From positions 1 to 64,000 of the forward strand of contig JAJVHY010000012.1 in assembly GCA_022072455.1 (NCBI GenBank): DNA of 64,000 nucleotides, in the 5' to 3' direction. Under the pieces are notes generated by a model that saw only the letters and a program-made list of their open reading frames with translations, was not told the origin of the DNA and made no database searches. Below are positions 1-64,000 of this stretch, one piece after another. The position numbers and the translations under genes were made by a program. The DNA comes from Verrucomicrobiia bacterium. Lineage in GTDB: Bacteria; Verrucomicrobiota; Verrucomicrobiia; Palsa-1439. Position 1 is the first letter of the stretch. Each line of letters begins with the position of its first letter.

Positions 1-255
1 CCCTCCGCCTTCTCACATCTGCTACCGGCTTTCCGTGATCTTCCGTGCCTTCGGTGGTTAATCCAGTGGACAGTTGTCAGTTCGCGGTTGCCGGCTTTCG
101 TGTGCATTCGTGCATTCCCGCCGTCGCCTGGCCTTTGGCGGGCAAGCCGTGGTTTCATCCCGTCCCCCCCGCCTCCTCACATCGTCGGCCACACCTCGCG
201 CAGCTCTTCACGCGTTGACGCGACCGCGCCGGCAGTGGTATCACCTCGCTCACGC

Positions 256-1122
256 ATGAGCACTCCGCAACCTGAACTGATTTTCAACCCGAAGTCGCAA
301 CTGGGCGAAGGTGCCATCTGGCATGCCCGGCAACACGTCCTCTATTGGGTGGACATCCTCGGCAAGAAGTTCTGGCAGTCCAACCCCGCCACCGGCCATC
401 ACGAGGATTTTGAAATCGGCCAGTTCGTCGGCACCATCGTCCCGCGGCATCACGGCGGCGTCATGCTCGCGTTGCACCATGGGTTTGCCGTCTACTACCC
501 CCACACCCTCAAACTCACCCTCCTCTGCGACCCCGAAAACAACCAACCGGCTCTGCGCTTCAACGACGGCAAATGCGACCCTGCCGGCCGGTTTTGGGCC
601 GGCACCATGCCCGTCGCCGGCAGCGAACCGCTCGGCAACCTCTACTGCCTCTTCCCGGATCACCGCGTCGAACGCAAACTCACCGGCATCGGCTGTTCCA
701 ACGGAATTGTCTGGAGTCTCGACCATAAGACGATGTACTTCATTGACACCCGCCTCCAACGAGTGGACGCCTTCGACTACGACCTCGCCACCGCTCACAT
801 CGGCAACCGGCGCGTCGCCTTCGCCGTCCCGAAAGAACTCGGCTACCCTGACGGCTCCACTCTCGACGCCGACGGCATGCTCTGGATCGCGCATTGGGGC
901 GGCGCGTGCGTCACCCGCTGGAATCCCGCCACCGGCCAACACCTCGCCACCGTGAAATTCCCGACACCCCAAATCACCTCCTGCGCTTTCGGCGGCCCAA
1001 AACTCGACCAACTCTACGTCACCTCCGCTCGCATCGGTCAAGAAACCGACCCACTCGCCGGCGCCCTCTTCTGTGTTGACGTCGGCGTCAAAGGAATCCC
1101 CGCCAACGAATTCGCCTCATGA
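256..1122 (+). CDS. SMP-30/gluconolactonase/LRE family protein
   Basis: Translation has SMP-30 hallmarks (LGEGAIWHARQHVLYWVDI, FNDGKCDPAGRFWAGTM, SNGIVWS, YPDGSTLDADGMLWIAHWGG). ATG at 256 chosen within ORF 88..1122. Confidence 0.9.
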   Translation: MSTPQPELIFNPKSQLGEGAIWHARQHVLYWVDILGKKFWQSNPATGHHEDFEIGQFVGTIVPRHHGGVMLALHHGFAVYYPHTLKLTLLCDPENNQPALRFNDGKCDPAGRFWAGTMPVAGSEPLGNLYCLFPDHRVERKLTGIGCSNGIVWSLDHKTMYFIDTRLQRVDAFDYDLATAHIGNRRVAFAVPKELGYPDGSTLDADGMLWIAHWGGACVTRWNPATGQHLATVKFPTPQITSCAFGGPKLDQLYVTSARIGQETDPLAGALFCVDVGVKGIPANEFAS

Positions 1123-1742
1123 ACAACAACCCGACACTCATTTGCCGGCCGCTGCGCAACAACGACTGGACCACTGCCGCCGCCATCAGCCTCCAACAAG
1201 CGTGGCTCCCAGCCCCGCAACCCGAACTCCGCCCCACCCGCGTCCGCACCGCCTGGCGCGCCGACGCGTTGCTCGTGCAAGCCGAAATCAGCGACGCCGA
1301 CATTTTCAATCCCCGCACCGATTTCAATTCGATGTTCTATCAAACCGGCGACGTCTTCGAAATCTTCCTGCGCCCGGTCACCCAAGACGCCTATTTTGAA
1401 TTTCACATCGGCCCGGCCAACCAAAAACTCCAACTCCGCTTCCCACATGCCGGCCTCCTCGGCACCTGCCCGGTGGAAAACCTTCTCATCCACACCCCGG
1501 TCATCACCAGCCAGGTCGAAGTCTTGCCGGCGCAACAGATCTGGAAAGTGGCCGTGGAAATTCCGTTCGCCGTTGTTCAAGAAACCGGCCCCGTCGGCCC
1601 CGGCACCGAATGGCTATTCTCCTTCAGCCGGTACGACTACACGCGCGGGGCCGCCCAGCCCGTCCTCTCCTCCAGTTCGCCGCACAAAGAGCTCAACTAT
1701 CACCGGCAACAAGAGTGGGGCACCCTGATCTTCGCGCCCTAA
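1119..1742 (+). CDS. Carbohydrate-binding family 9-like (DOMON-type) domain protein
   Basis: ATGA overlap with upstream gene; pattern WRADALLVQAEISDADIFNP..GDVFEIFLRP..YFEFHIGP typical of CBM9-like domains. Confidence 0.65.
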   Translation: MNNNPTLICRPLRNNDWTTAAAISLQQAWLPAPQPELRPTRVRTAWRADALLVQAEISDADIFNPRTDFNSMFYQTGDVFEIFLRPVTQDAYFEFHIGPANQKLQLRFPHAGLLGTCPVENLLIHTPVITSQVEVLPAQQIWKVAVEIPFAVVQETGPVGPGTEWLFSFSRYDYTRGAAQPVLSSSSPHKELNYHRQQEWGTLIFAP

Positions 1743-1749
1743 TCCCGGC

Positions 1750-2649
1750 TTGCAAATGCGCACCTCCCCGGTATCCTCCGCCGCACCGATGTTTAATCTC
1801 GACCACTACCTCGACCGCACCGGCCAGCGCATCAACACCGCGCTCGACAAACTGCTTCCCCCCGAAACCGCCGCGCCGCCCACGATCCACAAGGCGATGC
1901 GCTACTCCATCTTTGCCGGTGGCAAACGCATCCGCCCCGTCCTCACCCTCGCCGCCTGCGAAGCCGTTCACGGTCGGACAGCCGCCGCCATGCCGCTGGC
2001 CTGCGCCGTCGAATGCATCCACACCTACTCCCTCATCCACGACGACTTGCCCTGCATGGATGACGACGATCTTCGCCGCGGCCGGCCCACCAACCACAAA
2101 GTTTTCGGCGAAGGCATCGCCGTCCTCGCTGGTGACGCCCTGCTCACCCACGCGTTCACCTTGGCCGCCACCAAAGCCGAATACGTCAAAGAACTCGCCT
2201 TCGCCGCCGGCAGTCTGCGCCTCATTGCCGGCCAGGTTCAGGACCTCGAAAACGAAAGCCGCCCCGCCACCCTCGCGGAAGTCAAAACCACTCATCTCAA
2301 CAAAACCGCCGCGCTCATCACCACCTCCATCCGGCTGGGCGCCATGGCCGGCAACGCCTCACATGCCCAACTCAAACGCCTCACCCGCTACGGCCAGAAC
2401 CTCGGCCTGGCGTTTCAAGTGATTGACGATGTCCTCGACGCCACAAGCACCAAAGAGATCATGGGCAAAAGCGTCCGCGCCGACCAGCGCAACGAAAAAT
2501 CCACCTACACCAAACTCCTCGGCGTCGAAAAATCGCGCGCCTACGCCGCCGAGTTGATTGCCGACGCGCAGAAACAATTACGGGGCTTCGACAATAAAGC
2601 CGACCCGCTCCGCGCCATCGCCGATTTCTTCCTCACCCGGAAACACTGA
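1750..2649 (+). CDS. ispA: Polyprenyl (farnesyl/geranylgeranyl) diphosphate synthase
   Basis: DDxxD motifs LIHDDLPCMDDDDLRRGRPTNHKVFGE and FQVIDDVLDAT; GGKRIRPVLTLAACE. Confidence 0.92.
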   Translation: MQMRTSPVSSAAPMFNLDHYLDRTGQRINTALDKLLPPETAAPPTIHKAMRYSIFAGGKRIRPVLTLAACEAVHGRTAAAMPLACAVECIHTYSLIHDDLPCMDDDDLRRGRPTNHKVFGEGIAVLAGDALLTHAFTLAATKAEYVKELAFAAGSLRLIAGQVQDLENESRPATLAEVKTTHLNKTAALITTSIRLGAMAGNASHAQLKRLTRYGQNLGLAFQVIDDVLDATSTKEIMGKSVRADQRNEKSTYTKLLGVEKSRAYAAELIADAQKQLRGFDNKADPLRAIADFFLTRKH

Positions 2650-3629
2650 TGATCCGTGCGGTCATCGCGTGGCTTTGCCTCGCCGCGACGGCCAGTGCGG
2701 CCGATGTCCGACTCCTCGTCCCGCTCTACTCGTATCCTAGTTGGTACAACCCGGCCACCTACCTCTGGGACGACGTCGCCCAAGCCGCCCGGCAAGTCCC
2801 TGTCACCGCCATCATCAACCCCAACAACGGCCCCAACGGCGGCCCGCCCAACAGCGATTACGTGGCCGGCCTCGCCGAACTCCGCACCAACGGCGTCACC
2901 ATCCTCGGCTACGTCTACACCTCGTACGGCGGTCGCGACACCAACCTCGTCAAGGCCGACATTGACCTCTACGACCAGCACTACAACATTGACGGCATCT
3001 TCCTCGACGAAGTCGCCGCCGGCACCGACAAACTCACCTACTACGGCCAACTCTACGACTACATCAAATCCCGCCCCCATCTCCGGCACGTCGTCACCAA
3101 CCCCGGCACTCACATGGACGAAGCGTACCTCTCCCGCCCAGCCACCGACACGAGCGTCATCTTTGAAAACGATACCGGCTGGAACACCTATGTTCCCTCG
3201 GCCTACGTGAGCGCCTATGATTCCCGGCGGTTTGCGATGCTGGTCTACAGCGTCGGCACCGCGGGCGCGATGCGCAGCAATATCGCCCGCGCCGTCCACC
3301 GCAACCTCGCCTACGTCTACGTCACCAACGATGGCGGTGCGAATCCCTGGGACAGCTTGCCGGCGTATTGGCCGGAAGAAATTGCCTACGTTCGCTCCCT
3401 GCGCGAACTCCGGATTACCGGCGTGGAACTCAGCGGCGCGGATGCGGTCGTGCGCTTCACCAGCCTGTCCAATCACACCTTCCGGGTTGCCGCGACCACG
3501 AACCTGACCGGCGGCAGTTGGCTCACTCTGACCAATGCCCTCGCCGGGACCGGCTCAATCATGGAAATCGTTGATCCCGGCGGAGCCCTTCCGCCCAGGC
3601 GATTCTACCGGGTCGAATTGCTGCCTTGA
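2649..3629 (+). CDS. Spherulation-specific family 4-like secreted protein with C-terminal 'RFYRV' domain
   Basis: Signal peptide MIRAVIAWLCLAATASAA; LLVPLYSYPS, AIINPNNGPNGGPNSDY, GIFLDEV motifs; C-term RRFYRVELLP. Confidence 0.75.
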   Translation: MIRAVIAWLCLAATASAADVRLLVPLYSYPSWYNPATYLWDDVAQAARQVPVTAIINPNNGPNGGPPNSDYVAGLAELRTNGVTILGYVYTSYGGRDTNLVKADIDLYDQHYNIDGIFLDEVAAGTDKLTYYGQLYDYIKSRPHLRHVVTNPGTHMDEAYLSRPATDTSVIFENDTGWNTYVPSAYVSAYDSRRFAMLVYSVGTAGAMRSNIARAVHRNLAYVYVTNDGGANPWDSLPAYWPEEIAYVRSLRELRITGVELSGADAVVRFTSLSNHTFRVAATTNLTGGSWLTLTNALAGTGSIMEIVDPGGALPPRRFYRVELLP

Positions 3630-4516
3630 ACGACGGCGTTGGTTTCACCGTCGGCCCGTTCGATGACCGCCGCCAGATCATAGCCGGCCATCAACTGTTG
3701 CAACATCTCCGCCCGCGCTTTCGACCCGGACCAAACCACCGCGCGCCCCAAGTTGACCACTGACTGCTCCAACTCCACCGCCCGTTCCGGCCGGTAACGC
3801 AAGATCGCCTGCAACTGATTGGCGACCTGACCGGGTTTATACTTCGCGTGATTCTCCAAGATCAGGTACCACTTCTCCTTCGGCTGCACTGGTTCTGGCG
3901 GCGCATTCAGGAAATCATCGGGATCAACTTCCTTCGGCGCCAGCTTCACCGGCAACGCCAGAGCGGCATTTGTCGGCGCCGGTGCCGGTGGTGGCTCAAC
4001 CGGTACCGGCACCCCCGGCGCTCGAATCGCCGGTAACGGCAGGCTGGCGGCCATCGGTTGCGGACCGGTCCCGCGATTCAACGTCAGCGCCAGCAGCCCC
4101 AACGCAATCCCGCCCAACGTGATCGCCGCCACCGTCGGCACCGAAACTAATTTGAGCCGGGACGGCGCCCGTTTCGGCGCGCCTTTCGGAATCGGCTCGA
4201 TCAACCGGATCCGCGTGACCTTGAAAATACGGATCCCGCCCAGCGTGTGATCGAACGCGCGCATGGAATAGCCATCAAGTTCCTCCGGCGTGACAACGCG
4301 GCGGATGAATTTTTTCTCGCTCTTCGACCAGTAGATCATCCCCACATCCACGCCGGCATGAATGGCATCCAGGATGACCTGCGCGCGCTCCGTGTAGGAA
4401 TACTTCTTGGAGCTATGCCGCCGGCGCCACCACACCAAGGCCGCCAAGGCAAATAACACCCAGACCGCCAGCAATCCGATTCGAATGTACTGTTCCACTA
4501 CTGAATTTTCTCCCAA
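3605..4516 (-). CDS. Hypothetical membrane protein (two predicted TM segments)
   Basis: Long ORF; N-terminal TM IGLLAVWVLFALAALVWW; second hydrophobic segment VAAITLGGIALGLLALTL; overlaps the 3' end of lpxB. Confidence 0.6.
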   Translation of the reverse strand: MGENSVVEQYIRIGLLAVWVLFALAALVWWRRRHSSKKYSYTERAQVILDAIHAGVDVGMIYWSKSEKKFIRRVVTPEELDGYSMRAFDHTLGGIRIFKVTRIRLIEPIPKGAPKRAPSRLKLVSVPTVAAITLGGIALGLLALTLNRGTGPQPMAASLPLPAIRAPGVPVPVEPPPAPAPTNAALALPVKLAPKEVDPDDFLNAPPEPVQPKEKWYLILENHAKYKPGQVANQLQAILRYRPERAVELEQSVVNLGRAVVWSGSKARAEMLQQLMAGYDLAAVIERADGETNAVVQGSNSTR

Positions 4517-5571
4517 ATCAACTCTGCCGCCCGCGCACTCGCGCCCGGCCCACCCAGACTGTTGACGACCCCGGCCAAAGCACCCTGCATCGCCGCGCGC
4601 GCCCCGGCATCCTGCAATAACTCACCGGCCAATTTCGCCACTGACTCCGGCCGCGCCGCGTGTTGAATCAACTCCGGCACGATGCTGCGCCCGGCAATCA
4701 CATTCGGCATGGCCAGCCATTTCACCTGAATCAGCAGCCGCCCGATTAGATAAGTCAGCCAATTCACCTTGTAAACGACAATCATCGGACACCCGGCGAA
4801 CGCGCACTCCATCGTCGCGGTGCCGCTCGCGGTAATCGCCAAAGACGCGCGCTGCATCCACTCGCGCGCCGTGCCGACTTCGACTTCGACGCGCGGATGC
4901 CGCATCATCTGCGCCATCGGCTCGTTCACCGCCGCCGCGACGAACTTGACCTCCCCCGGTAAGAGATCGACCACCCGACTCATGACCGGCCACAACTTCG
5001 CCACCTCTCGCTCCCGGCTGCCCGGCAGGAGCAAAATGGTCTGCGCCTGCCGTTCGCCCGCTGCCGGCGGTTGTTCCGCGAGTGGATGCCCGACAAACGC
5101 CACCGGCAACCTTGGCGCACGAGTCGCATACCACGCCTTTTCAAAAGGAAAAATCGTCAACAGCAGATCCACGTCACGTTCCATCTGCTCGGCGCGGCTC
5201 GCATGCCACGCCCACAACTGCGGCGAAATGTAATAGATGACTTTCGTCTGCGGATACCGGCGTTTCACGGCCTTGGCAAACCGGAGATTGAATCCCGGGA
5301 AATCCACCAGCACCACTGCGCTCGGCTGGCGCTTTCCCACTTCTCCAAGTAACTGCTCAAAGAAACCCTTGAACTTCCCGTAATTCTTCAGCACCTCGAT
5401 GAAACCGACGACCGCATGTTCGGTCAGATCAAACAGCAGTTCCATCCCGGCCGCCTCCATCTTCGGTCCGCCGACACCGAACACCGGGACACGTCCACCC
5501 AGCGCGCGAATCACCGCTGCCGCATGGCTGTCGCCGGACGCCTCGCCGGCAATGAACATCACTGGGTTCAT
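4498..5571 (-). CDS. lpxB: Lipid-A-disaccharide synthase
   Basis: FIAGEASGDSHAAAVIRAL, VDFPGFNLRFAK, YYISPQLWAWHASRAEQM, LLPGSREREVAKLWPVM. ATG at 5571 forms an ATGA overlap with the upstream toxin ORF. Confidence 0.95.
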   Translation of the reverse strand: MNPVMFIAGEASGDSHAAAVIRALGGRVPVFGVGGPKMEAAGMELLFDLTEHAVVGFIEVLKNYGKFKGFFEQLLGEVGKRQPSAVVLVDFPGFNLRFAKAVKRRYPQTKVIYYISPQLWAWHASRAEQMERDVDLLLTIFPFEKAWYATRAPRLPVAFVGHPLAEQPPAAGERQAQTILLLPGSREREVAKLWPVMSRVVDLLPGEVKFVAAAVNEPMAQMMRHPRVEVEVGTAREWMQRASLAITASGTATMECAFAGCPMIVVYKVNWLTYLIGRLLIQVKWLAMPNVIAGRSIVPELIQHAARPESVAKLAGELLQDAGARAAMQGALAGVVNSLGGPGASARAAELIWEKIQ

Positions 5572-5858
5572 CGTTCTGTCCAATATTCTGGTCGCCGGCG
5601 CAAATGCGCTACGGCGAGCACAACCACTTCCGTGGGTTCGACCCGGTAAAACACCGCAAAGGGAAACCGATGCACCAGCCGCCGACGTACTTCGTTGCGA
5701 ATCACCGGCCAGCGTTCGGGTTTAGTGGCGATATCTTTGAAGGCCGTCTCCAATTTCCCCAAAAACTCCGCACCGAGATTGCGGGTTTGGGTCTCGTAAT
5801 ATTGCGCCGCCTCCAGCATCTCGGTCTCGGCCGGCCGGAGCAGCCGGAGGCGTTTCAC
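5568..5858 (-). CDS. RelE/ParE-type toxin
   Basis: EAAQYYETQTRNLGAEFLGKLETAFKDIATKPERWPVIRNEVRRRLVHRFPFAVFYRVEPTEVVVLAVAHLRRRPEYW. GTG start at 5858 overlaps antitoxin stop (GTGA). Confidence 0.85.
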   Translation of the reverse strand: MKRLRLLRPAETEMLEAAQYYETQTRNLGAEFLGKLETAFKDIATKPERWPVIRNEVRRRLVHRFPFAVFYRVEPTEVVVLAVAHLRRRPEYWTER

Positions 5859-6085
5859 TTCAGCCGCGCTCGCGCGTCGCGCAGCGCTTCCGTAGCGGAC
5901 CGCGCGGAAAGCTTGCCGGCTTTGTAGGCCGTATACCGGCGTTCGGCTTCGGCCACCCACAATTTCTCGCTCTCAACTTCGTCAGTCTCATCCAAGCTGG
6001 AGAGTAATCGCTCCGCCAACTCCGCGCGTTCACTCACCGGCAGGGTCAGGGCCGCTTGTTCCAGTTCTTTTAATCGGGGTGACAT
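5855..6085 (-). CDS. Addiction-module antitoxin (putative addiction module component family)
   Basis: MSPRLKELEQAALTLPVSERAELAERLLSSLDE...VESEKLWVAEAERRYTAYKAGKLSARSATEALRDARARLK; directly upstream of ParE-like toxin. Confidence 0.85.
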   Translation of the reverse strand: MSPRLKELEQAALTLPVSERAELAERLLSSLDETDEVESEKLWVAEAERRYTAYKAGKLSARSATEALRDARARLK

Positions 6086-6164
6086 TATTGGCCTCGTTTG
6101 AGTTACAGCCTATCGTTTTTGCGGGCGGCAATCAAGTTTGACCGGACGCTGCGCTGGTAGGTCA

Positions 6165-7190
6165 TCATCTCGTCCCAACACGCTCCGTAATTTCCATTGC
6201 CACTTCCAGCGCTTGTTTGGCGGCTTCGCCGGTCACCAGCGGTTGCCGGCGGAGGCGGACGGATTCGATGAAGTGTTGGAGTTCGAGTTTAAGCGGTTCG
6301 TCGCGTTCAATGGGTACCGGCTCGCGCACGATTTTCTTGCCGGCAAATTCGCTGACTATTGTCGCGTGTTTACCGGCGAGCAGTTTCTTCAGCAATCCCG
6401 ATTCCTGTGCATTGTCCTCGGCCACCCGGTATACCTCGCCTTCCTGTTTCATGTAATCGAGCGAGATATACGCCGCACCAATGTCCGTGCGGCCAAAGAG
6501 CCGAATCTTCCGCATCTTTTCCGGCGAAACCCGGCTGGCGGTGATGTTGGCGACGCAACCGTTGGCGAATTTGAGCCGCGCATTGGCAATGTCTTCGGTC
6601 GTGCTCAAGACCGGGATGCCAATCGCGTCAATCTTTTCCAAGGGCGATTTGACGAGGGAGAGCACGACGTCCAAGTCGTGAATCATCAAGTCAAGCACGA
6701 CGCCGATGTCCGTGGAGCGACCGGGGTATGGAGAGAGCCGGTGAACTTCGAGGAACCGCGCTTCGGCAACGACTTCGTTGAGGTACCGGAGCACGGGGTT
6801 GAAGCGTTCAACGTGGCCGACTTGCAGGAGACAATTATTCTGCCGCGCCAACGCAACGAGCTTCTCGGCGTCACTGACGTTATTCGTGATCGGTTTTTCG
6901 ACGAGGACGTGTTTGCCGCGTTCCAGAAAAACGCGCGCGACATTGAAATGCGTATCCGTCGGCGTCGCGATACTGACCGCGTCCACGAAATTCGCGAGTT
7001 CCTCCGCCGACTCGAACGTGCCGCCGCCGTATTTTTCGGTCAGCGCCCGCCCCCGCAGCCGGTCGGTATCGCAAAGTCCGATGAACTCGCATTGCCCATT
7101 TGACCGTTTGGCGATCTCCGAATATAGGCGCGCGTGATGGGTGCCGAGATGACCAACACCAACCACTCCGACTTTGATGATGGGGTTCAT
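6165..7190 (-). CDS. Gfo/Idh/MocA family oxidoreductase
   Basis: VGVVGVGHLGTHHARLYSEI Rossmann motif; VLVEKPITNNVSDAEKLVALA; ATGA overlap with lpxI. Confidence 0.92.
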   Translation of the reverse strand: MNPIIKVGVVGVGHLGTHHARLYSEIAKRSNGQCEFIGLCDTDRLRGRALTEKYGGGTFESAEELANFVDAVSIATPTDTHFNVARVFLERGKHVLVEKPITNNVSDAEKLVALARQNNCLLQVGHVERFNPVLRYLNEVVAEARFLEVHRLSPYPGRSTDIGVVLDLMIHDLDVVLSLVKSPLEKIDAIGIPVLSTTEDIANARLKFANGCVANITASRVSPEKMRKIRLFGRTDIGAAYISLDYMKQEGEVYRVAEDNAQESGLLKKLLAGKHATIVSEFAGKKIVREPVPIERDEPLKLELQHFIESVRLRRQPLVTGEAAKQALEVAMEITERVGTR

Positions 7191-8002
7191 GAATCGGCAA
7201 CCCCCACAATCACCAGATCTTGCCGGCGGGCGGTTTCCAGAATTTTTTCTTTGTCGAGCAGGAGACTGCTGCCGGCTTCGATGGCGAGCACGGCAATTTT
7301 GCCGGCGGCGCAGGACTCCAGCGTTTTCAAGCCGATGCAGGGGATGTCGAACCGAAAATCTTGCTTGGGTTTGCTGACTTTGACAACAACGGCCCCACCC
7401 TTTTCGCCGGCCAACTCACCGCCGCGGCGGATGCACGCGTCGGTCCCCTCGAAGCCTTCGACGGCCAACACGGTACCGCGTTTGACGACAACGGTCTGGC
7501 CGATATCGAGCGCGGCGATGGCTTTGGCGATCTGGAGGCCGAAGGTGATGTCGTCCTGCTGGTCGGAGTTTGGTTTCTGGCGCGTCAAGTTGCCGGTTTG
7601 CGGGATGGAGTCGCCGAGGAACGGCCGGGGGTCGAGCAATTCGACGCCGTCTTTGCCCAACTCGTCGGCAATCGCCCCAAAAATCGTCTCGGCATTGCGT
7701 TTCTTCAAGCGCGCGGCCACGGCGATCATCCGCAGATCGAGGCTGAGGTTTTTGAACAGTGTTGCCGGCGTGATTCCACCGGCCATGATGGCCCGCTGGA
7801 TGCCGCGCTTGGTGAAGGCCTGGCTCAATTTATTGAGTTGCCCGACGCGGACCCACTCGAATTCGTCCACGAGTGATTCGATACCGGGTTGTGTCTCACC
7901 TTCAAACGCCGCCGCCACGACGCGCAACCCTTGTTGCCGGGCACAGCGCGCGAGTAGCAAGGGGAACTCGCCGTTACCGGCAATGATACCGAGGGCGTTC
8001 AT
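7187..8002 (-). CDS. lpxI: LpxI-family UDP-2,3-diacylglucosamine pyrophosphatase
   Basis: LGIIAGNGEFPLLLARCARQQGLRVVAAAFEGE, GGITPATLFKN, GTVLAVEGFEGTDACIRRGG typical of LpxI. Confidence 0.9.
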   Translation of the reverse strand: MNALGIIAGNGEFPLLLARCARQQGLRVVAAAFEGETQPGIESLVDEFEWVRVGQLNKLSQAFTKRGIQRAIMAGGITPATLFKNLSLDLRMIAVAARLKKRNAETIFGAIADELGKDGVELLDPRPFLGDSIPQTGNLTRQKPNSDQQDDITFGLQIAKAIAALDIGQTVVVKRGTVLAVEGFEGTDACIRRGGELAGEKGGAVVVKVSKPKQDFRFDIPCIGLKTLESCAAGKIAVLAIEAGSSLLLDKEKILETARRQDLVIVGVADS

Positions 8003-8046
8003 GGGGTGATTGTCACGACCGGCGGGGGGCTTGGCAAGATTTTACC

Positions 8047-9537
8047 TCAGGCTGGGGCCAGCGGTTGCGCGCGCCGCAACCACGTCCGGGACTGCAGCAG
8101 CGACATCCAGCCGACGTAGAGGAAACCCGCTTGAAACAGCACCAGAAACACAGCCGACAGCCATTGGTCGCGGTCCAAGGCTTGGTACATTATGTAGGAA
8201 TAATAACCACCCAGCGCAAGTTCCAGAAGCGGAATCACCCCGCGCAACGACCGGTAATGCGTCGCGCCCCGCTGGCGCAGTCCAGCCTTCGGTGTGCGGA
8301 TGAAATCGGATTGATGATTCACCAGCGCTTCGAGAACCGCCCGCGCATTGTTGAGCGAAATGCCGATCCCAATCGCCATCATGACCGGCAACGCAAGCAG
8401 TCGTTTCCACCACGCCGTGTACAACTCAATCTGGGCGCATAAGTAAAATGCCGTGACAGACAGCGACGCCGCGAGAAACAACGGCAAATCCACCAGCAGC
8501 ACCTTCGTCCACTCGTTGCCACCGGTGACTTGATGCGCACTGGCATAGGCCGGTGCGCGCAGCACCAGACACAAAACGAACAGGAGCAAGTGCCCCAGAC
8601 TGCTGGTGAGATGCATCGTGCCTTCCAACTTGATCTTCAACGGCAGGTGCGCGCGCCACAGTTGCGGCAGCATCTTTTTCATCGTCTGCGCCGAGCCTTT
8701 GGCCCAGCGATGCTGTTGGGTTTTGAACGCATTCATCTCCACCGGCAACTCCGCCGGGGTGACGACGTCCGAGAGGAACAAAAATTTCCAGCCCTTGATC
8801 TGCGCCCGGTAACTCAGGTCGAGATCCTCGGCCAGCGTGTCGTGTTCCCAACCACCGGCACTCTCGATGCACGACCGCCGCCAGATCCCGGCAGTTCCAT
8901 TGAAGTTGAAAAACCGCCCCGAGCGTGACCGGGCGGTTTGCTCGATCAGAAAATGAGCGTCGAGCAGCATGGACTGCACGCGCGTCAACAATGAGTACTG
9001 CGCGTTGAGGTGCCCCCAGCGGGTTTGGAGCATGCCAACTTTCGGATCGGTGAAGTAGTGAATCGTTTGGTGGAGCAATTCCGGCTGCGGGACAAAATCA
9101 GCGTCGAAAATCGCAATGAACTCACCCGTCGCGGACCGGAGCCCATTTTCCAACGCGCCGGCTTTGAACCCGTGCCGGTTCAGGCGGTGGATGTGGGTGA
9201 CGTCGAACCCTTGCGCCCGCAACTCGCTCACCTTGCGCGCCGCGATCTCCCGCGTCTCGTCCGTCGAATCGTCCAGCACTTGGATTTCGAGTTTTTCCCG
9301 CGGATAATCCAGTGTCGTGACCGCCGTCAACAACCGCTCGGTGACATACATCTCGTTGTAGATCGGCAACTGCACCGTGATCTTCGGCAGTTCCTTGAAA
9401 TGTCCGGCCGGCACGATCTTCTGCTTCCGGTACTTGTAATAGAGATACAACATCACATACCGGTGCAGGCCGTAAAGCGAGAGCCCCGCCAGCACTGCGA
9501 AATACACAGTAATTCCAACTAGCTGAATTTTTTCCAT
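8047..9537 (-). CDS. Processive family 2 glycosyltransferase (cellulose synthase-like)
   Basis: VQLPIYNEMYVTERLL, VLDDSTDETRE, FDADFVPQPELL, TLAEDLDLSYRAQ, QQHRWAKGS (QxxRW); multiple TM. Start at MEKIQ.. (9537) within ORF to 9711. Confidence 0.88.
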   Translation of the reverse strand: MEKIQLVGITVYFAVLAGLSLYGLHRYVMLYLYYKYRKQKIVPAGHFKELPKITVQLPIYNEMYVTERLLTAVTTLDYPREKLEIQVLDDSTDETREIAARKVSELRAQGFDVTHIHRLNRHGFKAGALENGLRSATGEFIAIFDADFVPQPELLHQTIHYFTDPKVGMLQTRWGHLNAQYSLLTRVQSMLLDAHFLIEQTARSRSGRFFNFNGTAGIWRRSCIESAGGWEHDTLAEDLDLSYRAQIKGWKFLFLSDVVTPAELPVEMNAFKTQQHRWAKGSAQTMKKMLPQLWRAHLPLKIKLEGTMHLTSSLGHLLLFVLCLVLRAPAYASAHQVTGGNEWTKVLLVDLPLFLAASLSVTAFYLCAQIELYTAWWKRLLALPVMMAIGIGISLNNARAVLEALVNHQSDFIRTPKAGLRQRGATHYRSLRGVIPLLELALGGYYSYIMYQALDRDQWLSAVFLVLFQAGFLYVGWMSLLQSRTWLRRAQPLAPA

Positions 9538-9586
9538 ACCTAACCTTGACCTGAAGTACCGGCGTGGGTCATTCTCGTCAAGTGCC

Positions 9587-10108
9587 ATGATCGCAAGGAA
9601 ATCCAAGGAAGCAAGCGAAAATCCGACTCCCGTCAAACTCCTGAGCCTGTCCCAGGCCCGCCGCTGGGCCGCCGCGGCGCGGCGGCGCGGTGAACGAGTC
9701 GTCGCCACCAACGGCTGCTTCGATCTGCTCCACTACGGCCACGTCAGCTACCTCCAACGGGCCCGTCAACTCGGCGATCAGCTCATCGTCGGCCTCAACG
9801 CCGACGCCTCCATCCGCCAACTCAAAGGCCCCGACCGCCCCCTGATGCCGGCCCGGCAACGCGCCGCCGTCCTGGCCGCGCTGGCCTGTGTGGATGCGAT
9901 CGTCATCTTCCGCGAAAAACGCGCCACCCGGTTCCTCGCCGCAGTTCGGCCGGCCATTTACGTCAAAGGCGGTGATTACCGGGTGACGACACTTCCACCG
10001 GAAGAACTGGCCGTCCTCGGTGCCGCCACCGTCAAAATCCTCCCCTTCGTCCGCGGCTTCTCCACCACTGCTCTCGTCGAGAAAATTCGTCGCGCGGGTT
10101 GTGACTGA
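9587..10108 (+). CDS. rfaE2: D-glycero-beta-D-manno-heptose 1-phosphate adenylyltransferase (HldE C-terminal type)
   Basis: VVATNGCFDLLHYGHVSYLQRARQLGDQLIVGLNADASIRQLKGPDRPLMPARQRAAVLAAL; YVKGGDY. Confidence 0.93.
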   Translation: MIARKSKEASENPTPVKLLSLSQARRWAAAARRRGERVVATNGCFDLLHYGHVSYLQRARQLGDQLIVGLNADASIRQLKGPDRPLMPARQRAAVLAALACVDAIVIFREKRATRFLAAVRPAIYVKGGDYRVTTLPPEELAVLGAATVKILPFVRGFSTTALVEKIRRAGCD

Positions 10109-10133
10109 CCGGAACTCGGACTACATTACCGCC

Positions 10134-10478
10134 ATGAAGTTGACGTGGTTTCTGATGCCGCTGCTGCTGGTCGGGTGCGCCACCACCGGTTCCCGCCCGC
10201 AACCCCTGACCCAAGCCGGCATCATCGCCCTCGCGCAAGCCGGCACGGCGGATGCAGAAATTATTCAGCAGATTGACGAGACCCGGTCCATCTACCGGTT
10301 GGGCGCGGCCGACGTGATCCGGCTCCGGCAGGAAGGCGTGAGCGAAACGGTGGTCAACTACATGCTCGACACCTACGTGCGCTACGCCGTCGCCGTCCAA
10401 CGCCGGCAAGACGCCTTCGAGTACGACTGGCATTACCGGTGGGGCTACTGGTATAGCCCGATCCGCCGCTGCCGGTAA
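10134..10478 (+). CDS. Small putative lipoprotein
   Basis: Lipobox-like MKLTWFLMPLLLVGCATTG; 114 aa. Confidence 0.6.
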   Translation: MKLTWFLMPLLLVGCATTGSRPQPLTQAGIIALAQAGTADAEIIQQIDETRSIYRLGAADVIRLRQEGVSETVVNYMLDTYVRYAVAVQRRQDAFEYDWHYRWGYWYSPIRRCR

Positions 10479-10481
10479 CCG

Positions 10482-11351
10482 TCAGTCAGGCTGGACGCGC
10501 CGGCTGCTCGGCAACCGGGCCGCGTAGCCGCGCGCAAGGAAAAGCCGGGCTTCACTTTCCAAAACCAGCGCCGGGACTGACTCGCGCCGGCGGCGCGGCA
10601 ACACCGAGTCCACCGGCAACCCAGCCTGACGCACAGCGAGGACGTAGCTGTAGGGATCCTGGTCGTCGGTGACAACCAACTTCAACGCCCGCGCCACGAC
10701 GACGCACAAATCGTCCACGGTCAAACAGTCTTCCGCCTGCCATCCCTTGAGGGGTTCGATCTGCCGGTTGGTGAGGTTGGGGATCGGGAGTTCGCCACCG
10801 CGGCCGGCACCGAATCCGAGTGCACCCACCAACAACTCGGCAAATTCCGCCTGTTTCAAACAAGTCGTCGCATCGCGCAAGATCGAGGCGGGCGTTACCG
10901 GATTCGTCGCCACCGTGGGTTGGCCAGGCACGGCGGTGAGCACCGGCGGTTCGTTTCGGCGCTTTTTCTTTGCGTGGCCGGCTTTGGCACAGTCGCGGGC
11001 GTCGAGCTTGATTTTGTCAACTCGCGCGCAGGCGGCCAGCACCAAGGACCGATCATCGTCAGCTGATTCCAAGTCCTCATCAGCTTCATGCTGTTCGACG
11101 GACTCAACCAGACTGGCCGCCAACTCCCGGAGACTGCGTGCCTTGTTGAGTTTGTCGGTCAGACAGATCGCGGCTGGCGATTGGGGCGCGGCGGAGGCGG
11201 CGAGAGTCTCGAGTTCGGCGAGGGCATTGTCGAGGTATACCAAGCAGTTGCTCACGCTGGCAGCGGACGGCAGAGCCGCGGTGGTTTTTGCTTCGTCCAC
11301 CTGCCCCAGCGCGACCGCTGCCCAAAAGATGCCCCCGATGAAAATTCGCAC
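10482..11351 (-). CDS. Hypothetical protein
   Basis: Long ORF; GTG start at 11351 gives hydrophobic N-terminus VRIFIGGIFWAAVALGQ; no family recognised. Confidence 0.45.
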   Translation of the reverse strand: MRIFIGGIFWAAVALGQVDEAKTTAALPSAASVSNCLVYLDNALAELETLAASAAPQSPAAICLTDKLNKARSLRELAASLVESVEQHEADEDLESADDDRSLVLAACARVDKIKLDARDCAKAGHAKKKRRNEPPVLTAVPGQPTVATNPVTPASILRDATTCLKQAEFAELLVGALGFGAGRGGELPIPNLTNRQIEPLKGWQAEDCLTVDDLCVVVARALKLVVTDDQDPYSYVLAVRQAGLPVDSVLPRRRRESVPALVLESEARLFLARGYAARLPSSRRVQPD

Positions 11352-11450
11352 GCGCGCAGTGTAATCAGTGCCGGCGAAAGCGCAAGCCGGTGCGCGGGCT
11401 TTTTCATTGAATGCCCGGCCCCGCTCCCTATACTCGCGCCGAATTGGCGA

Positions 11451-12200
11451 ATGAAATTTCTGTCCTTCATGCTGCTGTTGGCCCTGCCGGCGTGGGCGCA
11501 CGCCACCACCAATCTGCCATTCCAAGTCGGCGAGAAACTCACCTATCAGATCCACTGGGGCCCCTTCATCGCCGGCAAAGCCATCCTCACAGTTGCCGGC
11601 ATCGAGCCGGTTGATGGAAAAGACTGCTATCACTTCATCGCGGAGGCGAACACGACCGGCTTTGTGGATATGCTGTTCCCGGTCCGCAGCCGCACCGAAA
11701 GCTGGATGGATGTCACCGAACTCTGCACTCGCCGGTACCGGCAGGATCGGTCGGAAGGCAAGCATCGCCGGGCGGATGACTCGCTCTATGACTATGCCGC
11801 GAAACAACTCAAGATCACCAATCTGGTCAGCGGCAAAGTCCGCTCCTATCCGCTGGAAGGTCCAGTGCAGGACATGATCTCCTGCCTCTATTACGTCCGC
11901 ACCAAACCCCTGCAACTCGACGTCGCCGAAAAAGTCTCCATCGCCATCAGCAACGACCGGTATGGTGTCACCGTCAAACCCGACGAACGCAAATCGCTCT
12001 TTTTCCGCCCCACCGGCACCGTCGAAGCCTTACGAATCGAACCGTCCCCGACCATGCCGATCGTCGCTGCCAACAAAGGCCGAATGTGGTTCTGGGTTAG
12101 CGATGATGCCAACAAATATCTCTTGATGATCAGTTCCGACATGAAAATCGGCAGCGCCCGCTTCGTGCTGACTGGCGTCGAACCCAAACCGGCAAAGTAA
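11451..12200 (+). CDS. DUF3108-family exported protein
   Basis: Signal peptide MKFLSFMLLLALPAWAHA; LPFQVGEKLTYQIHWGPFIAGKAILTV pattern typical of DUF3108. Confidence 0.75.
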   Translation: MKFLSFMLLLALPAWAHATTNLPFQVGEKLTYQIHWGPFIAGKAILTVAGIEPVDGKDCYHFIAEANTTGFVDMLFPVRSRTESWMDVTELCTRRYRQDRSEGKHRRADDSLYDYAAKQLKITNLVSGKVRSYPLEGPVQDMISCLYYVRTKPLQLDVAEKVSIAISNDRYGVTVKPDERKSLFFRPTGTVEALRIEPSPTMPIVAANKGRMWFWVSDDANKYLLMISSDMKIGSARFVLTGVEPKPAK

Positions 12201-12201
12201 C

Positions 12202-13146
12202 ATGGACTTTCCCGCTCTTGATTTCGGTCGCGTCCGCACCTACCCGCTCCGGGAACGCGATCACACCGTCCACACCACCGACCTCGCCAAGCGGTGGGCC
12301 AAGGGCGGTAGCTTCGGCACTTTTCTCGACTCGCTCCCACGCCTCCTGGCCGGCAATGATTTTCGCGCTCTCGTCGCCGCCACCGTGGCGGCCCACCGAC
12401 AGAAGCGGCCGGTCCTCCTGATGCTCGGCGCCCACGTCATCAAATGCGGCCTGACACCGGTCCTTCTCGAACTTCTCGACCGGGGTCTGATCAACGCCCT
12501 CGCGCTCAACGGGGCCGGGGCAATCCATGATTTTGAAATCGCTCTCATCGGCGCCACCAGCGAAAACGTCCAGCAGGGGCTCGACGACGGCAGCTTCGGG
12601 ATGATTGATGAGACGGGCCAACTCATGAACGCCGCCCTTGCCGACGGCATCCGGCAAGGCATCGGCGCCGGGCGCGCCCTTGGCGAAGCCATCGTCAAAA
12701 GCCGCTACCCACACAAATCCCTCAGCCTCCTCCACCACGGCGTCATCACCAACACCCCGGTCACCGTCCACATCGCCATCGGCACCGACATCATCCACCA
12801 ACACCCGACAACCGACGGCGCGGTTCTCGGTGAGGCGACTTATCTGGATTTCCAAAAATTCACTGCCGTCGTCGCCCAACTCGAAGGCGGCGTGGTCCTC
12901 AACCTCGGGTCAGCCGTCATCCTGCCGGAAGTTTTCCTCAAAGCCCTGACCATCGCCCGCAACCTCGGCCACACCGTTGACCATTTCACCACGGCGACGT
13001 TCGACATGAACCACCACTACCGGCCGATGGAAAACGTCGTCAAACGCCCGACCCACAAAGGCGGCCAGGGATTCTATTTCATCGGCCACCACGAACTCCT
13101 GATCCCCCTCTGGGCCGCCGCCGTGTTGGAGGGCATCAGCAGTTAG
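12202..13146 (+). CDS. Conserved hypothetical, deoxyhypusine-synthase-like fold suspected
   Basis: PVLLMLGAHVIKCGLTPVLLELLDRGLINALALNGAGAIHDFEIALIGATSENV; stop codon lies inside the left arm of the 27-bp inverted repeat. Confidence 0.6.
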   Translation: MDFPALDFGRVRTYPLRERDHTVHTTDLAKRWAKGGSFGTFLDSLPRLLAGNDFRALVAATVAAHRQKRPVLLMLGAHVIKCGLTPVLLELLDRGLINALALNGAGAIHDFEIALIGATSENVQQGLDDGSFGMIDETGQLMNAALADGIRQGIGAGRALGEAIVKSRYPHKSLSLLHHGVITNTPVTVHIAIGTDIIHQHPTTDGAVLGEATYLDFQKFTAVVAQLEGGVVLNLGSAVILPEVFLKALTIARNLGHTVDHFTTATFDMNHHYRPMENVVKRPTHKGGQGFYFIGHHELLIPLWAAAVLEGISS

Positions 13147-13167
13147 TAGATAGCAGTTGGTAGTTAG
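13141..13167 (+). repeat. Left arm of 27-bp imperfect inverted repeat flanking the four-helix-bundle ORF
   Basis: agttagtagatagcagttggtagttag; 24/27 identical to the reverse complement of 13544..13570. Confidence 0.9.
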
Positions 13168-13184
13168 GAGCGAGGGGTATAACT

Positions 13185-13547
13185 TTGAAAATTGAGAAAT
13201 TTCAAGACTTGCTCGTCTGGCAACGCGCCCATCAGTTCGCCCTCCGAACATACCGGCATACGAAAGCATTCCCAGCGGACGAGAAGTTCGGCCTTGTCTC
13301 CCAAATGCGGCGGGCCGCTGTCTCAATCCCGGCCAACATCGCGGAAGGTTTCGTCAAACGCAGTCAAGCCGACAAGATTCGCTACTACAACATCGCGCAA
13401 GGCTCGCTGGAAGAGTCCAAGTATTACCTTGTCCTCGCCCACGACCTTGGCTATTTGAAAGATGTGACGGAAGAAACCGCACAGGCCAACGAAATCGGTC
13501 GCCTTCTCAACGGTCTCATCAACTCCATCGAACGCTCCTCCCACTAA
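13185..13547 (+). CDS. Four helix bundle protein (23S rRNA IVS-type / bAvd-like)
   Basis: KIEKFQDLLVWQRAHQFALRTYRHTKAFPADEKFGLVSQMRRAAVSIPANIAEGFVKRSQADKIRYYNIAQGSLEESKYYLVLAHDLGYL; TTG start. Confidence 0.92.
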   Translation: MKIEKFQDLLVWQRAHQFALRTYRHTKAFPADEKFGLVSQMRRAAVSIPANIAEGFVKRSQADKIRYYNIAQGSLEESKYYLVLAHDLGYLKDVTEETAQANEIGRLLNGLINSIERSSH

Positions 13548-13570
13548 CTTCCAACTACTAGCTACTAACT
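13544..13570 (-). repeat. Right arm of 27-bp imperfect inverted repeat flanking the four-helix-bundle ORF
   Basis: ctaacttccaactactagctactaact; includes stop codon of the four-helix-bundle ORF; partial extra copy cccaactactaac follows. Confidence 0.9.
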
Positions 13571-13585
13571 CCCAACTACTAACCC

Positions 13586-14581
13586 ATGTCCCCCACGCGC
13601 CTTACCACCATCCTCCACCGGTTCGCCGGCCAACACATCCTCGTCGTCGGCGACGTCATGCTCGACCATTTTCTCTGGGGCAAAGTCAACCGCATCTCCC
13701 CCGAAGCGCCGGTGCCCGTCGTCGAAATCCAGCGCGAATCCTCGTTTCCCGGCGGGGCCGCCAACGTCGCCCGCAACCTCCACGCCCTCGGCAGTCGCGC
13801 CACCGTCCTCGGCTGCATCGGCGCCGACGCGGCCGGCCAACAACTTTGTGCCGAACTTCCCGACCACAACCTCGTGGTGGACAGCACGCGCCCGACGACC
13901 GTCAAAACGCGGATCGTGGCGCATCACCAACAAATCGTCCGGTTCGACAAAGAACAAATCCAGCCCCTCACCCCGGCCCTCCAGCGCCAACTCCTGAAAA
14001 ATTTCCAAGCCCAACTCCCCCGCGTCGCTGCCGTGATCTTCGAGGACTACGGCAAAGGCGTGCTCACCCAACCGTTGCTGAACGAGATGCAGCGCCGTGC
14101 CCGCCGCGCCGGCAAAATCACCACCGCCGACCCCAACTCCCGGCATCTCCTGCGCTACACTGGCTTGACCGGCATCACCCCCAATCGGGCCGAAGCCTTC
14201 GCCGCTGCCGGCCTGACGAATACCCCGGCTCTCGATGATGTGCTGGCCGACGATCCGCTCCTGCGGTGTGGAGAACGGTTGCTGCAGCGTTGGAAACCGG
14301 AAAACCTCCTCATCACGCTTGGCGAACACGGGATGTGCCTATTCCGGCGCGGCCAAAAACCGCACCACATCCCAACCGTTGCACAAGAAGTCTTCGATGT
14401 GTCCGGGGCTGGCGATACCGCGATCGCAACATTGACCTTGGCGTTGGCCGCCGGGGCGAACGCGGTCGAAGCTGCCGAAATCGCCAATCATGCCGCCGGC
14501 ATCGTCGTTGGCAAACTCGGCACGGCGACATGTTCGCCGGCCGAATTGGCGCAAAGCGTGCGCCGCCACCGGCACCGTTGA
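13586..14581 (+). CDS. rfaE1: D-glycero-beta-D-manno-heptose-7-phosphate kinase (PfkB family)
   Basis: ILVVGDVMLDHFLWGKVNRISPEAPVPVVEIQRESSFPGGAANVARNLHALG; FDVSGAGDTAIATLTLALAAG. Confidence 0.94.
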   Translation: MSPTRLTTILHRFAGQHILVVGDVMLDHFLWGKVNRISPEAPVPVVEIQRESSFPGGAANVARNLHALGSRATVLGCIGADAAGQQLCAELPDHNLVVDSTRPTTVKTRIVAHHQQIVRFDKEQIQPLTPALQRQLLKNFQAQLPRVAAVIFEDYGKGVLTQPLLNEMQRRARRAGKITTADPNSRHLLRYTGLTGITPNRAEAFAAAGLTNTPALDDVLADDPLLRCGERLLQRWKPENLLITLGEHGMCLFRRGQKPHHIPTVAQEVFDVSGAGDTAIATLTLALAAGANAVEAAEIANHAAGIVVGKLGTATCSPAELAQSVRRHRHR

Positions 14582-14920
14582 TTACTTCTTCTTTTTCTTC
14601 TCGGCCTTGACCTCGGGCGAATCCGTCACTTCCAAGCGGCTGAGCTTCTTGCCGCCGCCGGCCACCGAGATGTCGGCCTTCATTCCGCTCTCGACATCAT
14701 TGAGCTTGGCCGCATTGCCGTTGACGGTGATTTTCGTGAATCCATCCACGACATAAGTCCGGTTGCTTTGGTCGAGGTCGGTAATCGTGACCGTATTATC
14801 CGCGGCACTGACCGAGTCAACCTTGACGTACGGCCGGGGTTTCTTTTCCTTGGGAGCCGCGACCGCAAGCAGCGGCACCAACATGGTCACCACCAAACAA
14901 GTGTTGAATAAACTTCGCAT
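14582..14920 (-). CDS. Small secreted hypothetical protein with lysine-rich C-terminus
   Basis: Signal peptide MRSLFNTCLVVTMLVPLLAVAAP; C-term AEKKKKK; convergent with rfaE1. Confidence 0.6.
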   Translation of the reverse strand: MRSLFNTCLVVTMLVPLLAVAAPKEKKPRPYVKVDSVSAADNTVTITDLDQSNRTYVVDGFTKITVNGNAAKLNDVESGMKADISVAGGGKKLSRLEVTDSPEVKAEKKKKK

Positions 14921-15019
14921 CTTTCTACCTCCGCCTGCATATCAACCAACTCGAGTCCGGAAACAAGTGGAAAATCAGCCGAAGCTGCCGCGCTCATGAC
15001 CGGCGGTCAACGCCGCCAG

Positions 15020-15739
15020 TTACGGAATCGGATTCGCGCCGGCATTGCTCACCACGGCGGCCAACCGGTCCAGCGCCTCCGCCACCGTCGCCGGGGGACT
15101 GCCGGCCCAGTGACCGGGATTGGCCGGGGAATACGCGCCGGTCTGGAACGACGTCCCGCTGCCGTCCTTCAGGATGCCGTCGGCCCACGTCGCCGCCACC
15201 GTCAACCCATCGCTGCCGATCAACGTCCGCAACTGCGGATTGAGAAACCCCTGCCCCGCCCCATCGTTGAGTTGCGCCCCCGGATCGTCCACGCCGGGAA
15301 TGTAACCGCGAAACCCGACAATCGGCTGGCCGGCCGCATTGCAGAGGGCATGTTGCGCGGTATTGAGGACCGGCGTGTTGGTCGCCGAATTGTTCACCGA
15401 GTTTTTTACTCCGACGTGCCCGGCATTGATGATGTCGTGTTCATCGCACAGCAGCGCCCCGGTCAACGGACTGGTCAACGCCGCATCGAGGCGCGCCTTG
15501 TCGCCCGGCACGAGTAACGCCGCTTCCGCCGCGGCGAACACGGGATCGTTTTCCGTGACGAGGGCGGCATCCAACTTGGCCTTGTCGCCCGGTCCGAATA
15601 GCGCCGCTTCTGACGCGGCAAAGACCGGGTCGGTTTCCGGGGCGGTTGCTTCTTCGTGGACGGCATTGAAGTTGTCGCGGATCGGACCGGCATCGAGGTC
15701 TTCGAGAGCTTGCGGGACATTGGGGTTGAAGGTCGGCAT
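15020..15739 (-). CDS. Tail-fibre-like protein with tandem 27-aa repeats
   Basis: ETDPVFAASEAALFGPGDKAKLDAALV / ENDPVFAAAEAALLVPGDKARLDAALT tandem units (21/27 identical). Confidence 0.5.
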   Translation of the reverse strand: MPTFNPNVPQALEDLDAGPIRDNFNAVHEEATAPETDPVFAASEAALFGPGDKAKLDAALVTENDPVFAAAEAALLVPGDKARLDAALTSPLTGALLCDEHDIINAGHVGVKNSVNNSATNTPVLNTAQHALCNAAGQPIVGFRGYIPGVDDPGAQLNDGAGQGFLNPQLRTLIGSDGLTVAATWADGILKDGSGTSFQTGAYSPANPGHWAGSPPATVAEALDRLAAVVSNAGANPIP

Positions 15740-15860
15740 GGGCGTGTTCTCCTTTGGGTTGGGCTTGTCCGCCGTTGGCAGATTACCGGCGTTGTACGCC
15801 ACCGCCCCGCCGGATTCAACCGCGAAACGCCCGGCCGACGGACCGGCCGAGTAACCGTGG

Positions 15861-16082
15861 TCAGTTGTCTTCTGGATTTGCCGAGAGATCGACCAGAAGG
15901 CCAAACTCTTTTTCAAAGACGAGTTGTAGAATCTCGTCGCTTCCGTCTGGAGAAATCGCCCAGCGTTTGCCGCCCGCAGACTTACCGGTGCAAACGCCTT
16001 CCCGGCCTTCGTACTGGCCAGCGAGAATCAAAACTCGGCAGCCGGTGAAGTCGCTTTTCTTCGGCTGTGGGATGCGGCTCAT
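15861..16082 (-). CDS. Small hypothetical protein (KOW/SH3-like suspected)
   Basis: 73-aa ORF, MSRIPQPKKSDFTGCRVLILAGQYEGREGVCTGKSAGGKRWAI; 4-nt overlap with the upstream small ORF. Confidence 0.5.
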   Translation of the reverse strand: MSRIPQPKKSDFTGCRVLILAGQYEGREGVCTGKSAGGKRWAISPDGSDEILQLVFEKEFGLLVDLSANPEDN

Positions 16083-16276
16083 GTGCGTTCCCGTCGATAA
16101 ATCTCAACCATTTCCGTCGTCACAACTTGGTTGGGATTGATCGGCATATCTAACTGCGCTTCAATACGCACCCGCCCGCCGTCCTCATCCTCAATGGCAA
16201 TAAACTTGATTTTGTCGTCACCGTCGTCTTGCCATTCGGTCTTAATTCTTACCGTATCGCCTTTCTTGATTTTCAT
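16079..16276 (-). CDS. Small hypothetical protein
   Basis: MKIKKGDTVRIKTEWQDDGDDKIKFIAIEDEDGGRVRIEAQLDMPINPNQVVTTEMVEIYRRERT. Confidence 0.5.
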   Translation of the reverse strand: MKIKKGDTVRIKTEWQDDGDDKIKFIAIEDEDGGRVRIEAQLDMPINPNQVVTTEMVEIYRRERT

Positions 16277-16307
16277 AGAATGAGTTTCCTGTATGGCTTC
16301 CGAATCG

Positions 16308-16721
16308 TCATTTTGCACTCAACTTTCGCTGTATCTTCCTAACACAGCTTGCCGGTGATCTCACAAGTTCATGCTCCCAAACGCGGACGACGCGCCAGCC
16401 TTTGCGACGGAGCGTCCGGTTCACCACGCGGTCACGCGACTGGTTGTTGGTAAGTTTCTTTTTCCAGAACGCCCGGTTGTTCACCGGCATGTTTGCGTGC
16501 TTCGGGCACGCATGCCAGAAACAGCCATCCACAAACACGGCAACACGCGCGGCAGTAAAAACAAAATCTGGTCTGCCGAATACCGGCTGATTCCGCCGCC
16601 AACCGGTGACGCGATGTTTACGGAACAGTCCGGCCAGCGCTAATTCCGTGTCCTTATTGCCGCGCCCGCGAATCCGCGACATTACTTCGGAACGCTTGCG
16701 CTTGGTGAAAACATCAGGCAT
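16308..16721 (-). CDS. vsr: Very short patch repair endonuclease (DNA mismatch endonuclease)
   Basis: MPDVFTKRKRSEVMSRIRGRGNKDTELALAGLFRKHRVTGWRRN..GRPDFVF..VAVFVDGCFWHACPKH..FWKKKLTNNQSRDRVVNRTLRRKGWRVVRVWEHEL. Confidence 0.95.
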   Translation of the reverse strand: MPDVFTKRKRSEVMSRIRGRGNKDTELALAGLFRKHRVTGWRRNQPVFGRPDFVFTAARVAVFVDGCFWHACPKHANMPVNNRAFWKKKLTNNQSRDRVVNRTLRRKGWRVVRVWEHELVRSPASCVRKIQRKLSAK

Positions 16722-16932
16722 TCAAGCCCGCCAGCTTTCTTTCGTGGATTATTCGCGCTTTGCACGCTTGATACGGATAAAGCTCGTTGTCGGTAATTGT
16801 CCCGGCACCGCGTCGCCGGAATGCCTCGCTGGCAAGTGGCTTCAACGCCTTCGGCCAGCCACTGCCGCGCGACTCGTAACCGTCGGGATGAAGACCCGGA
16901 TAGAGCCATGACACGGAACACCACGCGCGCAT
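16714..16932 (-). CDS. Small ORF overlapping the vsr start (possible frameshifted partner with 16682..17035)
   Basis: Ends LNA* with aATGccTGA overlapping vsr ATG; alternative frame overlaps ORF 16682..17035. Confidence 0.35.
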   Translation of the reverse strand: MRAWCSVSWLYPGLHPDGYESRGSGWPKALKPLASEAFRRRGAGTITDNELYPYQACKARIIHERKLAGLNA

Positions 16933-17079
16933 GAAAAACTTTCTTGGGGAGAGTTCGCACCCGGCTGTCCACTACTTCCGAGAGGTGCCGCTTTGCCGAG
17001 ACTTCGGACGGTGGAATATAGATGTAATCCTTCATGGCGAAAACTCTACCAGGGCGAGTTGGATTTGCCAGGAAGAAAA

Positions 17080-17793
17080 TCAGATTATTTTCGCTCTGCG
17101 CCAGCGGGCGATGGCGGGGTCGAGATGGTCGGTAAAGAAGTCCTCAAAGGAGATTATGTTTGGCGCGTCCTGGTATACCGGATTGGACTGTTTCAGTGTT
17201 CTTGGAACGACCATGTAGATTCGATTGGCTAGCATCTCTTCCGCTTGATTGGCACTGATCCCGCCGTCAAGCGTCGCCAAAAAAAGCCCCTTACCTCTGA
17301 CACCTTCGGTTGCAATTTGCCGCCACCGTTCACGCAATGTGCGTTTGGCCGTGAAAATAATGCAGTCAGGCGCGTTCTTGCGGTAGTGCGCTTCGGAGGG
17401 CATCAGGAAATCAGGCTTTCCATTTATGATGCACTGCTCCTCAAATGGGTAGTCGCAACGTCTGAACAAGCCCTTGATAGTTTCCTCGAAAGTTTTCCCA
17501 GCTCTTGTCCGCCTAGATTGCGTGAGTGAGAGGAAGAACGAATTGAGTTCTTCAAAGACCGGCTGGTTGCCATGCGTCCTGCAAAACTCACTCAGAAGCT
17601 CCTCACCAAGCTCCAATTGCTTCTGTAAATAAATATCGTAGCCTACTTTCTCAATCTCCAGAGTCAGAGCACTGAAGTTCTGCCGTAGAGTCACCGGCGA
17701 GTCACCCTTCTTTGAAGCCAGTCGCTTTGCAGCAAGTTCGGCTATCTCTTCAACTGTTGGCATTCGTCTCTTGAATTGGCTGAACAGTGACAT
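17080..17793 (-). CDS. Type II restriction endonuclease, EcoRII C-terminal domain-like
   Basis: QSRRTRAGKTFEETIKGLF..GKPDFLMPSEAHYRKNAPDCIIFTAKRTLRERWRQIATEG..LFLATLDGGISANQAEEM matches my recollection of the EcoRII-C catalytic region; adjacent to a 5mC methylase. Confidence 0.82.
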   Translation of the reverse strand: MSLFSQFKRRMPTVEEIAELAAKRLASKKGDSPVTLRQNFSALTLEIEKVGYDIYLQKQLELGEELLSEFCRTHGNQPVFEELNSFFLSLTQSRRTRAGKTFEETIKGLFRRCDYPFEEQCIINGKPDFLMPSEAHYRKNAPDCIIFTAKRTLRERWRQIATEGVRGKGLFLATLDGGISANQAEEMLANRIYMVVPRTLKQSNPVYQDAPNIISFEDFFTDHLDPAIARWRRAKII

Positions 17794-17804
17794 AAGGCCT
17801 TTCG

Positions 17805-18902
17805 TTAGTGATGTCGGCGACGCTCGTTCACTTGGAGAACAAGGTCGGGCTTGTACTCGGCCGGTTGTTGAAGAGTCTCAACAATCGCCTTAGCTACGCG
17901 CTCAACCACTGGCACAACAACAGAGTTTCCAAATTGGCGGTACGCTTGTGTATCGGACACGGGAATCTTGAAACTTGGCGGATAACCCAAGAGGAGCGCA
18001 CACTCTCTTGGTGTCAGTCGGCGCGGGTTCTTTCCCGCACCTTGTGAAATAAGAATCTCTGAGCCGTCTTTGTAGTACCGCGCGCTCAATGTCCGCGTCA
18101 CGCTCTCGCCGGTAACGAGCCCGAATCCAAAACCGTTTCCCGCCGCTTTGTGCTTGGCGGCGTAATTCTGCAAATACTCCCACAGATGATCCGTCAGCGT
18201 GTACTTGGCGGGTGGGTGTGGGTCGAGGATGGAGGCAAGTTTTGGACCTTCTTTTGGGAACTGCGGAAACTCGAAGTAGCGGTGCGTATCAAACCCGACG
18301 ATGAAAATGCGTTCCCGGTGCTGCGGCACGACCGACTGCGCGTCGATGATTTTGTGATAAACGGTATAGTCGAGGTCGTCGGTGAGCGTCTTGTGGATGA
18401 CCTGCCACGTGCGGCCTTTGTCGTGGTTCTTCAGGTTCTTGACGTTTTCCAGCAGGAAGGCGCGCGGGCGACGGTCGCGAATGATCCGCGCCAGTTCAAA
18501 GAAGAGATTGCCCTGTTTCTTTTCGTCGAAGCCGTGCGCCTCGCCGAGGGCGTTCTTCTTGGAGACGCCGGCAATGCTGAATGGCTGACAGGGGAAACCG
18601 GCGCAGAGAATGTCGTGGGCTGGAATCTCCGATGAGGCCACGGCGCGAATATCGCCGACCGGTGTTTCACCAAAATTCGCCGCGTAGGTGATCTGGGAGT
18701 GCTTATCCCAGTCGCAGGAGAAGACGCATTCACAGCCGGCCCGCTCAAACGCGAGCCGAAATCCGCCAATGCCGCTGAATAAATCCACAAAGCGTAACGG
18801 CACAGCCGACGGCAGTGGTTGAGCCCCATAAATCGTATCCTGCTCGCGAACTCTGTTCGCGGCGTTCTTGCCGGGTCGGATTTTCTTCTTTTGGGTGCTC
18901 AT
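17805..18902 (-). CDS. DNA (cytosine-5)-methyltransferase, Dcm-like
   Basis: [106 protein letters not shown]. Confidence 0.95.
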
Positions 18903-19219
18903 GCCTCCAACGACGGCGCGGACTCTAACCAGGCAGACCTACTTCGACAAGCCATTCAAGGGATGTTTACGTCGGCGCTGGCAACGATGGACTGGGCGGT
19001 CTGGGCTGGACGCTCAAACGTGGCTGGCCGGGGGACCCCGATTGGGTCATTGCGGCCTGCCTTATCGACTGTTTCTGCCTATAGCTGGCCGGGGAGCTCA
19101 AGGAGTCGGGTTAGGCTTTGGGGTGGGTTTTTACCGGAAAAATGGCAATTTGAGGGTTGCCGGGGTCGTTTTTGGCCATTTTGTGGGTTTGGCCGCTGAA
19201 TTTGGTGTGAAACCGGGTC

Positions 19220-19424
19220 CGCTTGCTGGCAAGCGGAGTCCGCTTGAGGGCAAGCCGAGTTCGTTTGCTGGCAAGCGGTGCCGGCTTCAGGGCACGGCGA
19301 TGCCGCTTGGGGGCAAGCCGTGCCGGCTTGAGGGCACGACGTTCCCGCTTGCGGGCAAACCGGGGGCCGCTGGTGGCAAGCGCGGCGCGCTTGTCGGCAA
19401 CCGGCGCCCGCTTGCCCTTGCGCC
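19220..19424. repeat. 21-bp degenerate tandem repeat, about 9.7 units, with internal dyad cgcttgNNggcaagcg
   Basis: Unit starts at 19220, 19241, 19262, 19283, 19304, 19325, 19346, 19367, 19388, partial at 19409; no indels between units. Confidence 0.92.
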
Positions 19425-19574
19425 ATAGTTTTTTTGTTGAATTTGCCGAACGGCTTTATTTTAATTTCGCCAGCCATTGAGGACACCATGCCAACACGAC
19501 GCTGGGGCGAAGGCAAATGGAATGATGGCGGTGTCTGGAATGGGCCATCGCCCAGCCAACCCGCAAGGAGAAGC

Positions 19575-20207
19575 ATGAAGATCATCAAGATGCCCGTTGC
19601 CGGTAAGAACCCCGACACCCTCAGTGATTACGTCACCGAGCTGCTCACGAAACTCGACGATAATGTCGCCGACTTCCCGGCCCCGCCGAAGGCCGCGCTG
19701 GTCGCCAGCCTCGGCCTCCTCGACACCACGCGCGGCGAGTTGGCGACGTTGGAAGCCCAAGTCCAAGGCAAGCAAATCGAGATCGAAACCGCCGCCGCCA
19801 CCGTGCGCACCGACGCCAACGCCCTCGGCGACTGGGCCGAAGGCGTCACCACCGACCCGGCCAAGCTGACCAAAGTCTTTGAACTGCGCAACGCGCCCAC
19901 GCCGGCCGGTGCGACCCCGCGCGTGTTGAACCTGAAACTCTCCGCCGGCGATTCCGCCGGTGAGGTCGATAGCGCCTGGAACAGCTTGTACAAGGACGGC
20001 GTCAAGAGTTACGAAGTCCAAACCGTCCTCAACCCGCTCAACAACGATCCGAGTGCCGGCCCCTGGCAGCAGCACCCGAGCGTCACCAAATCGAAATGCA
20101 CGCTGGCCGGCTTCACGTCCGGTGCGCGCATCTGGCAGCGCGTCCGCGCCATCGGCCCGCAAGGCCCCGGTGACTGGAGCGACCCGGCCACCATCATCGT
20201 GCCCTGA
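19575..20207 (+). CDS. Hypothetical protein with fibronectin-III-like C-terminal region
   Basis: SD aaggag just upstream of ATG 19575; C-term GFTSGARIWQRVRAIGPQGPGDWSDPATIIVP resembles Fn3 end; in-frame upstream ATG at 19488. Confidence 0.6.
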   Translation: MKIIKMPVAGKNPDTLSDYVTELLTKLDDNVADFPAPPKAALVASLGLLDTTRGELATLEAQVQGKQIEIETAAATVRTDANALGDWAEGVTTDPAKLTKVFELRNAPTPAGATPRVLNLKLSAGDSAGEVDSAWNSLYKDGVKSYEVQTVLNPLNNDPSAGPWQQHPSVTKSKCTLAGFTSGARIWQRVRAIGPQGPGDWSDPATIIVP

Positions 20208-20228
20208 GCCGGTAAGTTGATAATCACG

Positions 20229-20271
20229 CAGGCCGTCCCGGCAAGTCCGGGGCGGCCTGTTGGTTTTGTTG
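20229..20271 (+). terminator. Rho-independent terminator
   Basis: Stem caggccgtcccgg / ccggggcggcctg, loop caagt, followed by ttggttttgttg. Confidence 0.75.
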
Positions 20272-20308
20272 AACAACCCAGCCGCTGCTGGCGGCCGGGG
20301 AGAGCCGC

Positions 20309-20923
20309 CTACCGGGGATGGGCAATTTCTTCGAGCTGCGCTTTGACAAAGCGGTCCCGGCAGTCGGGGCAGATGCCGTGGCTGAAAATGGTGCCGGAAC
20401 GCGTGCTGATGTAGTTCTCGACTTCGTGCCAGTAGTTCTGGTCGTCACGGACTTTTTTGCAGTAACAACAGATCGGCAGCAAACCCTGCAATTCATGGAC
20501 GCGCTGTAACGCGACTTCGAGTTGCCGGACCCGATCGGTCAATTCAGCCTGCAAGTTCAGGATGCGGATGCCGGCATTGAGCCGGGCGCGCAACTCCTCC
20601 CGGTCAAACGGCTTCACCAGATAGTCGTCGGCCCCGGCTTCGAGGCCCGCCACGATGTCCTGTTTTTGGCCGCGGGCCGTCAAGAGAATGATATAGAGCG
20701 CGCGATCCGCCAACAGCGGGCGAATGTGCAAGCAGACTTCCACGCCATCCATCTCCGGCATCATCCAGTCCAATATGGCCAATTGGGGCGCATCGGCCTG
20801 CTTCAGGGCCGCGAGCGCCGCGGCTCCGGTCGTGACGGCACAGACCTCGTGGCCCCATTTCACCAACGCGCTTTCCAGGACGCGCGCGGAGATGGCATCA
20901 TCTTCGGCGATCAAGATGCGCAT
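20309..20923 (-). CDS. Response regulator (REC) with Cys-rich C-terminal region
   Basis: [52 protein letters not shown]-term [32 protein letters not shown]. Confidence 0.92.
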
Positions 20924-23900
20924 GCGGGCTGTCCTTTCGCCAAGGCTTCGAGTTCGGGCGCGAGCCGGTCGATCTCCGTCTCCAGCAATTGGTAGGCACT
21001 GGCCGCTTGTTCCATTTGCCGGCGTTGACCGAGAAACTCCAAGCGTAACGCGGCTTCAAAGGCTGGTTTCGCGCAAAATGCCCCGAGCGAGCCTTTGAGT
21101 TTGTGGGCTTCGCGCTCCAAGGTGCGGGCGTCTTGCCGCGCGACAGCATCGCGGATGTTTTCGAGCATGGCCGGGCAATCGCGGCGGAAGATGCCGGCGA
21201 CTTCAATCAGGAGTTCGCGGTCGCCATCAATGCGTTCGAGGGCGGCGGCAACATCCAGCGCCGCGCCCGGCGCGGTGTCCGAAGGCGCGTCCATTCGATG
21301 GGACCGAGTGTCGGCGACCGCAGGGGCGCTCTTCGATGCGCCTGGACCAGTCACGACGCGGTCAATGACGTCGAACAGCACCGCCGGATTAATCGGCTTG
21401 CTGACGTAATCGTCCATCCCGGCCGCCAGACAGCGCTCGCGGTCACCGGCCATGGCGTGCGCCGTCATCGCGACGATCGGGATCCGGCGTTGGCCCATTT
21501 TTTCGAGTTGCCGGATGGCGGCCGTTGCCTCGAAACCACTCATGTTCGGCATCTGCACATCCATCAGCACCACGTCAAAGTTCTGCCGGTCAAGAGCCTC
21601 CAGCGCTTGCACGCCGTCGTTGGCCAAAACCACCGTGTGACCACGCCGTTCAAGGATCCGCACGGCCAGTTTTTGGTTCACGGGATTGTCTTCGGCCAAG
21701 AGAATCCGGTACGCGCGGGTGGCGGTGCCGTTGCGCGGGAGCGGTTGCACGCGGGTCGGTTGATCTGGCTCGTCGACCGGCGCCGGAGCGGTGGTCCCGA
21801 GCACGTGACAGATGGCCTCGCGCAATTCGGATTGTTTGAGTGGTTTGGTCAGGTGACAGGCAATCCCATATTGCCGGGCTTTGGCATTGTCGCCACGGCG
21901 CGTCGCGGAACTGATCATGATCAGGGTTGGCTGCGTCAGCGCGGTGTTGGCGCGAATCCGTTCGGCCACCGTGAAACCATCCATTTCCGGCATCTGACAA
22001 TCCAAGAGAATCAATTTATAGGGCTGCCCTTGAGCTTCCGCGCCCTCCAGGGCCTTGAAAGCCAGCCAGCCGCTGTCCACGGCGGTCGGCTTCATGTGCC
22101 AACGCTGCAACAGCTCTTCGAGAATCCGCCGGTTGGTCGCGTTATCGTCCACGATCAGCACGCGCAAGCCCGCCAGATCCACCAGTGACGCCAGCGCGGT
22201 CTTCGACCCGGAATGCAACGACGGCAGCAGCGCCGCCGTGAACCGGAAGGTGCTGCCCTTGCCCACTTCACTTTCGACCCAGATCTTGCCCTCCATCATC
22301 TCAATCAGTCGTTGCGAAATGGTCAAGCCCAGCCCGGTGCCGCCGAATTTCCGCGTGGTCGAGCCGTCGGCCTGGGTGAACGCTTCGAAAATCTTCTGTT
22401 GTTTCTCCACCGGAATCCCAATGCCGGTATCCGTCACGCTATAGCGCAAATTGACACGGCCCTCGACCGGCGCGGCCAGATCGCAGTTGACGACGATCTC
22501 ACCTTGCTCGGTGAATTTGATGGCGTTGCTGACGAGGTTGATGATGACTTGCCGGATTTTGACGGGGTCGCCGACGACCATTTCCGGCACTTCGGGCGCG
22601 ACGTGGTAGGCGAGTTCCAAGCCTTTCTCGTTGGCCTTGTAAGTCAGCGTCCGCAACATGTCCGCGAGACTGTCGCGGATATCGAAATCAATCGGATCCA
22701 ATTCCACGCGTCCGGCCTCGATCTTCGAGAAGTCGAGGATCTCGTTGATGATCGTCAGCAACGAATCCGCGGACGATTTGACGAGGGTCAAATACTCGCG
22801 CTGCTCGTTCGACAATTCCGTGTCAAGCGCGAGTTCCGTCATCCCGATGATCCCGTTCATCGGCGTGCGGATTTCGTGGGACATGTTCGCCAGGAATTCG
22901 CTCTTGGCGGTATTGGATGCCTCCGCCGCTTCATGTGCGAGCCGGCGTTCCTCTTCGGCTTGCCGGCGGGCGGTGATGTCCTGAAGCGTGCCCTCGAAGC
23001 AGTGGCTAACGCCATGTGGGTCGCGCACGATCCGGACATTTTCGGAGACCCAGATTGTCGTGCCGTTGGCGCAGTGGAGTTGCGACTCAAAATTGGTGAC
23101 GGCACCAGCCGCCTGCATTTCCCGCAGGAACTCGTCCCGGCGGGTCAATGCGGTGACGGCGTTCGGATCTGCCAACAGCGCCGCCGCCGACTCATAACCG
23201 AACAGGCGGACCATCGCGGGATTGACCATCGTATACTGGCCGGTCGGCGTGCATTGATAGATGCCGTCGGCGCTGTTCTCAAAAATCTCCTGATACTTGG
23301 CTTCGGCTTTCACGAGTTGCCGCTCTGCGTTGCGCCGCGCCAGCCAGACCAAGCCGGCCAACGAGACCAGCACGAACGCCAGGAGCGTCTCGACGCCAAT
23401 CAACAACTTCGTGCGATACGCCATCTGTTCATTTTCCTGCGACTGACCGATGAGGAGTTGTTTGTAATAGGTTTGCAGCGACCCGATGGCCGCGTGAATG
23501 CGATCATTTTGCGCCTTGCCCCGGTCGGCGGCGGCCGTGTTGTCAGTGTTGCCAAAGCGCAGGAAGAATCCCCCGCGACTCTTGATTCCGTCGTCCAATT
23601 CCGTCAACCGCTCACGCATCAGCAAATCCACTTCATCAATGACCGCTCCGCGTTCCTTGTCGTCCCCAATCAGCTTGCGGAGAATCACGACCTGCTTGAG
23701 CGTGGCGTCACGCGCGGTCTGATACGGCGGCAGATAACGGTCCCGGCCCGTCAACACGTAGAGCCGTTGCGCAGATTCGGTGGCCTCCACTTGGTAGCGC
23801 ACCACGGCCAGACTCTCCAGCACCCGGTGCGTGTTGGTGACCAACCGGTTGGATTCGAGCAGGTGCGTTGTGCTGTCCACCGCAAAATATCCGACCATCA

Positions 23901-23976
23901 GAAGCGCCGCCAACACCAGCCCCAACCCCACGCTGATGAGAGAATCCACCCACCGCTTGCGCATATTTCCGGTCAT
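20911..23976 (-). CDS. Hybrid sensor histidine kinase (PAS-HisKA-HATPase-REC-REC-Hpt)
   Basis: [25 protein letters not shown]-box; two REC domains ([27 protein letters not shown]); Hpt [13 protein letters not shown]; two N-terminal TM. Confidence 0.95.
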
Positions 23977-24055
23977 GCCTTCCCTATTTAGCAAGGGCAA
24001 TGCCACGGGTCGCACCTGCCGCTGCACACTTGATTGACAAAAATGTCCAACCAGC

Positions 24056-25990
24056 TCAGTTGTCGAGCACGGCGCGGATTTTCTGCGCGAGCGACTGCGG
24101 CGTGTAAGGCTTGTGCAAAAACGCAATGCCGGCCAGCAGTTCTCCATTATGAACGACCGACCGGTCCGGATATCCCGAAGTGAACAAAACCCGCGTCTGC
24201 GGATGCGCCATCCGAAACCAATACGCCAATTCCTTGCCGCCCATCTGCGGCATCACCACGTCCGTAAACAACAGGTCAAAATTCGCCGTGGGATCCGCTT
24301 TCGTCAGTCGCAACGCCTCGTCGCCATCCCGCGCCTCGACCACCGTGTATCCCAGCTCACGCAACACCATGGCCGACAACTCGCGCACGGGCTCCTCGTC
24401 CTCCACCAACAAGACCCGCTCCCGCCCGCCCGGCGGCGCCGCGACGGACACGCTGCGTGGCGTGACGCTCACTTGATCCACGACGCGCGGCAAATACACT
24501 TTGAACGTCGAGCCAAACCCCGGTTCGCTGTACACATGAATGTGCCCGCCGCTTTGTTTGACGATTCCGTAACACGTCGCCAAGCCCAGCCCGGTTCCGT
24601 TCCCCACGCCTTTCGTTGTGAAAAACGGCTCGAACAAATGCTGCCGCACCTCAGCACTAATCCCCGCGCCGGTATCACTGACTCCGAGCATCACATGCTC
24701 ACCCACCCGCGCCTCGGGATGCAGCCGGACATACTCCTCATCCAGCACCACATTCAACGTCTCGATTGTCAATGTCCCGCCGCTCGGCATCGCATCGCGG
24801 GCGTTCACCGCGAGATTCATGATCACCTGCTGAATCTGGCCCGGGTCAGCTTTCACCCGCCAGACACCTGGCGTCGGCTGCCAATCGAGGTGGATCGTCT
24901 CCCCGATCAACCGCCGTAACATCTTGTCCATCTCCGCCACCACTGAATTGAAATCCAACACCTGCGGCTGCAACGCCTGTTTCCGGCTGAACGCCAACAA
25001 TTGCCGGGTGAGCGACGCCGCCCGCTCCGCGGCCTTTTGAATTTCCTGCGCGTCGTCCCGCGTCCGCGCCTCGCCCTCCGTCCGCCGCAAAATCAAATCG
25101 CTATACCCTAAAATCGTCGTCAAGATGTTGTTGAAATCATGCGCCACTCCGCCGGCCAGTCGGCCGATGGCATCCATCTTGTGCGCCTGCGTCAACTGCT
25201 CCTCCAACGCCTTGCGCCCCGAAATATCGAACATCACCCCGTGCAAATAGGGCGTCGCACCGGCCGAATTGCGCATGATCACCGCATGATCGCTGAACCA
25301 CACCACCCGCCCATCCCGCGCCCGCAGCCGGTACTCCGCGACAAATCCCTCCCCCGTTTCTCGGCACTGCGCCTCCGCCGCCAACACCTGCGGCCGGTCA
25401 TCCGGGTGCAACTGCGCCAGCCACGGGCATTGCTCCCCCGTCCACTCCGCCACGCTATACCCGAGTAATGACTCGATTTGTGGGCTGACATACGACCACC
25501 GGCCGCCGCCAAACTCCGCGACATAAGTAATCGCCGGCAACTGTTCCACCAACAGCCGATACTTCATCTCGACCTGCCGCAAATTTTCCTCGGCTTGCCG
25601 GCGCTCCGACACATCGCGGACATGCAACAGCAGCGCCGCCTGCCCCTCGTATTCGAGACAATTCACCCGCAACTCCACCGGGATGCTCCGTCCATCCGCG
25701 TGCAAACTTTCGCCGGCCAACGTCTCGCCCGTCCGCTGCGCCAATTCCGGAAACGCCCGGCGCACCGCTTCCCGTTGCGCGGTCGGCACCAAATCCACGA
25801 CATTTTTCCCAATCAACTCGTGACGTTCCAACCCATGCAACCGGCACGCCGCCGCGTTCGCATCCAGCACCTCGCCGGTCAGCGACTCGACAAAAATCGC
25901 ATCCGGCGAATGCTCAAAGAGCAGCCGGAAGCGCGCTTCGCTTTGCTCAAACGTCCGCACGGACGGACCGATCTTGGGATTCTGCGGCAT
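24056..25990 (-). CDS. PAS-domain sensor histidine kinase with C-terminal receiver
   Basis: [85 protein letters not shown]-term. Start MPQNPK at 25990. Confidence 0.93.
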
Positions 25991-26086
25991 CAATGGTAGC
26001 CAGACTCTTGCAACTGCCGTGCCACCCCACTGGAGGTCCCACGACCAAATCGCGCATGAGCAAGCCGCAAAGAAGAACACCCTTGG

Positions 26087-26425
26087 TCAGCAACCGGTCA
26101 GCGTGGCCGGCCCGATGACGCTCGCGACCACAATCCCATTCACGCTAACTCCGGCCAAACCCAACTCCCCCGCCGTCCCTTTCGCCTGCTTGGCGTTGTC
26201 CGTCCGCTCCACCACCACAACTTTCGAACTTGGGTTGTTCGTGTTCGCATCACTGGCCGTCACCACAATCATATTCGTCCCCGGCTCCAGCGGCAGCAAA
26301 TACCCAAAAACCTCACCCCGCCGGTTCATCTCAATCGCTGTCCCGCCATTCACGGACGCACTGACGACTGATGACTGTCCACTCACCTTCCCCTGCACCC
26401 ACACTTCCGGCTGGTCCGGGACCAT
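26087..26425 (-). pseudogene. Fragment of a secreted Ig-like/bacterial surface protein
   Basis: VWVQGKVSGQSSVVSASVNGGTAIEMNRRGEVFGYLLPLEPGTNMIVVTASDANTNNPSSKVVVVERTD without signal peptide; lies in rearranged region. Confidence 0.4.
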
Positions 26426-26590
26426 GAGAAATTAAGGTTTCAAAAGTTGCTCTTTTCGTCCAATTTACAGTTTACAGAGCTGACCACCTCGATGTACCAC
26501 CTCGATGTAACTTATTCGGTGTACGAGCCTCGCCACGCGCCCACAGCGCCACCATCACGCCGAGGATGCCAACCGTTGACCAGAGAGCGA

Positions 26591-27280
26591 TCATGCAAGC
26601 AGCCGATACCGTTGAGTAACCGTCTTGCTCTTGCCCGCCGCCAGCGCCCCGATTTGCGGGAAATGGTGCAGGCAGGACCGCTTGTCGCCCATGTTGCTTG
26701 ATATGTGAGTTGTCGCGCAGCCGTCTATGACGACGCGGCGTGACCCGCTGCGGCGGCGCAGCTCCACGATAGAGCGCGTGAAGCGTTTGCGGGCATACAC
26801 CCACCAGGCCCACGCGGCCACCCAGCCGCCCTTTCGGGATGCCGCCTGATGCCTGTCCCCGCCGAGCCGCGAGAGTGCCGTGGTCTCAGGCATGGCCAGC
26901 ATAATGCGGTTGCCCATTTCGCAGTAGTCGGTCCCGCGCCGCTTGCCGATGTAGTCCGGCGCGTATGTGGTCATCAGGCACGGATGGATTTGCAGTAGGC
27001 CGGTATTGCGCGACACCGTGACGGTGTACTTGACCAGCAGCGTCTCGCCTTCCGGCCACACCTCCATTTGCGTTGTGACGCCCCGTTGAGTGATGCTGCC
27101 ACGGAAGCCGGTCCCCACGTTCTGCAACGTGATGGAGGGGAACATGCCGAGGTCTTTGGTTTTGCCGCCAGTTGTCTCCAGCATGGTCTCGTACAGGGCC
27201 AGCCGAAACTCATTGCGCGAGTCAGCGTTCCAAATCACGCGCAGCTCCGCGCCTTTCTTGCTAGCAATACTCAGCTTCAT
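26591..27280 (-). CDS. Hypothetical protein
   Basis: 229-aa ORF MKLSIASKKGAELRVIWNADSRNEFRLALYETMLETTGGKTKDLGM; no family recognised. Confidence 0.35.
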   Translation of the reverse strand: MKLSIASKKGAELRVIWNADSRNEFRLALYETMLETTGGKTKDLGMFPSITLQNVGTGFRGSITQRGVTTQMEVWPEGETLLVKYTVTVSRNTGLLQIHPCLMTTYAPDYIGKRRGTDYCEMGNRIMLAMPETTALSRLGGDRHQAASRKGGWVAAWAWWVYARKRFTRSIVELRRRSGSRRVVIDGCATTHISSNMGDKRSCLHHFPQIGALAAGKSKTVTQRYRLLA

Positions 27281-27604
27281 TTCGCGTCCTCCGGCTTATA
27301 ACGACATGGTGTCACGTCTACTCATTATGTAATTCCTTTCGCTCGCGCTCGGTCAACACGGCCAACTCCTTGTCCCGCGTCAGCCGCTAACTCATCCGCC
27401 TCTTCCGCCGCGCAGGGATTCGCGCTCTACAATAGCCTCTCTTCATTTCTACGCAAACGTGTCTTCAAGTTGATGTTGTACGCCGGCGAAGGGTTTCGAC
27501 GGTTTGCCTTTCGCGTCTATGGAACGATGTGCGGTCACGACTATTCAGTGACCTATGTCGTTCCAGCATGGCAACAATTTACGGAGCCGCCGATCACTTG
27601 TAAA

Positions 27605-27629
27605 GGGGTCAGTCCTTAGTATTGACACA
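27605..27629 (+). repeat. Left terminal inverted repeat of RAYT element
   Basis: ggggtcagtccttagtattgacaca; 24/25 match to reverse complement of 28585..28609. Confidence 0.9.
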
Positions 27630-27632
27630 GCC

Positions 27633-28556
27633 TCATTCCTTTGCCTGTGATAATCGGTCACTGACGTGCGTCCACACGTCCATCTGCAACCGCGCCGCAA
27701 TCCATTTCAAGCTCATCGTGGTTTCCGCCCGCAGCCGCCGCGCGATCTGTACCTTTTGCGCATCCCCCTTGGCCCGCCGCTTCAATTCCGCTTCACTCCA
27801 GCCGCGCCGCTTTAACTCCTCCTGCACCAACCGCTCCCCATGCGCTTCGCTCGTTTCGTGCCGATGGCCGGCCGCATGCTGTTCCCCGACTTGCTCGTGC
27901 GCCCGCGCTAACACCCGCTCGCGAAACTTCACCGCCCCATGCACCCAGCCCCGCCGCAGTTTCTGCCGTTCCGCCCCCGTCTCCGCCGCCCGCCGTTGTT
28001 CCACTGCTGCCGCAAATTGCCGCCGCCCCGCCGCGGTATCGTGAACTCCGTACTCCCCCAATAGCCGCTCCACCTGCAACCACTCCGGTCGCTGCCGCGC
28101 TGACCGCAGATAGGCCGGATAACTACTCCACCGATACTGACTCAACACCTCTTCCGCCGCCAGCAACCGCGCCCGCGCTGGATTCAAATGCACGTAATCA
28201 CACACCGTCCGCAAATAGCCGGGACTCTCCCCATCCACCACGAACGCCTTGTACCGCCCACTGAACAGATGCCCAAACTGCTGATGCCGCCGATTGAACC
28301 GCCCGGTATACGTCCCCAAAAACCATTTCATCCCCACCACCAGATTCGGCTTGGGCGTTTCCACCACCAGATGAAAATGATTCGGCAGCAGACATACCGC
28401 CAACACCTGCCACTGCGTCTTGCGGCACGTTTCGCCGAGCGTCTCCCAAAACCGCTGGCGATCCTGTTCGTCGTGAACAATCGACTCGCGCCGGTCCCCT
28501 CGGTTCATCACATGGTAGATCGCCCCGGCATATTCCACTCGTAACTGTCGCGGCAT
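27633..28556 (-). CDS. REP-associated tyrosine transposase (Y1_Tnp family)
   Basis: MPRQLRVEYAGAIYHVMNRGDRRESIVHDEQDRQRFWETLGE..LLPNHFHLVVETPKPNLVVGMKWFLGTYTGRFNRRHQQFGHLFSGRYKAFVVD; HUH-like NHFHLV. Confidence 0.92.
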   Translation of the reverse strand: MPRQLRVEYAGAIYHVMNRGDRRESIVHDEQDRQRFWETLGETCRKTQWQVLAVCLLPNHFHLVVETPKPNLVVGMKWFLGTYTGRFNRRHQQFGHLFSGRYKAFVVDGESPGYLRTVCDYVHLNPARARLLAAEEVLSQYRWSSYPAYLRSARQRPEWLQVERLLGEYGVHDTAAGRRQFAAAVEQRRAAETGAERQKLRRGWVHGAVKFRERVLARAHEQVGEQHAAGHRHETSEAHGERLVQEELKRRGWSEAELKRRAKGDAQKVQIARRLRAETTMSLKWIAARLQMDVWTHVSDRLSQAKE

Positions 28557-28584
28557 GCCGCGCACACTACCGACGCGAGGGAAC

Positions 28585-28609
28585 TGTGCCAATACTAAGG
28601 ACTGACCCC
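28585..28609 (-). repeat. Right terminal inverted repeat of RAYT element
   Basis: tgtgccaatactaaggactgacccc. Confidence 0.9.
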
Positions 28610-28621
28610 CTTACCCCCTTA

Positions 28622-28980
28622 CGCAACTCCACCGGGATGCTCCGTCCATCCGCGTGCAAACTTTCGCCGGCCAACGTCTCGCCCGTCCGCTGCGCCAGTT
28701 GCGGGAACGACCGGCGCACTTCCGCCCGTTGCGCCGCCGGAACCAAATCCACGACATTTTTCCCGATCAATTCGTGCCGTTCCAACCCATGCAACCGGCA
28801 CGCCGCCGCGTTCGCATCCAGCACCTCGCCGGTCAGCGACTCGACAAAGATCGCATCCGGCGAATGCTCAAAGAGCAGCCGGAAGCGCGCTTCGCTTTGC
28901 TCAAACGTCCGCACGGACGGACCGATTTTGGGATTCTGCGGCATCAATGGTAGCCAGACTCTTGCAACTGCCGTGCCACC
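28622..28980 (-). pseudogene. Truncated duplicate of the 5' end and upstream region of the kinase at 24056..25990
   Basis: Same sequence as 25668..26026 at constant offset 2954, 16 mismatches over 359 bp by eye; reading frame truncated next to the RAYT right end. Confidence 0.9.
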
Positions 28981-28999
28981 ATGCGATAGTCCGCGCCCT

Positions 29000-30331
29000 A
29001 TGGCAGCTCCAGTTTTGATGGACAAAATCGTCGCCCTCTGCAAACGGCGCGGCTTCATCTTTCAATCCAGCGAAATCTACGGCGGCATCAACGGCTTCTG
29101 GGATTACGGCCCGGCCGGCGCCGAGTTGAAACGCAACATCAAAGACGCCTGGTGGAACGACGTGGTCCGCTCGCGCACCGATGTTGTCGGTATCGACGGC
29201 GCAATCATCTGTCACCCCCGTGTCTGGGAAGCCTCCGGTCACACCACCGCCTTCAGTGATCCGATGGTGGACTGCAAGAAATGCAAGGGGCGTTGGCGAG
29301 CTGACCAGCTACCGGACACAAAATGCCCCGAAGGCGGCCCCCACGATTACACCGAAGCCCGGCAATTCAACCTCATGTTTGAGTCCCATGCCGGCCCAAT
29401 CAAAGATGAGGACAACAAAGTCTATCTCCGCCCCGAAACCGCGCAGATCATTTTCGCCCAATTCAATAACGTCCTCAGCGTTGCGCGCCAAAAAATTCCG
29501 TTCGGCATCGCCCAAATCGGCAAGGCGTTCCGCAACGAAATCAACCCGCGCAACTTCACCTTCCGCAGCCGCGAATTCGAGCAGATGGAACTGGAATTCT
29601 TCATCCAGCCGGGCACTGACGCCGAGTGGCACCAGACCTGGGTCGCCGAACGCCTGAAATGGTATTCCACCATCGGCTTACCGGCGGCGAAACTGTCGTG
29701 CTACACCTACAAGAAAGAGGAGCTCGCCCACTACGCCAGCGCGTGCGTGGACGTGATGTTTGAGTTTCCGTTCGGCGTCCAGGAACTCGAAGGCATCGCC
29801 GCCCGTGGCAACTTCGACCTCAGCCAACACCAGAAGTTCTCCGGCAAGAGCCTCGAATACTTCGATGATGAGACGAAGGCGAAATACATACCGCATGTCG
29901 TCGAACCCAGCGCCGGCGTCGATCGCATTGCGCTCGCGTTGATTTGCTCGGCCTACACCGAGGAAGAAATCGCCCCCGGCGACGTCCGGATCGTGATGAA
30001 GTTCGCCCCGCGCATCGCCCCGGTCAAAGTCGCAGTCTTCCCGTTGTTGCGGAACAAACCGCCGCTGGTCGAAAAAGCCCGGGAAGTCTTCAAACTCCTC
30101 CAACCCCACTTCAACACCGAATGGGACGACCGCGGCAACGTCGGCAAACGCTACCGGTACCAGGACGAACAAGGCACCCCGTGGTGCGTGACCGTGGACT
30201 TCGACACTCTCGGCGAAAAAGGCCCGGAGTTGTTGGATACCGTCACCCTCCGCGACCGGGACACGATGAAACAGGAGCGCGTCAAGATCGCCGACCTGGT
30301 GCCGTTGATCACCGCCAAATTGCGCGGGTAA
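29000..30331 (+). CDS. glyS: Glycyl-tRNA synthetase
   Basis: IVALCKRRGFIFQSSEIYGGINGFWDYGPAGAELKRNIK, RPETAQIIFAQFNNVL, IAQIGKAFRNEINPRNFTFRSREFEQMELEFF: alpha2-type GlyRS. Confidence 0.96.
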   Translation: MAAPVLMDKIVALCKRRGFIFQSSEIYGGINGFWDYGPAGAELKRNIKDAWWNDVVRSRTDVVGIDGAIICHPRVWEASGHTTAFSDPMVDCKKCKGRWRADQLPDTKCPEGGPHDYTEARQFNLMFESHAGPIKDEDNKVYLRPETAQIIFAQFNNVLSVARQKIPFGIAQIGKAFRNEINPRNFTFRSREFEQMELEFFIQPGTDAEWHQTWVAERLKWYSTIGLPAAKLSCYTYKKEELAHYASACVDVMFEFPFGVQELEGIAARGNFDLSQHQKFSGKSLEYFDDETKAKYIPHVVEPSAGVDRIALALICSAYTEEEIAPGDVRIVMKFAPRIAPVKVAVFPLLRNKPPLVEKAREVFKLLQPHFNTEWDDRGNVGKRYRYQDEQGTPWCVTVDFDTLGEKGPELLDTVTLRDRDTMKQERVKIADLVPLITAKLRG

Positions 30332-30334
30332 CAC

Positions 30335-31996
30335 TCACCGGACAACCGGCGCAGTCTTCCGCCGCGTCAACATCTCTTTGGCATGCCGGAGAGCGACCGA
30401 CGTGGAATCTTTCCCGCCCAACATCCGCGCAATCTCCTCGACGCGCGCATCCCCGGTCACCGCCGCGATGCCGGTATTCGTCCGTCCGCCCTGCACCGTC
30501 TTGTTCACCACGTAATGACAATCGCCTTGCGCGGCAACTTGCGGAAGATGCGTGATGCAGATCACTTGATGCCCACCGGCCACTGTCCGCAATTTTTCGC
30601 CGATGGCAGTGCCCATCTCACCGCCGACGTTGGCGTCAATCTCGTCAAAGACCAAAACCGTCACCCGGTCATGTTCCGCCAACACGACTTTCGTCGCCAG
30701 CATCACCCGTGACATTTCGCCGCTCGACGCGATCTGCCGCAACGGCCGGGCTGGCTCGCCGACGTTGGGCGCGAAGCTGAACTCGATCTCATCCAGCCCG
30801 CGCGCACCGGGCGCGCCGAGCGGGGTGAGTTGCACACCGAAACTGCCGTGCGCAAACCCCAGATCCTTCAACTCTTTCGTCACCGCCCCGGCCAGTTTCT
30901 TGGCCGCGGCCCGGCGCGCCGTCGTGAGTTCCCGGCCCAACTTCTCGATCTGGCCAGCGGCCTTCGCGATTTCGGCGTCCAGTTTTTCGGCGCGCTCGCC
31001 GCGCGTTTCGAGGTCGTTCAAACGGTGCCGGGCTTTCGCCAGAAACTCCCGAATCTCCGGGATCCCCGCGCCATATTTCCGCTTCAACTTGTGTAGTGTC
31101 GCCAGCCGTTCTTCGAGCCACTGCAACCGTTGCGGGTCGGCGTCAATCTTGCCGGCGAAGGTGCCGACAGTCTGCGCGAGTTCCTGTAATCCCCCGGCGA
31201 TGCCGGCGGCTTCCTTCTTCCACGCTTCCGCTTCCGGCACGATGCCGGCCAGTTCCTGAAGCTGCCGTTGCGCCACCGCCAAGCCCTCGAATGCGGAAGA
31301 TTCGCCGTCGGTCAGCGCGAGTTGAATCGCCGCCGCCAGTTCCAGGATTCGGTTCGCGTTGGCGGCCCGGCTGTGTTCGGCACCGAGTTCTTTTTCGTCG
31401 AGTTTGACCACGTCGGCCTGCTCGATTTCCTTGATCTGAAACTTGAGGAAATCAATCTGCTGCGCGACGTCGGCATCGCCCTCGTTCAACGTCGCCCGCT
31501 GCGCCTGCAAATCCAACCACCGCCGGTAAGCCTCCCGGTACGCCGCGGTTTTCACGGCGCCGTAGGCATCGAGAATCTCCAGTTGAAAGTCGCGGTTCAG
31601 CAGCGATTGATGATCGTGCGGCCCGTGCATGTCCACGAGCAGTTCGCCGATGCGTTTGAGGGTCTGGACCGTGGTGGGCGTGTCGTTGATGAATACCTTG
31701 CCGGTCCCGGCCGTGGTGAATTGCCGGCGCACGATGACCGCGCCGGGTTCGAGGCCGAGTTCTTCGAGCAGCGCGTTCAAACGCTGGGTGGCGAAGACAG
31801 CCTCGACGGCGCATTGGTCGGTGCCGGTGCGGATGAGCGATTTGTCCGCGCGTTCACCCAGCAATAAACTCAGGGCGCCGACGATGACCGATTTGCCGGC
31901 ACCGGTTTCGCCAGTGATGACGTTCAAGCCGTCACCAAATTCAACGCGCACGTCTTCGACGATGGCCAAATTCCGGATGCGGAGGGATTGAAGCAT
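30335..31996 (-). CDS. recN: DNA repair protein RecN
   Basis: MLQSLRIRNLAIVEDVRVEFGDGLNVITGETGAGKSVIVGALSLLLGERADKSLIR; VLVFDEIDANVGGEMGTAIGEKL. Confidence 0.96.
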   Translation of the reverse strand: MLQSLRIRNLAIVEDVRVEFGDGLNVITGETGAGKSVIVGALSLLLGERADKSLIRTGTDQCAVEAVFATQRLNALLEELGLEPGAVIVRRQFTTAGTGKVFINDTPTTVQTLKRIGELLVDMHGPHDHQSLLNRDFQLEILDAYGAVKTAAYREAYRRWLDLQAQRATLNEGDADVAQQIDFLKFQIKEIEQADVVKLDEKELGAEHSRAANANRILELAAAIQLALTDGESSAFEGLAVAQRQLQELAGIVPEAEAWKKEAAGIAGGLQELAQTVGTFAGKIDADPQRLQWLEERLATLHKLKRKYGAGIPEIREFLAKARHRLNDLETRGERAEKLDAEIAKAAGQIEKLGRELTTARRAAAKKLAGAVTKELKDLGFAHGSFGVQLTPLGAPGARGLDEIEFSFAPNVGEPARPLRQIASSGEMSRVMLATKVVLAEHDRVTVLVFDEIDANVGGEMGTAIGEKLRTVAGGHQVICITHLPQVAAQGDCHYVVNKTVQGGRTNTGIAAVTGDARVEEIARMLGGKDSTSVALRHAKEMLTRRKTAPVVR

Positions 31997-32002
31997 GAGC
32001 AG

Positions 32003-33640
32003 TTATCGTTCGACGTACCGCTGGGCAATCGGGACGCGGCGGCCGATGCCGAAGGCTTTGGTGGTGACGCGCAAGACCGGCGCGGCTTGCTTGCGTTTGT
32101 ATTCGTTGAGGTCAATCTTGCGGACGATGTCGCGCACCAGTTTTTCGGAGTAGCCGGTTTCTTCGACGATTTCAGCGGCCGATTTGGCTTCTTCGACGTA
32201 GCGCTTGAGGATCGCGTCGAGGATTTCGTACGGCGGCAGGCTGTCCTGATCGGTCTGGTTGGGACGCAATTCGGCGCTCGGCGGCTTGGTGATGCTGGCG
32301 GTCGGGATGATCTCGCCGGTGCGGTTGATGTACCCGGCCAGCTCGTAGACCATCGTCTTCGGCACATCGGCGATGACACCAAGGCCGCCGTTCATGTCGC
32401 CGTACAGCGTGCAGTAGCCGACGGCAAGTTCGCTCTTGTTGCCGGTGGTGAGGAGCATGTGGCCGAATTTGTTCGAGATGGCCATCAGCGTGGTGCCGCG
32501 GATGCGGGCCTGCATGTTTTCTTCGGTCGTGTCCTCCGGCAAGCCGTGGAAAAGGTCACGGAAGCCAGCTTTGAATGTTTGGAAGGCTTCTTGAATCGGG
32601 ATCACTTCGTACCGGATGCCGAGGTTGGCGGCGAGTTGCCGGGCGTCGTCCCGGCTGCCTTGCGAGGAGAACTGCGAGGGCAACGAGATACCCATGACGT
32701 TTTCTTTGCCGAGCGCGGTGACGGCCAGGCAGGCGGTAACCGCCGAGTCAATCCCGCCACTCAGACCGAGCACAACGGATTTGAAGCCGCATTTCTCAAC
32801 GTAATCACGCAGTCCAAGGACCAAGGCGCCGTGGAGGTATTCAATTGGGGAAAAGTTTGAAGGCTGAGCGATGAAGGCGGAAGTCGGAATCTCCACCAGC
32901 ACGAGGTCTTCGCGGAAAGCAGCGCCTTGGGCGAGCAGGTTGCCGGCGGCGTCGAAGGCAAGGCTTTGACCGTCGAAAATGAGTTCGTCATTGCCGCCGA
33001 CCAGGTTGCAGTAAACCAACGGCGCTCCTTGCCGGATGGCGACGGCGCGCAGGAGGTCGGCCCGGGTGCGTTCTTTGCCGAGGTGGAACGGGGACGCGGA
33101 GAGGTTGAGGATCAGGTCCACGGGACCGAACTGCGCGACCGGATCGTGGGAGTACCGGCGGACTTGCCAGTAGCCTTGCGCGTTCCAGATGTCTTCGCAA
33201 ATCGTGACGGCAAGTTTCCGCCCGGCCAACTCGACGATGGGATTGGAGTCGGCAGGTTGGAAGTATCTGTCTTCGTCAAAGACATCGTACGTCGGCAACA
33301 GTGTCTTGCACCGGCGGGCGACGATTCGGCCGCGGTGAATCATGGCCGCGGCATTGAAGTAATCGCGGCCAGGCCGGTGGGGATTGAAATCCACGTAGCC
33401 GGTCAGCAGGGCCGTATCGCCAATGTGACCGGTCAGTTCTTCGAGGGCGTGGAGGTTGTCGGCAACGAACCGGCGTTTCGCCAGCAAGTCACGGGGCGGA
33501 TAGCCGGTAATGGCCAGTTCGGGCGTGACGACCAACTCCGCCCCTGCCGCCACCGCGCGCCGGTAAGCGTCGAGGATGCGCGCCGAGTTGCCGCGCAGGT
33601 CACCGACGGTGGTATTGAGTTGGGCCAAAGCCAAACGCAT
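32003..33640 (-). CDS. nadE: Glutamine-dependent NAD+ synthase
   Basis: Nitrilase-like N-term MRLALAQLNTTVGDLRGN; LGLSGGIDSAVTACLAVTALG; ATGNKSELAVGYCTLYGDMNGGLGVIADVPKT. Confidence 0.95.
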   Translation of the reverse strand: MRLALAQLNTTVGDLRGNSARILDAYRRAVAAGAELVVTPELAITGYPPRDLLAKRRFVADNLHALEELTGHIGDTALLTGYVDFNPHRPGRDYFNAAAMIHRGRIVARRCKTLLPTYDVFDEDRYFQPADSNPIVELAGRKLAVTICEDIWNAQGYWQVRRYSHDPVAQFGPVDLILNLSASPFHLGKERTRADLLRAVAIRQGAPLVYCNLVGGNDELIFDGQSLAFDAAGNLLAQGAAFREDLVLVEIPTSAFIAQPSNFSPIEYLHGALVLGLRDYVEKCGFKSVVLGLSGGIDSAVTACLAVTALGKENVMGISLPSQFSSQGSRDDARQLAANLGIRYEVIPIQEAFQTFKAGFRDLFHGLPEDTTEENMQARIRGTTLMAISNKFGHMLLTTGNKSELAVGYCTLYGDMNGGLGVIADVPKTMVYELAGYINRTGEIIPTASITKPPSAELRPNQTDQDSLPPYEILDAILKRYVEEAKSAAEIVEETGYSEKLVRDIVRKIDLNEYKRKQAAPVLRVTTKAFGIGRRVPIAQRYVER

Positions 33641-33682
33641 TGTGGGCGAAGTGTAAGGATTCCCGGCGGAAAAGCCAGCCGC

Positions 33683-33711
33683 TTGCGTTTTGAGCGAAAT
33701 CGGTCTATTAT
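33683..33711 (+). promoter_or_regulatory. Putative sigma70-type promoter for hsp20 gene
   Basis: TTGCGT - 17 nt - TATTAT upstream of 33735 in the divergent nadE/hsp20 intergenic region. Confidence 0.45.
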
Positions 33712-33734
33712 TTTCGCGCTAGGATTTGGGATTA

Positions 33735-34154
33735 ATGGCCAAGCATCTTACTGACACAGTTTCACAGAGTTTTGCGTACCTGAGCCTTTCAGCCAACGCC
33801 AACCACAGCGCGTGGACTCCCAACACTGACGTTTACGAAACCCCCGACCATCTCGTCGTCAAGATGGAACTGGCCGGCATTGACCGCGAGGATCTCGAAA
33901 TCACGTTGAATGACCGGCTGTTGCTGGTGCGCGGTTACCGGCGGGATCCGTGCCGGCAACGGCAGCATCGCTGTTCGTTCCGCCAAATGGAGATTGATTA
34001 CGGGTATTTCGAGCGCCGCATTGTCATCCCCCGATCCGTGGACGGCGCCAATGTGCGGGCGACGTTTCTCAATGGGTTTCTCCACATCGAGCTGCCGAAA
34101 GCGCAGCATGCCACCCATACGGCAGTCACCGTCATCATCGAACAACCGAACTGA
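33735..34154 (+). CDS. Small heat shock protein Hsp20/alpha-crystallin family
   Basis: ADVYETPDHLVVKMELAGIDREDLEITLNDRLLLVRGYR..IVIPRSVDGANVRATFLNGFLHIELPK (T/NDVYE variant). Confidence 0.93.
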   Translation: MAKHLTDTVSQSFAYLSLSANANHSAWTPNTDVYETPDHLVVKMELAGIDREDLEITLNDRLLLVRGYRRDPCRQRQHRCSFRQMEIDYGYFERRIVIPRSVDGANVRATFLNGFLHIELPKAQHATHTAVTVIIEQPN

Positions 34155-34215
34155 CTGCCGGTTTTCTGCTTGAAACCCATGCAGCGGTCAGCGCATCGTG
34201 GAGCACGGCGCGAAC

Positions 34216-36585
34216 ATGGACGACCTTCCACAACAGGAGACCGGGACGCCAAGCAGCCAGAAGCTTTCGCTGCCGGATATTCCGGCCCACTTGCCGATCC
34301 TCCCGTTGAGCGACGTGGTGGTGCTGCCGTACATGATCGCGCCGCTGTTGATCACCAGTCCGAACTCAATCCGTTTGATTGACGACGTCGTGGCCGGCGA
34401 CCGGCTGATCGGGGTCACGCTCCAGAGAAATCCTGACGACGAACATCCCCGTGCCGATCAACTCCAGAAGGTCGGCTGCATCGCGCGCGTCAATCGAATG
34501 CTCAAATTTCCCGACGACAGCGTGCGGGTGCTGATCCAAGGCTTGAAGCGGATGCGGATCGCGGAGGTCATCGGCGAGAAGCCGTACCTCGTCGCCACCG
34601 TTGCGCCGGTGGAGGACGAGGTGCAAGGCGGCTTGGAGTTGACCGCCTTCACCCGCAACGTCAGCAAACAATTTCAGGAAATCGTCGACCTGACTCCCAA
34701 CCTGCCGGACGAACTCAAGGTCGCCGTGCTCAACATTGACGACCCGAGCAAGCTTGCCGACGTGATCACCGCGAACCTGAACCTGCCGCTAGAAGAAAAA
34801 CAGACGCTCCTGGAAACGCACGACGTCCGGCTGCGGCTCAGCCTGCTCAGCACGTGGTTGAACCGGGAACTCGAAGTCCTCCATCTCGGCAGCGAAATCC
34901 AAAGCAAAGTCAGTAACGCCCTCTCGAAAAGCCAGCGTGACTATTTCCTCCGCGAACAACTCAAGCAGATCCAAAACGAGTTGGGCGAAGGCGGCGACGG
35001 CAGCAGCGAAATCAAGGAGCTCCGCGAAAAGATCGAAAAAGCCAACATGCCGGCGGAAGTCAAGAAGGTCGCCAACAAGGAACTCGACCGGCTTGCGGCC
35101 ATCCCGGCGGCGTCGGCGGAGTACACCGTCGCCCGCACCTACCTCGACTGGCTCGTGATGTTGCCGTGGAGCAAACGCAGCGAGGACAAACTCGATGTCA
35201 TCCGCGCCAAACGGATCCTCGACGAGGATCACTATGATCTCGAACAGGTCAAGAAACGCATCCTCGAATATCTCAGCGTTCTGAAGCTGAAAAGCAATGA
35301 CGGCCCCGGCAAGGGGCCGATTCTCTGTTTTGTCGGCCCGCCCGGTGTCGGCAAAACGTCGCTCGGTATGAGCATCGCCCGCGCGCTCGGCCGGAAGTTC
35401 ATGCGCATCTCCCTCGGCGGCGTCCGCGACGAAGCGGAAATCCGCGGGCACCGCCGCACCTACATCGGCGCGTTACCGGGACGCATCATTCAGGGCTTGC
35501 GGCGCGTCGAAAGTAATAACCCGGTCTTCATGCTCGATGAAATCGACAAGGTCGGCGCCGATTTTCGCGGCGACCCAAGTGCCGCGTTGCTCGAAGTGCT
35601 CGATCCACAACAGAACAATTCGTTCTCCGACCACTACCTCGAACTGCCGTTTGATTTGTCGCACGTGATGTTCATCACGACGGCCAACCTGCTCGAACCG
35701 ATCCCGCCCGCGTTGCGCGACCGGATGGAAGTGATTGAACTCCCCGGCTACACCGAGGAAGACAAACGCCACATCGCCACGAAATACCTGATTCCCCGGC
35801 AACTCAGCGAACACGGTCTAAAACCCGAGCAACTCCGGATCCAGCCCCCCGCCCTGGCCGGCATCATCCGCGCCTACACCCGCGAAGCCGGTGTCCGTAA
35901 TCTCGAACGCCAGATTGCAACGATTTGCCGGCGCACGGCACGGAAGATCGTCGAAAAGAAATCGAAGTCCGTTACCGTCACCAAAGCGAACCTCAAGGAG
36001 TTCCTCGGCGCACCGGAATTCTTCCACGAAGCCGTCGAGCGCAGCACCGAACCCGGCGTGGCGGTCGGGCTGGCGTGGACGAGTGTCGGCGGCGACATCC
36101 TCTTTGTCGAAGCCACCCAAATGCCCGGCAAAGGCCAACTCATCCTGACCGGCTCACTGGGTGATGTGATGAAAGAAAGCGTGCAAGCCGCCTTGAGTTA
36201 CGTGCGGTCGCATGCCGGCTTGCTGAAGATTGACGCGGCCCAATTCGAGAAGTCGGATTTCCACGTCCACGTCCCCGCCGGTGCGATTCCGAAAGACGGC
36301 CCCTCCGCCGGTATCACAATGGCGGTGGCGTTGGTGTCGTTGCTCACCAAGCGGCCGGTCAAACCCGCGACAGCAATGACCGGCGAGATTACGTTGCGCG
36401 GCAAAATCCTGCCGGTCGGCGGCATCAAAGAAAAAGTCCTCGCCGCCAGCCGGTCCGGCGTGCGGACGATTCTCTTGCCGGAACAGAATCGCAAGGACCT
36501 CGCTGATATTCCGTCCGAAGTCCGCAAGAAGTTAAAATTTGTCTTCGTCCGGACGATTGCCGAAGCCGTCACAGTGGCGTTGTAG
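34216..36585 (+). CDS. lon: ATP-dependent protease Lon
   Basis: GPPGVGKTSLGMSIARALGRKFMRISLGGVRDEAEIRGHRRTYIGALPG; PKDGPSAGITMAVAL. GTG at 34198 is an alternative start. Confidence 0.97.
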   Translation: MDDLPQQETGTPSSQKLSLPDIPAHLPILPLSDVVVLPYMIAPLLITSPNSIRLIDDVVAGDRLIGVTLQRNPDDEHPRADQLQKVGCIARVNRMLKFPDDSVRVLIQGLKRMRIAEVIGEKPYLVATVAPVEDEVQGGLELTAFTRNVSKQFQEIVDLTPNLPDELKVAVLNIDDPSKLADVITANLNLPLEEKQTLLETHDVRLRLSLLSTWLNRELEVLHLGSEIQSKVSNALSKSQRDYFLREQLKQIQNELGEGGDGSSEIKELREKIEKANMPAEVKKVANKELDRLAAIPAASAEYTVARTYLDWLVMLPWSKRSEDKLDVIRAKRILDEDHYDLEQVKKRILEYLSVLKLKSNDGPGKGPILCFVGPPGVGKTSLGMSIARALGRKFMRISLGGVRDEAEIRGHRRTYIGALPGRIIQGLRRVESNNPVFMLDEIDKVGADFRGDPSAALLEVLDPQQNNSFSDHYLELPFDLSHVMFITTANLLEPIPPALRDRMEVIELPGYTEEDKRHIATKYLIPRQLSEHGLKPEQLRIQPPALAGIIRAYTREAGVRNLERQIATICRRTARKIVEKKSKSVTVTKANLKEFLGAPEFFHEAVERSTEPGVAVGLAWTSVGGDILFVEATQMPGKGQLILTGSLGDVMKESVQAALSYVRSHAGLLKIDAAQFEKSDFHVHVPAGAIPKDGPSAGITMAVALVSLLTKRPVKPATAMTGEITLRGKILPVGGIKEKVLAASRSGVRTILLPEQNRKDLADIPSEVRKKLKFVFVRTIAEAVTVAL

Positions 36586-36694
36586 CCTCCGACGTAAGGA
36601 GATGGAGTTATGGGGCCGGCGGCACTTCCGCAAAACAGCGACTGTAGTGATCTGTAAAATGTTAAGCGCAGGTTGCCGAAATGATCTTTTCGGT

Positions 36695-36769
36695 TGTAGC
36701 CGCGCTTCTGTGAAGCGCGGGTCAGTCAATTCAGAATGAAAATCGGCGCTTCACAGAAGCGCCACTACA
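36695..36769. repeat. REP-like palindrome doublet (BIME-like)
   Basis: tgtagccgcgcttctgtgaagcgc (36695..36718) and gcgcttcacagaagcgccactaca (36746..36769): inverted copies, 22/24 matching, each with gcgcttc-tgt-gaagcgc hairpin. Confidence 0.85.
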
Positions 36770-36850
36770 CCAGAGGCGCCGGATTTCGATTTGGGCACCA
36801 TACCATTGAGGCATGCCGTTAAAACCAGCTCATGGACTATGCGAATTTGG

Positions 36851-37249
36851 CTAAGGGTTGTTGACGGGCAAGCGATCACGCCTCGGGCGGTTCTCTGAGG
36901 TTAGTGGCATGGCGCTGTACTCATTGGCAGTGTTGACCGGCAAATAGCGCGGGACGTTGTTGGCTGAAAAATCTGTAATAATGCCGCTAGAATTGACGAT
37001 GAAATTCTGCCGCCCAATCTGGATGAAGCCGTTCCGGTCGTGCCACGTTCGTTTCCACGTGTAAACACTGGATCCGTCTGGAAGGCTGATTTGGGTGTCA
37101 GGCGCCCCATAACGCGCAATCAACTTGGATTCGGGCTGACCAACCCATGTCTGCATGACTTCATTGGTAGTAGCACACGCCGTCAGAAGGACGACCAGCC
37201 CGGCAAAAATTGCGGAAGGTTTCATGACCGAGTTGTAGTGATTTCTCAC
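36851..37249 (-). CDS. Small putative lipoprotein
   Basis: Lipobox IFAGLVVLLTACATT; TWVGQPESKLIARYGAPDTQISLPDGSSVYTWKRTW. Confidence 0.7.
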   Translation of the reverse strand: MRNHYNSVMKPSAIFAGLVVLLTACATTNEVMQTWVGQPESKLIARYGAPDTQISLPDGSSVYTWKRTWHDRNGFIQIGRQNFIVNSSGIITDFSANNVPRYLPVNTANEYSAMPLTSENRPRRDRLPVNNP

Positions 37250-37287
37250 TTACCTTCCAAGCCGATTCTACGGCACGGCCAACGCGT

Positions 37288-40161
37288 TTAGGGCTCGACC
37301 CGCACCCGGTAAAACCGCTTGGGCTGGCCGATGGCGGAACCATCCGTCCAGTTCGTCTGCGACGTGGTCGCGGTGACGGTGGTCAGGTTCGACCAGGTGT
37401 TACCGGCATCGTCACGAAAGTCGACGGCGTATGTCTTGCCGGGCACGGCGGTCCAATCCAATCGGAACCCACCGGGATTCACATCCAAATCCGTCACTCG
37501 TAACACCGAGCCGGCAGCGTTGGGATTGGTGCCGGCCAGCGCCTCGGCGCCGTCCGACATTCCATCACCGTCGGTGTCGGCCTTGGTCGGATCGGTGATT
37601 TGAGCATTCGGGTTGGCGGCCGTCAGGAGATTATTGACCCCGGTCAGTTCTTCTTGATCGGTCAAGCCGTCGGTGTCGGTGTCCACGATTTCCGTGGCCG
37701 TGACGGCTGTGGTGGCGTTGCTGGCGAAGCGGGTGTCGTGGACGGTGAGTTGAAAGGTGAGGACGGTGTTCAGATTCGTGGTCAGGGTGAAGCCGGCAGT
37801 CGCGGCGTTGGAGTTGATGAGCGCGACCGGGTAGCCGGTCAGTTGCACCCACTCGTAACTCACCGGCAACCCGCTCGGGGCGGCGGACGCGGTGCCGTTG
37901 AGGGTTACCGGCAGGCCGGCTTCGCGGGTTTGATTCGTGCCGGCGTTGGCCACCGGCAAGTCGAGGGCGAGGTCGCGTGTGTTGACGGCCAGCCAATTGG
38001 TGACGTTATTCCCGTCATTGCCGGCGGGGACAACGCCGGTGCGGGCACCGGCGCTGGCGGTCGCGTAGGCGGCTGCCGCGAGATGGAGTTGCGGCGGGAA
38101 TGTCCCAAACCGGTTGGCCAAATCCAGTGTGCCTTCGAGCACTCCGTTGTTGAAGGTGCCGTTGTTGTTGAGGCCGGAGGTCATGGAGTCGAAGGCCGGG
38201 AAGTTGGTAAAAAATTGTTCGGCGGGGCCGTACCAGCGCTGGAACGCGTTGTCGTTTTCGTCGGCCACGAACGCATTCCATTGCATGATGGTGCCGGTCT
38301 TGCCCCAGTTGGCGGACCGGTTGGTGCTGAGGACGCTGTTGAGATAGATGAAGTTGTCGCCGCCCTCGCCGGCATCTTGGCTGGCGACGTACAGGTGGTT
38401 GGCGCGGATGGCGGCGTAGAGGCGCAGGCCGTTGTCGGCGCGCAGCCACGCGGCATCGTCCAGTAACCCATCCATTTTGAACGGTTGGCCGATTTCGAGG
38501 CTGAACTCATCGATCGTTGCCCCGTTCATATCGAATTGTTGCAACGTCAGGCGCGTGCCGTTGATGTCGACAAGCGTGTAACTGTAGATGTCATTGCGCA
38601 GGACGGCGGAGTAATCTTTGCGCGGACTGGGCGTGTACAAGCCGGCGCCGCAGGCGCCCGAGGTGACGTAATAAACACCATTGATGGCGTTGATGCGTTC
38701 GTACCAGTGGTTGTGTCCTTGGAAAACGATCTGCACACCAAATTGGGCGAACAACGGCGTCAGGTTGTTTTTGACTGTCGCTTGATCATCGTGCCCGCCA
38801 ACACTCGTCCACGGGGGCCGATGCAGGAAGACAAATTTCCACGGGGCGGTCGCCGCCGCCAAGTCGTTGGAAACCCAGGTACGGATCGCGTTGATGATCG
38901 CGGTCTGATTATCCTGAAACGGCTCGGTATCGATGACGACGCAATGGGCGTTGCCGTATTGGAAGGAATAATTCTTCTCGATCTGACCGGCAGGCCCGTT
39001 GGTCGGCATGAAAAAATAATCCACCGACCATTGGCCATTGGCGGTGTCCACATCATGGTTGCCGAGCGTGACGAACGTCGGCACCCGCGCCATGGTCGGT
39101 CCGTAGAGTTTGAACCAGAACGGATCGTACGTGCCCGGCGCGCCGTCGGAATTTCCGCCCGCGGCGCCGGTCTGGCCGTAAACGTTGTCACCGACCGTGA
39201 TTTTGAAATCGAAATCGGTGCGCTCGTTGATCCGGGCCGCGATGTTGGTCATGCCAGTCGAGCCCTGACCGAAGTCGCCGATCACGACAAACCGGAACGG
39301 CTGGTCGGCGGTGCGTTTGGTGCGGAAATACCCGCCCGCGCTCAGCGTCACGCCGCCGCTGCGAACCCGGTAGTAGTAGTTGGTGTTGGCGGCCAGCCCC
39401 GGCAACGAGACGACATGCTCACGAACCAGCGTCACATCGGTAACCGTGCCGGCCTCGTACGCCGGGGTCAGTCCATAATCCACTGCGCTATCCGTCAGCG
39501 CATCCGTCCGCCACACGACCGTGACCTTGTCCGCGTCCGGCATCTGAATGAACGGCCCGCGCACCAAGGTGACATTGGTATAGAGTTCAACGATCAACGA
39601 AAAGTCCGAACTGCCTAACGACGTATTATGCCCCGACACCGCGAGGACATTATTGCCGTTCAACAGCACCGCCGGATTCAGGGCGATGAACTCTTTCTCA
39701 TTCGGCGTGCCGCTCCCCTCGCCGCGGGATGCCTCGTGGTTGCCGGACGCCAACGTGGTGTGCGTCACCGTTCCGCCCGGCATATTCCGCCGCGCCACTT
39801 CCGTCCCGTTCAAGTACACCACAATCCCGTCGTCATAATCGGCACCGAGCGACAGTCGGCTGATCCCGTTCGTGTCCGTGATGGTGAATGACCGGCGAAT
39901 GAAAACTGACGCATACGAATTCTGCATGTCAGAGAAAACTGTCAAATCATCCGCGTCTCCATAACCGAACCCGCCCGGCGCCGGCCCGCCCCACGTACTG
40001 TCCACGAAACCCACCTGCGTCCAATTGGTGCCGCCTTGCGTTGGCGGCGTGGAACTTCCCTTGTAATACCGCCAGGAGTCACCCTCACCGATCACCCGTT
40101 CGGCCTGAGCCATGGCGGCGATGAGCGACAAGCCCGCCAACACGACCACTCGGATTTTCAT
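37288..40161 (-). CDS. Multidomain secreted metallophosphoesterase (purple-acid-phosphatase-like) with TSP3-like Ca repeats and C-terminal 'RFYRV' domain
   Basis: FVVIGDFGQGSTG, TVGDNVYG, VTLGNHDVD, VFQGHNHWYERI; DTDTDGLTDQEE..ADTDGDGMSDGAEALAGTNP; C-term PKRFYRVRVEP; signal peptide. Confidence 0.88.
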   Translation of the reverse strand: MKIRVVVLAGLSLIAAMAQAERVIGEGDSWRYYKGSSTPPTQGGTNWTQVGFVDSTWGGPAPGGFGYGDADDLTVFSDMQNSYASVFIRRSFTITDTNGISRLSLGADYDDGIVVYLNGTEVARRNMPGGTVTHTTLASGNHEASRGEGSGTPNEKEFIALNPAVLLNGNNVLAVSGHNTSLGSSDFSLIVELYTNVTLVRGPFIQMPDADKVTVVWRTDALTDSAVDYGLTPAYEAGTVTDVTLVREHVVSLPGLAANTNYYYRVRSGGVTLSAGGYFRTKRTADQPFRFVVIGDFGQGSTGMTNIAARINERTDFDFKITVGDNVYGQTGAAGGNSDGAPGTYDPFWFKLYGPTMARVPTFVTLGNHDVDTANGQWSVDYFFMPTNGPAGQIEKNYSFQYGNAHCVVIDTEPFQDNQTAIINAIRTWVSNDLAAATAPWKFVFLHRPPWTSVGGHDDQATVKNNLTPLFAQFGVQIVFQGHNHWYERINAINGVYYVTSGACGAGLYTPSPRKDYSAVLRNDIYSYTLVDINGTRLTLQQFDMNGATIDEFSLEIGQPFKMDGLLDDAAWLRADNGLRLYAAIRANHLYVASQDAGEGGDNFIYLNSVLSTNRSANWGKTGTIMQWNAFVADENDNAFQRWYGPAEQFFTNFPAFDSMTSGLNNNGTFNNGVLEGTLDLANRFGTFPPQLHLAAAAYATASAGARTGVVPAGNDGNNVTNWLAVNTRDLALDLPVANAGTNQTREAGLPVTLNGTASAAPSGLPVSYEWVQLTGYPVALINSNAATAGFTLTTNLNTVLTFQLTVHDTRFASNATTAVTATEIVDTDTDGLTDQEELTGVNNLLTAANPNAQITDPTKADTDGDGMSDGAEALAGTNPNAAGSVLRVTDLDVNPGGFRLDWTAVPGKTYAVDFRDDAGNTWSNLTTVTATTSQTNWTDGSAIGQPKRFYRVRVEP

Positions 40162-40171
40162 GCCATACCTC

Positions 40172-40837
40172 TTACTTTCGCCGAATCACCAAATCATGTT
40201 GTTGGCGCAGTTTCACCACCCGGTCTGCCGGGCACACGCCGCGCCACAACACATTTGGATACAAAATCGAATTCCGCCCAATGATACTGCCGGGATTCAA
40301 CACGCAATTACATCCAATATCCGCCCCATCGCCGAGGATCGCCCCGAACTTCCGCAACCCGGTATCCCGCTCGCCCACCCAGACATTTCCTTTCAGCGCT
40401 TTCACATTCGACAAAATCACCCCGGCGCCGAGGTGCGCTTTCGCGCCGAGAATCGAATCGCCGACATAACTGAAGTGCGGCACCTGACAGCCATCGAACA
40501 GCACACAGCCCTTGAACTCGCTCGCATTCCCCAGCACGCAGCCATTCCCGACCATGACATTCTCGCGGATATACGCGCTCGACCGGATCTGGCAATTCTC
40601 GCCGATGATCGCCGGCCCGTTGATCACCGCCCCGTGTTCGATCACCGTCCCCTTCCCGATGAACACCTGTTCCCCGATGAACGGCGTCCCGCGCACTGTC
40701 CCCAATTGTGCCGGCCGCAAATGCGCCTTCACAAACCCCGGCAACTTCTTCAACGCGTCCCACGCAAACTCGCAGCCATCGAACAATTGCGGAAAACCAA
40801 ACTGCCGCAAGTCGAGCAAATCTTCAGGTCGGAACAT
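40172..40837 (-). CDS. Left-handed beta-helix acyltransferase/nucleotidyltransferase-like protein (GlmU C-terminal-like)
   Basis: Hexapeptide repeats GTVIEHGAVINGPAIIGENCQIRSSAYIRENVMVGNGCVLGNASEFKGCVLFDGCQVPHFSYVGDSILG. Confidence 0.85.
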   Translation of the reverse strand: MFRPEDLLDLRQFGFPQLFDGCEFAWDALKKLPGFVKAHLRPAQLGTVRGTPFIGEQVFIGKGTVIEHGAVINGPAIIGENCQIRSSAYIRENVMVGNGCVLGNASEFKGCVLFDGCQVPHFSYVGDSILGAKAHLGAGVILSNVKALKGNVWVGERDTGLRKFGAILGDGADIGCNCVLNPGSIIGRNSILYPNVLWRGVCPADRVVKLRQQHDLVIRRK

Positions 40838-40892
40838 GCCGGCACTGTAGCCCGTTGTTGCACAACTGAAAAGCTCTGATTACCATGCCGGC

Positions 40893-42626
40893 ATGACCCG
40901 CGCCCCCTTCGGCACCTGGACCTCGCCCATCACCACCGACCTCATTACCGGCGAAACTGTCAACCTCAAGGAACTCGCCTTTACCGGCAACCACGTCAGT
41001 TGGCTCGAACAACGTCCCAGCGACGCCGGCCGCACCGTCCTCGTCCGCGATGGTCACGACCTCACCCCCGCCGGGCTCAGCGTCCGCTCCCGCGTCCACG
41101 AATACGGCGGCGGCTCGTACACCTTCCCGTATTTCGCCAACGACAAGGATCAGCAGATTTACCGGGATGCCGTCCCGGTCACCAACACCCCCGGCTTGCG
41201 CTTCGCCGACATCGTCGTGGACGGTGACCGGCTCATCGCCGTCTGCGAAGATCACCGCGCCGGCAAAGAACCCACCAACTCCCTCGTCACCATCACCGCC
41301 GGCAAAATCGAACCTTTATTCTCCGGCAACGATTTCTACTCCTCCCCGTGCATTCACGCCGGCCACCTTGCCTACCTCACCTGGAATCACCCCAACCTCC
41401 CGTGGGACGAAACCGAACTCTGGCTTGATGGCCAAAAGATTGCCGGCGGCGCGTCCATCTTCCAACCGCAGTTCGCCCCCGACGGCACCCTCCATTTCGT
41501 CTCGGACCAGAACAACTGGTGGAACATCTACCGCTATCGCGACAGCCAGATCGAACCCGTCCTCGAAATGGAAGCCGAACTTGGCGTCCCGCAATGTGTC
41601 TTCGGTCTCAGCACCTACGCCTTTCTCGCCGATGGCCGGATCGCCTGTGCCGTCAACCAACGCGGCACCTGGCGCCTCGCCCTCTTCGACGGCACCCTGC
41701 GCTTCTTCGAACTCCCCTACACCGACATCGCCCAAGTCCGCGCCGCCGGTCAGCATGTCGTTTTTCTCGGGGCCTCGCCCGAACATCCGCCCGCTGTCAT
41801 CCGGCTCGACGCCAACACCGGTCACACGGAAATCCTGCGCCGTTCCACGTCGGTCGCGCTCGACCCGCGGTACATCGCGCCGGCCATCCCGCTCGAACAC
41901 GCTTTCTACTACCCGCCCACCAACCCGGATTTTACAGGCTTACCGGGTGAATTGCCGCCGCTCATCGTCAGCGCCCACGGCGGCCCCACGAGCGCGACGC
42001 GCAGCGGTTTTGATCTCACCAGACAATTCTGGACCAGTCGCGGTTTCGCCGTCGTGGATGTGAATTACGGCGGCAGCACCGGCTACGGGCGCGCCTACCG
42101 GGAAAGGCTCAACGGCCAGTGGGGCATCGTGGACGTGGACGATTGTTGCGCCGTGGCCCGGCAACTCGTCGAACAAAAACTCGCCGACCCGAACCGCCTC
42201 GTCATCCGTGGCGGCAGTGCCGGCGGGTTCACCACGCTCGCCGCGCTCACCTTCCGGCAAGTGTTCAAGACCGGCGCCAGCTATTACGGCATCAGCGACC
42301 TCGAATGGTCGAACGATACGCACAAATTCGAGTCACGGTACAACTACCGGCTCATCGCCCCGTGGCCGGCCGCGAAACAGATTTACCATGACCGTTCCCC
42401 GCTCCGGCATGCTGACAAACTGAATTCCCCGGTCATCTTCTTCCAAGGCCTCGACGACAAGATCGTCTTGCCGAATCAATCGCAGCTCATGGTCGAAGCG
42501 TTGAAAAAGAAAGGCGTGCCGGTCGAGTACTACGAATTCCCCGGCGAAGGCCACGGCTTCCGGCAAGCCGCCACGATCCAGCAAACACTCGAAGCCGAAC
42601 TCGCGTTTTATCGGAAGGTATTATGA
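40893..42626 (+). CDS. S9 family prolyl oligopeptidase
   Basis: VSAHGGPTSATRSGFDLTRQFWTSRGFAVVDVNYGGSTGYGRAYRERLNGQWGIVDVDDC; VIRGGSAGGFTTLAAL (GGSAGG nucleophile); FQGLDDKIVLPNQS; GEGHGF. Confidence 0.95.
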   Translation: MTRAPFGTWTSPITTDLITGETVNLKELAFTGNHVSWLEQRPSDAGRTVLVRDGHDLTPAGLSVRSRVHEYGGGSYTFPYFANDKDQQIYRDAVPVTNTPGLRFADIVVDGDRLIAVCEDHRAGKEPTNSLVTITAGKIEPLFSGNDFYSSPCIHAGHLAYLTWNHPNLPWDETELWLDGQKIAGGASIFQPQFAPDGTLHFVSDQNNWWNIYRYRDSQIEPVLEMEAELGVPQCVFGLSTYAFLADGRIACAVNQRGTWRLALFDGTLRFFELPYTDIAQVRAAGQHVVFLGASPEHPPAVIRLDANTGHTEILRRSTSVALDPRYIAPAIPLEHAFYYPPTNPDFTGLPGELPPLIVSAHGGPTSATRSGFDLTRQFWTSRGFAVVDVNYGGSTGYGRAYRERLNGQWGIVDVDDCCAVARQLVEQKLADPNRLVIRGGSAGGFTTLAALTFRQVFKTGASYYGISDLEWSNDTHKFESRYNYRLIAPWPAAKQIYHDRSPLRHADKLNSPVIFFQGLDDKIVLPNQSQLMVEALKKKGVPVEYYEFPGEGHGFRQAATIQQTLEAELAFYRKVL

Positions 42627-43267
42627 GCCTGCTCACCGACATTGACCGCTACATCGAGCAACTGTGCATCCCGCCGAACGTCGCCTTCGAGCAAGCGATC
42701 CGGGACGCCAAAGCGAACGGCCTGCCGGAAATCAACGTCTCGCCCAATGAAGGCAAACTGCTTTACCTGCTGGCGAAGATTACCGGCGCACGGCGCATTC
42801 TGGAAATCGGCACCCTCGGTGGCTACAGCACGTTGTGGCTAGCGAGTGCGTTGCCGGCGCGCGGGAAACTCGTCACGCTCGAACTCGAACCGCACCACGC
42901 CGCCGTCGCGCGGAAAAATCTGGACCGCGCCGGCTTGCTGAAGAAGGTCGAAATCCGCGTCGGCAACGCCCGGCTGTCGTTGCGCCAACTGAAACCGGCC
43001 TTCGATCTCGTGTTCATTGATGCCGACAAGGAAGGCTATCCGGTCTATCTCGATTTCGCGTTGAAGCTGACGCGGCCCGGCAGTCTCATCCTCGTGGACA
43101 ACGTCATCCGGCATGGTCGCGTTCTCGACCAGAAGCCCAAGGATGCCGGCACCCGCGCGATCCGAAAAGTGAATCACCGGCTCGCGACCAACCCGCGTCT
43201 CGAAACGATTCTCGTCCCACTCATGCGCGAGCGCATTGACGGTCTGGCCATTGCCCGGCGCCGTTAA
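42623..43267 (+). CDS. Class I SAM-dependent O-methyltransferase
   Basis: GARRILEIGTLGGYSTLWLASALPARGKLVTLELEPHHAAVARKNLDRAGL; FDLVFIDADKEGYPVYLDFAL; LILVDNVIRHGRV. Confidence 0.95.
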   Translation: MSLLTDIDRYIEQLCIPPNVAFEQAIRDAKANGLPEINVSPNEGKLLYLLAKITGARRILEIGTLGGYSTLWLASALPARGKLVTLELEPHHAAVARKNLDRAGLLKKVEIRVGNARLSLRQLKPAFDLVFIDADKEGYPVYLDFALKLTRPGSLILVDNVIRHGRVLDQKPKDAGTRAIRKVNHRLATNPRLETILVPLMRERIDGLAIARRR

Positions 43268-43932
43268 CGCCAAAACGACCAGCCGACGCGCATGTTCGGG
43301 AGCAACCACGCCGGCAGCGCGTACCGCAGGACAAACGCCAGCAAACTGTGCGACAAAGCCACGGCCAAGAGATTCGGCTCGCGTTGAAACGCCCGCGCCC
43401 ACAATCCGCCGGCCACGAACGTCGCCACCATCAAGAATGGATTCGGCGCGTGCAACCCGGCAAAGATCGCCGCCGCGATACCGGCGCTCCACCAGCCTTT
43501 TCCGAAAATGTCCTGCAACCGGCGATTGAGATAACATTGGAGTAAATACTCCTGCACCAACGGCCAGACGAACCGGCGCGGGCGAAACCGAAAGGCGCGC
43601 TCGCCAAAATTCAAGCTGTCGAGAAAATAGCCGGCCAGCAACAGCACCACCACGAACCCCAGCGTCGGCACCGCCAACCGTTTCACCGCCGGCCAGAAAT
43701 TATCCAACCGCAGTCCGAGATCGCGCCAGCCATCGCGATGCGCCAGATTGCTCGCCACCGCGATCCCGAATGCCGTGAGCGCGAGCGCCAGCCCGATCCG
43801 TTTGGCGACCACCTTGTCCGGCCACAACGGCGCCAGCCAGATCGTCGCGAGGATCAACCCGGTCACGACCGCGACTTCGACGGCGACCCGCGTCCTACTC
43901 AAGCAACTTCTCCAACTCTGCCGCCGTCGCAA
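43264..43932 (-). CDS. CPBP family intramembrane metalloprotease
   Basis: Multi-[17 protein letters not shown] (E..(Y)...R motif), [16 protein letters not shown]. Confidence 0.85.
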
Positions 43933-45772
43933 CCGGCAACTGACACACCTGATCCACGCACACCGTCGCTGTGGCCTTACCGGCGGACGGTTCGCGCAAC
44001 ACGACCTTGCGCGGCAGATACCGGCGGCGAATCACGCGCACCATTTCGTCGTCCAGCGCGCCGGAAAGCACGATCCGTTTTGGTTTCCCGAGCGCAAAGT
44101 CCAGCGCGCACAGCATCTGCGGCATCACGTGCGGCGCGCTCCGCAGCCGCGGCATGAACAACGTCAACGTCCGCTCCGCCGCGCGCCGGTATTCTTCGCG
44201 GTCGGTCATTTCCGCGAGCCGCAACAAAACCAGAGTTGCCACGGAGTTCCCGCTCGGCTCCGCGCCATCGTATTCTTCTTTCGTCCGTAAAATCACGCTG
44301 GCGTCGCCACCGGCATTGAGGAAGAAACCGCCGTCGGCCGCATCGTAAAACGACTTCAACATTTCGTCCGCCAAGCCGGTCGCCTTCGTCAGCCAGCCGG
44401 CATCGAAATCCGTCTCATATAAATCGAGCAATGCATTCGCGAGGAAAGCGTAGTCGTCCAGCACAGCCGCCACCTTGCCGGACCGAACCAGTTTGCCACC
44501 TGCGAAAACCGCCGTGGCTGCGCTTTGCGCGGCGGCGAGATACCGGGGTTCGTCGAGCGCCTGCGCGGCCCGGCACAACGCGGAAATCATCAAGCCGTTC
44601 CAAGCCGTGATGATTTTCTCATCCCGGTGCGGCCGGATGCGTTTGGCACGCACCGCCAACAATTGGGCGCGTTCTTCAGGAAAACCGGCGCCGTGCAAGA
44701 CATTCCAGCCGTGTTCCCAGTTGCCGGCGGCGGTGACGTCGTACGCCCGGCAAAACGCTTCGGCGCGGTCACCGAGAATCTGTTCCACTTCGGCGCGCGT
44801 CCAGACGTAGAACTTGCCTTCGACGCCTTCGCTGTCGGCATCCTCGGCGGAATAGAAACCGCCGGTCGGACTCGTGAGGTCGTGCAACACGTAATCGCAT
44901 GTGCGGCGCGCGACGTCCGCGAAAAACTCGTCGCCGGTAATCTGGTACGCGTCCACGTAGCTGCTGACGAGTTGCGCCTGGTCGTAGAGCATCTTCTCGA
45001 AATGCGAGACGAGCCAGTGGTCATCCACGCTGTACCGGTGGAAGCCGCCGTCGAGATGGTCGAACATCCCGCCCTCGCCCATTTTGCGCAAGGTGAAGAG
45101 AGCCATTTCCGGTTGGCCAAACTGGAATAGGAAATTGAGATTCACCGGTCGCGGAAATTTCGGGGCCCCGCCGAAACCGCCGTGTGTCGAGTCGAAGCTG
45201 CCGCGTAATTGCTCGAAACAGAGTGGCAGCGGGGTCGCATCGAGGGTTGTCTCCCCGGCGCGCGTGACGGTGGCGTATTGCGCGAGCGTCTCGGTGATCC
45301 GGTTGGCTTGATCAAGGATGCCGGCGTGATTTGCCTCCCACACGTCGTGAATCTTCAGTAGCAAGTCCCGAAAACCCGGGCGGCCGTACCGCGAGTCCGG
45401 GGGGAAATAGGTGCCGCAATAAAACGGCTTCAAATCGCCGGTCAACCAGACGCTCATCGGCCAACCGCCGCTGCCGGTCGTCGCCTGCGTGGCGGTCATG
45501 TAAATCTTGTCGAGGTCGGGCCGCTCCTCACGATCGACTTTGATCGCGACGAAATGCTCGTTGAGCACCGCCGCCACGTCGTGATTCTCGAACGACTCCC
45601 GTTCCATGACGTGGCACCAATGGCAGGTCGAGTAGCCGATGGAGAGGAAGATCGGTTTGTTTTCGCGACGCGCTTTCGCAAACGCCTCTTCGCCCCACGG
45701 AAACCAGTCCACGGGATTATGGGCGTGTTGCTGCAAATACGGGCTTTGTTCGTGAATCAGGCGATTGGGCAT
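43895..45772 (-). CDS. Thioredoxin domain-containing protein, YyaL/DUF255 family
   Basis: [94 protein letters not shown]. Confidence 0.96.
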
Positions 45773-45836
45773 AAACGGCGCGCAACATAGCAGAAGATTC
45801 TTTCGTCGTGTGCGGAAAAACGCTATCCATGCCGGC

Positions 45837-46916
45837 ATGGCGTTCACGCTCGGAAACCTGCAGCTAACATCCAATCTGTTCCTGTCGCCGCTGGCCGGTT
45901 ACACGAACCTGCCGTTCCGCCTCACCATTCGCGAAATCGGCGGTGTCGGCCTCTGCACGACCGACCTCGTCAATGCGCGCTCGCTGCTCGAACGCAACCG
46001 CAAAGCGCACAAACTCATCGAGACCTGCCCCGCCGACCGGCCGCTCGCGGTCCAGATCTTCGGCACCGTGCCCGAGGAAATGCGCGACGCGGCTGTGCTG
46101 TTGGAGTCGTTGGGGATTGATTCCGTGGACATCAACATGGGTTGCCCCGTCCGGAAAGTCTGCACCATCGGCGGTGGGTCGGCCATGATGACGAATCACG
46201 CGGCCACCACGCACCTCGTCAAAATGATGGTGGCCGCCGTCAAAATCCCGGTCACCTGCAAAATGCGCCTCGGTTGGGATGACGACAACCTCACCGCTCC
46301 CGATCTGGCCCGCGCGCTGGCCGACGTCGGTGCCGCCGCCATCATCGTCCACGGGCGGACCCGGCAACAAGGTTTCTCGGGCACCGTCAACCGCGCCGGC
46401 ATCCGCGCCGTCGTCGCCGCTGTGAAAAATGTTCCCGTGGTTGGCAACGGCGACATCACGACGCCGGTGGCGGCCAAACGGATGTTCGAGGAGACGGGCT
46501 GCGCCGCCATCAGCATTGGCCGGGGGGCGTTTTACAATCCGTGGATTTTCCAACACACGCGGCACTACCTCGCGACCGGCGAACTTCGCCCCGACCCGAC
46601 ATTCGACGAACGCCTCGCCGTCATGACGCGGCATCTCGACCGGATGGTGGAAGTCTTTGGCGAGAGCGTGGGGTGCCGGATGTTTCGCAAAATCGCGACG
46701 CAATACTCGAAATGTTTCGGCCCCAGTCGCGTATTCAATAAGCGCATGGTCTTGCTCAACACACGCGAGCAATTCGACGCGATTGTTGCCGATTACCGGC
46801 GGTGGCGGGAACAGTTCCTCGACGCCGACCACCGCCTTCTGCCCCAGTATGAACCACGGCCGCTGGACGAAGCGCCCGCCATCGCCACGCCGCAAGGGCC
46901 AAACGAGTTGTGGTAG
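45837..46916 (+). CDS. dusB: tRNA-dihydrouridine synthase
   Basis: [78 protein letters not shown]. Confidence 0.93.
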
Positions 46917-46988
46917 CTCCTCGTCTTGGCGGCAAGATTCATCTTCCGGCTTGAGGTTGCGCCACTGCTCTTGGTAAACGAACCGGCC

Positions 46989-47864
46989 ATGACCTCCGCC
47001 CTCTCCAACATTGATGTTCCCGGTTTGAAAAAAGTCCGCAGCGGCAAAGTCCGCGAGATCTTTGATCTCAACGACGCGCTGCTCTTTGTTGCCAGCGACC
47101 GCATCAGCGCGTTCGACGTGATCATGCCCGATCCCATTCCGGAAAAAGGGCGGGTGCTGACGGCGTTCAGCGAATTCTGGTTTGGCAAGGCCAAGCACAT
47201 CGTCGAAAACCACTTCATCACGAGCGACTACGCGGCGATTGCCAAACGCGTCGGCAACCACGAACAACTGCGCGGCCGGGCGATGTTGGTCCGCAAATGT
47301 CAGCCGTTGCCGGTCGAGTGCATCGTGCGCGGTTACCTCGCGGGGTCAGGCTGGAAGGAATACAAGAAGAGTCAGACCGTCTGCAGCCAGAAGTTGCCGG
47401 CGGGGTTGGTGGAGTCCAGCGAATTGCCGGAGCCGATATTTACGCCGTCCACCAAAGCGGCGACCGGTCACGACGAAAACATTTCCTTCGCGCGCGCCAG
47501 TGAAATTCTCGGGAAGCCGCTCGCGGATAAAGTCAGCGCGTATTCCATCGCGCTCTACAAATTCGCGCGCGACTACGCCCGGCACCGCGGGATTATCATT
47601 GCCGATACGAAGTTCGAGTTCGGCTTGGAAGGTGACAAGGTGATTCTGATTGATGAGGCGTTGACGCCCGACAGTTCGCGGTTCTGGCCGGCCGCCACGT
47701 ATAAGCCGGGCGGTCCGCAACCGAGTTTCGACAAACAATTCCTGCGCGATTACCTCGAAACGCTGACGTGGGACAAGACGCCGCCGGGACCGAAGTTGCC
47801 GGCGGAGATCATTCGCAAGACCAGCGAGAAATATCTCGAAGCGTTGCAGCGTCTCACGGCGTAA
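46989..47864 (+). CDS. purC: Phosphoribosylaminoimidazole-succinocarboxamide synthase
   Basis: KVRSGKVREIFDLNDALLFVASDRISAFDVIMPDPIPEKGRVLTAFSEFWF; VECIVRGYLAGSGWKEY; LTPDSSRFWPA. Confidence 0.96.
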   Translation: MTSALSNIDVPGLKKVRSGKVREIFDLNDALLFVASDRISAFDVIMPDPIPEKGRVLTAFSEFWFGKAKHIVENHFITSDYAAIAKRVGNHEQLRGRAMLVRKCQPLPVECIVRGYLAGSGWKEYKKSQTVCSQKLPAGLVESSELPEPIFTPSTKAATGHDENISFARASEILGKPLADKVSAYSIALYKFARDYARHRGIIIADTKFEFGLEGDKVILIDEALTPDSSRFWPAATYKPGGPQPSFDKQFLRDYLETLTWDKTPPGPKLPAEIIRKTSEKYLEALQRLTA

Positions 47865-48525
47865 GCGGAGGGCCGACCGGCTGGATGCAATCGGCGCGGT
47901 CGTTTTGCGGTTGGTTCACGATTCCAGCCACCGGGAAGCCTTCCATTTCTTCGGCCGGGAATGGGACCAACGCCGGCAACAGGTCGGCCGGTGATTGTTC
48001 GGCCTCCGCCAACCAGAGATCGTAATACCGGGGTTGGAGGATGACCGGCATGCGATGATGGATGCGCGCCAGCAGCGCGTTCGGGGTGGTCGTAATCAGG
48101 CAACACGTCGCCACCGGCGCACCGGTCGGATCGCGCCACACGTCCCACAACCCGGCAAAGGCGAAGACGGTTTTCGATTTCAGCCGGAAGTAGTGCGGAA
48201 CTTTCGGTTTGGTCTGCGACCACTCATAGAATCCGTCGGCCAGCACGAGACAACGTTTGCGCTTGAGCGGGGTGCGGAAACTCGGTTTCTCGGCCAGTGT
48301 TTCGCTCCGGGCATTCGCGAGTTTGTTGCCGATGGCCGGATCTTTGGCCCAGGCCGGGATGAGTCCCCATTTCAGTTTGGTGATGGCGAGTTGGCCGTCG
48401 TTGAGGATGACGCTGACCGGCTGGGAGGGGCAGATGTTGTAGCGGGGCGACCGGGCGACGGCTTCGCCGGCCAGCGCGTCGGCAAATTCGCGCACATCCG
48501 CCGTCAGGGTAAATCGTCCGCACAT
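47854..48525 (-). CDS. SOS response-associated peptidase (YedK/HMCES family)
   Basis: MCGRFTL; RYNICPSQPVSVI; KWGLIPAWAKDP; NARSETLAEKPSFR; CLVLADGFYEWSQ; HHRMPVIL. Confidence 0.96.
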   Translation of the reverse strand: MCGRFTLTADVREFADALAGEAVARSPRYNICPSQPVSVILNDGQLAITKLKWGLIPAWAKDPAIGNKLANARSETLAEKPSFRTPLKRKRCLVLADGFYEWSQTKPKVPHYFRLKSKTVFAFAGLWDVWRDPTGAPVATCCLITTTPNALLARIHHRMPVILQPRYYDLWLAEAEQSPADLLPALVPFPAEEMEGFPVAGIVNQPQNDRADCIQPVGPPLTP

Positions 48526-49589
48526 GGCGCGGACTTTACGGCAGCAATGAAATTATGCCACTGGTTTTCGAGCGTCGCGAAATCGGTGTGAAGGTGCTGC
48601 ACCAACACCGCGGCCGGTTCGACCAAGCGAGCGCGCTGCGCGGCGCCGGCAGCGGTCACGTCCCGGTAACTGCGAATGAAGGCAAAGAAACCCGGCCGGT
48701 ATTCGGGTTGCATGAGAAAGTGGATGAGCGCCCAGCTCTGCGCGTAAGCGGTGGCCACTTGCGTTTCCGGCAGGGCGAAGAAGCCGGCGGGTTGCCGGTG
48801 GTTGAGGAGTTGCCGGAGCGGGAGGAGCGGTGGAGCGAGCCGGGCTGTCAATAGTTTGTCGGGCGCGCCGATGGTTTCAGTTTCGCAGTATTGCGCGAGA
48901 CCTTCGGTCAACCATGTCGGGGCGACGGCGAAGGCGGATTCGAAGCCGGTGGCGTGCATGAGTTGATGGGTGCCCTCGTGGCGGATGAGGCGCGCGGTGA
49001 TGGCGCGGGCTTCACCGGCCAAGCGGACGCTGGCTTGGGCGCGGGCGGTGACCGGCGCGTGTTGCTGGGCACGGAGGTAGTTGTGCGAACCCAACTGGTC
49101 AAGCAAGACGAGCCGGTTGTCGCGCGGCAGGAACAAGCCGGCGCTGTTGACGAGACCGGGGGCGGCGCGCAGAACGTAAGCCCGGTAATCGGCTTCATGA
49201 CTGAAGAAAACGACGTGGACCGGCAATTCTGGCGCTTGGGTTCGGATGAGGTCGGCGAAGTGGCGGTGGAATTCTTGCCGAAGGGCAGTGAGTGTGGCGA
49301 GTGTTTCTTGAGCAACCACAGCGGGGGCGTCAGTGACCAGACTGTAGGGGGCGGTTTGGTAGAGATTGAAATTGGGAAAATCGGCGGTGAGATCGTGATT
49401 GGCAGCGGCGCCGGTCGCGAGTTTGGCCGGGAGTGGTGCGGTGGCGGTGTCCGCAGGGAGATGAGCGATCACGCCGGCGAGCGCGGTCAGACCGAATGCG
49501 AGGACGCCGAGTTCAGCGGCGGCGCGGGTGCGGGGCGTTGGGTTGGTGGCAGCCATTGGCCGGATAAGTAGCAGGCAATATGCCGCCAA
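48504..49589 (-). CDS. Putative peptidase MA-like / DUF1570-type protein
   Basis: RLIRHEGTHQLMHATGFESAFAVAPTWLTEGLAQYCE (HExxH-like HEGTH, glu downstream); TM near N-terminus. Confidence 0.65.
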   Translation of the reverse strand: MAAYCLLLIRPMAATNPTPRTRAAAELGVLAFGLTALAGVIAHLPADTATAPLPAKLATGAAANHDLTADFPNFNLYQTAPYSLVTDAPAVVAQETLATLTALRQEFHRHFADLIRTQAPELPVHVVFFSHEADYRAYVLRAAPGLVNSAGLFLPRDNRLVLLDQLGSHNYLRAQQHAPVTARAQASVRLAGEARAITARLIRHEGTHQLMHATGFESAFAVAPTWLTEGLAQYCETETIGAPDKLLTARLAPPLLPLRQLLNHRQPAGFFALPETQVATAYAQSWALIHFLMQPEYRPGFFAFIRSYRDVTAAGAAQRARLVEPAAVLVQHLHTDFATLENQWHNFIAAVKSAPCADDLP

Positions 49590-49602
49590 TCTGCTTTTGC
49601 TG

Positions 49603-49631
49603 TTGACCGACGCGAACGGCTTCCTTAGAGT
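49603..49631 (+). promoter_or_regulatory. Putative sigma70-type promoter for pilus operon
   Basis: TTGACC - 17 nt - TAGAGT, ~38 nt upstream of ATG 49669. Confidence 0.45.
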
Positions 49632-49668
49632 CTGGTCAGAGGTGCGACGGAAACAGCGCGAGGTGCTT

Positions 49669-50259
49669 ATGAACTTGAAACGATGGATAATGACCGGGGC
49701 GATTCTCAGCCTGACGCCGTTGCTGGTTGACGGTTATGGACAGGGGGGCAGTCGGGGCGGCGATTTTACGATCAAGAATATCCGGCAACAGCAGGTTGAC
49801 GCGCCGAATTACGGCGGCTCGGGAGATTTGGGCGGTCGACCATCAACGCTGTGGCGGAAGTGGCTGAAGATCGAAGTCCAGTTTGAGAGCAAACCGGAAT
49901 GGGCGGACGATGTGCAGTTGAAATATTACGTGCTGATTGGCAAGGGGCAGGAACAAAAGTTGTTCGTCGGTGAAATCACGCACATTAATGTTGCCAAGGG
50001 TTCGCAGCACTACTCCGCGATGTTCATGCAACCGAACACACTCCGCCGGTATGGGGCGGGACAGATTGAGCAGGTCACGGTCCGGCTGTTTCACAAGGGC
50101 GCTTTGGTGTCCTCGTTGAGTGATCCGGCCGTGCGCGATGGTTGGTGGGATCGATTCCCACCGGTACCGGGATATTTGTTGGTGCCTCAAGACACGCCGT
50201 GGGCGCCGATTGCGGATGAACGATTTGAAGCAGTTAAACCAACACCACGACAACAATAA
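49669..50259 (+). CDS. Amuc_1102-like pilus-associated protein (Ig-like fold suspected)
   Basis: Secreted; first gene of the pilM-secretin operon; DFTIKNIRQQQVDAPNYGGSGDLGGRPSTLWRKWLKIEVQFESKPEWADDVQLKYYVLI; position corresponds to Amuc_1102. Confidence 0.65.
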   Translation: MNLKRWIMTGAILSLTPLLVDGYGQGGSRGGDFTIKNIRQQQVDAPNYGGSGDLGGRPSTLWRKWLKIEVQFESKPEWADDVQLKYYVLIGKGQEQKLFVGEITHINVAKGSQHYSAMFMQPNTLRRYGAGQIEQVTVRLFHKGALVSSLSDPAVRDGWWDRFPPVPGYLLVPQDTPWAPIADERFEAVKPTPRQQ

Positions 50260-50274
50260 GAAGACGCAGCCACG

Positions 50275-52050
50275 ATGCTAGCCTCTGAGCGAATTCTCGC
50301 GTTGGACATTGGCGCCGCCAGTGTCAAGATCGGCGAGTTTCAAGCCTCCAAAACCCACGGGTTGCGGCTCACCAATTTCAACTACGCGGAATTGGGGATT
50401 GACCCGGAGCACGAGGAAAACCGGAAGTCGTTGTTGATTTCGACCATCCGCAACGCACTCCGTGAGAAAAATTTCAAAGCAACCAGCGTGGTGTTCAGCG
50501 TGTCGGGGCAATCGGTGTTTACGCGCTTCGTCAAACTGCCGCCGGTGGATGAGTCCAAGGTTGTGCAGATCATTCAATACGAAGCGCAGCAGAATGTCCC
50601 CTTCCCGATTGATGAGGTCATCTGGGATTATCAGATTCTGGGCAACACCGAAGGTGGAGAGTTGGAAGTCGTGCTGCTCGCAATCAAGAGCGAGATCATC
50701 GAGGATTTAAACCAGGGCGTGGAGTCGGTCGGGTTGCGGACGGAGACCATTGACGTGGCGCCCATGGCGTTGAGCAATGCCGTTCGCTACAATGAAGGCG
50801 ACAGCGAAGGCTGCACGATTCTGGTGGATATTGGCGCACGGACGACAAACTTGTTGTTTCTGGAAAAAAACCGCATCTTCTCACGCTCCATCCCGATTGC
50901 CGGCAATGCGATCACACAAAGTATTGCGTCGGAGTTCAATGTTCCGTTTCTCGACGCGGAGGCAATGAAGAAAGCCAAGGGCTTCGTGGCATTGGGCGGT
51001 GCGTATGAAGAACCGGAGGACGAACAGCAGGCGCGCATCAGCAAAATCATCCGCAATGTGATGACGCGGTTGCATGCGGAGATTGCCCGGTCAGTCAATT
51101 TTTACAAAGGCCAACAAGGTGGCGGCGCGCCCCAGCGGTTACTCTTGTCCGGCGGCAGTTCAATTATCCCCTACACCGACCGGTTTTTTCAGGAGAAGCT
51201 GCAAATCCCGGTGCAATTGTTCAGCCCGTTCCGCAATGTCGAACTCGGCGAAGGAATTCAGAAAGAAGACCTCGCGAAATGCGCGCATTTCTTCGGAGAA
51301 GTCGTGGGCTTGGGATTACGGCGCGTCACCCACTGCCCCGTCGAGGTCAACCTCATTCCGAAATCCATCAAAGCCCGCAAACAGATGTTGCAGAAGCGCC
51401 CCTATTTTTTTGGAGCGGCGGCGGCCCTCTTGTTGATTCCCTTGTGCCTGCTGGCCTATACCAAGAAGACGACGGAATTGAAAGAACGCGAACTCACCGA
51501 CGTGCGTGCTGAAGTGGAGAAGCTCAGCAGTTTGGATGCGCAAATCAAAAAGCGACAGACTGATTTGACCGAAATCAAGGCCAGCGCCGATCAGGTGGCC
51601 GGGGTCGTCCAAGAACGGTCGTTTTGGATGGACTTGCTCAACGATTTCAATCAACGCTGCATCTCCAACCTCTGGATCACGACCCTCGTTCCCGAGGCCT
51701 GCGGTGGAAGTGCCGCTGCGCCAGGGGGGGGCGGTGGCGGTGCACCCCGAAATTTTGGCCGCGGCGGCTTTCAAGCCGAACCGGACGTGCCGCCGCCTAC
51801 CGCTGCCGCCGCGACCGCCACCCCCGGCTGCACTGAATTACGGATTGACGGAGGTGGGTTCCACACCATGAATGACTTGGATGTGGTGGACCAGTTTGCC
51901 CGCAATTTGCGGCAATCGGATTTCTTCGACAAGACGGCACCTGAACAAGGGGTGGTCATCGAAACCTTCCCGTCCATGACCCGGGAAGCCACTTTCAACT
52001 TTAGCATCCGTGCCAGACTAAAAAAACCGGTCCTACTGCCGACCAATTGA
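50275..52050 (+). CDS. pilM: Type IV pilus assembly protein PilM fused to a PilN-like domain (Amuc_1101-like)
   Basis: ILALDIGAASVKIGEFQ; VDIGARTTNLLFLEKNRIFSRSIPIAGNAIT; LLLSGGSS; then a TM (FFGAAAALLLIPLCLLAY) and coiled-coil PilN-like region. Confidence 0.9.
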   Translation: MLASERILALDIGAASVKIGEFQASKTHGLRLTNFNYAELGIDPEHEENRKSLLISTIRNALREKNFKATSVVFSVSGQSVFTRFVKLPPVDESKVVQIIQYEAQQNVPFPIDEVIWDYQILGNTEGGELEVVLLAIKSEIIEDLNQGVESVGLRTETIDVAPMALSNAVRYNEGDSEGCTILVDIGARTTNLLFLEKNRIFSRSIPIAGNAITQSIASEFNVPFLDAEAMKKAKGFVALGGAYEEPEDEQQARISKIIRNVMTRLHAEIARSVNFYKGQQGGGAPQRLLLSGGSSIIPYTDRFFQEKLQIPVQLFSPFRNVELGEGIQKEDLAKCAHFFGEVVGLGLRRVTHCPVEVNLIPKSIKARKQMLQKRPYFFGAAAALLLIPLCLLAYTKKTTELKERELTDVRAEVEKLSSLDAQIKKRQTDLTEIKASADQVAGVVQERSFWMDLLNDFNQRCISNLWITTLVPEACGGSAAAPGGGGGGAPRNFGRGGFQAEPDVPPPTAAAATATPGCTELRIDGGGFHTMNDLDVVDQFARNLRQSDFFDKTAPEQGVVIETFPSMTREATFNFSIRARLKKPVLLPTN

Positions 52051-52057
52051 ACCAATC

Positions 52058-52978
52058 ATGAACGCCCGCTGGTTACGCGACAATTTATCTGTGCTCCTGT
52101 TCTCGGTGGCATTCGTTTGTATTCTGGGCGCCGTCATCTGGTTTCTCCGGGCCGCCGGCACCGAACAGGCCACCGTCGTGCAGGAACTCGATATTAAGAA
52201 AGGTGAACTCCAGCGTCTCCAGAGCAACAAGATTTACCCGTCCGTGGAAAACATCGAGGTTCTCAAGCGCGATCAAGAGCAACTGCGGCGGTTGTATGGT
52301 CTGCTACAAAACGCGGCCCTCCGGGAAGCGATTCACCCCCCCGACTTGGAGCGCGAAATTGATTTTGCACAGCTGATGCGCGCCACCGTGGCGCGGCTGT
52401 CCGACTCCGCCAAAAAGAATGACGTGAAAGTGGAGGAATCATTTACCTGGGGTTTTAGCCGCTATGTGACAACAATTCCCTGTAAAAACCCCGCGGTCAA
52501 AGGCGACGACTGCAAGCGGTTGCTCCGGGCACTCGCCAAGCAATTGTTGATCGTCGAAAAACTCAGCGGCATCCTGATTGACAGCAAAGTTAGTGCGATT
52601 ACAGCCATCCGCCGTTCCGAGATTGAATCTGGGACCAGTGCTGATTCCTTAGCCGCACCGCTCACCGATGACGCCAAGTCACTCTATCGAACCTACCCAT
52701 TTGAAGTTCAATTCAGTGCCGATACAGATGCGCTCCGTCGCTTTCTCAACACACTCGCGCAAGCGAATCATCTCTACATTGTCCGCTCGATCCAAATCGG
52801 CGCAGTCGTCCAACAAATTCAATTACCGGCAGCCCCCCGTCCCACGTCCGATCTGACTGAATTTGAAGTCAAAGAGCCAGAGACACCGAAGACAATTGAA
52901 ACGCGCCGTCTGAACGTGACTGTGCGTTTGGACGCAGTCGAGTTTCGCCCGGTCGAACCCAAGGCGGGGAAACGGTGA
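52058..52978 (+). CDS. Amuc_1100-like (PilO-like) inner-membrane pilus protein
   Basis: Single N-terminal TM, coiled coil, ferredoxin-like C-terminal region; located between PilM and PilP-like genes as in the Amuc_1098-1102 cluster. Confidence 0.75.
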   Translation: MNARWLRDNLSVLLFSVAFVCILGAVIWFLRAAGTEQATVVQELDIKKGELQRLQSNKIYPSVENIEVLKRDQEQLRRLYGLLQNAALREAIHPPDLEREIDFAQLMRATVARLSDSAKKNDVKVEESFTWGFSRYVTTIPCKNPAVKGDDCKRLLRALAKQLLIVEKLSGILIDSKVSAITAIRRSEIESGTSADSLAAPLTDDAKSLYRTYPFEVQFSADTDALRRFLNTLAQANHLYIVRSIQIGAVVQQIQLPAAPRPTSDLTEFEVKEPETPKTIETRRLNVTVRLDAVEFRPVEPKAGKR

Positions 52979-52996
52979 ACTGAACAAACCAGCGCC

Positions 52997-53806
52997 ATGG
53001 ATTTCATCAAAAAACATTTCGAGAAACTACTACTTGCGGCCGGCTTAATCGCCCTCATCGGTTGTGCGGCATATTTGGGCTACCGGGTCGCCAAGTTGAG
53101 TGAAGAAGTTCAGGATACCCCGCGCCTGTCCCGCGGCAAGAACAAGGCCACCGTCGAAGCGACCCCGACCAGCATCTACTCCAACGCATTGACGGCCTTT
53201 CAGGTCCCCGCCCTGTGGCAGTCCAATGCGGTTGACCCATTTCAAACCCAATTCGTCCCACCACCGCCGCCACCGCCACCCACAAATCTTCCCAAAGGGT
53301 TGGCAGTGACCTTATCGCGGGTGATCCGCCAGCCATTCAAGCTCATCTTCAAATCCTATACAGGCGACGGCGAAAACTTCCAGATTGACTTCCTGACCGG
53401 CAACCAAAGCTTCATCATTAAAAAGGTCGGCGACCGCATCGCCCACCGGTCCATCAATAAGACTTCCGATACCGGATTCACGATCACCAAGTTTGAGAAG
53501 AAATTCACCCGAGTCTACAATCCATCAATTGACGTCACCAATACCGTGGACATCTCGGAGTTGACCATCGAGAAAGAGGACTCAACTCGCATCCTGCTCA
53601 TTCTCGACAAAGTGGCGCAGGAACGCGAGCCGATTGCCGTGCTGATTTGCACGATTGACAATCAGGAACAGCGTCTGCGGACCGGTGGCGAATTTTCCTG
53701 CGACGGCAAGACCTATAAAGTCATTGACATCAATCCGACGCAAGTGATAATCGAAGACATACAGACGAGTGAGAAGCACACCATCTTACCCGGCGCCAAG
53801 GAATGA
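52997..53806 (+). CDS. Amuc_1099-like (PilP-position) pilus protein
   Basis: N-terminal TM; Pro-rich linker FVPPPPPPPPTNLPKG; located immediately upstream of the secretin. Confidence 0.7.
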   Translation: MDFIKKHFEKLLLAAGLIALIGCAAYLGYRVAKLSEEVQDTPRLSRGKNKATVEATPTSIYSNALTAFQVPALWQSNAVDPFQTQFVPPPPPPPPTNLPKGLAVTLSRVIRQPFKLIFKSYTGDGENFQIDFLTGNQSFIIKKVGDRIAHRSINKTSDTGFTITKFEKKFTRVYNPSIDVTNTVDISELTIEKEDSTRILLILDKVAQEREPIAVLICTIDNQEQRLRTGGEFSCDGKTYKVIDINPTQVIIEDIQTSEKHTILPGAKE

Positions 53807-53921
53807 CCCAAGTGCTTGAGACAATGCAAGTTTGGCCGTCATGCGTCGGGACACGGGACAACAAGTCCACGGAATGAGCGCAACGTTGCCGCACACGAGG
53901 AATGGAATGGAGAATCGCGTT

Positions 53922-56510
53922 ATGAGGAACATCTGCTTGGCACTGCTTGGCAGCAGTCTAATCTTGTCACAAACCACCACCCGTGCCGATGAATTACTGG
54001 CTGACGCCAATACCAACTTCGGCCCCGCTCGACCCGCCGGGGTTGAGCCGGCACAGCCTGTTGTGCCGAAGCCAAAACCAACTCCTGCGCCAGCGCCGGT
54101 AGCCCCCACTCCGCCCCAACCCATCGCCGTCCCAGTCGCCAAAACACCTCCTGCCCCTGCCAACCCTGAAGCCGAGCAAATGGCGCAAGATGAAACCCTG
54201 CGCCGCCAGGCCGATCAAGTCCAAGCCCGCGCCTTGATTGACGAAGGCAGCAAACTTTACTACGCCGGCAAGTACGACCTCGCGATTGTGAAACTCGAAG
54301 AAGCCGTCAAACTCTTGCCCCGCGCCAAAGCGACGGAAATTGACTACAACCGAGCCACGACGGCTCTCGGCGATTCATATCAGCAACTCGCCGACCGGGC
54401 CTATCGTGCCAATGACAACGCCAAAGCTTTGGATTTCGCCAAAAAGGCGATTCAATACGACCCAACCAATCGCTCCGCCGAAAACCTGATCGTCAAAATC
54501 AAACAAGCCGAACGCGAAGCCAAAATTGCCGCTTCCCGTAAACCGACCGCACTGGAAAGTCCCAGCCCGGCAAAAGACCCCGAACTCCAAGCCAAGAAAG
54601 ATCAAATCCGCCGCTTGTTCCGCGAAGGAAAAATCCTGCTCAGTTCGGGACAGTTTGACGAAGCTGAAAAACGCTTTCAGCAAATCCTCTTACTCGATCC
54701 ATACAATGGAGATGCGCAAGAATTCATCCGCATGGTCAGTGTCGCCCGCGGTCCCAGTTCACAGGCCGGCCAAGAAGCAGCCCGGACCCGGGCTCTCTGG
54801 CAGGTTGATGACGCTTGGTTGCCCCCCATCGGTGGCGAGGTCAGACTGCCCGACCCCAGTGCAGGCGGAAAACCATTGCCCGGCTCGACGACCGCTTTGG
54901 CCGCCGTACTGTCAAAACTCAACGAAATCAAGTTCCCCCAAATTCGCTTCCGCGATGCCTCACTGGTTGACGTCGTCGGCTACCTGAGCGAAGAAAGCCG
55001 CAAACTGGATCCGAAAGGTGAAGGGGTTAACATTGTGTTGGGACCTGGGATTGTGGCCACGCCGGCAGTCGCCGCGCCAGTCGAAGGGGAACCGGCTGCC
55101 CCAGCGGGCGCCGGCAACGAACGGCGCATTACGCTCGATCTGCGGAACGTTCCGATGATTGAAGCCCTGCGCTACATCACCTCCTTGTCCAATCTGAAAT
55201 ACCGCATTGAATCCAGCGCCGTGCTGATTGTTCCGTTCGATTATCCCGATCAGTCCATGATTACGCGCTTTTATCCGGTAACAGCCGGATCGTTTACCAA
55301 ATTCGTCACAACCCAGGTCGGAGGTGCTGGTGGTGGTGGCGGCGGCGGAGTCGGTGACGTCCGCGAAATCGGCAGCGGGCCGAGCGCGACGGTCGGAACG
55401 GTTGACGTTAAAGAACTCTTCTCAAGCGCAGGCGTACCATTCCCACAAGGTTCGAGTATCGTCTACAATGAACGAACGAGCACAATTGTTATTCACAATA
55501 CCCCGGAAAACATCGAAGCCTTCGAACGCGCCTTGCCATCATTCGATGTCGTTCCGAAACAAATTGAGATCGAAACCCGCTTCATTGACATCTCGCAGGG
55601 CGATCTCGACGAGCTTGGCTTCTCGTGGAAAGTCGGCCAGAAGAACGTGGGCGATTTCGGCATCGAAGCCGGCAATCCCAACACCATTTTTGGAAGCGGA
55701 GCTCCCAACCCTGCGAACTTTGATGAAATCACCGCCGGTCTGCGCGACAGCTCGTCGCTCGGTGGCAGTGCCATTGCCGCTGCCATCTCTGGAGCGGGTG
55801 GCGTAAGCGGTCTGAACAGTTTGGCAACCATCAAGGGAATACTAACCGACCCCCAATTCGAGGTCGTGATCAAGGCCCTTTCACAAAAGAAAACAGCAGA
55901 TGTTCTCTCCGCGCCCAAGATCACCACTATTAATGGCGTTCAAGCCCAAATCAAAGTCGTCCAAGAATTCATCTACCCAAGCGAATACACCGAACCCCAA
56001 GTCAGTGGCGGCGCGGGTGGGGCCGTTACACCCACCGTACCCTCAGCTTTCAAGACCCGCGAAGTCGGTGTCATTCTGAATGTTACTCCCACAGTTGGTT
56101 CAGACAATTACACCATCAACTTGGCCCTCACGCCGGAAGTCTCCGAATTCCTTGGCTTCCTTGACTACAGCCCCGGTGAGGTAACCCAGACCAGTTCTGT
56201 CGGCGGCTCAAACACCACCACCTCGGTACCCTATCGAATTCAACAGCCGCTCTTCTCGACCCGGACCTTGGCGACCAGTGTCGTCATCTGGGACGGCCAG
56301 ACGGTTGTCCTCGGTGGGTTGATCAAGGAAAACATCCAGAAAGTCGACGATAAGGTACCCTTCCTCGGCGACATCCCCATCGTTGGCCGGCTCTTCCGCA
56401 GCAAAGCCACCACGCGCAGCAAACAAAACTTGCTGATTTTTGTCACGGCGCGTTTGGTTGACCCCGCCGGCAATCCAATCCACAAAACAGCTGGTCGCGC
56501 CAACCGATAG
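53922..56510 (+). CDS. pilQ: Type IV pilus/T2SS secretin (PilQ-like, Amuc_1098-like)
   Basis: TPR-like N-terminal region; secretin signature VGVILNVTPTVGSDNYTINLALTPEVSEF..TSVVIWDGQTVVLGGLIKENIQKVDDKVPFLGDIPIVGRLFRSK. Confidence 0.93.
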   Translation: MRNICLALLGSSLILSQTTTRADELLADANTNFGPARPAGVEPAQPVVPKPKPTPAPAPVAPTPPQPIAVPVAKTPPAPANPEAEQMAQDETLRRQADQVQARALIDEGSKLYYAGKYDLAIVKLEEAVKLLPRAKATEIDYNRATTALGDSYQQLADRAYRANDNAKALDFAKKAIQYDPTNRSAENLIVKIKQAEREAKIAASRKPTALESPSPAKDPELQAKKDQIRRLFREGKILLSSGQFDEAEKRFQQILLLDPYNGDAQEFIRMVSVARGPSSQAGQEAARTRALWQVDDAWLPPIGGEVRLPDPSAGGKPLPGSTTALAAVLSKLNEIKFPQIRFRDASLVDVVGYLSEESRKLDPKGEGVNIVLGPGIVATPAVAAPVEGEPAAPAGAGNERRITLDLRNVPMIEALRYITSLSNLKYRIESSAVLIVPFDYPDQSMITRFYPVTAGSFTKFVTTQVGGAGGGGGGGVGDVREIGSGPSATVGTVDVKELFSSAGVPFPQGSSIVYNERTSTIVIHNTPENIEAFERALPSFDVVPKQIEIETRFIDISQGDLDELGFSWKVGQKNVGDFGIEAGNPNTIFGSGAPNPANFDEITAGLRDSSSLGGSAIAAAISGAGGVSGLNSLATIKGILTDPQFEVVIKALSQKKTADVLSAPKITTINGVQAQIKVVQEFIYPSEYTEPQVSGGAGGAVTPTVPSAFKTREVGVILNVTPTVGSDNYTINLALTPEVSEFLGFLDYSPGEVTQTSSVGGSNTTTSVPYRIQQPLFSTRTLATSVVIWDGQTVVLGGLIKENIQKVDDKVPFLGDIPIVGRLFRSKATTRSKQNLLIFVTARLVDPAGNPIHKTAGRANR

Positions 56511-56529
56511 ACCAGTTTCATTAACTCAG

Positions 56530-56573
56530 CACAGCCGGCTTGGATGCCACCAGCCGGCTGTGTTGTTTTTTTT
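56530..56573 (+). terminator. Rho-independent terminator after secretin gene
   Basis: Stem cacagccggct / agccggctgtg (11 bp), loop tggatgccacc, then ttgtttttttt. Confidence 0.92.
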
Positions 56574-56598
56574 GCACGAGCTTGTTAGCCTGCCGCGC

Positions 56599-57492
56599 AT
56601 GGCTGACACACTTCTTCTTGTCGATGCATACTCGTTGATATACCGAGCCTTCTACGCCATCCGCCATCTGACTGGCCCCAATGGCGAGCCAGTTAATGCA
56701 ATCTTCGGTTTCACAAAAATGCTGCGCAAACTTCGCGCCCAACACCAACCCTCCCACTGGGGTGTGGTTTTCGATCTTGGTGCACCCCGGCAACGCTTGG
56801 CCATCTTACCGAGCTACAAAGAGCAACGTCCCCCGACACCACCTGACTTGGAATCCCAACTCCCGGCCATTCGCACCCTACTGCGGGCGTGGCGGGTGCC
56901 GGTGGTCGAAATTGATGGCGAAGAGGCCGATGACATCATCGCGACGCTCGCGGTTCAGGCGGCAGGGGCCGGTTTGTCCGTCTTGATCGCCAGCAATGAC
57001 AAGGATTTCACGCAGCTAGTTAACAACCGCATCTGCTTGGTCCGCCCCGGTGAAAAAGAAGACGCTCTCTTCGATTCCACCGCTGTGGAGACGAAATATG
57101 GCCTGCGCCCATCGCAGATGGTTGATTATCTCGCCTTGACCGGTGATACCGTCGATAACATCCGGGGCGTTCCCGGTGTCGGCGAGAAAACGGCCGTCGA
57201 ACTGCTCCGCCGCTACAACAATCTCGAAGGCGTGCTCGCTCATGCTGCCGAGATTTCCCGGCCCAAACTCCGTGAATCACTGCTGAGATCCGTCTCCGAA
57301 GTCCGGCAAAACCGGCAATTGGTCGAATTGGTCACCAATCTGCCGGTGAATGTCGCACTCTCCGACCTGCGAGTCTGCCCACCCGACAGTCACGCCTTAA
57401 TTGCCGCCCTGCGGTCACATGGGTTCAAATCACTGACCACCGAGGTGGAACAAGAGTTCCAACCCGGCGGCGATTTGTTTGCGGCGCGTTAA
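56599..57492 (+). CDS. Stand-alone 5'-3' exonuclease (PolA N-terminal domain family)
   Basis: LLLVDAYSLIYRAFYAIRHLTGPNGEPVNAIFGFTKML; EEADDIIATLA; LIASNDKDFTQLVN; LTGDTVDNIRGVPGVGEKTAVELLRRY; no polymerase domain. Confidence 0.93.
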   Translation: MADTLLLVDAYSLIYRAFYAIRHLTGPNGEPVNAIFGFTKMLRKLRAQHQPSHWGVVFDLGAPRQRLAILPSYKEQRPPTPPDLESQLPAIRTLLRAWRVPVVEIDGEEADDIIATLAVQAAGAGLSVLIASNDKDFTQLVNNRICLVRPGEKEDALFDSTAVETKYGLRPSQMVDYLALTGDTVDNIRGVPGVGEKTAVELLRRYNNLEGVLAHAAEISRPKLRESLLRSVSEVRQNRQLVELVTNLPVNVALSDLRVCPPDSHALIAALRSHGFKSLTTEVEQEFQPGGDLFAAR

Positions 57493-58766
57493 TTGCCGCC
57501 AAGTTTGCCGATGACTTCGATCAACGGCATGAACATCGCGATGACAATCGTTCCGACCACGACTGCCAGAAAGACAATCATGATTGGTTCAAGCAAGGAC
57601 GTCATGGCGGCAACGGCATTGTCCACTTCGTCATCGTAAACGTCGGCAATCTTCATCAGCATATCCGGTAACGCGCCGGTTTCCTCGCCGACATCCACCA
57701 TGCTGACCACCATGGGCGGAAAAACTTTGGAAGCTTCGAGCGGTTGCACAATTCGTTCGCCTTCTTTCACCGAATCGTGAACCCGGGCGACGGCGTCCGC
57801 AATCACCGCATTCCCGGCGGTTTCACGCACAATATTCAACGCCTGCAAGATCGGCACTCCGCTGGCAATCAGCGTGCCGAGCGTTCGTGTGAATCGGGCG
57901 ACACCCACCTTCCGCAACAACGGGCCGAATACGGGCGAGTTGAGTTTGATCTTATCAATCACAAACCGGCCTTTGACAGTTTTGCCGGCGGATTTCACCA
58001 CGATCACCAACGCGACGATGACCCCGACCACCAGCAAGGCCTGATCTTTGACCATGGTGCTAATGCCAATCACGAATCGAGTCAAAGCCGGTAGTTGCGC
58101 GCCTTCCAACAAATCCGCGAAGATTTCCTGGAATTTGGGGACAATGACAATCATCAAAAACGTCAAAATCGCCAGCGCGACAAAAATGACGACCGACGGG
58201 TAAACCATCGCCGAAATGACTTTATTTTTGATCTTCTGCGCCTTTTCCTGAAATTCCGCCAACCGCGACAAAGTCACGTCCAGCACCCCACCCGCTTCAC
58301 CAGCACGGACCATGTTCACGTAGAGTTTGTTGAAAATCTTGGGATGCTGCGCCAGCGCTTCACTAAAAGTACTGCCGGCTTCGACGGATTCCGCAATCGT
58401 CATCAGCGTGCGCTTCAGGACGGGGTTCCGCTCCCCTTTCCGCAACACCTCCAAGCCGCGCAACAGGGGCAATCCCGCGTCAATCAGGGTGGCGAGTTGC
58501 CGGGTGAGTGAAGTCAGGACCTTCGACTTGACCGTCCCACCGCCAAATGTCCGGCCGGGTTTGGAACTCGCTTTGGCAGCGCGGGCGGGGGCACTCGGAG
58601 CAGCGGGCTTGCCGGCTTTCTTCTCCTTGCCGACCTCCGCCACATTGGTTGGGAAGTACCCCATTTCCCGGATCCGGCCAATGGCCATGGTGGAGCTTTC
58701 GCTTTCCAAAACTCCGGTGACCTCTTTCCCCTTCGGATCCATCGCAACATAATTGAACTTTGGCAT
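57489..58766 (-). CDS. pilC: Type IV pilus inner-membrane platform protein PilC (T2SS F family)
   Basis: LTSLTRQLATLIDAGLPLLRGLEVL; VNMVRAGEAGGVLDVTLSRLAEFQEKAQKIKNKVISAMVYP; LEPIMIVFLAVVVGTIVIAMFMPL. Confidence 0.95.
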   Translation of the reverse strand: MPKFNYVAMDPKGKEVTGVLESESSTMAIGRIREMGYFPTNVAEVGKEKKAGKPAAPSAPARAAKASSKPGRTFGGGTVKSKVLTSLTRQLATLIDAGLPLLRGLEVLRKGERNPVLKRTLMTIAESVEAGSTFSEALAQHPKIFNKLYVNMVRAGEAGGVLDVTLSRLAEFQEKAQKIKNKVISAMVYPSVVIFVALAILTFLMIVIVPKFQEIFADLLEGAQLPALTRFVIGISTMVKDQALLVVGVIVALVIVVKSAGKTVKGRFVIDKIKLNSPVFGPLLRKVGVARFTRTLGTLIASGVPILQALNIVRETAGNAVIADAVARVHDSVKEGERIVQPLEASKVFPPMVVSMVDVGEETGALPDMLMKIADVYDDEVDNAVAAMTSLLEPIMIVFLAVVVGTIVIAMFMPLIEVIGKLGGN

Positions 58767-58798
58767 GTCGGCCTCCTCGCGCTTCGCGGCACGGCGGT

Positions 58799-60511
58799 TC
58801 AGGTATATTTCAGGACTTCCTCGACTGTCGTTTCACCGTTCAGAATACTGCGAATCCCGTCTTCGCGCAATGTCCGCATGCCCAACTCCAACGCCTTGGC
58901 GCGCATCACGCCCGACGGGGCCCGCATGTTGATTAGTTCGCGGATCGGCTCAGAATTGATCATCAACTCAAACAAACCTTTCCGCCCCTTATACCCGGTC
59001 TCATTACATTCCAAACAGCCTTTGCCGTAATAGAATGGGCGCCCAGCCACATCGCCCTTCGTTAATCCCAGCTCGGCAACGACGGCATCAGTCGGCTCAT
59101 ACGCCACCTTGCACTTCTTGCAAACCGTCCGGACGAGACGTTGCGCCAGCACGCCTTCCAAAGTCGAGGAAATCAAGAATGGTTCAACCCCCATGTCAAT
59201 CATCCGCGTGACCGCCCCGGGCGCATCGTTGGTGTGCAGCGTCGTAAACACCAAGTGCCCGGTCAGCGAAGCTTGAATGGAAATCTGCGCGGTTTCCAAA
59301 TCGCGCATTTCACCGACCATGATGATATCGGGGTCTTGCCGGAGGAAGGCACGCAGCGCCCGCCCGAACGACATGCCGATGGCGTCATTGACGGGGACCT
59401 GCATGATCCCTTCAATGTCATACTCAACCGGGTCTTCGGCCGTCAGCAGTTTCGTCTCGATGGAGTTGATGCGTTTCAGGCAGGAATATAGCGTGGTTGT
59501 CTTTCCGGAGCCGGTCGGCCCGGTCACGATGACGATGCCGTTGGGAATCCGGATCAACTCGTTGAGTTTCTCCAGAATATCCGCCGGCATCCCGAGACTT
59601 TCCAATTCCAGATTCACAACCGTTCGATCCAACACGCGCAACACAACGGATTCGCCGTATTGCGTCGGCAGCGTCGAAACGCGCAAGTCAATCTGCTTGC
59701 CGGCGAGATTCAATTGGATGCGCCCGTCTTGCGGCAACCGGCGCTCAGCGATGTTGAGATTCGACATGACCTTGATCCGCGAGATGACCGGCAAGGCCAG
59801 GTGCTTCGGGGGCGGGGCCATTTCGTAGAGCGCGCCGTCCACCCGGTAACGGATTTTGAATTCGTCTTCAAACGGTTCAAAATGGATGTCGCTGGCGCGG
59901 TCTTGAATGGCTTGGAAAAGAATCAGGTTCACAAACCGCACAATCGGCGCCTGGTTGGCAAGGTCTTCCAACGCCGCTGCTCCCTGTGCGCCACTCTTGG
60001 CCACGGAGTCCACGATGTCGGTCTTGGACAACTGGGTCTCCATGTCCTGCAAAACATCTTTGAGGGAGCCGCTCTCTTCGCTGTAATTGCGCGCGATAAC
60101 CGCTTCGATCTGCTTGGGTGGCGCGAGCGCCAGATGCACATCCTTCCCCAGCACGAACGACAGCTCTTCCACCAAGTGCGGATTGTAGGGATCGAGGATT
60201 GCCACGGTGATGGCGTTGCCCGCGACGGCAATCGGCACCGCACCATACATGCGGGCGGCGCTGGACGGCATGGCGCGGAGCACGGCCGCCGGTAAATCCA
60301 TGCCTTCGAGATTCACGAACTCCAAATTCAGATGCTCGGCCAGCGCTTCCAACAACTGCGTTTCACTCATCAACCCGAAATCAACAATGATCTGCGAGAG
60401 CGGTTTGCCGGTGCGCTCGTGCTCTTCGTTGATTTCGGCCAACTGCGCTTCGCCGACCAGACTGCGGGCTCGTAAAAGCTCGGTTAATATGGCGCCTTCG
60501 GACTCGAACAT
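58799..60511 (-). CDS. pilB: PilB/GspE family extension ATPase
   Basis: [76 protein letters not shown]; CxxC zinc motif CKKC. Confidence 0.94.
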   Translation of the reverse strand: MFESEGAILTELLRARSLVGEAQLAEINEEHERTGKPLSQIIVDFGLMSETQLLEALAEHLNLEFVNLEGMDLPAAVLRAMPSSAARMYGAVPIAVAGNAITVAILDPYNPHLVEELSFVLGKDVHLALAPPKQIEAVIARNYSEESGSLKDVLQDMETQLSKTDIVDSVAKSGAQGAAALEDLANQAPIVRFVNLILFQAIQDRASDIHFEPFEDEFKIRYRVDGALYEMAPPPKHLALPVISRIKVMSNLNIAERRLPQDGRIQLNLAGKQIDLRVSTLPTQYGESVVLRVLDRTVVNLELESLGMPADILEKLNELIRIPNGIVIVTGPTGSGKTTTLYSCLKRINSIETKLLTAEDPVEYDIEGIMQVPVNDAIGMSFGRALRAFLRQDPDIIMVGEMRDLETAQISIQASLTGHLVFTTLHTNDAPGAVTRMIDMGVEPFLISSTLEGVLAQRLVRTVCKKCKVAYEPTDAVVAELGLTKGDVAGRPFYYGKGCLECNETGYKGRKGLFELMINSEPIRELINMRAPSGVMRAKALELGMRTLREDGIRSILNGETTVEEVLKYT

Positions 60512-60515
60512 AATG

Positions 60516-61610
60516 TTACCGTTTCCGGCCGTCCCCCTGCTCCGCTTGGATTTTCGCGAGGATTGCTTGCGGATCCTGGGCCTTCGTAATCAAGTCACCG
60601 TACGAAATCATCCCGCGCTCATAGAGTGCCATCAGATTCGCGTCCAACGTTACCATCCCATACTTCGCGCCGGTCTGGATGTCGGACGTGATTCGGAACG
60701 TCTTGTTGTCGCGGATCAACGCCTGAATGGATGGCGTGGTAATCATAATCTCAAAACAGGCCACCCGCCCCTTGCCATCCGCCTTGACCATCAACAACTG
60801 AGAGACGACTGCCATGATCGAAGAAGCCAACTGCGTTCGAATCTGTTCCTGTTGATCCGTTGGAAACGCGTCGACAATCCGGTCGACTGTCCGCGCCGCA
60901 CCGGTGGTGTGCAGGGTCGCGAATACCAAGTGACCGGTCTCGGCGGCGGTAATGGCCGCCTCCATGGTGGCCAGATCGCGCATTTCGCCAACAAGCATCA
61001 CATCCGGGTCTTGTCGGAGGCCGCGCATCAATGCTTCCGCAAAGCTTGGCACGTCCACCCCGATCTCCCGCTGCGTCACAATGCTTTTCTTGTGCGGATG
61101 ATAATACTCAATCGGGTCTTCAATTGTGATGATGTGCGCGTCGCGCTCTTGGTTGATGACGTCAATCATCGAAGCCAGCGTCGTCGTCTTGCCGGAGCCG
61201 GTCGGACCGGTCACCAAAATCAATCCGCGCGGCCGGAAAAGCAGGTCTTTCACCGTCGGCGGCAGGCCGATTTGCTCGAGAGTCATCAGCTTGTTCGGAA
61301 TTTGCCGGAGCACGAGGCCGTGGTTGCCTTTTTCCTTGAACACACTTACGCGGAACCGCGCCTGCTCGCCGAACGCAAACCCGAAATCCGTCCCACCATT
61401 CTCGCGCACTTTCTGAATGTGCCCCTCGGAAGTGATGGCCTTCATCAAGGCTTCCGTGTCTTCCGGTGTCAGCACCGGCAAGTCCAGCGGCACCAAGGCG
61501 CCGTGCAGCCGCACCACCGGCGGCACTCCAACGCGGATGTGGAGGTCCGAGCCCCCCTCATCCACCATGATCTGCAACAAGTCATCCATTGCTACGGCCA
61601 TAATCGTCAA
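60516..61610 (-). CDS. pilT: Twitching motility retraction ATPase PilT
   Basis: [97 protein letters not shown]. Confidence 0.95.
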
Positions 61611-61620
61611 TCTCCAGTCG

Positions 61621-63339
61621 TCAATTGCTGTCGCCGGCAGTGATCGAAATAATCTCTTCGGGCGTGCTCGTCCCCGACATGATTTTGCGGATTCCGTCTT
61701 CCCGCAACGTTCGCATGCCCAGTTCGCGCGCGCGCGCGCGGAGGACGTTGGCCGGCACCCGTTCGTAAATCAACCGGCGAACTTCATCATCAATGAAAAA
61801 CAGTTCATAAATACCGCAGCGTCCCCGGTACCCAGTCCGTCCGCAATCAGCGCACCCGCGGCCTTTGTAGATGGTCGTTTTCGCAATCTCGTTCGGATCG
61901 AGCTGCAGCGTCTTCATCTCGTACTCGGTAGGCGTGTACGGCTCTTTGCACTTCGGGCAAATCCGGCGAATCAGGCGTTGCGCCATGATCGCGCGCGTGG
62001 CGGAGGCGACGAGAAAGGGTTTCACGCCCATGTCAATAAGCCGCGTCACCGCCGACGGCGCGTCGTTCGTATGCAAGGTCGAGAACACCAAGTGGCCGGT
62101 CAACGAGGCTTGGACGGCGATGTTGGCCGTTTCCAAATCGCGGATTTCACCGATCATGATGATGTTCGGGGCTTGCCGGAGAATCGAGCGCAAGGCGGCG
62201 GCGAAAGTCAGATTGATGTCAGCGTTGGTCTGCACCTGATTAATGCCGGCGAGCTGGTATTCGACGGGGTCTTCGACGGTAATGATTTTCCGGTCGGGCT
62301 TGTTGATCGTGTTTAAGCACGCATAAAGCGTTGTGGTTTTGCCCGAGCCGGTCGGCCCGGTCACCAGGAAGACGCCATCCGGCGAGCCGATGATTTTGTT
62401 AATCATCTCCTGCTGGTCGGTGTAGAACCCAAGATCGCCCAACCCGAGGAGCAAGCTGCTCTTGTCGAGGATACGCATCACGATGCTTTCACCGTGATTC
62501 GTCGGCAGCGCTGACACACGCAAATCGAGCGTCCGCCCCATGACTGGAATCTGGATGCGGCCATCCTGCGGCACCCGTTTCTCAGCAATGCTCATGTTTG
62601 ACATGATCTTCAAACGGCTGATGATGGCCGGCTGCAAGCGCTTCGGCGGACTGTCCACTTCCTGCATCACACCGTCAATCCGATAGCGGACCCGGAGCCG
62701 TTTCTCCAGCGGTTCGATGTGGATATCGCTGGCACGGTTCCGGTAAGCCTCCATGATGATCAACCCGACCAGTTTGATGATCGGGGCATCGGTTTCGGTC
62801 TCGACCGTCTCTTCAATCTTCGATTCCACCGCCGGCTTGAATGCGGCGCCGAGATCCACTTCGCCTTCAGTGATCTCCTGCAACATGTTTTCGACCGAGT
62901 CTTCGGTGGTGCCGTAATACCGGGCCAAGGAGGCTTCGATGTCGGGCTTCGTGGCCACGACCGGCTCGACGTTGGTCTTGAGGATGTACCGGAGACTGTC
63001 CACCGTATCCACGTCGAGTGGATCGCTGATGGCAACGGTCAAGGTGCTGTCGTGCTTGTAAACGGGAACGATTTTGTATCGGCGCGCCACGTGCCGCGGC
63101 ACCATGGCAAGAATTTCGTCCGGGACGCGGTAGTCCGCGAGTTGGATGAAATCCATCCCGTATTGGCTCGCGACCGCTTTGGACACGTCAACGTCGGTGA
63201 TTTTCCCACTCTTGAGAATCGCGTCCAACAAGCCCACCCCGCCGAGCTTCGTCAATTCCTTGGCCTTGAGGACATCCTCGTGAGTGATCAACCCGACATC
63301 GAGAAGTATTTCAACGATGTATTCGTCTTGCGCCGGCAT
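61621..63339 (-). CDS. Second PilB/GspE family ATPase
   Basis: [104 protein letters not shown]. Confidence 0.94.
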
Positions 63340-63387
63340 ATCCCTCTTGAGACTGCGAAAGCACTCTACTGTTTGCGCTCGGTACCG

Positions 63388-64000
63388 TCAAGAACCCTGC
63401 AATTTCTTGGCAAGCACACTACTCACCAATTGCGGGTTCGCCTTGCCCTTGCTTAACTTCATGACCTGCCCGACCAACGCGTTTAATGCCGCCTTGTTCC
63501 CCGCGCGGAAATCCGCGACCGATTTTGGATTCGCCGCAATCGCCTGCTCCGCGAACGCCTCAATCGCCCCGGTATCACTGACCTGCGCGAGCCCCTTCTC
63601 CTTGATAATCAACGCAGGCGGCTTACCGGCGGCGAGCATCTCGGCGAAAACATCCTTCCCCTGCTTGCCGCTGATTTGCCCGGCATCAATCGCCGCCACC
63701 AACTCCGTGATGTGTTCCGGCTGGATGGGCGTCGTCGTGATCTCCGAGACGGTCATGATCCAATTGGCTGCCGCCTTCGGATTCTTACCGGCGGCTTGCT
63801 CGAAGAAATTGGCTAATGCACCATTCGCCACCAAGACGCCGGCATCGTAATCCGGCAATCCATACTGCGCGACGAACCGATGCCGGCGTGCTTCCGGCAA
63901 CTCAGGCAGTTGCCGGCGTATCTCCGCCAGCATCGTGTCATCCACCACCACCGGCATCAAGTCCGGCTCGGGAAAATACCGGTAATCGTGCGCGTATTCC
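63388..64000 (-). CDS. gatB: Asp-tRNA(Asn)/Glu-tRNA(Gln) amidotransferase subunit B, C-terminal part (runs off window edge)
   Basis: Frame continues past the ORF start as EYAHDYRYFPEPDLMPVVVDDTMLAEIRRQLPELPEARRHRFVAQYGLPDYDAGVL, typical GatB. Confidence 0.94.
   Translation of the reverse strand, partial: EYAHDYRYFPEPDLMPVVVDDTMLAEIRRQLPELPEARRHRFVAQYGLPDYDAGVLVANGALANFFEQAAGKNPKAAANWIMTVSEITTTPIQPEHITELVAAIDAGQISGKQGKDVFAEMLAAGKPPALIIKEKGLAQVSDTGAIEAFAEQAIAANPKSVADFRAGNKAALNALVGQVMKLSKGKANPQLVSSVLAKKLQGS

Follow-up and report, generated by a model that had tools for sequence, protein, structure and literature searches.

Between two protein-coding genes of the window, the whole 64-kb stretch of DNA analysed here, lies a unit of 430 nt in total, in which inverted arms surround an ORF of 120 codons. 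The features of the locus are as follows:

12202..13146, + strand: upstream neighbour, a GSU2086-family protein gene (NF052581, E 1.6e-126), whose TAG stop comes from the left arm
13141..13167, + strand: left arm, the heptad array AGTTAGT-AGATAGC-AGTTGGT-AGTTAG (repeat search; the lag-7 array spans 13138-13165)
13172..13177, + strand: putative Shine-Dalgarno-like GAGGGG, 7 nt 5' of the TTG start (predicted from the sequence)
13185..13547, + strand: four-helix-bundle ORF of the IVP/S23 family (PF05635, TIGR02436), 120 codons, TTG start
13544..13570, + strand: right arm, the inverted copy of the left arm in register, holding the TAA stop of the ORF (repeat search)
13543..13584, + strand: full right heptad array, adjoining the rfaE start codon (direct repeat with a spacing of 21 = 3 x 7; lag-7 array)
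13586..14581, + strand: downstream neighbour, with a heptose-7-phosphate kinase domain (rfaE_dom_I; TIGR02198, 3e-109)

A sequence-only reading of this DNA had proposed 24/27 inverted arms around a 23S-IVS-type ORF, and both were recovered. An independent repeat search paired 24 of the 27 nt of the arms (89% complementary), while profile searches matched the ORF to PF05635 (23S_rRNA_IVP) at 1.3e-36 and to TIGR02436 at 2.6e-36. Its nearest solved structure is XCC0516 (PDB 2gsc, 9e-19), reported as a homopentameric ring (PMC4990558). As that reading also stated, the left arm provides the stop of the upstream gene (TAG, 13144-13146) and the right arm contains that of the ORF (TAA, 13545-13547). 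The arms had been described as made of agtagttagtag-like words; the repetition is real, but the rule had been half seen, since the arms are tandem arrays of a degenerate 7-nt word, with a true 7-nt period and inverted relative to each other. The right array outruns the pairing arm and ends next to the ATG at 13586. These arms are two of just four lag-7 arrays of at least 15/21 in the window, which, together with the control genes described below, excludes chance. The tightly bounded unit leaves no room for a second gene; no transposase, recombinase or reverse transcriptase was found within it, and the PF05635 ORF is the only one with a family match. Elsewhere in the window, a lone weak heptad-like stretch, ACTGACGACTGATGACTGTCC, occurs at 26360-26387, and a Vsr-like endonuclease, a restriction-endonuclease-like ORF and a C5 DNA methyltransferase, identified by eye, stand in a row on the minus strand at 16308-18902.

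The unit fills a gap of 439 nt between the GSU2086-family gene and rfaE. The former gene was found in 14 relatives, with rfaE directly next to it in 12. In each of these 12, the stop of the first gene either overlaps the rfaE start (ATGA) or lies at most 12 nt from it. The window unit is an insertion between two genes, as had been suggested, with exact empty sites in relatives. Four more units (L122, L058, L094 and L056) were compared across four species of one other genus. For three of them (L122, L058 and L094), congeners show clean empty sites, with intergenic distances of 4-40 nt; no target-site duplication is visible in the aligned empty sites, whose flanks are 13-17% diverged. At the orthologous junction of L056, G052 carries the complete element, G013 the arms with approximately the last 17 codons (internally deleted), G020 the arms alone and G028 a single array. 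Units decay stepwise to ORF-less hairpins or single arrays. The sequence-only reading would have been refuted by relatives that lack conserved arms, or by arms of low-complexity sequence without empty-site alleles; this is not what was found, as there are empty sites and the arms hardly change from one congener to another. Movement itself was not observed, nor were near-identical copies within one genome (the best same-genome pair reaches 0.78 of the self score), so that, in the absence of target-site duplications as well, recent transposition is not demonstrated.

Some loci depart from the typical structure. In G000:C7:27840-34567 (L006-L009), a 7-kb stretch of an apparent polysaccharide cluster contains three PF05635 units, with L008/L009 frameshifted. 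At 33620-33705 of the same contig (L234), a pseC-like aminotransferase gene is apparently interrupted in frame by an ORF-less hairpin of GAAACCT heptads, a mini-version of the element. The junction occupied by L094 in G028 holds, in G020, an unrelated-looking ORF-less hairpin of 8-9-nt repeats (CACAGAGG type; L279, G020:C77), which may indicate a hot spot.

Genes of the PF05635 or 'four helix bundle protein' type are common in bacterial genomes, and to our knowledge they have had no agreed function outside rRNA so far. We oriented 97 PF05635 loci from the window's own genome and its relatives (same class) and aligned each 5' flank to the reverse complement of the 3' flank. Arms of the heptad kind were present at 78 of the 97, with a median alignment score of 16.5 for cognate versus 7.5 for non-cognate flanks. 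Windowed lag-7 identity averaged 15.1/21 and 14.9/21 in the two flanks, versus 9.2-9.4 in the ORF, distant flanks and shuffles. The best period was 7 in most loci, with 8 as the main secondary period, and at many loci the left and right arms are matched unit for unit, beyond their common word. Over 152 loci, the median arm measures 29 nt and the median element 457 nt.

The same arrangement was found well outside this class. In an independent scan of GTDB contigs, with loci picked by protein similarity only, 74 of 80 had arms at a score of at least 13. The 80 loci came from Acidobacteriota, Planctomycetota, Chloroflexota, Patescibacteria, Bacteroidota, Cyanobacteriota, Elusimicrobia, Proteobacteria and others, and one of the 80 lies on a Woesearchaeota contig. 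Arms were also present in 20 of 21 copies on viral contigs, in each of the six copies studied on plasmids (five from cyanobacteria, one from Azospirillum) and in most loci of a further phylum-wide PF05635 set; redundant loci between the sets (for example L047/L160, L075/L156 and L166/L167) slightly inflate these counts. Among control short genes, 1 of 152 reached a score of at least 13; in total, 154 short genes in 1.16 Mb included three at this level, namely two elements and one chance match. The latter (control ORF C1:122640, score 13) was rejected as an element, its match being a non-repetitive 13-nt coincidence. In the 764 kb scanned of the window's own genome there are 11 strong lag-7 arrays, most of them at PF05635 loci. 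The G028 genus, by contrast, contains many heptad arrays alone or as short hairpins, away from PF05635 genes (G028:C16:1-400000, L284-L303), so that heptad arrays are not everywhere confined to the element.

Several other identities were considered. A phage origin was rejected, as a tblastn search of INPHARED gave no match and 21 IMG/VR contigs compare with at least 586 matches in genomes. So was a known defence gene, with no match in PADLOC. Positions 12900-13800 had no Rfam match at E up to 1, and four conserved 23S motifs were absent from 177 loci. Our literature search, which covered open PMC papers, turned up no account of PF05635 genes bracketed by heptad arms.

The sequence-only reading had expected other four-helix-bundle ORFs of the genome to carry the same arms. 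Arms are indeed present at these loci, but their words differ from one locus to the next, and what they have in common is the 7-nt periodicity; a terminal inverted repeat sequence common to all genome copies was accordingly rejected. Word similarity climbs with protein similarity, from 0.22 where the latter is low to 0.44 at 0.6-0.75 and 0.81 above, a correlation reached in 0 of 500 Mantel permutations and seen on the same strand only. Close proteins in different phyla have a common core word, as in the CAGGAGTCAGAAT-like arms of Verrucomicrobia, Ignavibacteria and Nostoc plasmids, and AGTAG/TTAGTAG words are frequent in the nearest relatives of the window protein. Since words track protein lineage across phyla, the ORF and its arms travel together. 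Stop codons in all three frames, considered as the cause of the 7-nt unit, showed a weak excess only, and this candidate was rejected. Within G034, L083, L084 and L085 have related proteins and the same word family; the arms of L085 are reversed in strand with respect to the ORF, which looks like an inversion of either the interior or the arms.

The ORF is under purifying selection at the protein level, with dN/dS of 0.07-0.18 in ten pairs (about 0.1). In copies inherited vertically, values as low as these could mean that the gene serves the host and not itself. In some orthologous units the arms have hardly diverged, with 0/33 changes on both sides at an ORF dS of 0.53, and one arm change between orthologous units is the loss of exactly one 7-nt unit. 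In a more diverged pair (L062/L087), a quarter of the arm positions differ.

Placement relative to the neighbouring genes is also regular. Both neighbours are co-oriented with the ORF at 92 of 145 loci and both opposed at 4. The left arm begins a median of 3 nt past the upstream stop and ends approximately 15 nt 5' of the ORF start; the end of the ORF falls at or within the right arm, which itself ends a median of 12 nt before the next start. This sense bias, together with the stop/start placement, suggests that the unit probably relies on operon transcription. On a plasmid of Picosynechococcus PCC 7003 (L211, 2501-2857), the cas10 and cmr3 genes of a type III-B CRISPR (Cmr) operon are separated by a unit with 8-nt arms. 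At L049 and L077, the frame of the four-helix-bundle ORF continues across the right arm and is fused to that of a prepilin-like gene.

These features could also be explained at the RNA level, by an IVS-type element whose arms form a dsRNA stem in the operon transcript, where RNase III cuts it out, and which spreads via RNA copied back to DNA. The protein family, arm length and total size agree with rRNA IVSs, the arms are matched in register, and the sense bias is extreme (92:4), although a need for operon transcription explains that bias as well. Folded as RNA, the unit gives one structure closed by the arms (-136.6 kcal/mol, z -2.36), the single stem that the sequence-only reading had foreseen. 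However, G.U pairs on the sense transcript are not favoured among the arm mismatches (143 versus 188). We take this to speak against a sense-RNA helix being maintained and to fit an inverted repeat at the DNA level. The likeness to rRNA IVSs drawn in that reading thus extends to ORF family, arm length and total size, but not to a selected sense-RNA stem. Furthermore, RVT_1 (PF00078) had no match in the window's own genome (95.6% complete), so that a resident reverse transcriptase is not required for the presence of the unit. Nor did it match in G013, G020, G028 and G052, which hold several element copies, or in G029 and G032, and a reverse transcriptase acting in trans was rejected. The sense bias and the foldable stem lend the RNA-level explanation some weight, and we regard it as unlikely.

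Less likely still is that nothing has moved, and that a host-beneficial small operon gene has gained heptads in its flanks by polymerase slippage. The strong purifying selection and the standalone arrays in G028 would fit, and in many genomes no long simple repeat is commoner than the heptad (PMC4679880, PMC4692102). Slippage, however, yields direct repeats, not inverted arrays matched unit for unit around one gene family; moreover, other short genes are without such arms, and the empty sites are clean. An origin as the Avd-like accessory of a diversity-generating retroelement, now separated from its reverse transcriptase, is disfavoured and very improbable: the similarity is weak (DivGenRetAVD 1.7e-9, below cut-off; PHROG Avd 5.3e-13), no reverse transcriptase was detected in the genome, and the two loci above the Avd cut-off lack heptad arms.

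The unit is best read as a compact transferable element with the layout of an rRNA IVS but free-standing and with heptad ends. We consider it probable that it represents a very widespread compact mobile element, a heptad-bracketed IVP/S23 gene inserted in sense at operon stop/start junctions. The element consists of a four-helix-bundle gene (IVP/S23, Avd-superfamily) between inverted arrays of a degenerate 7-nt, sometimes 8-nt, word; the copy in the window inserted, in the sense direction, where the stop of one gene meets the start of the next in a two-gene operon. The host operon would then transcribe the ORF, with the arms supplying stop codons. The pentameric protein may recognise its own arms, probably as DNA, in the form of double-stranded repeats or of single-strand or cruciform hairpins. 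This recognition could maintain the unit and help it to move with host enzymes, which would do the cutting and joining. A ring that binds its own heptad arrays might also be the reason why word and protein lineage stay coupled.

A broader proposal is more tentative, and we lean slightly against it: free-standing IVP genes across bacteria and at least one archaeal contig may form a large new class of mobile elements without a transposase, with heptad ends recognised by the pentameric IVP ring and a word for each lineage. The rRNA IVSs, cyanobacterial STRRs and other heptad hairpins would then be rRNA-resident or ORF-less members of the class. With one fixed anatomy shared by copies from many phyla, a gene so far scattered and hypothetical becomes an element that can be defined by its ends, its empty sites and its path of decay. 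This anatomy also suggests where the heptanucleotide repeats of several bacteria, reported so far without explanation, may have come from.

Among known systems, the 23S rRNA IVSs with an S23p/IVP ORF (Coxiella, Leptospira) share with the unit PF05635, inverted terminal arms of approximately 28 nt, a total of about 430-450 nt, an ORF that fills the loop and a patchy distribution; the Coxiella IVS has a 28-bp stem and measures 428-444 nt (PMC4990558). The unit has the IVP/S23 four-helix-bundle ORF and complementary ends able to form one long stem, but it is located between the GSU2086-family and rfaE genes rather than in a 23S gene, and the arms of free-standing units are locus-specific heptad arrays, known here for these units alone. 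Avd proteins of diversity-generating retroelements belong to the same four-helix-bundle superfamily; here, however, no reverse transcriptase was found, the window ORF scores 37.9 bits against the Avd model NF033474 (cut-off 80), and the two high-scoring Avd-like loci sampled have no heptad arms. The heptanucleotide STRRs and SSRs (Nostoc, Calothrix, Xanthomonas GGGAATC, Beggiatoaceae TAACTGA) are likewise intergenic seven-base tandem words, and element copies on Nostoc plasmids carry GGGAACA and CAGGAGT words. Inverted heptad pairs have been reported in Xanthomonas (PMC4692102). These repeats are described as ORF-less with one genome-wide word, whereas here an inverted pair brackets one gene family with a word for each locus; the open PMC papers we found on cyanobacterial, Xanthomonas and Beggiatoaceae heptads draw no link to a PF05635 gene. 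Finally, MITEs and IS elements with terminal inverted repeats have inverted ends, empty sites and ORF-less derivatives in common with the element, which differs in having no transposase, in showing no target-site duplication at flanks that are 13-17% diverged, and in ends that are repeat arrays whose sequence differs between copies. A mobile element that lacks a recognisable recombinase and has ends matched to each other yet specific to each copy would be mechanistically new.
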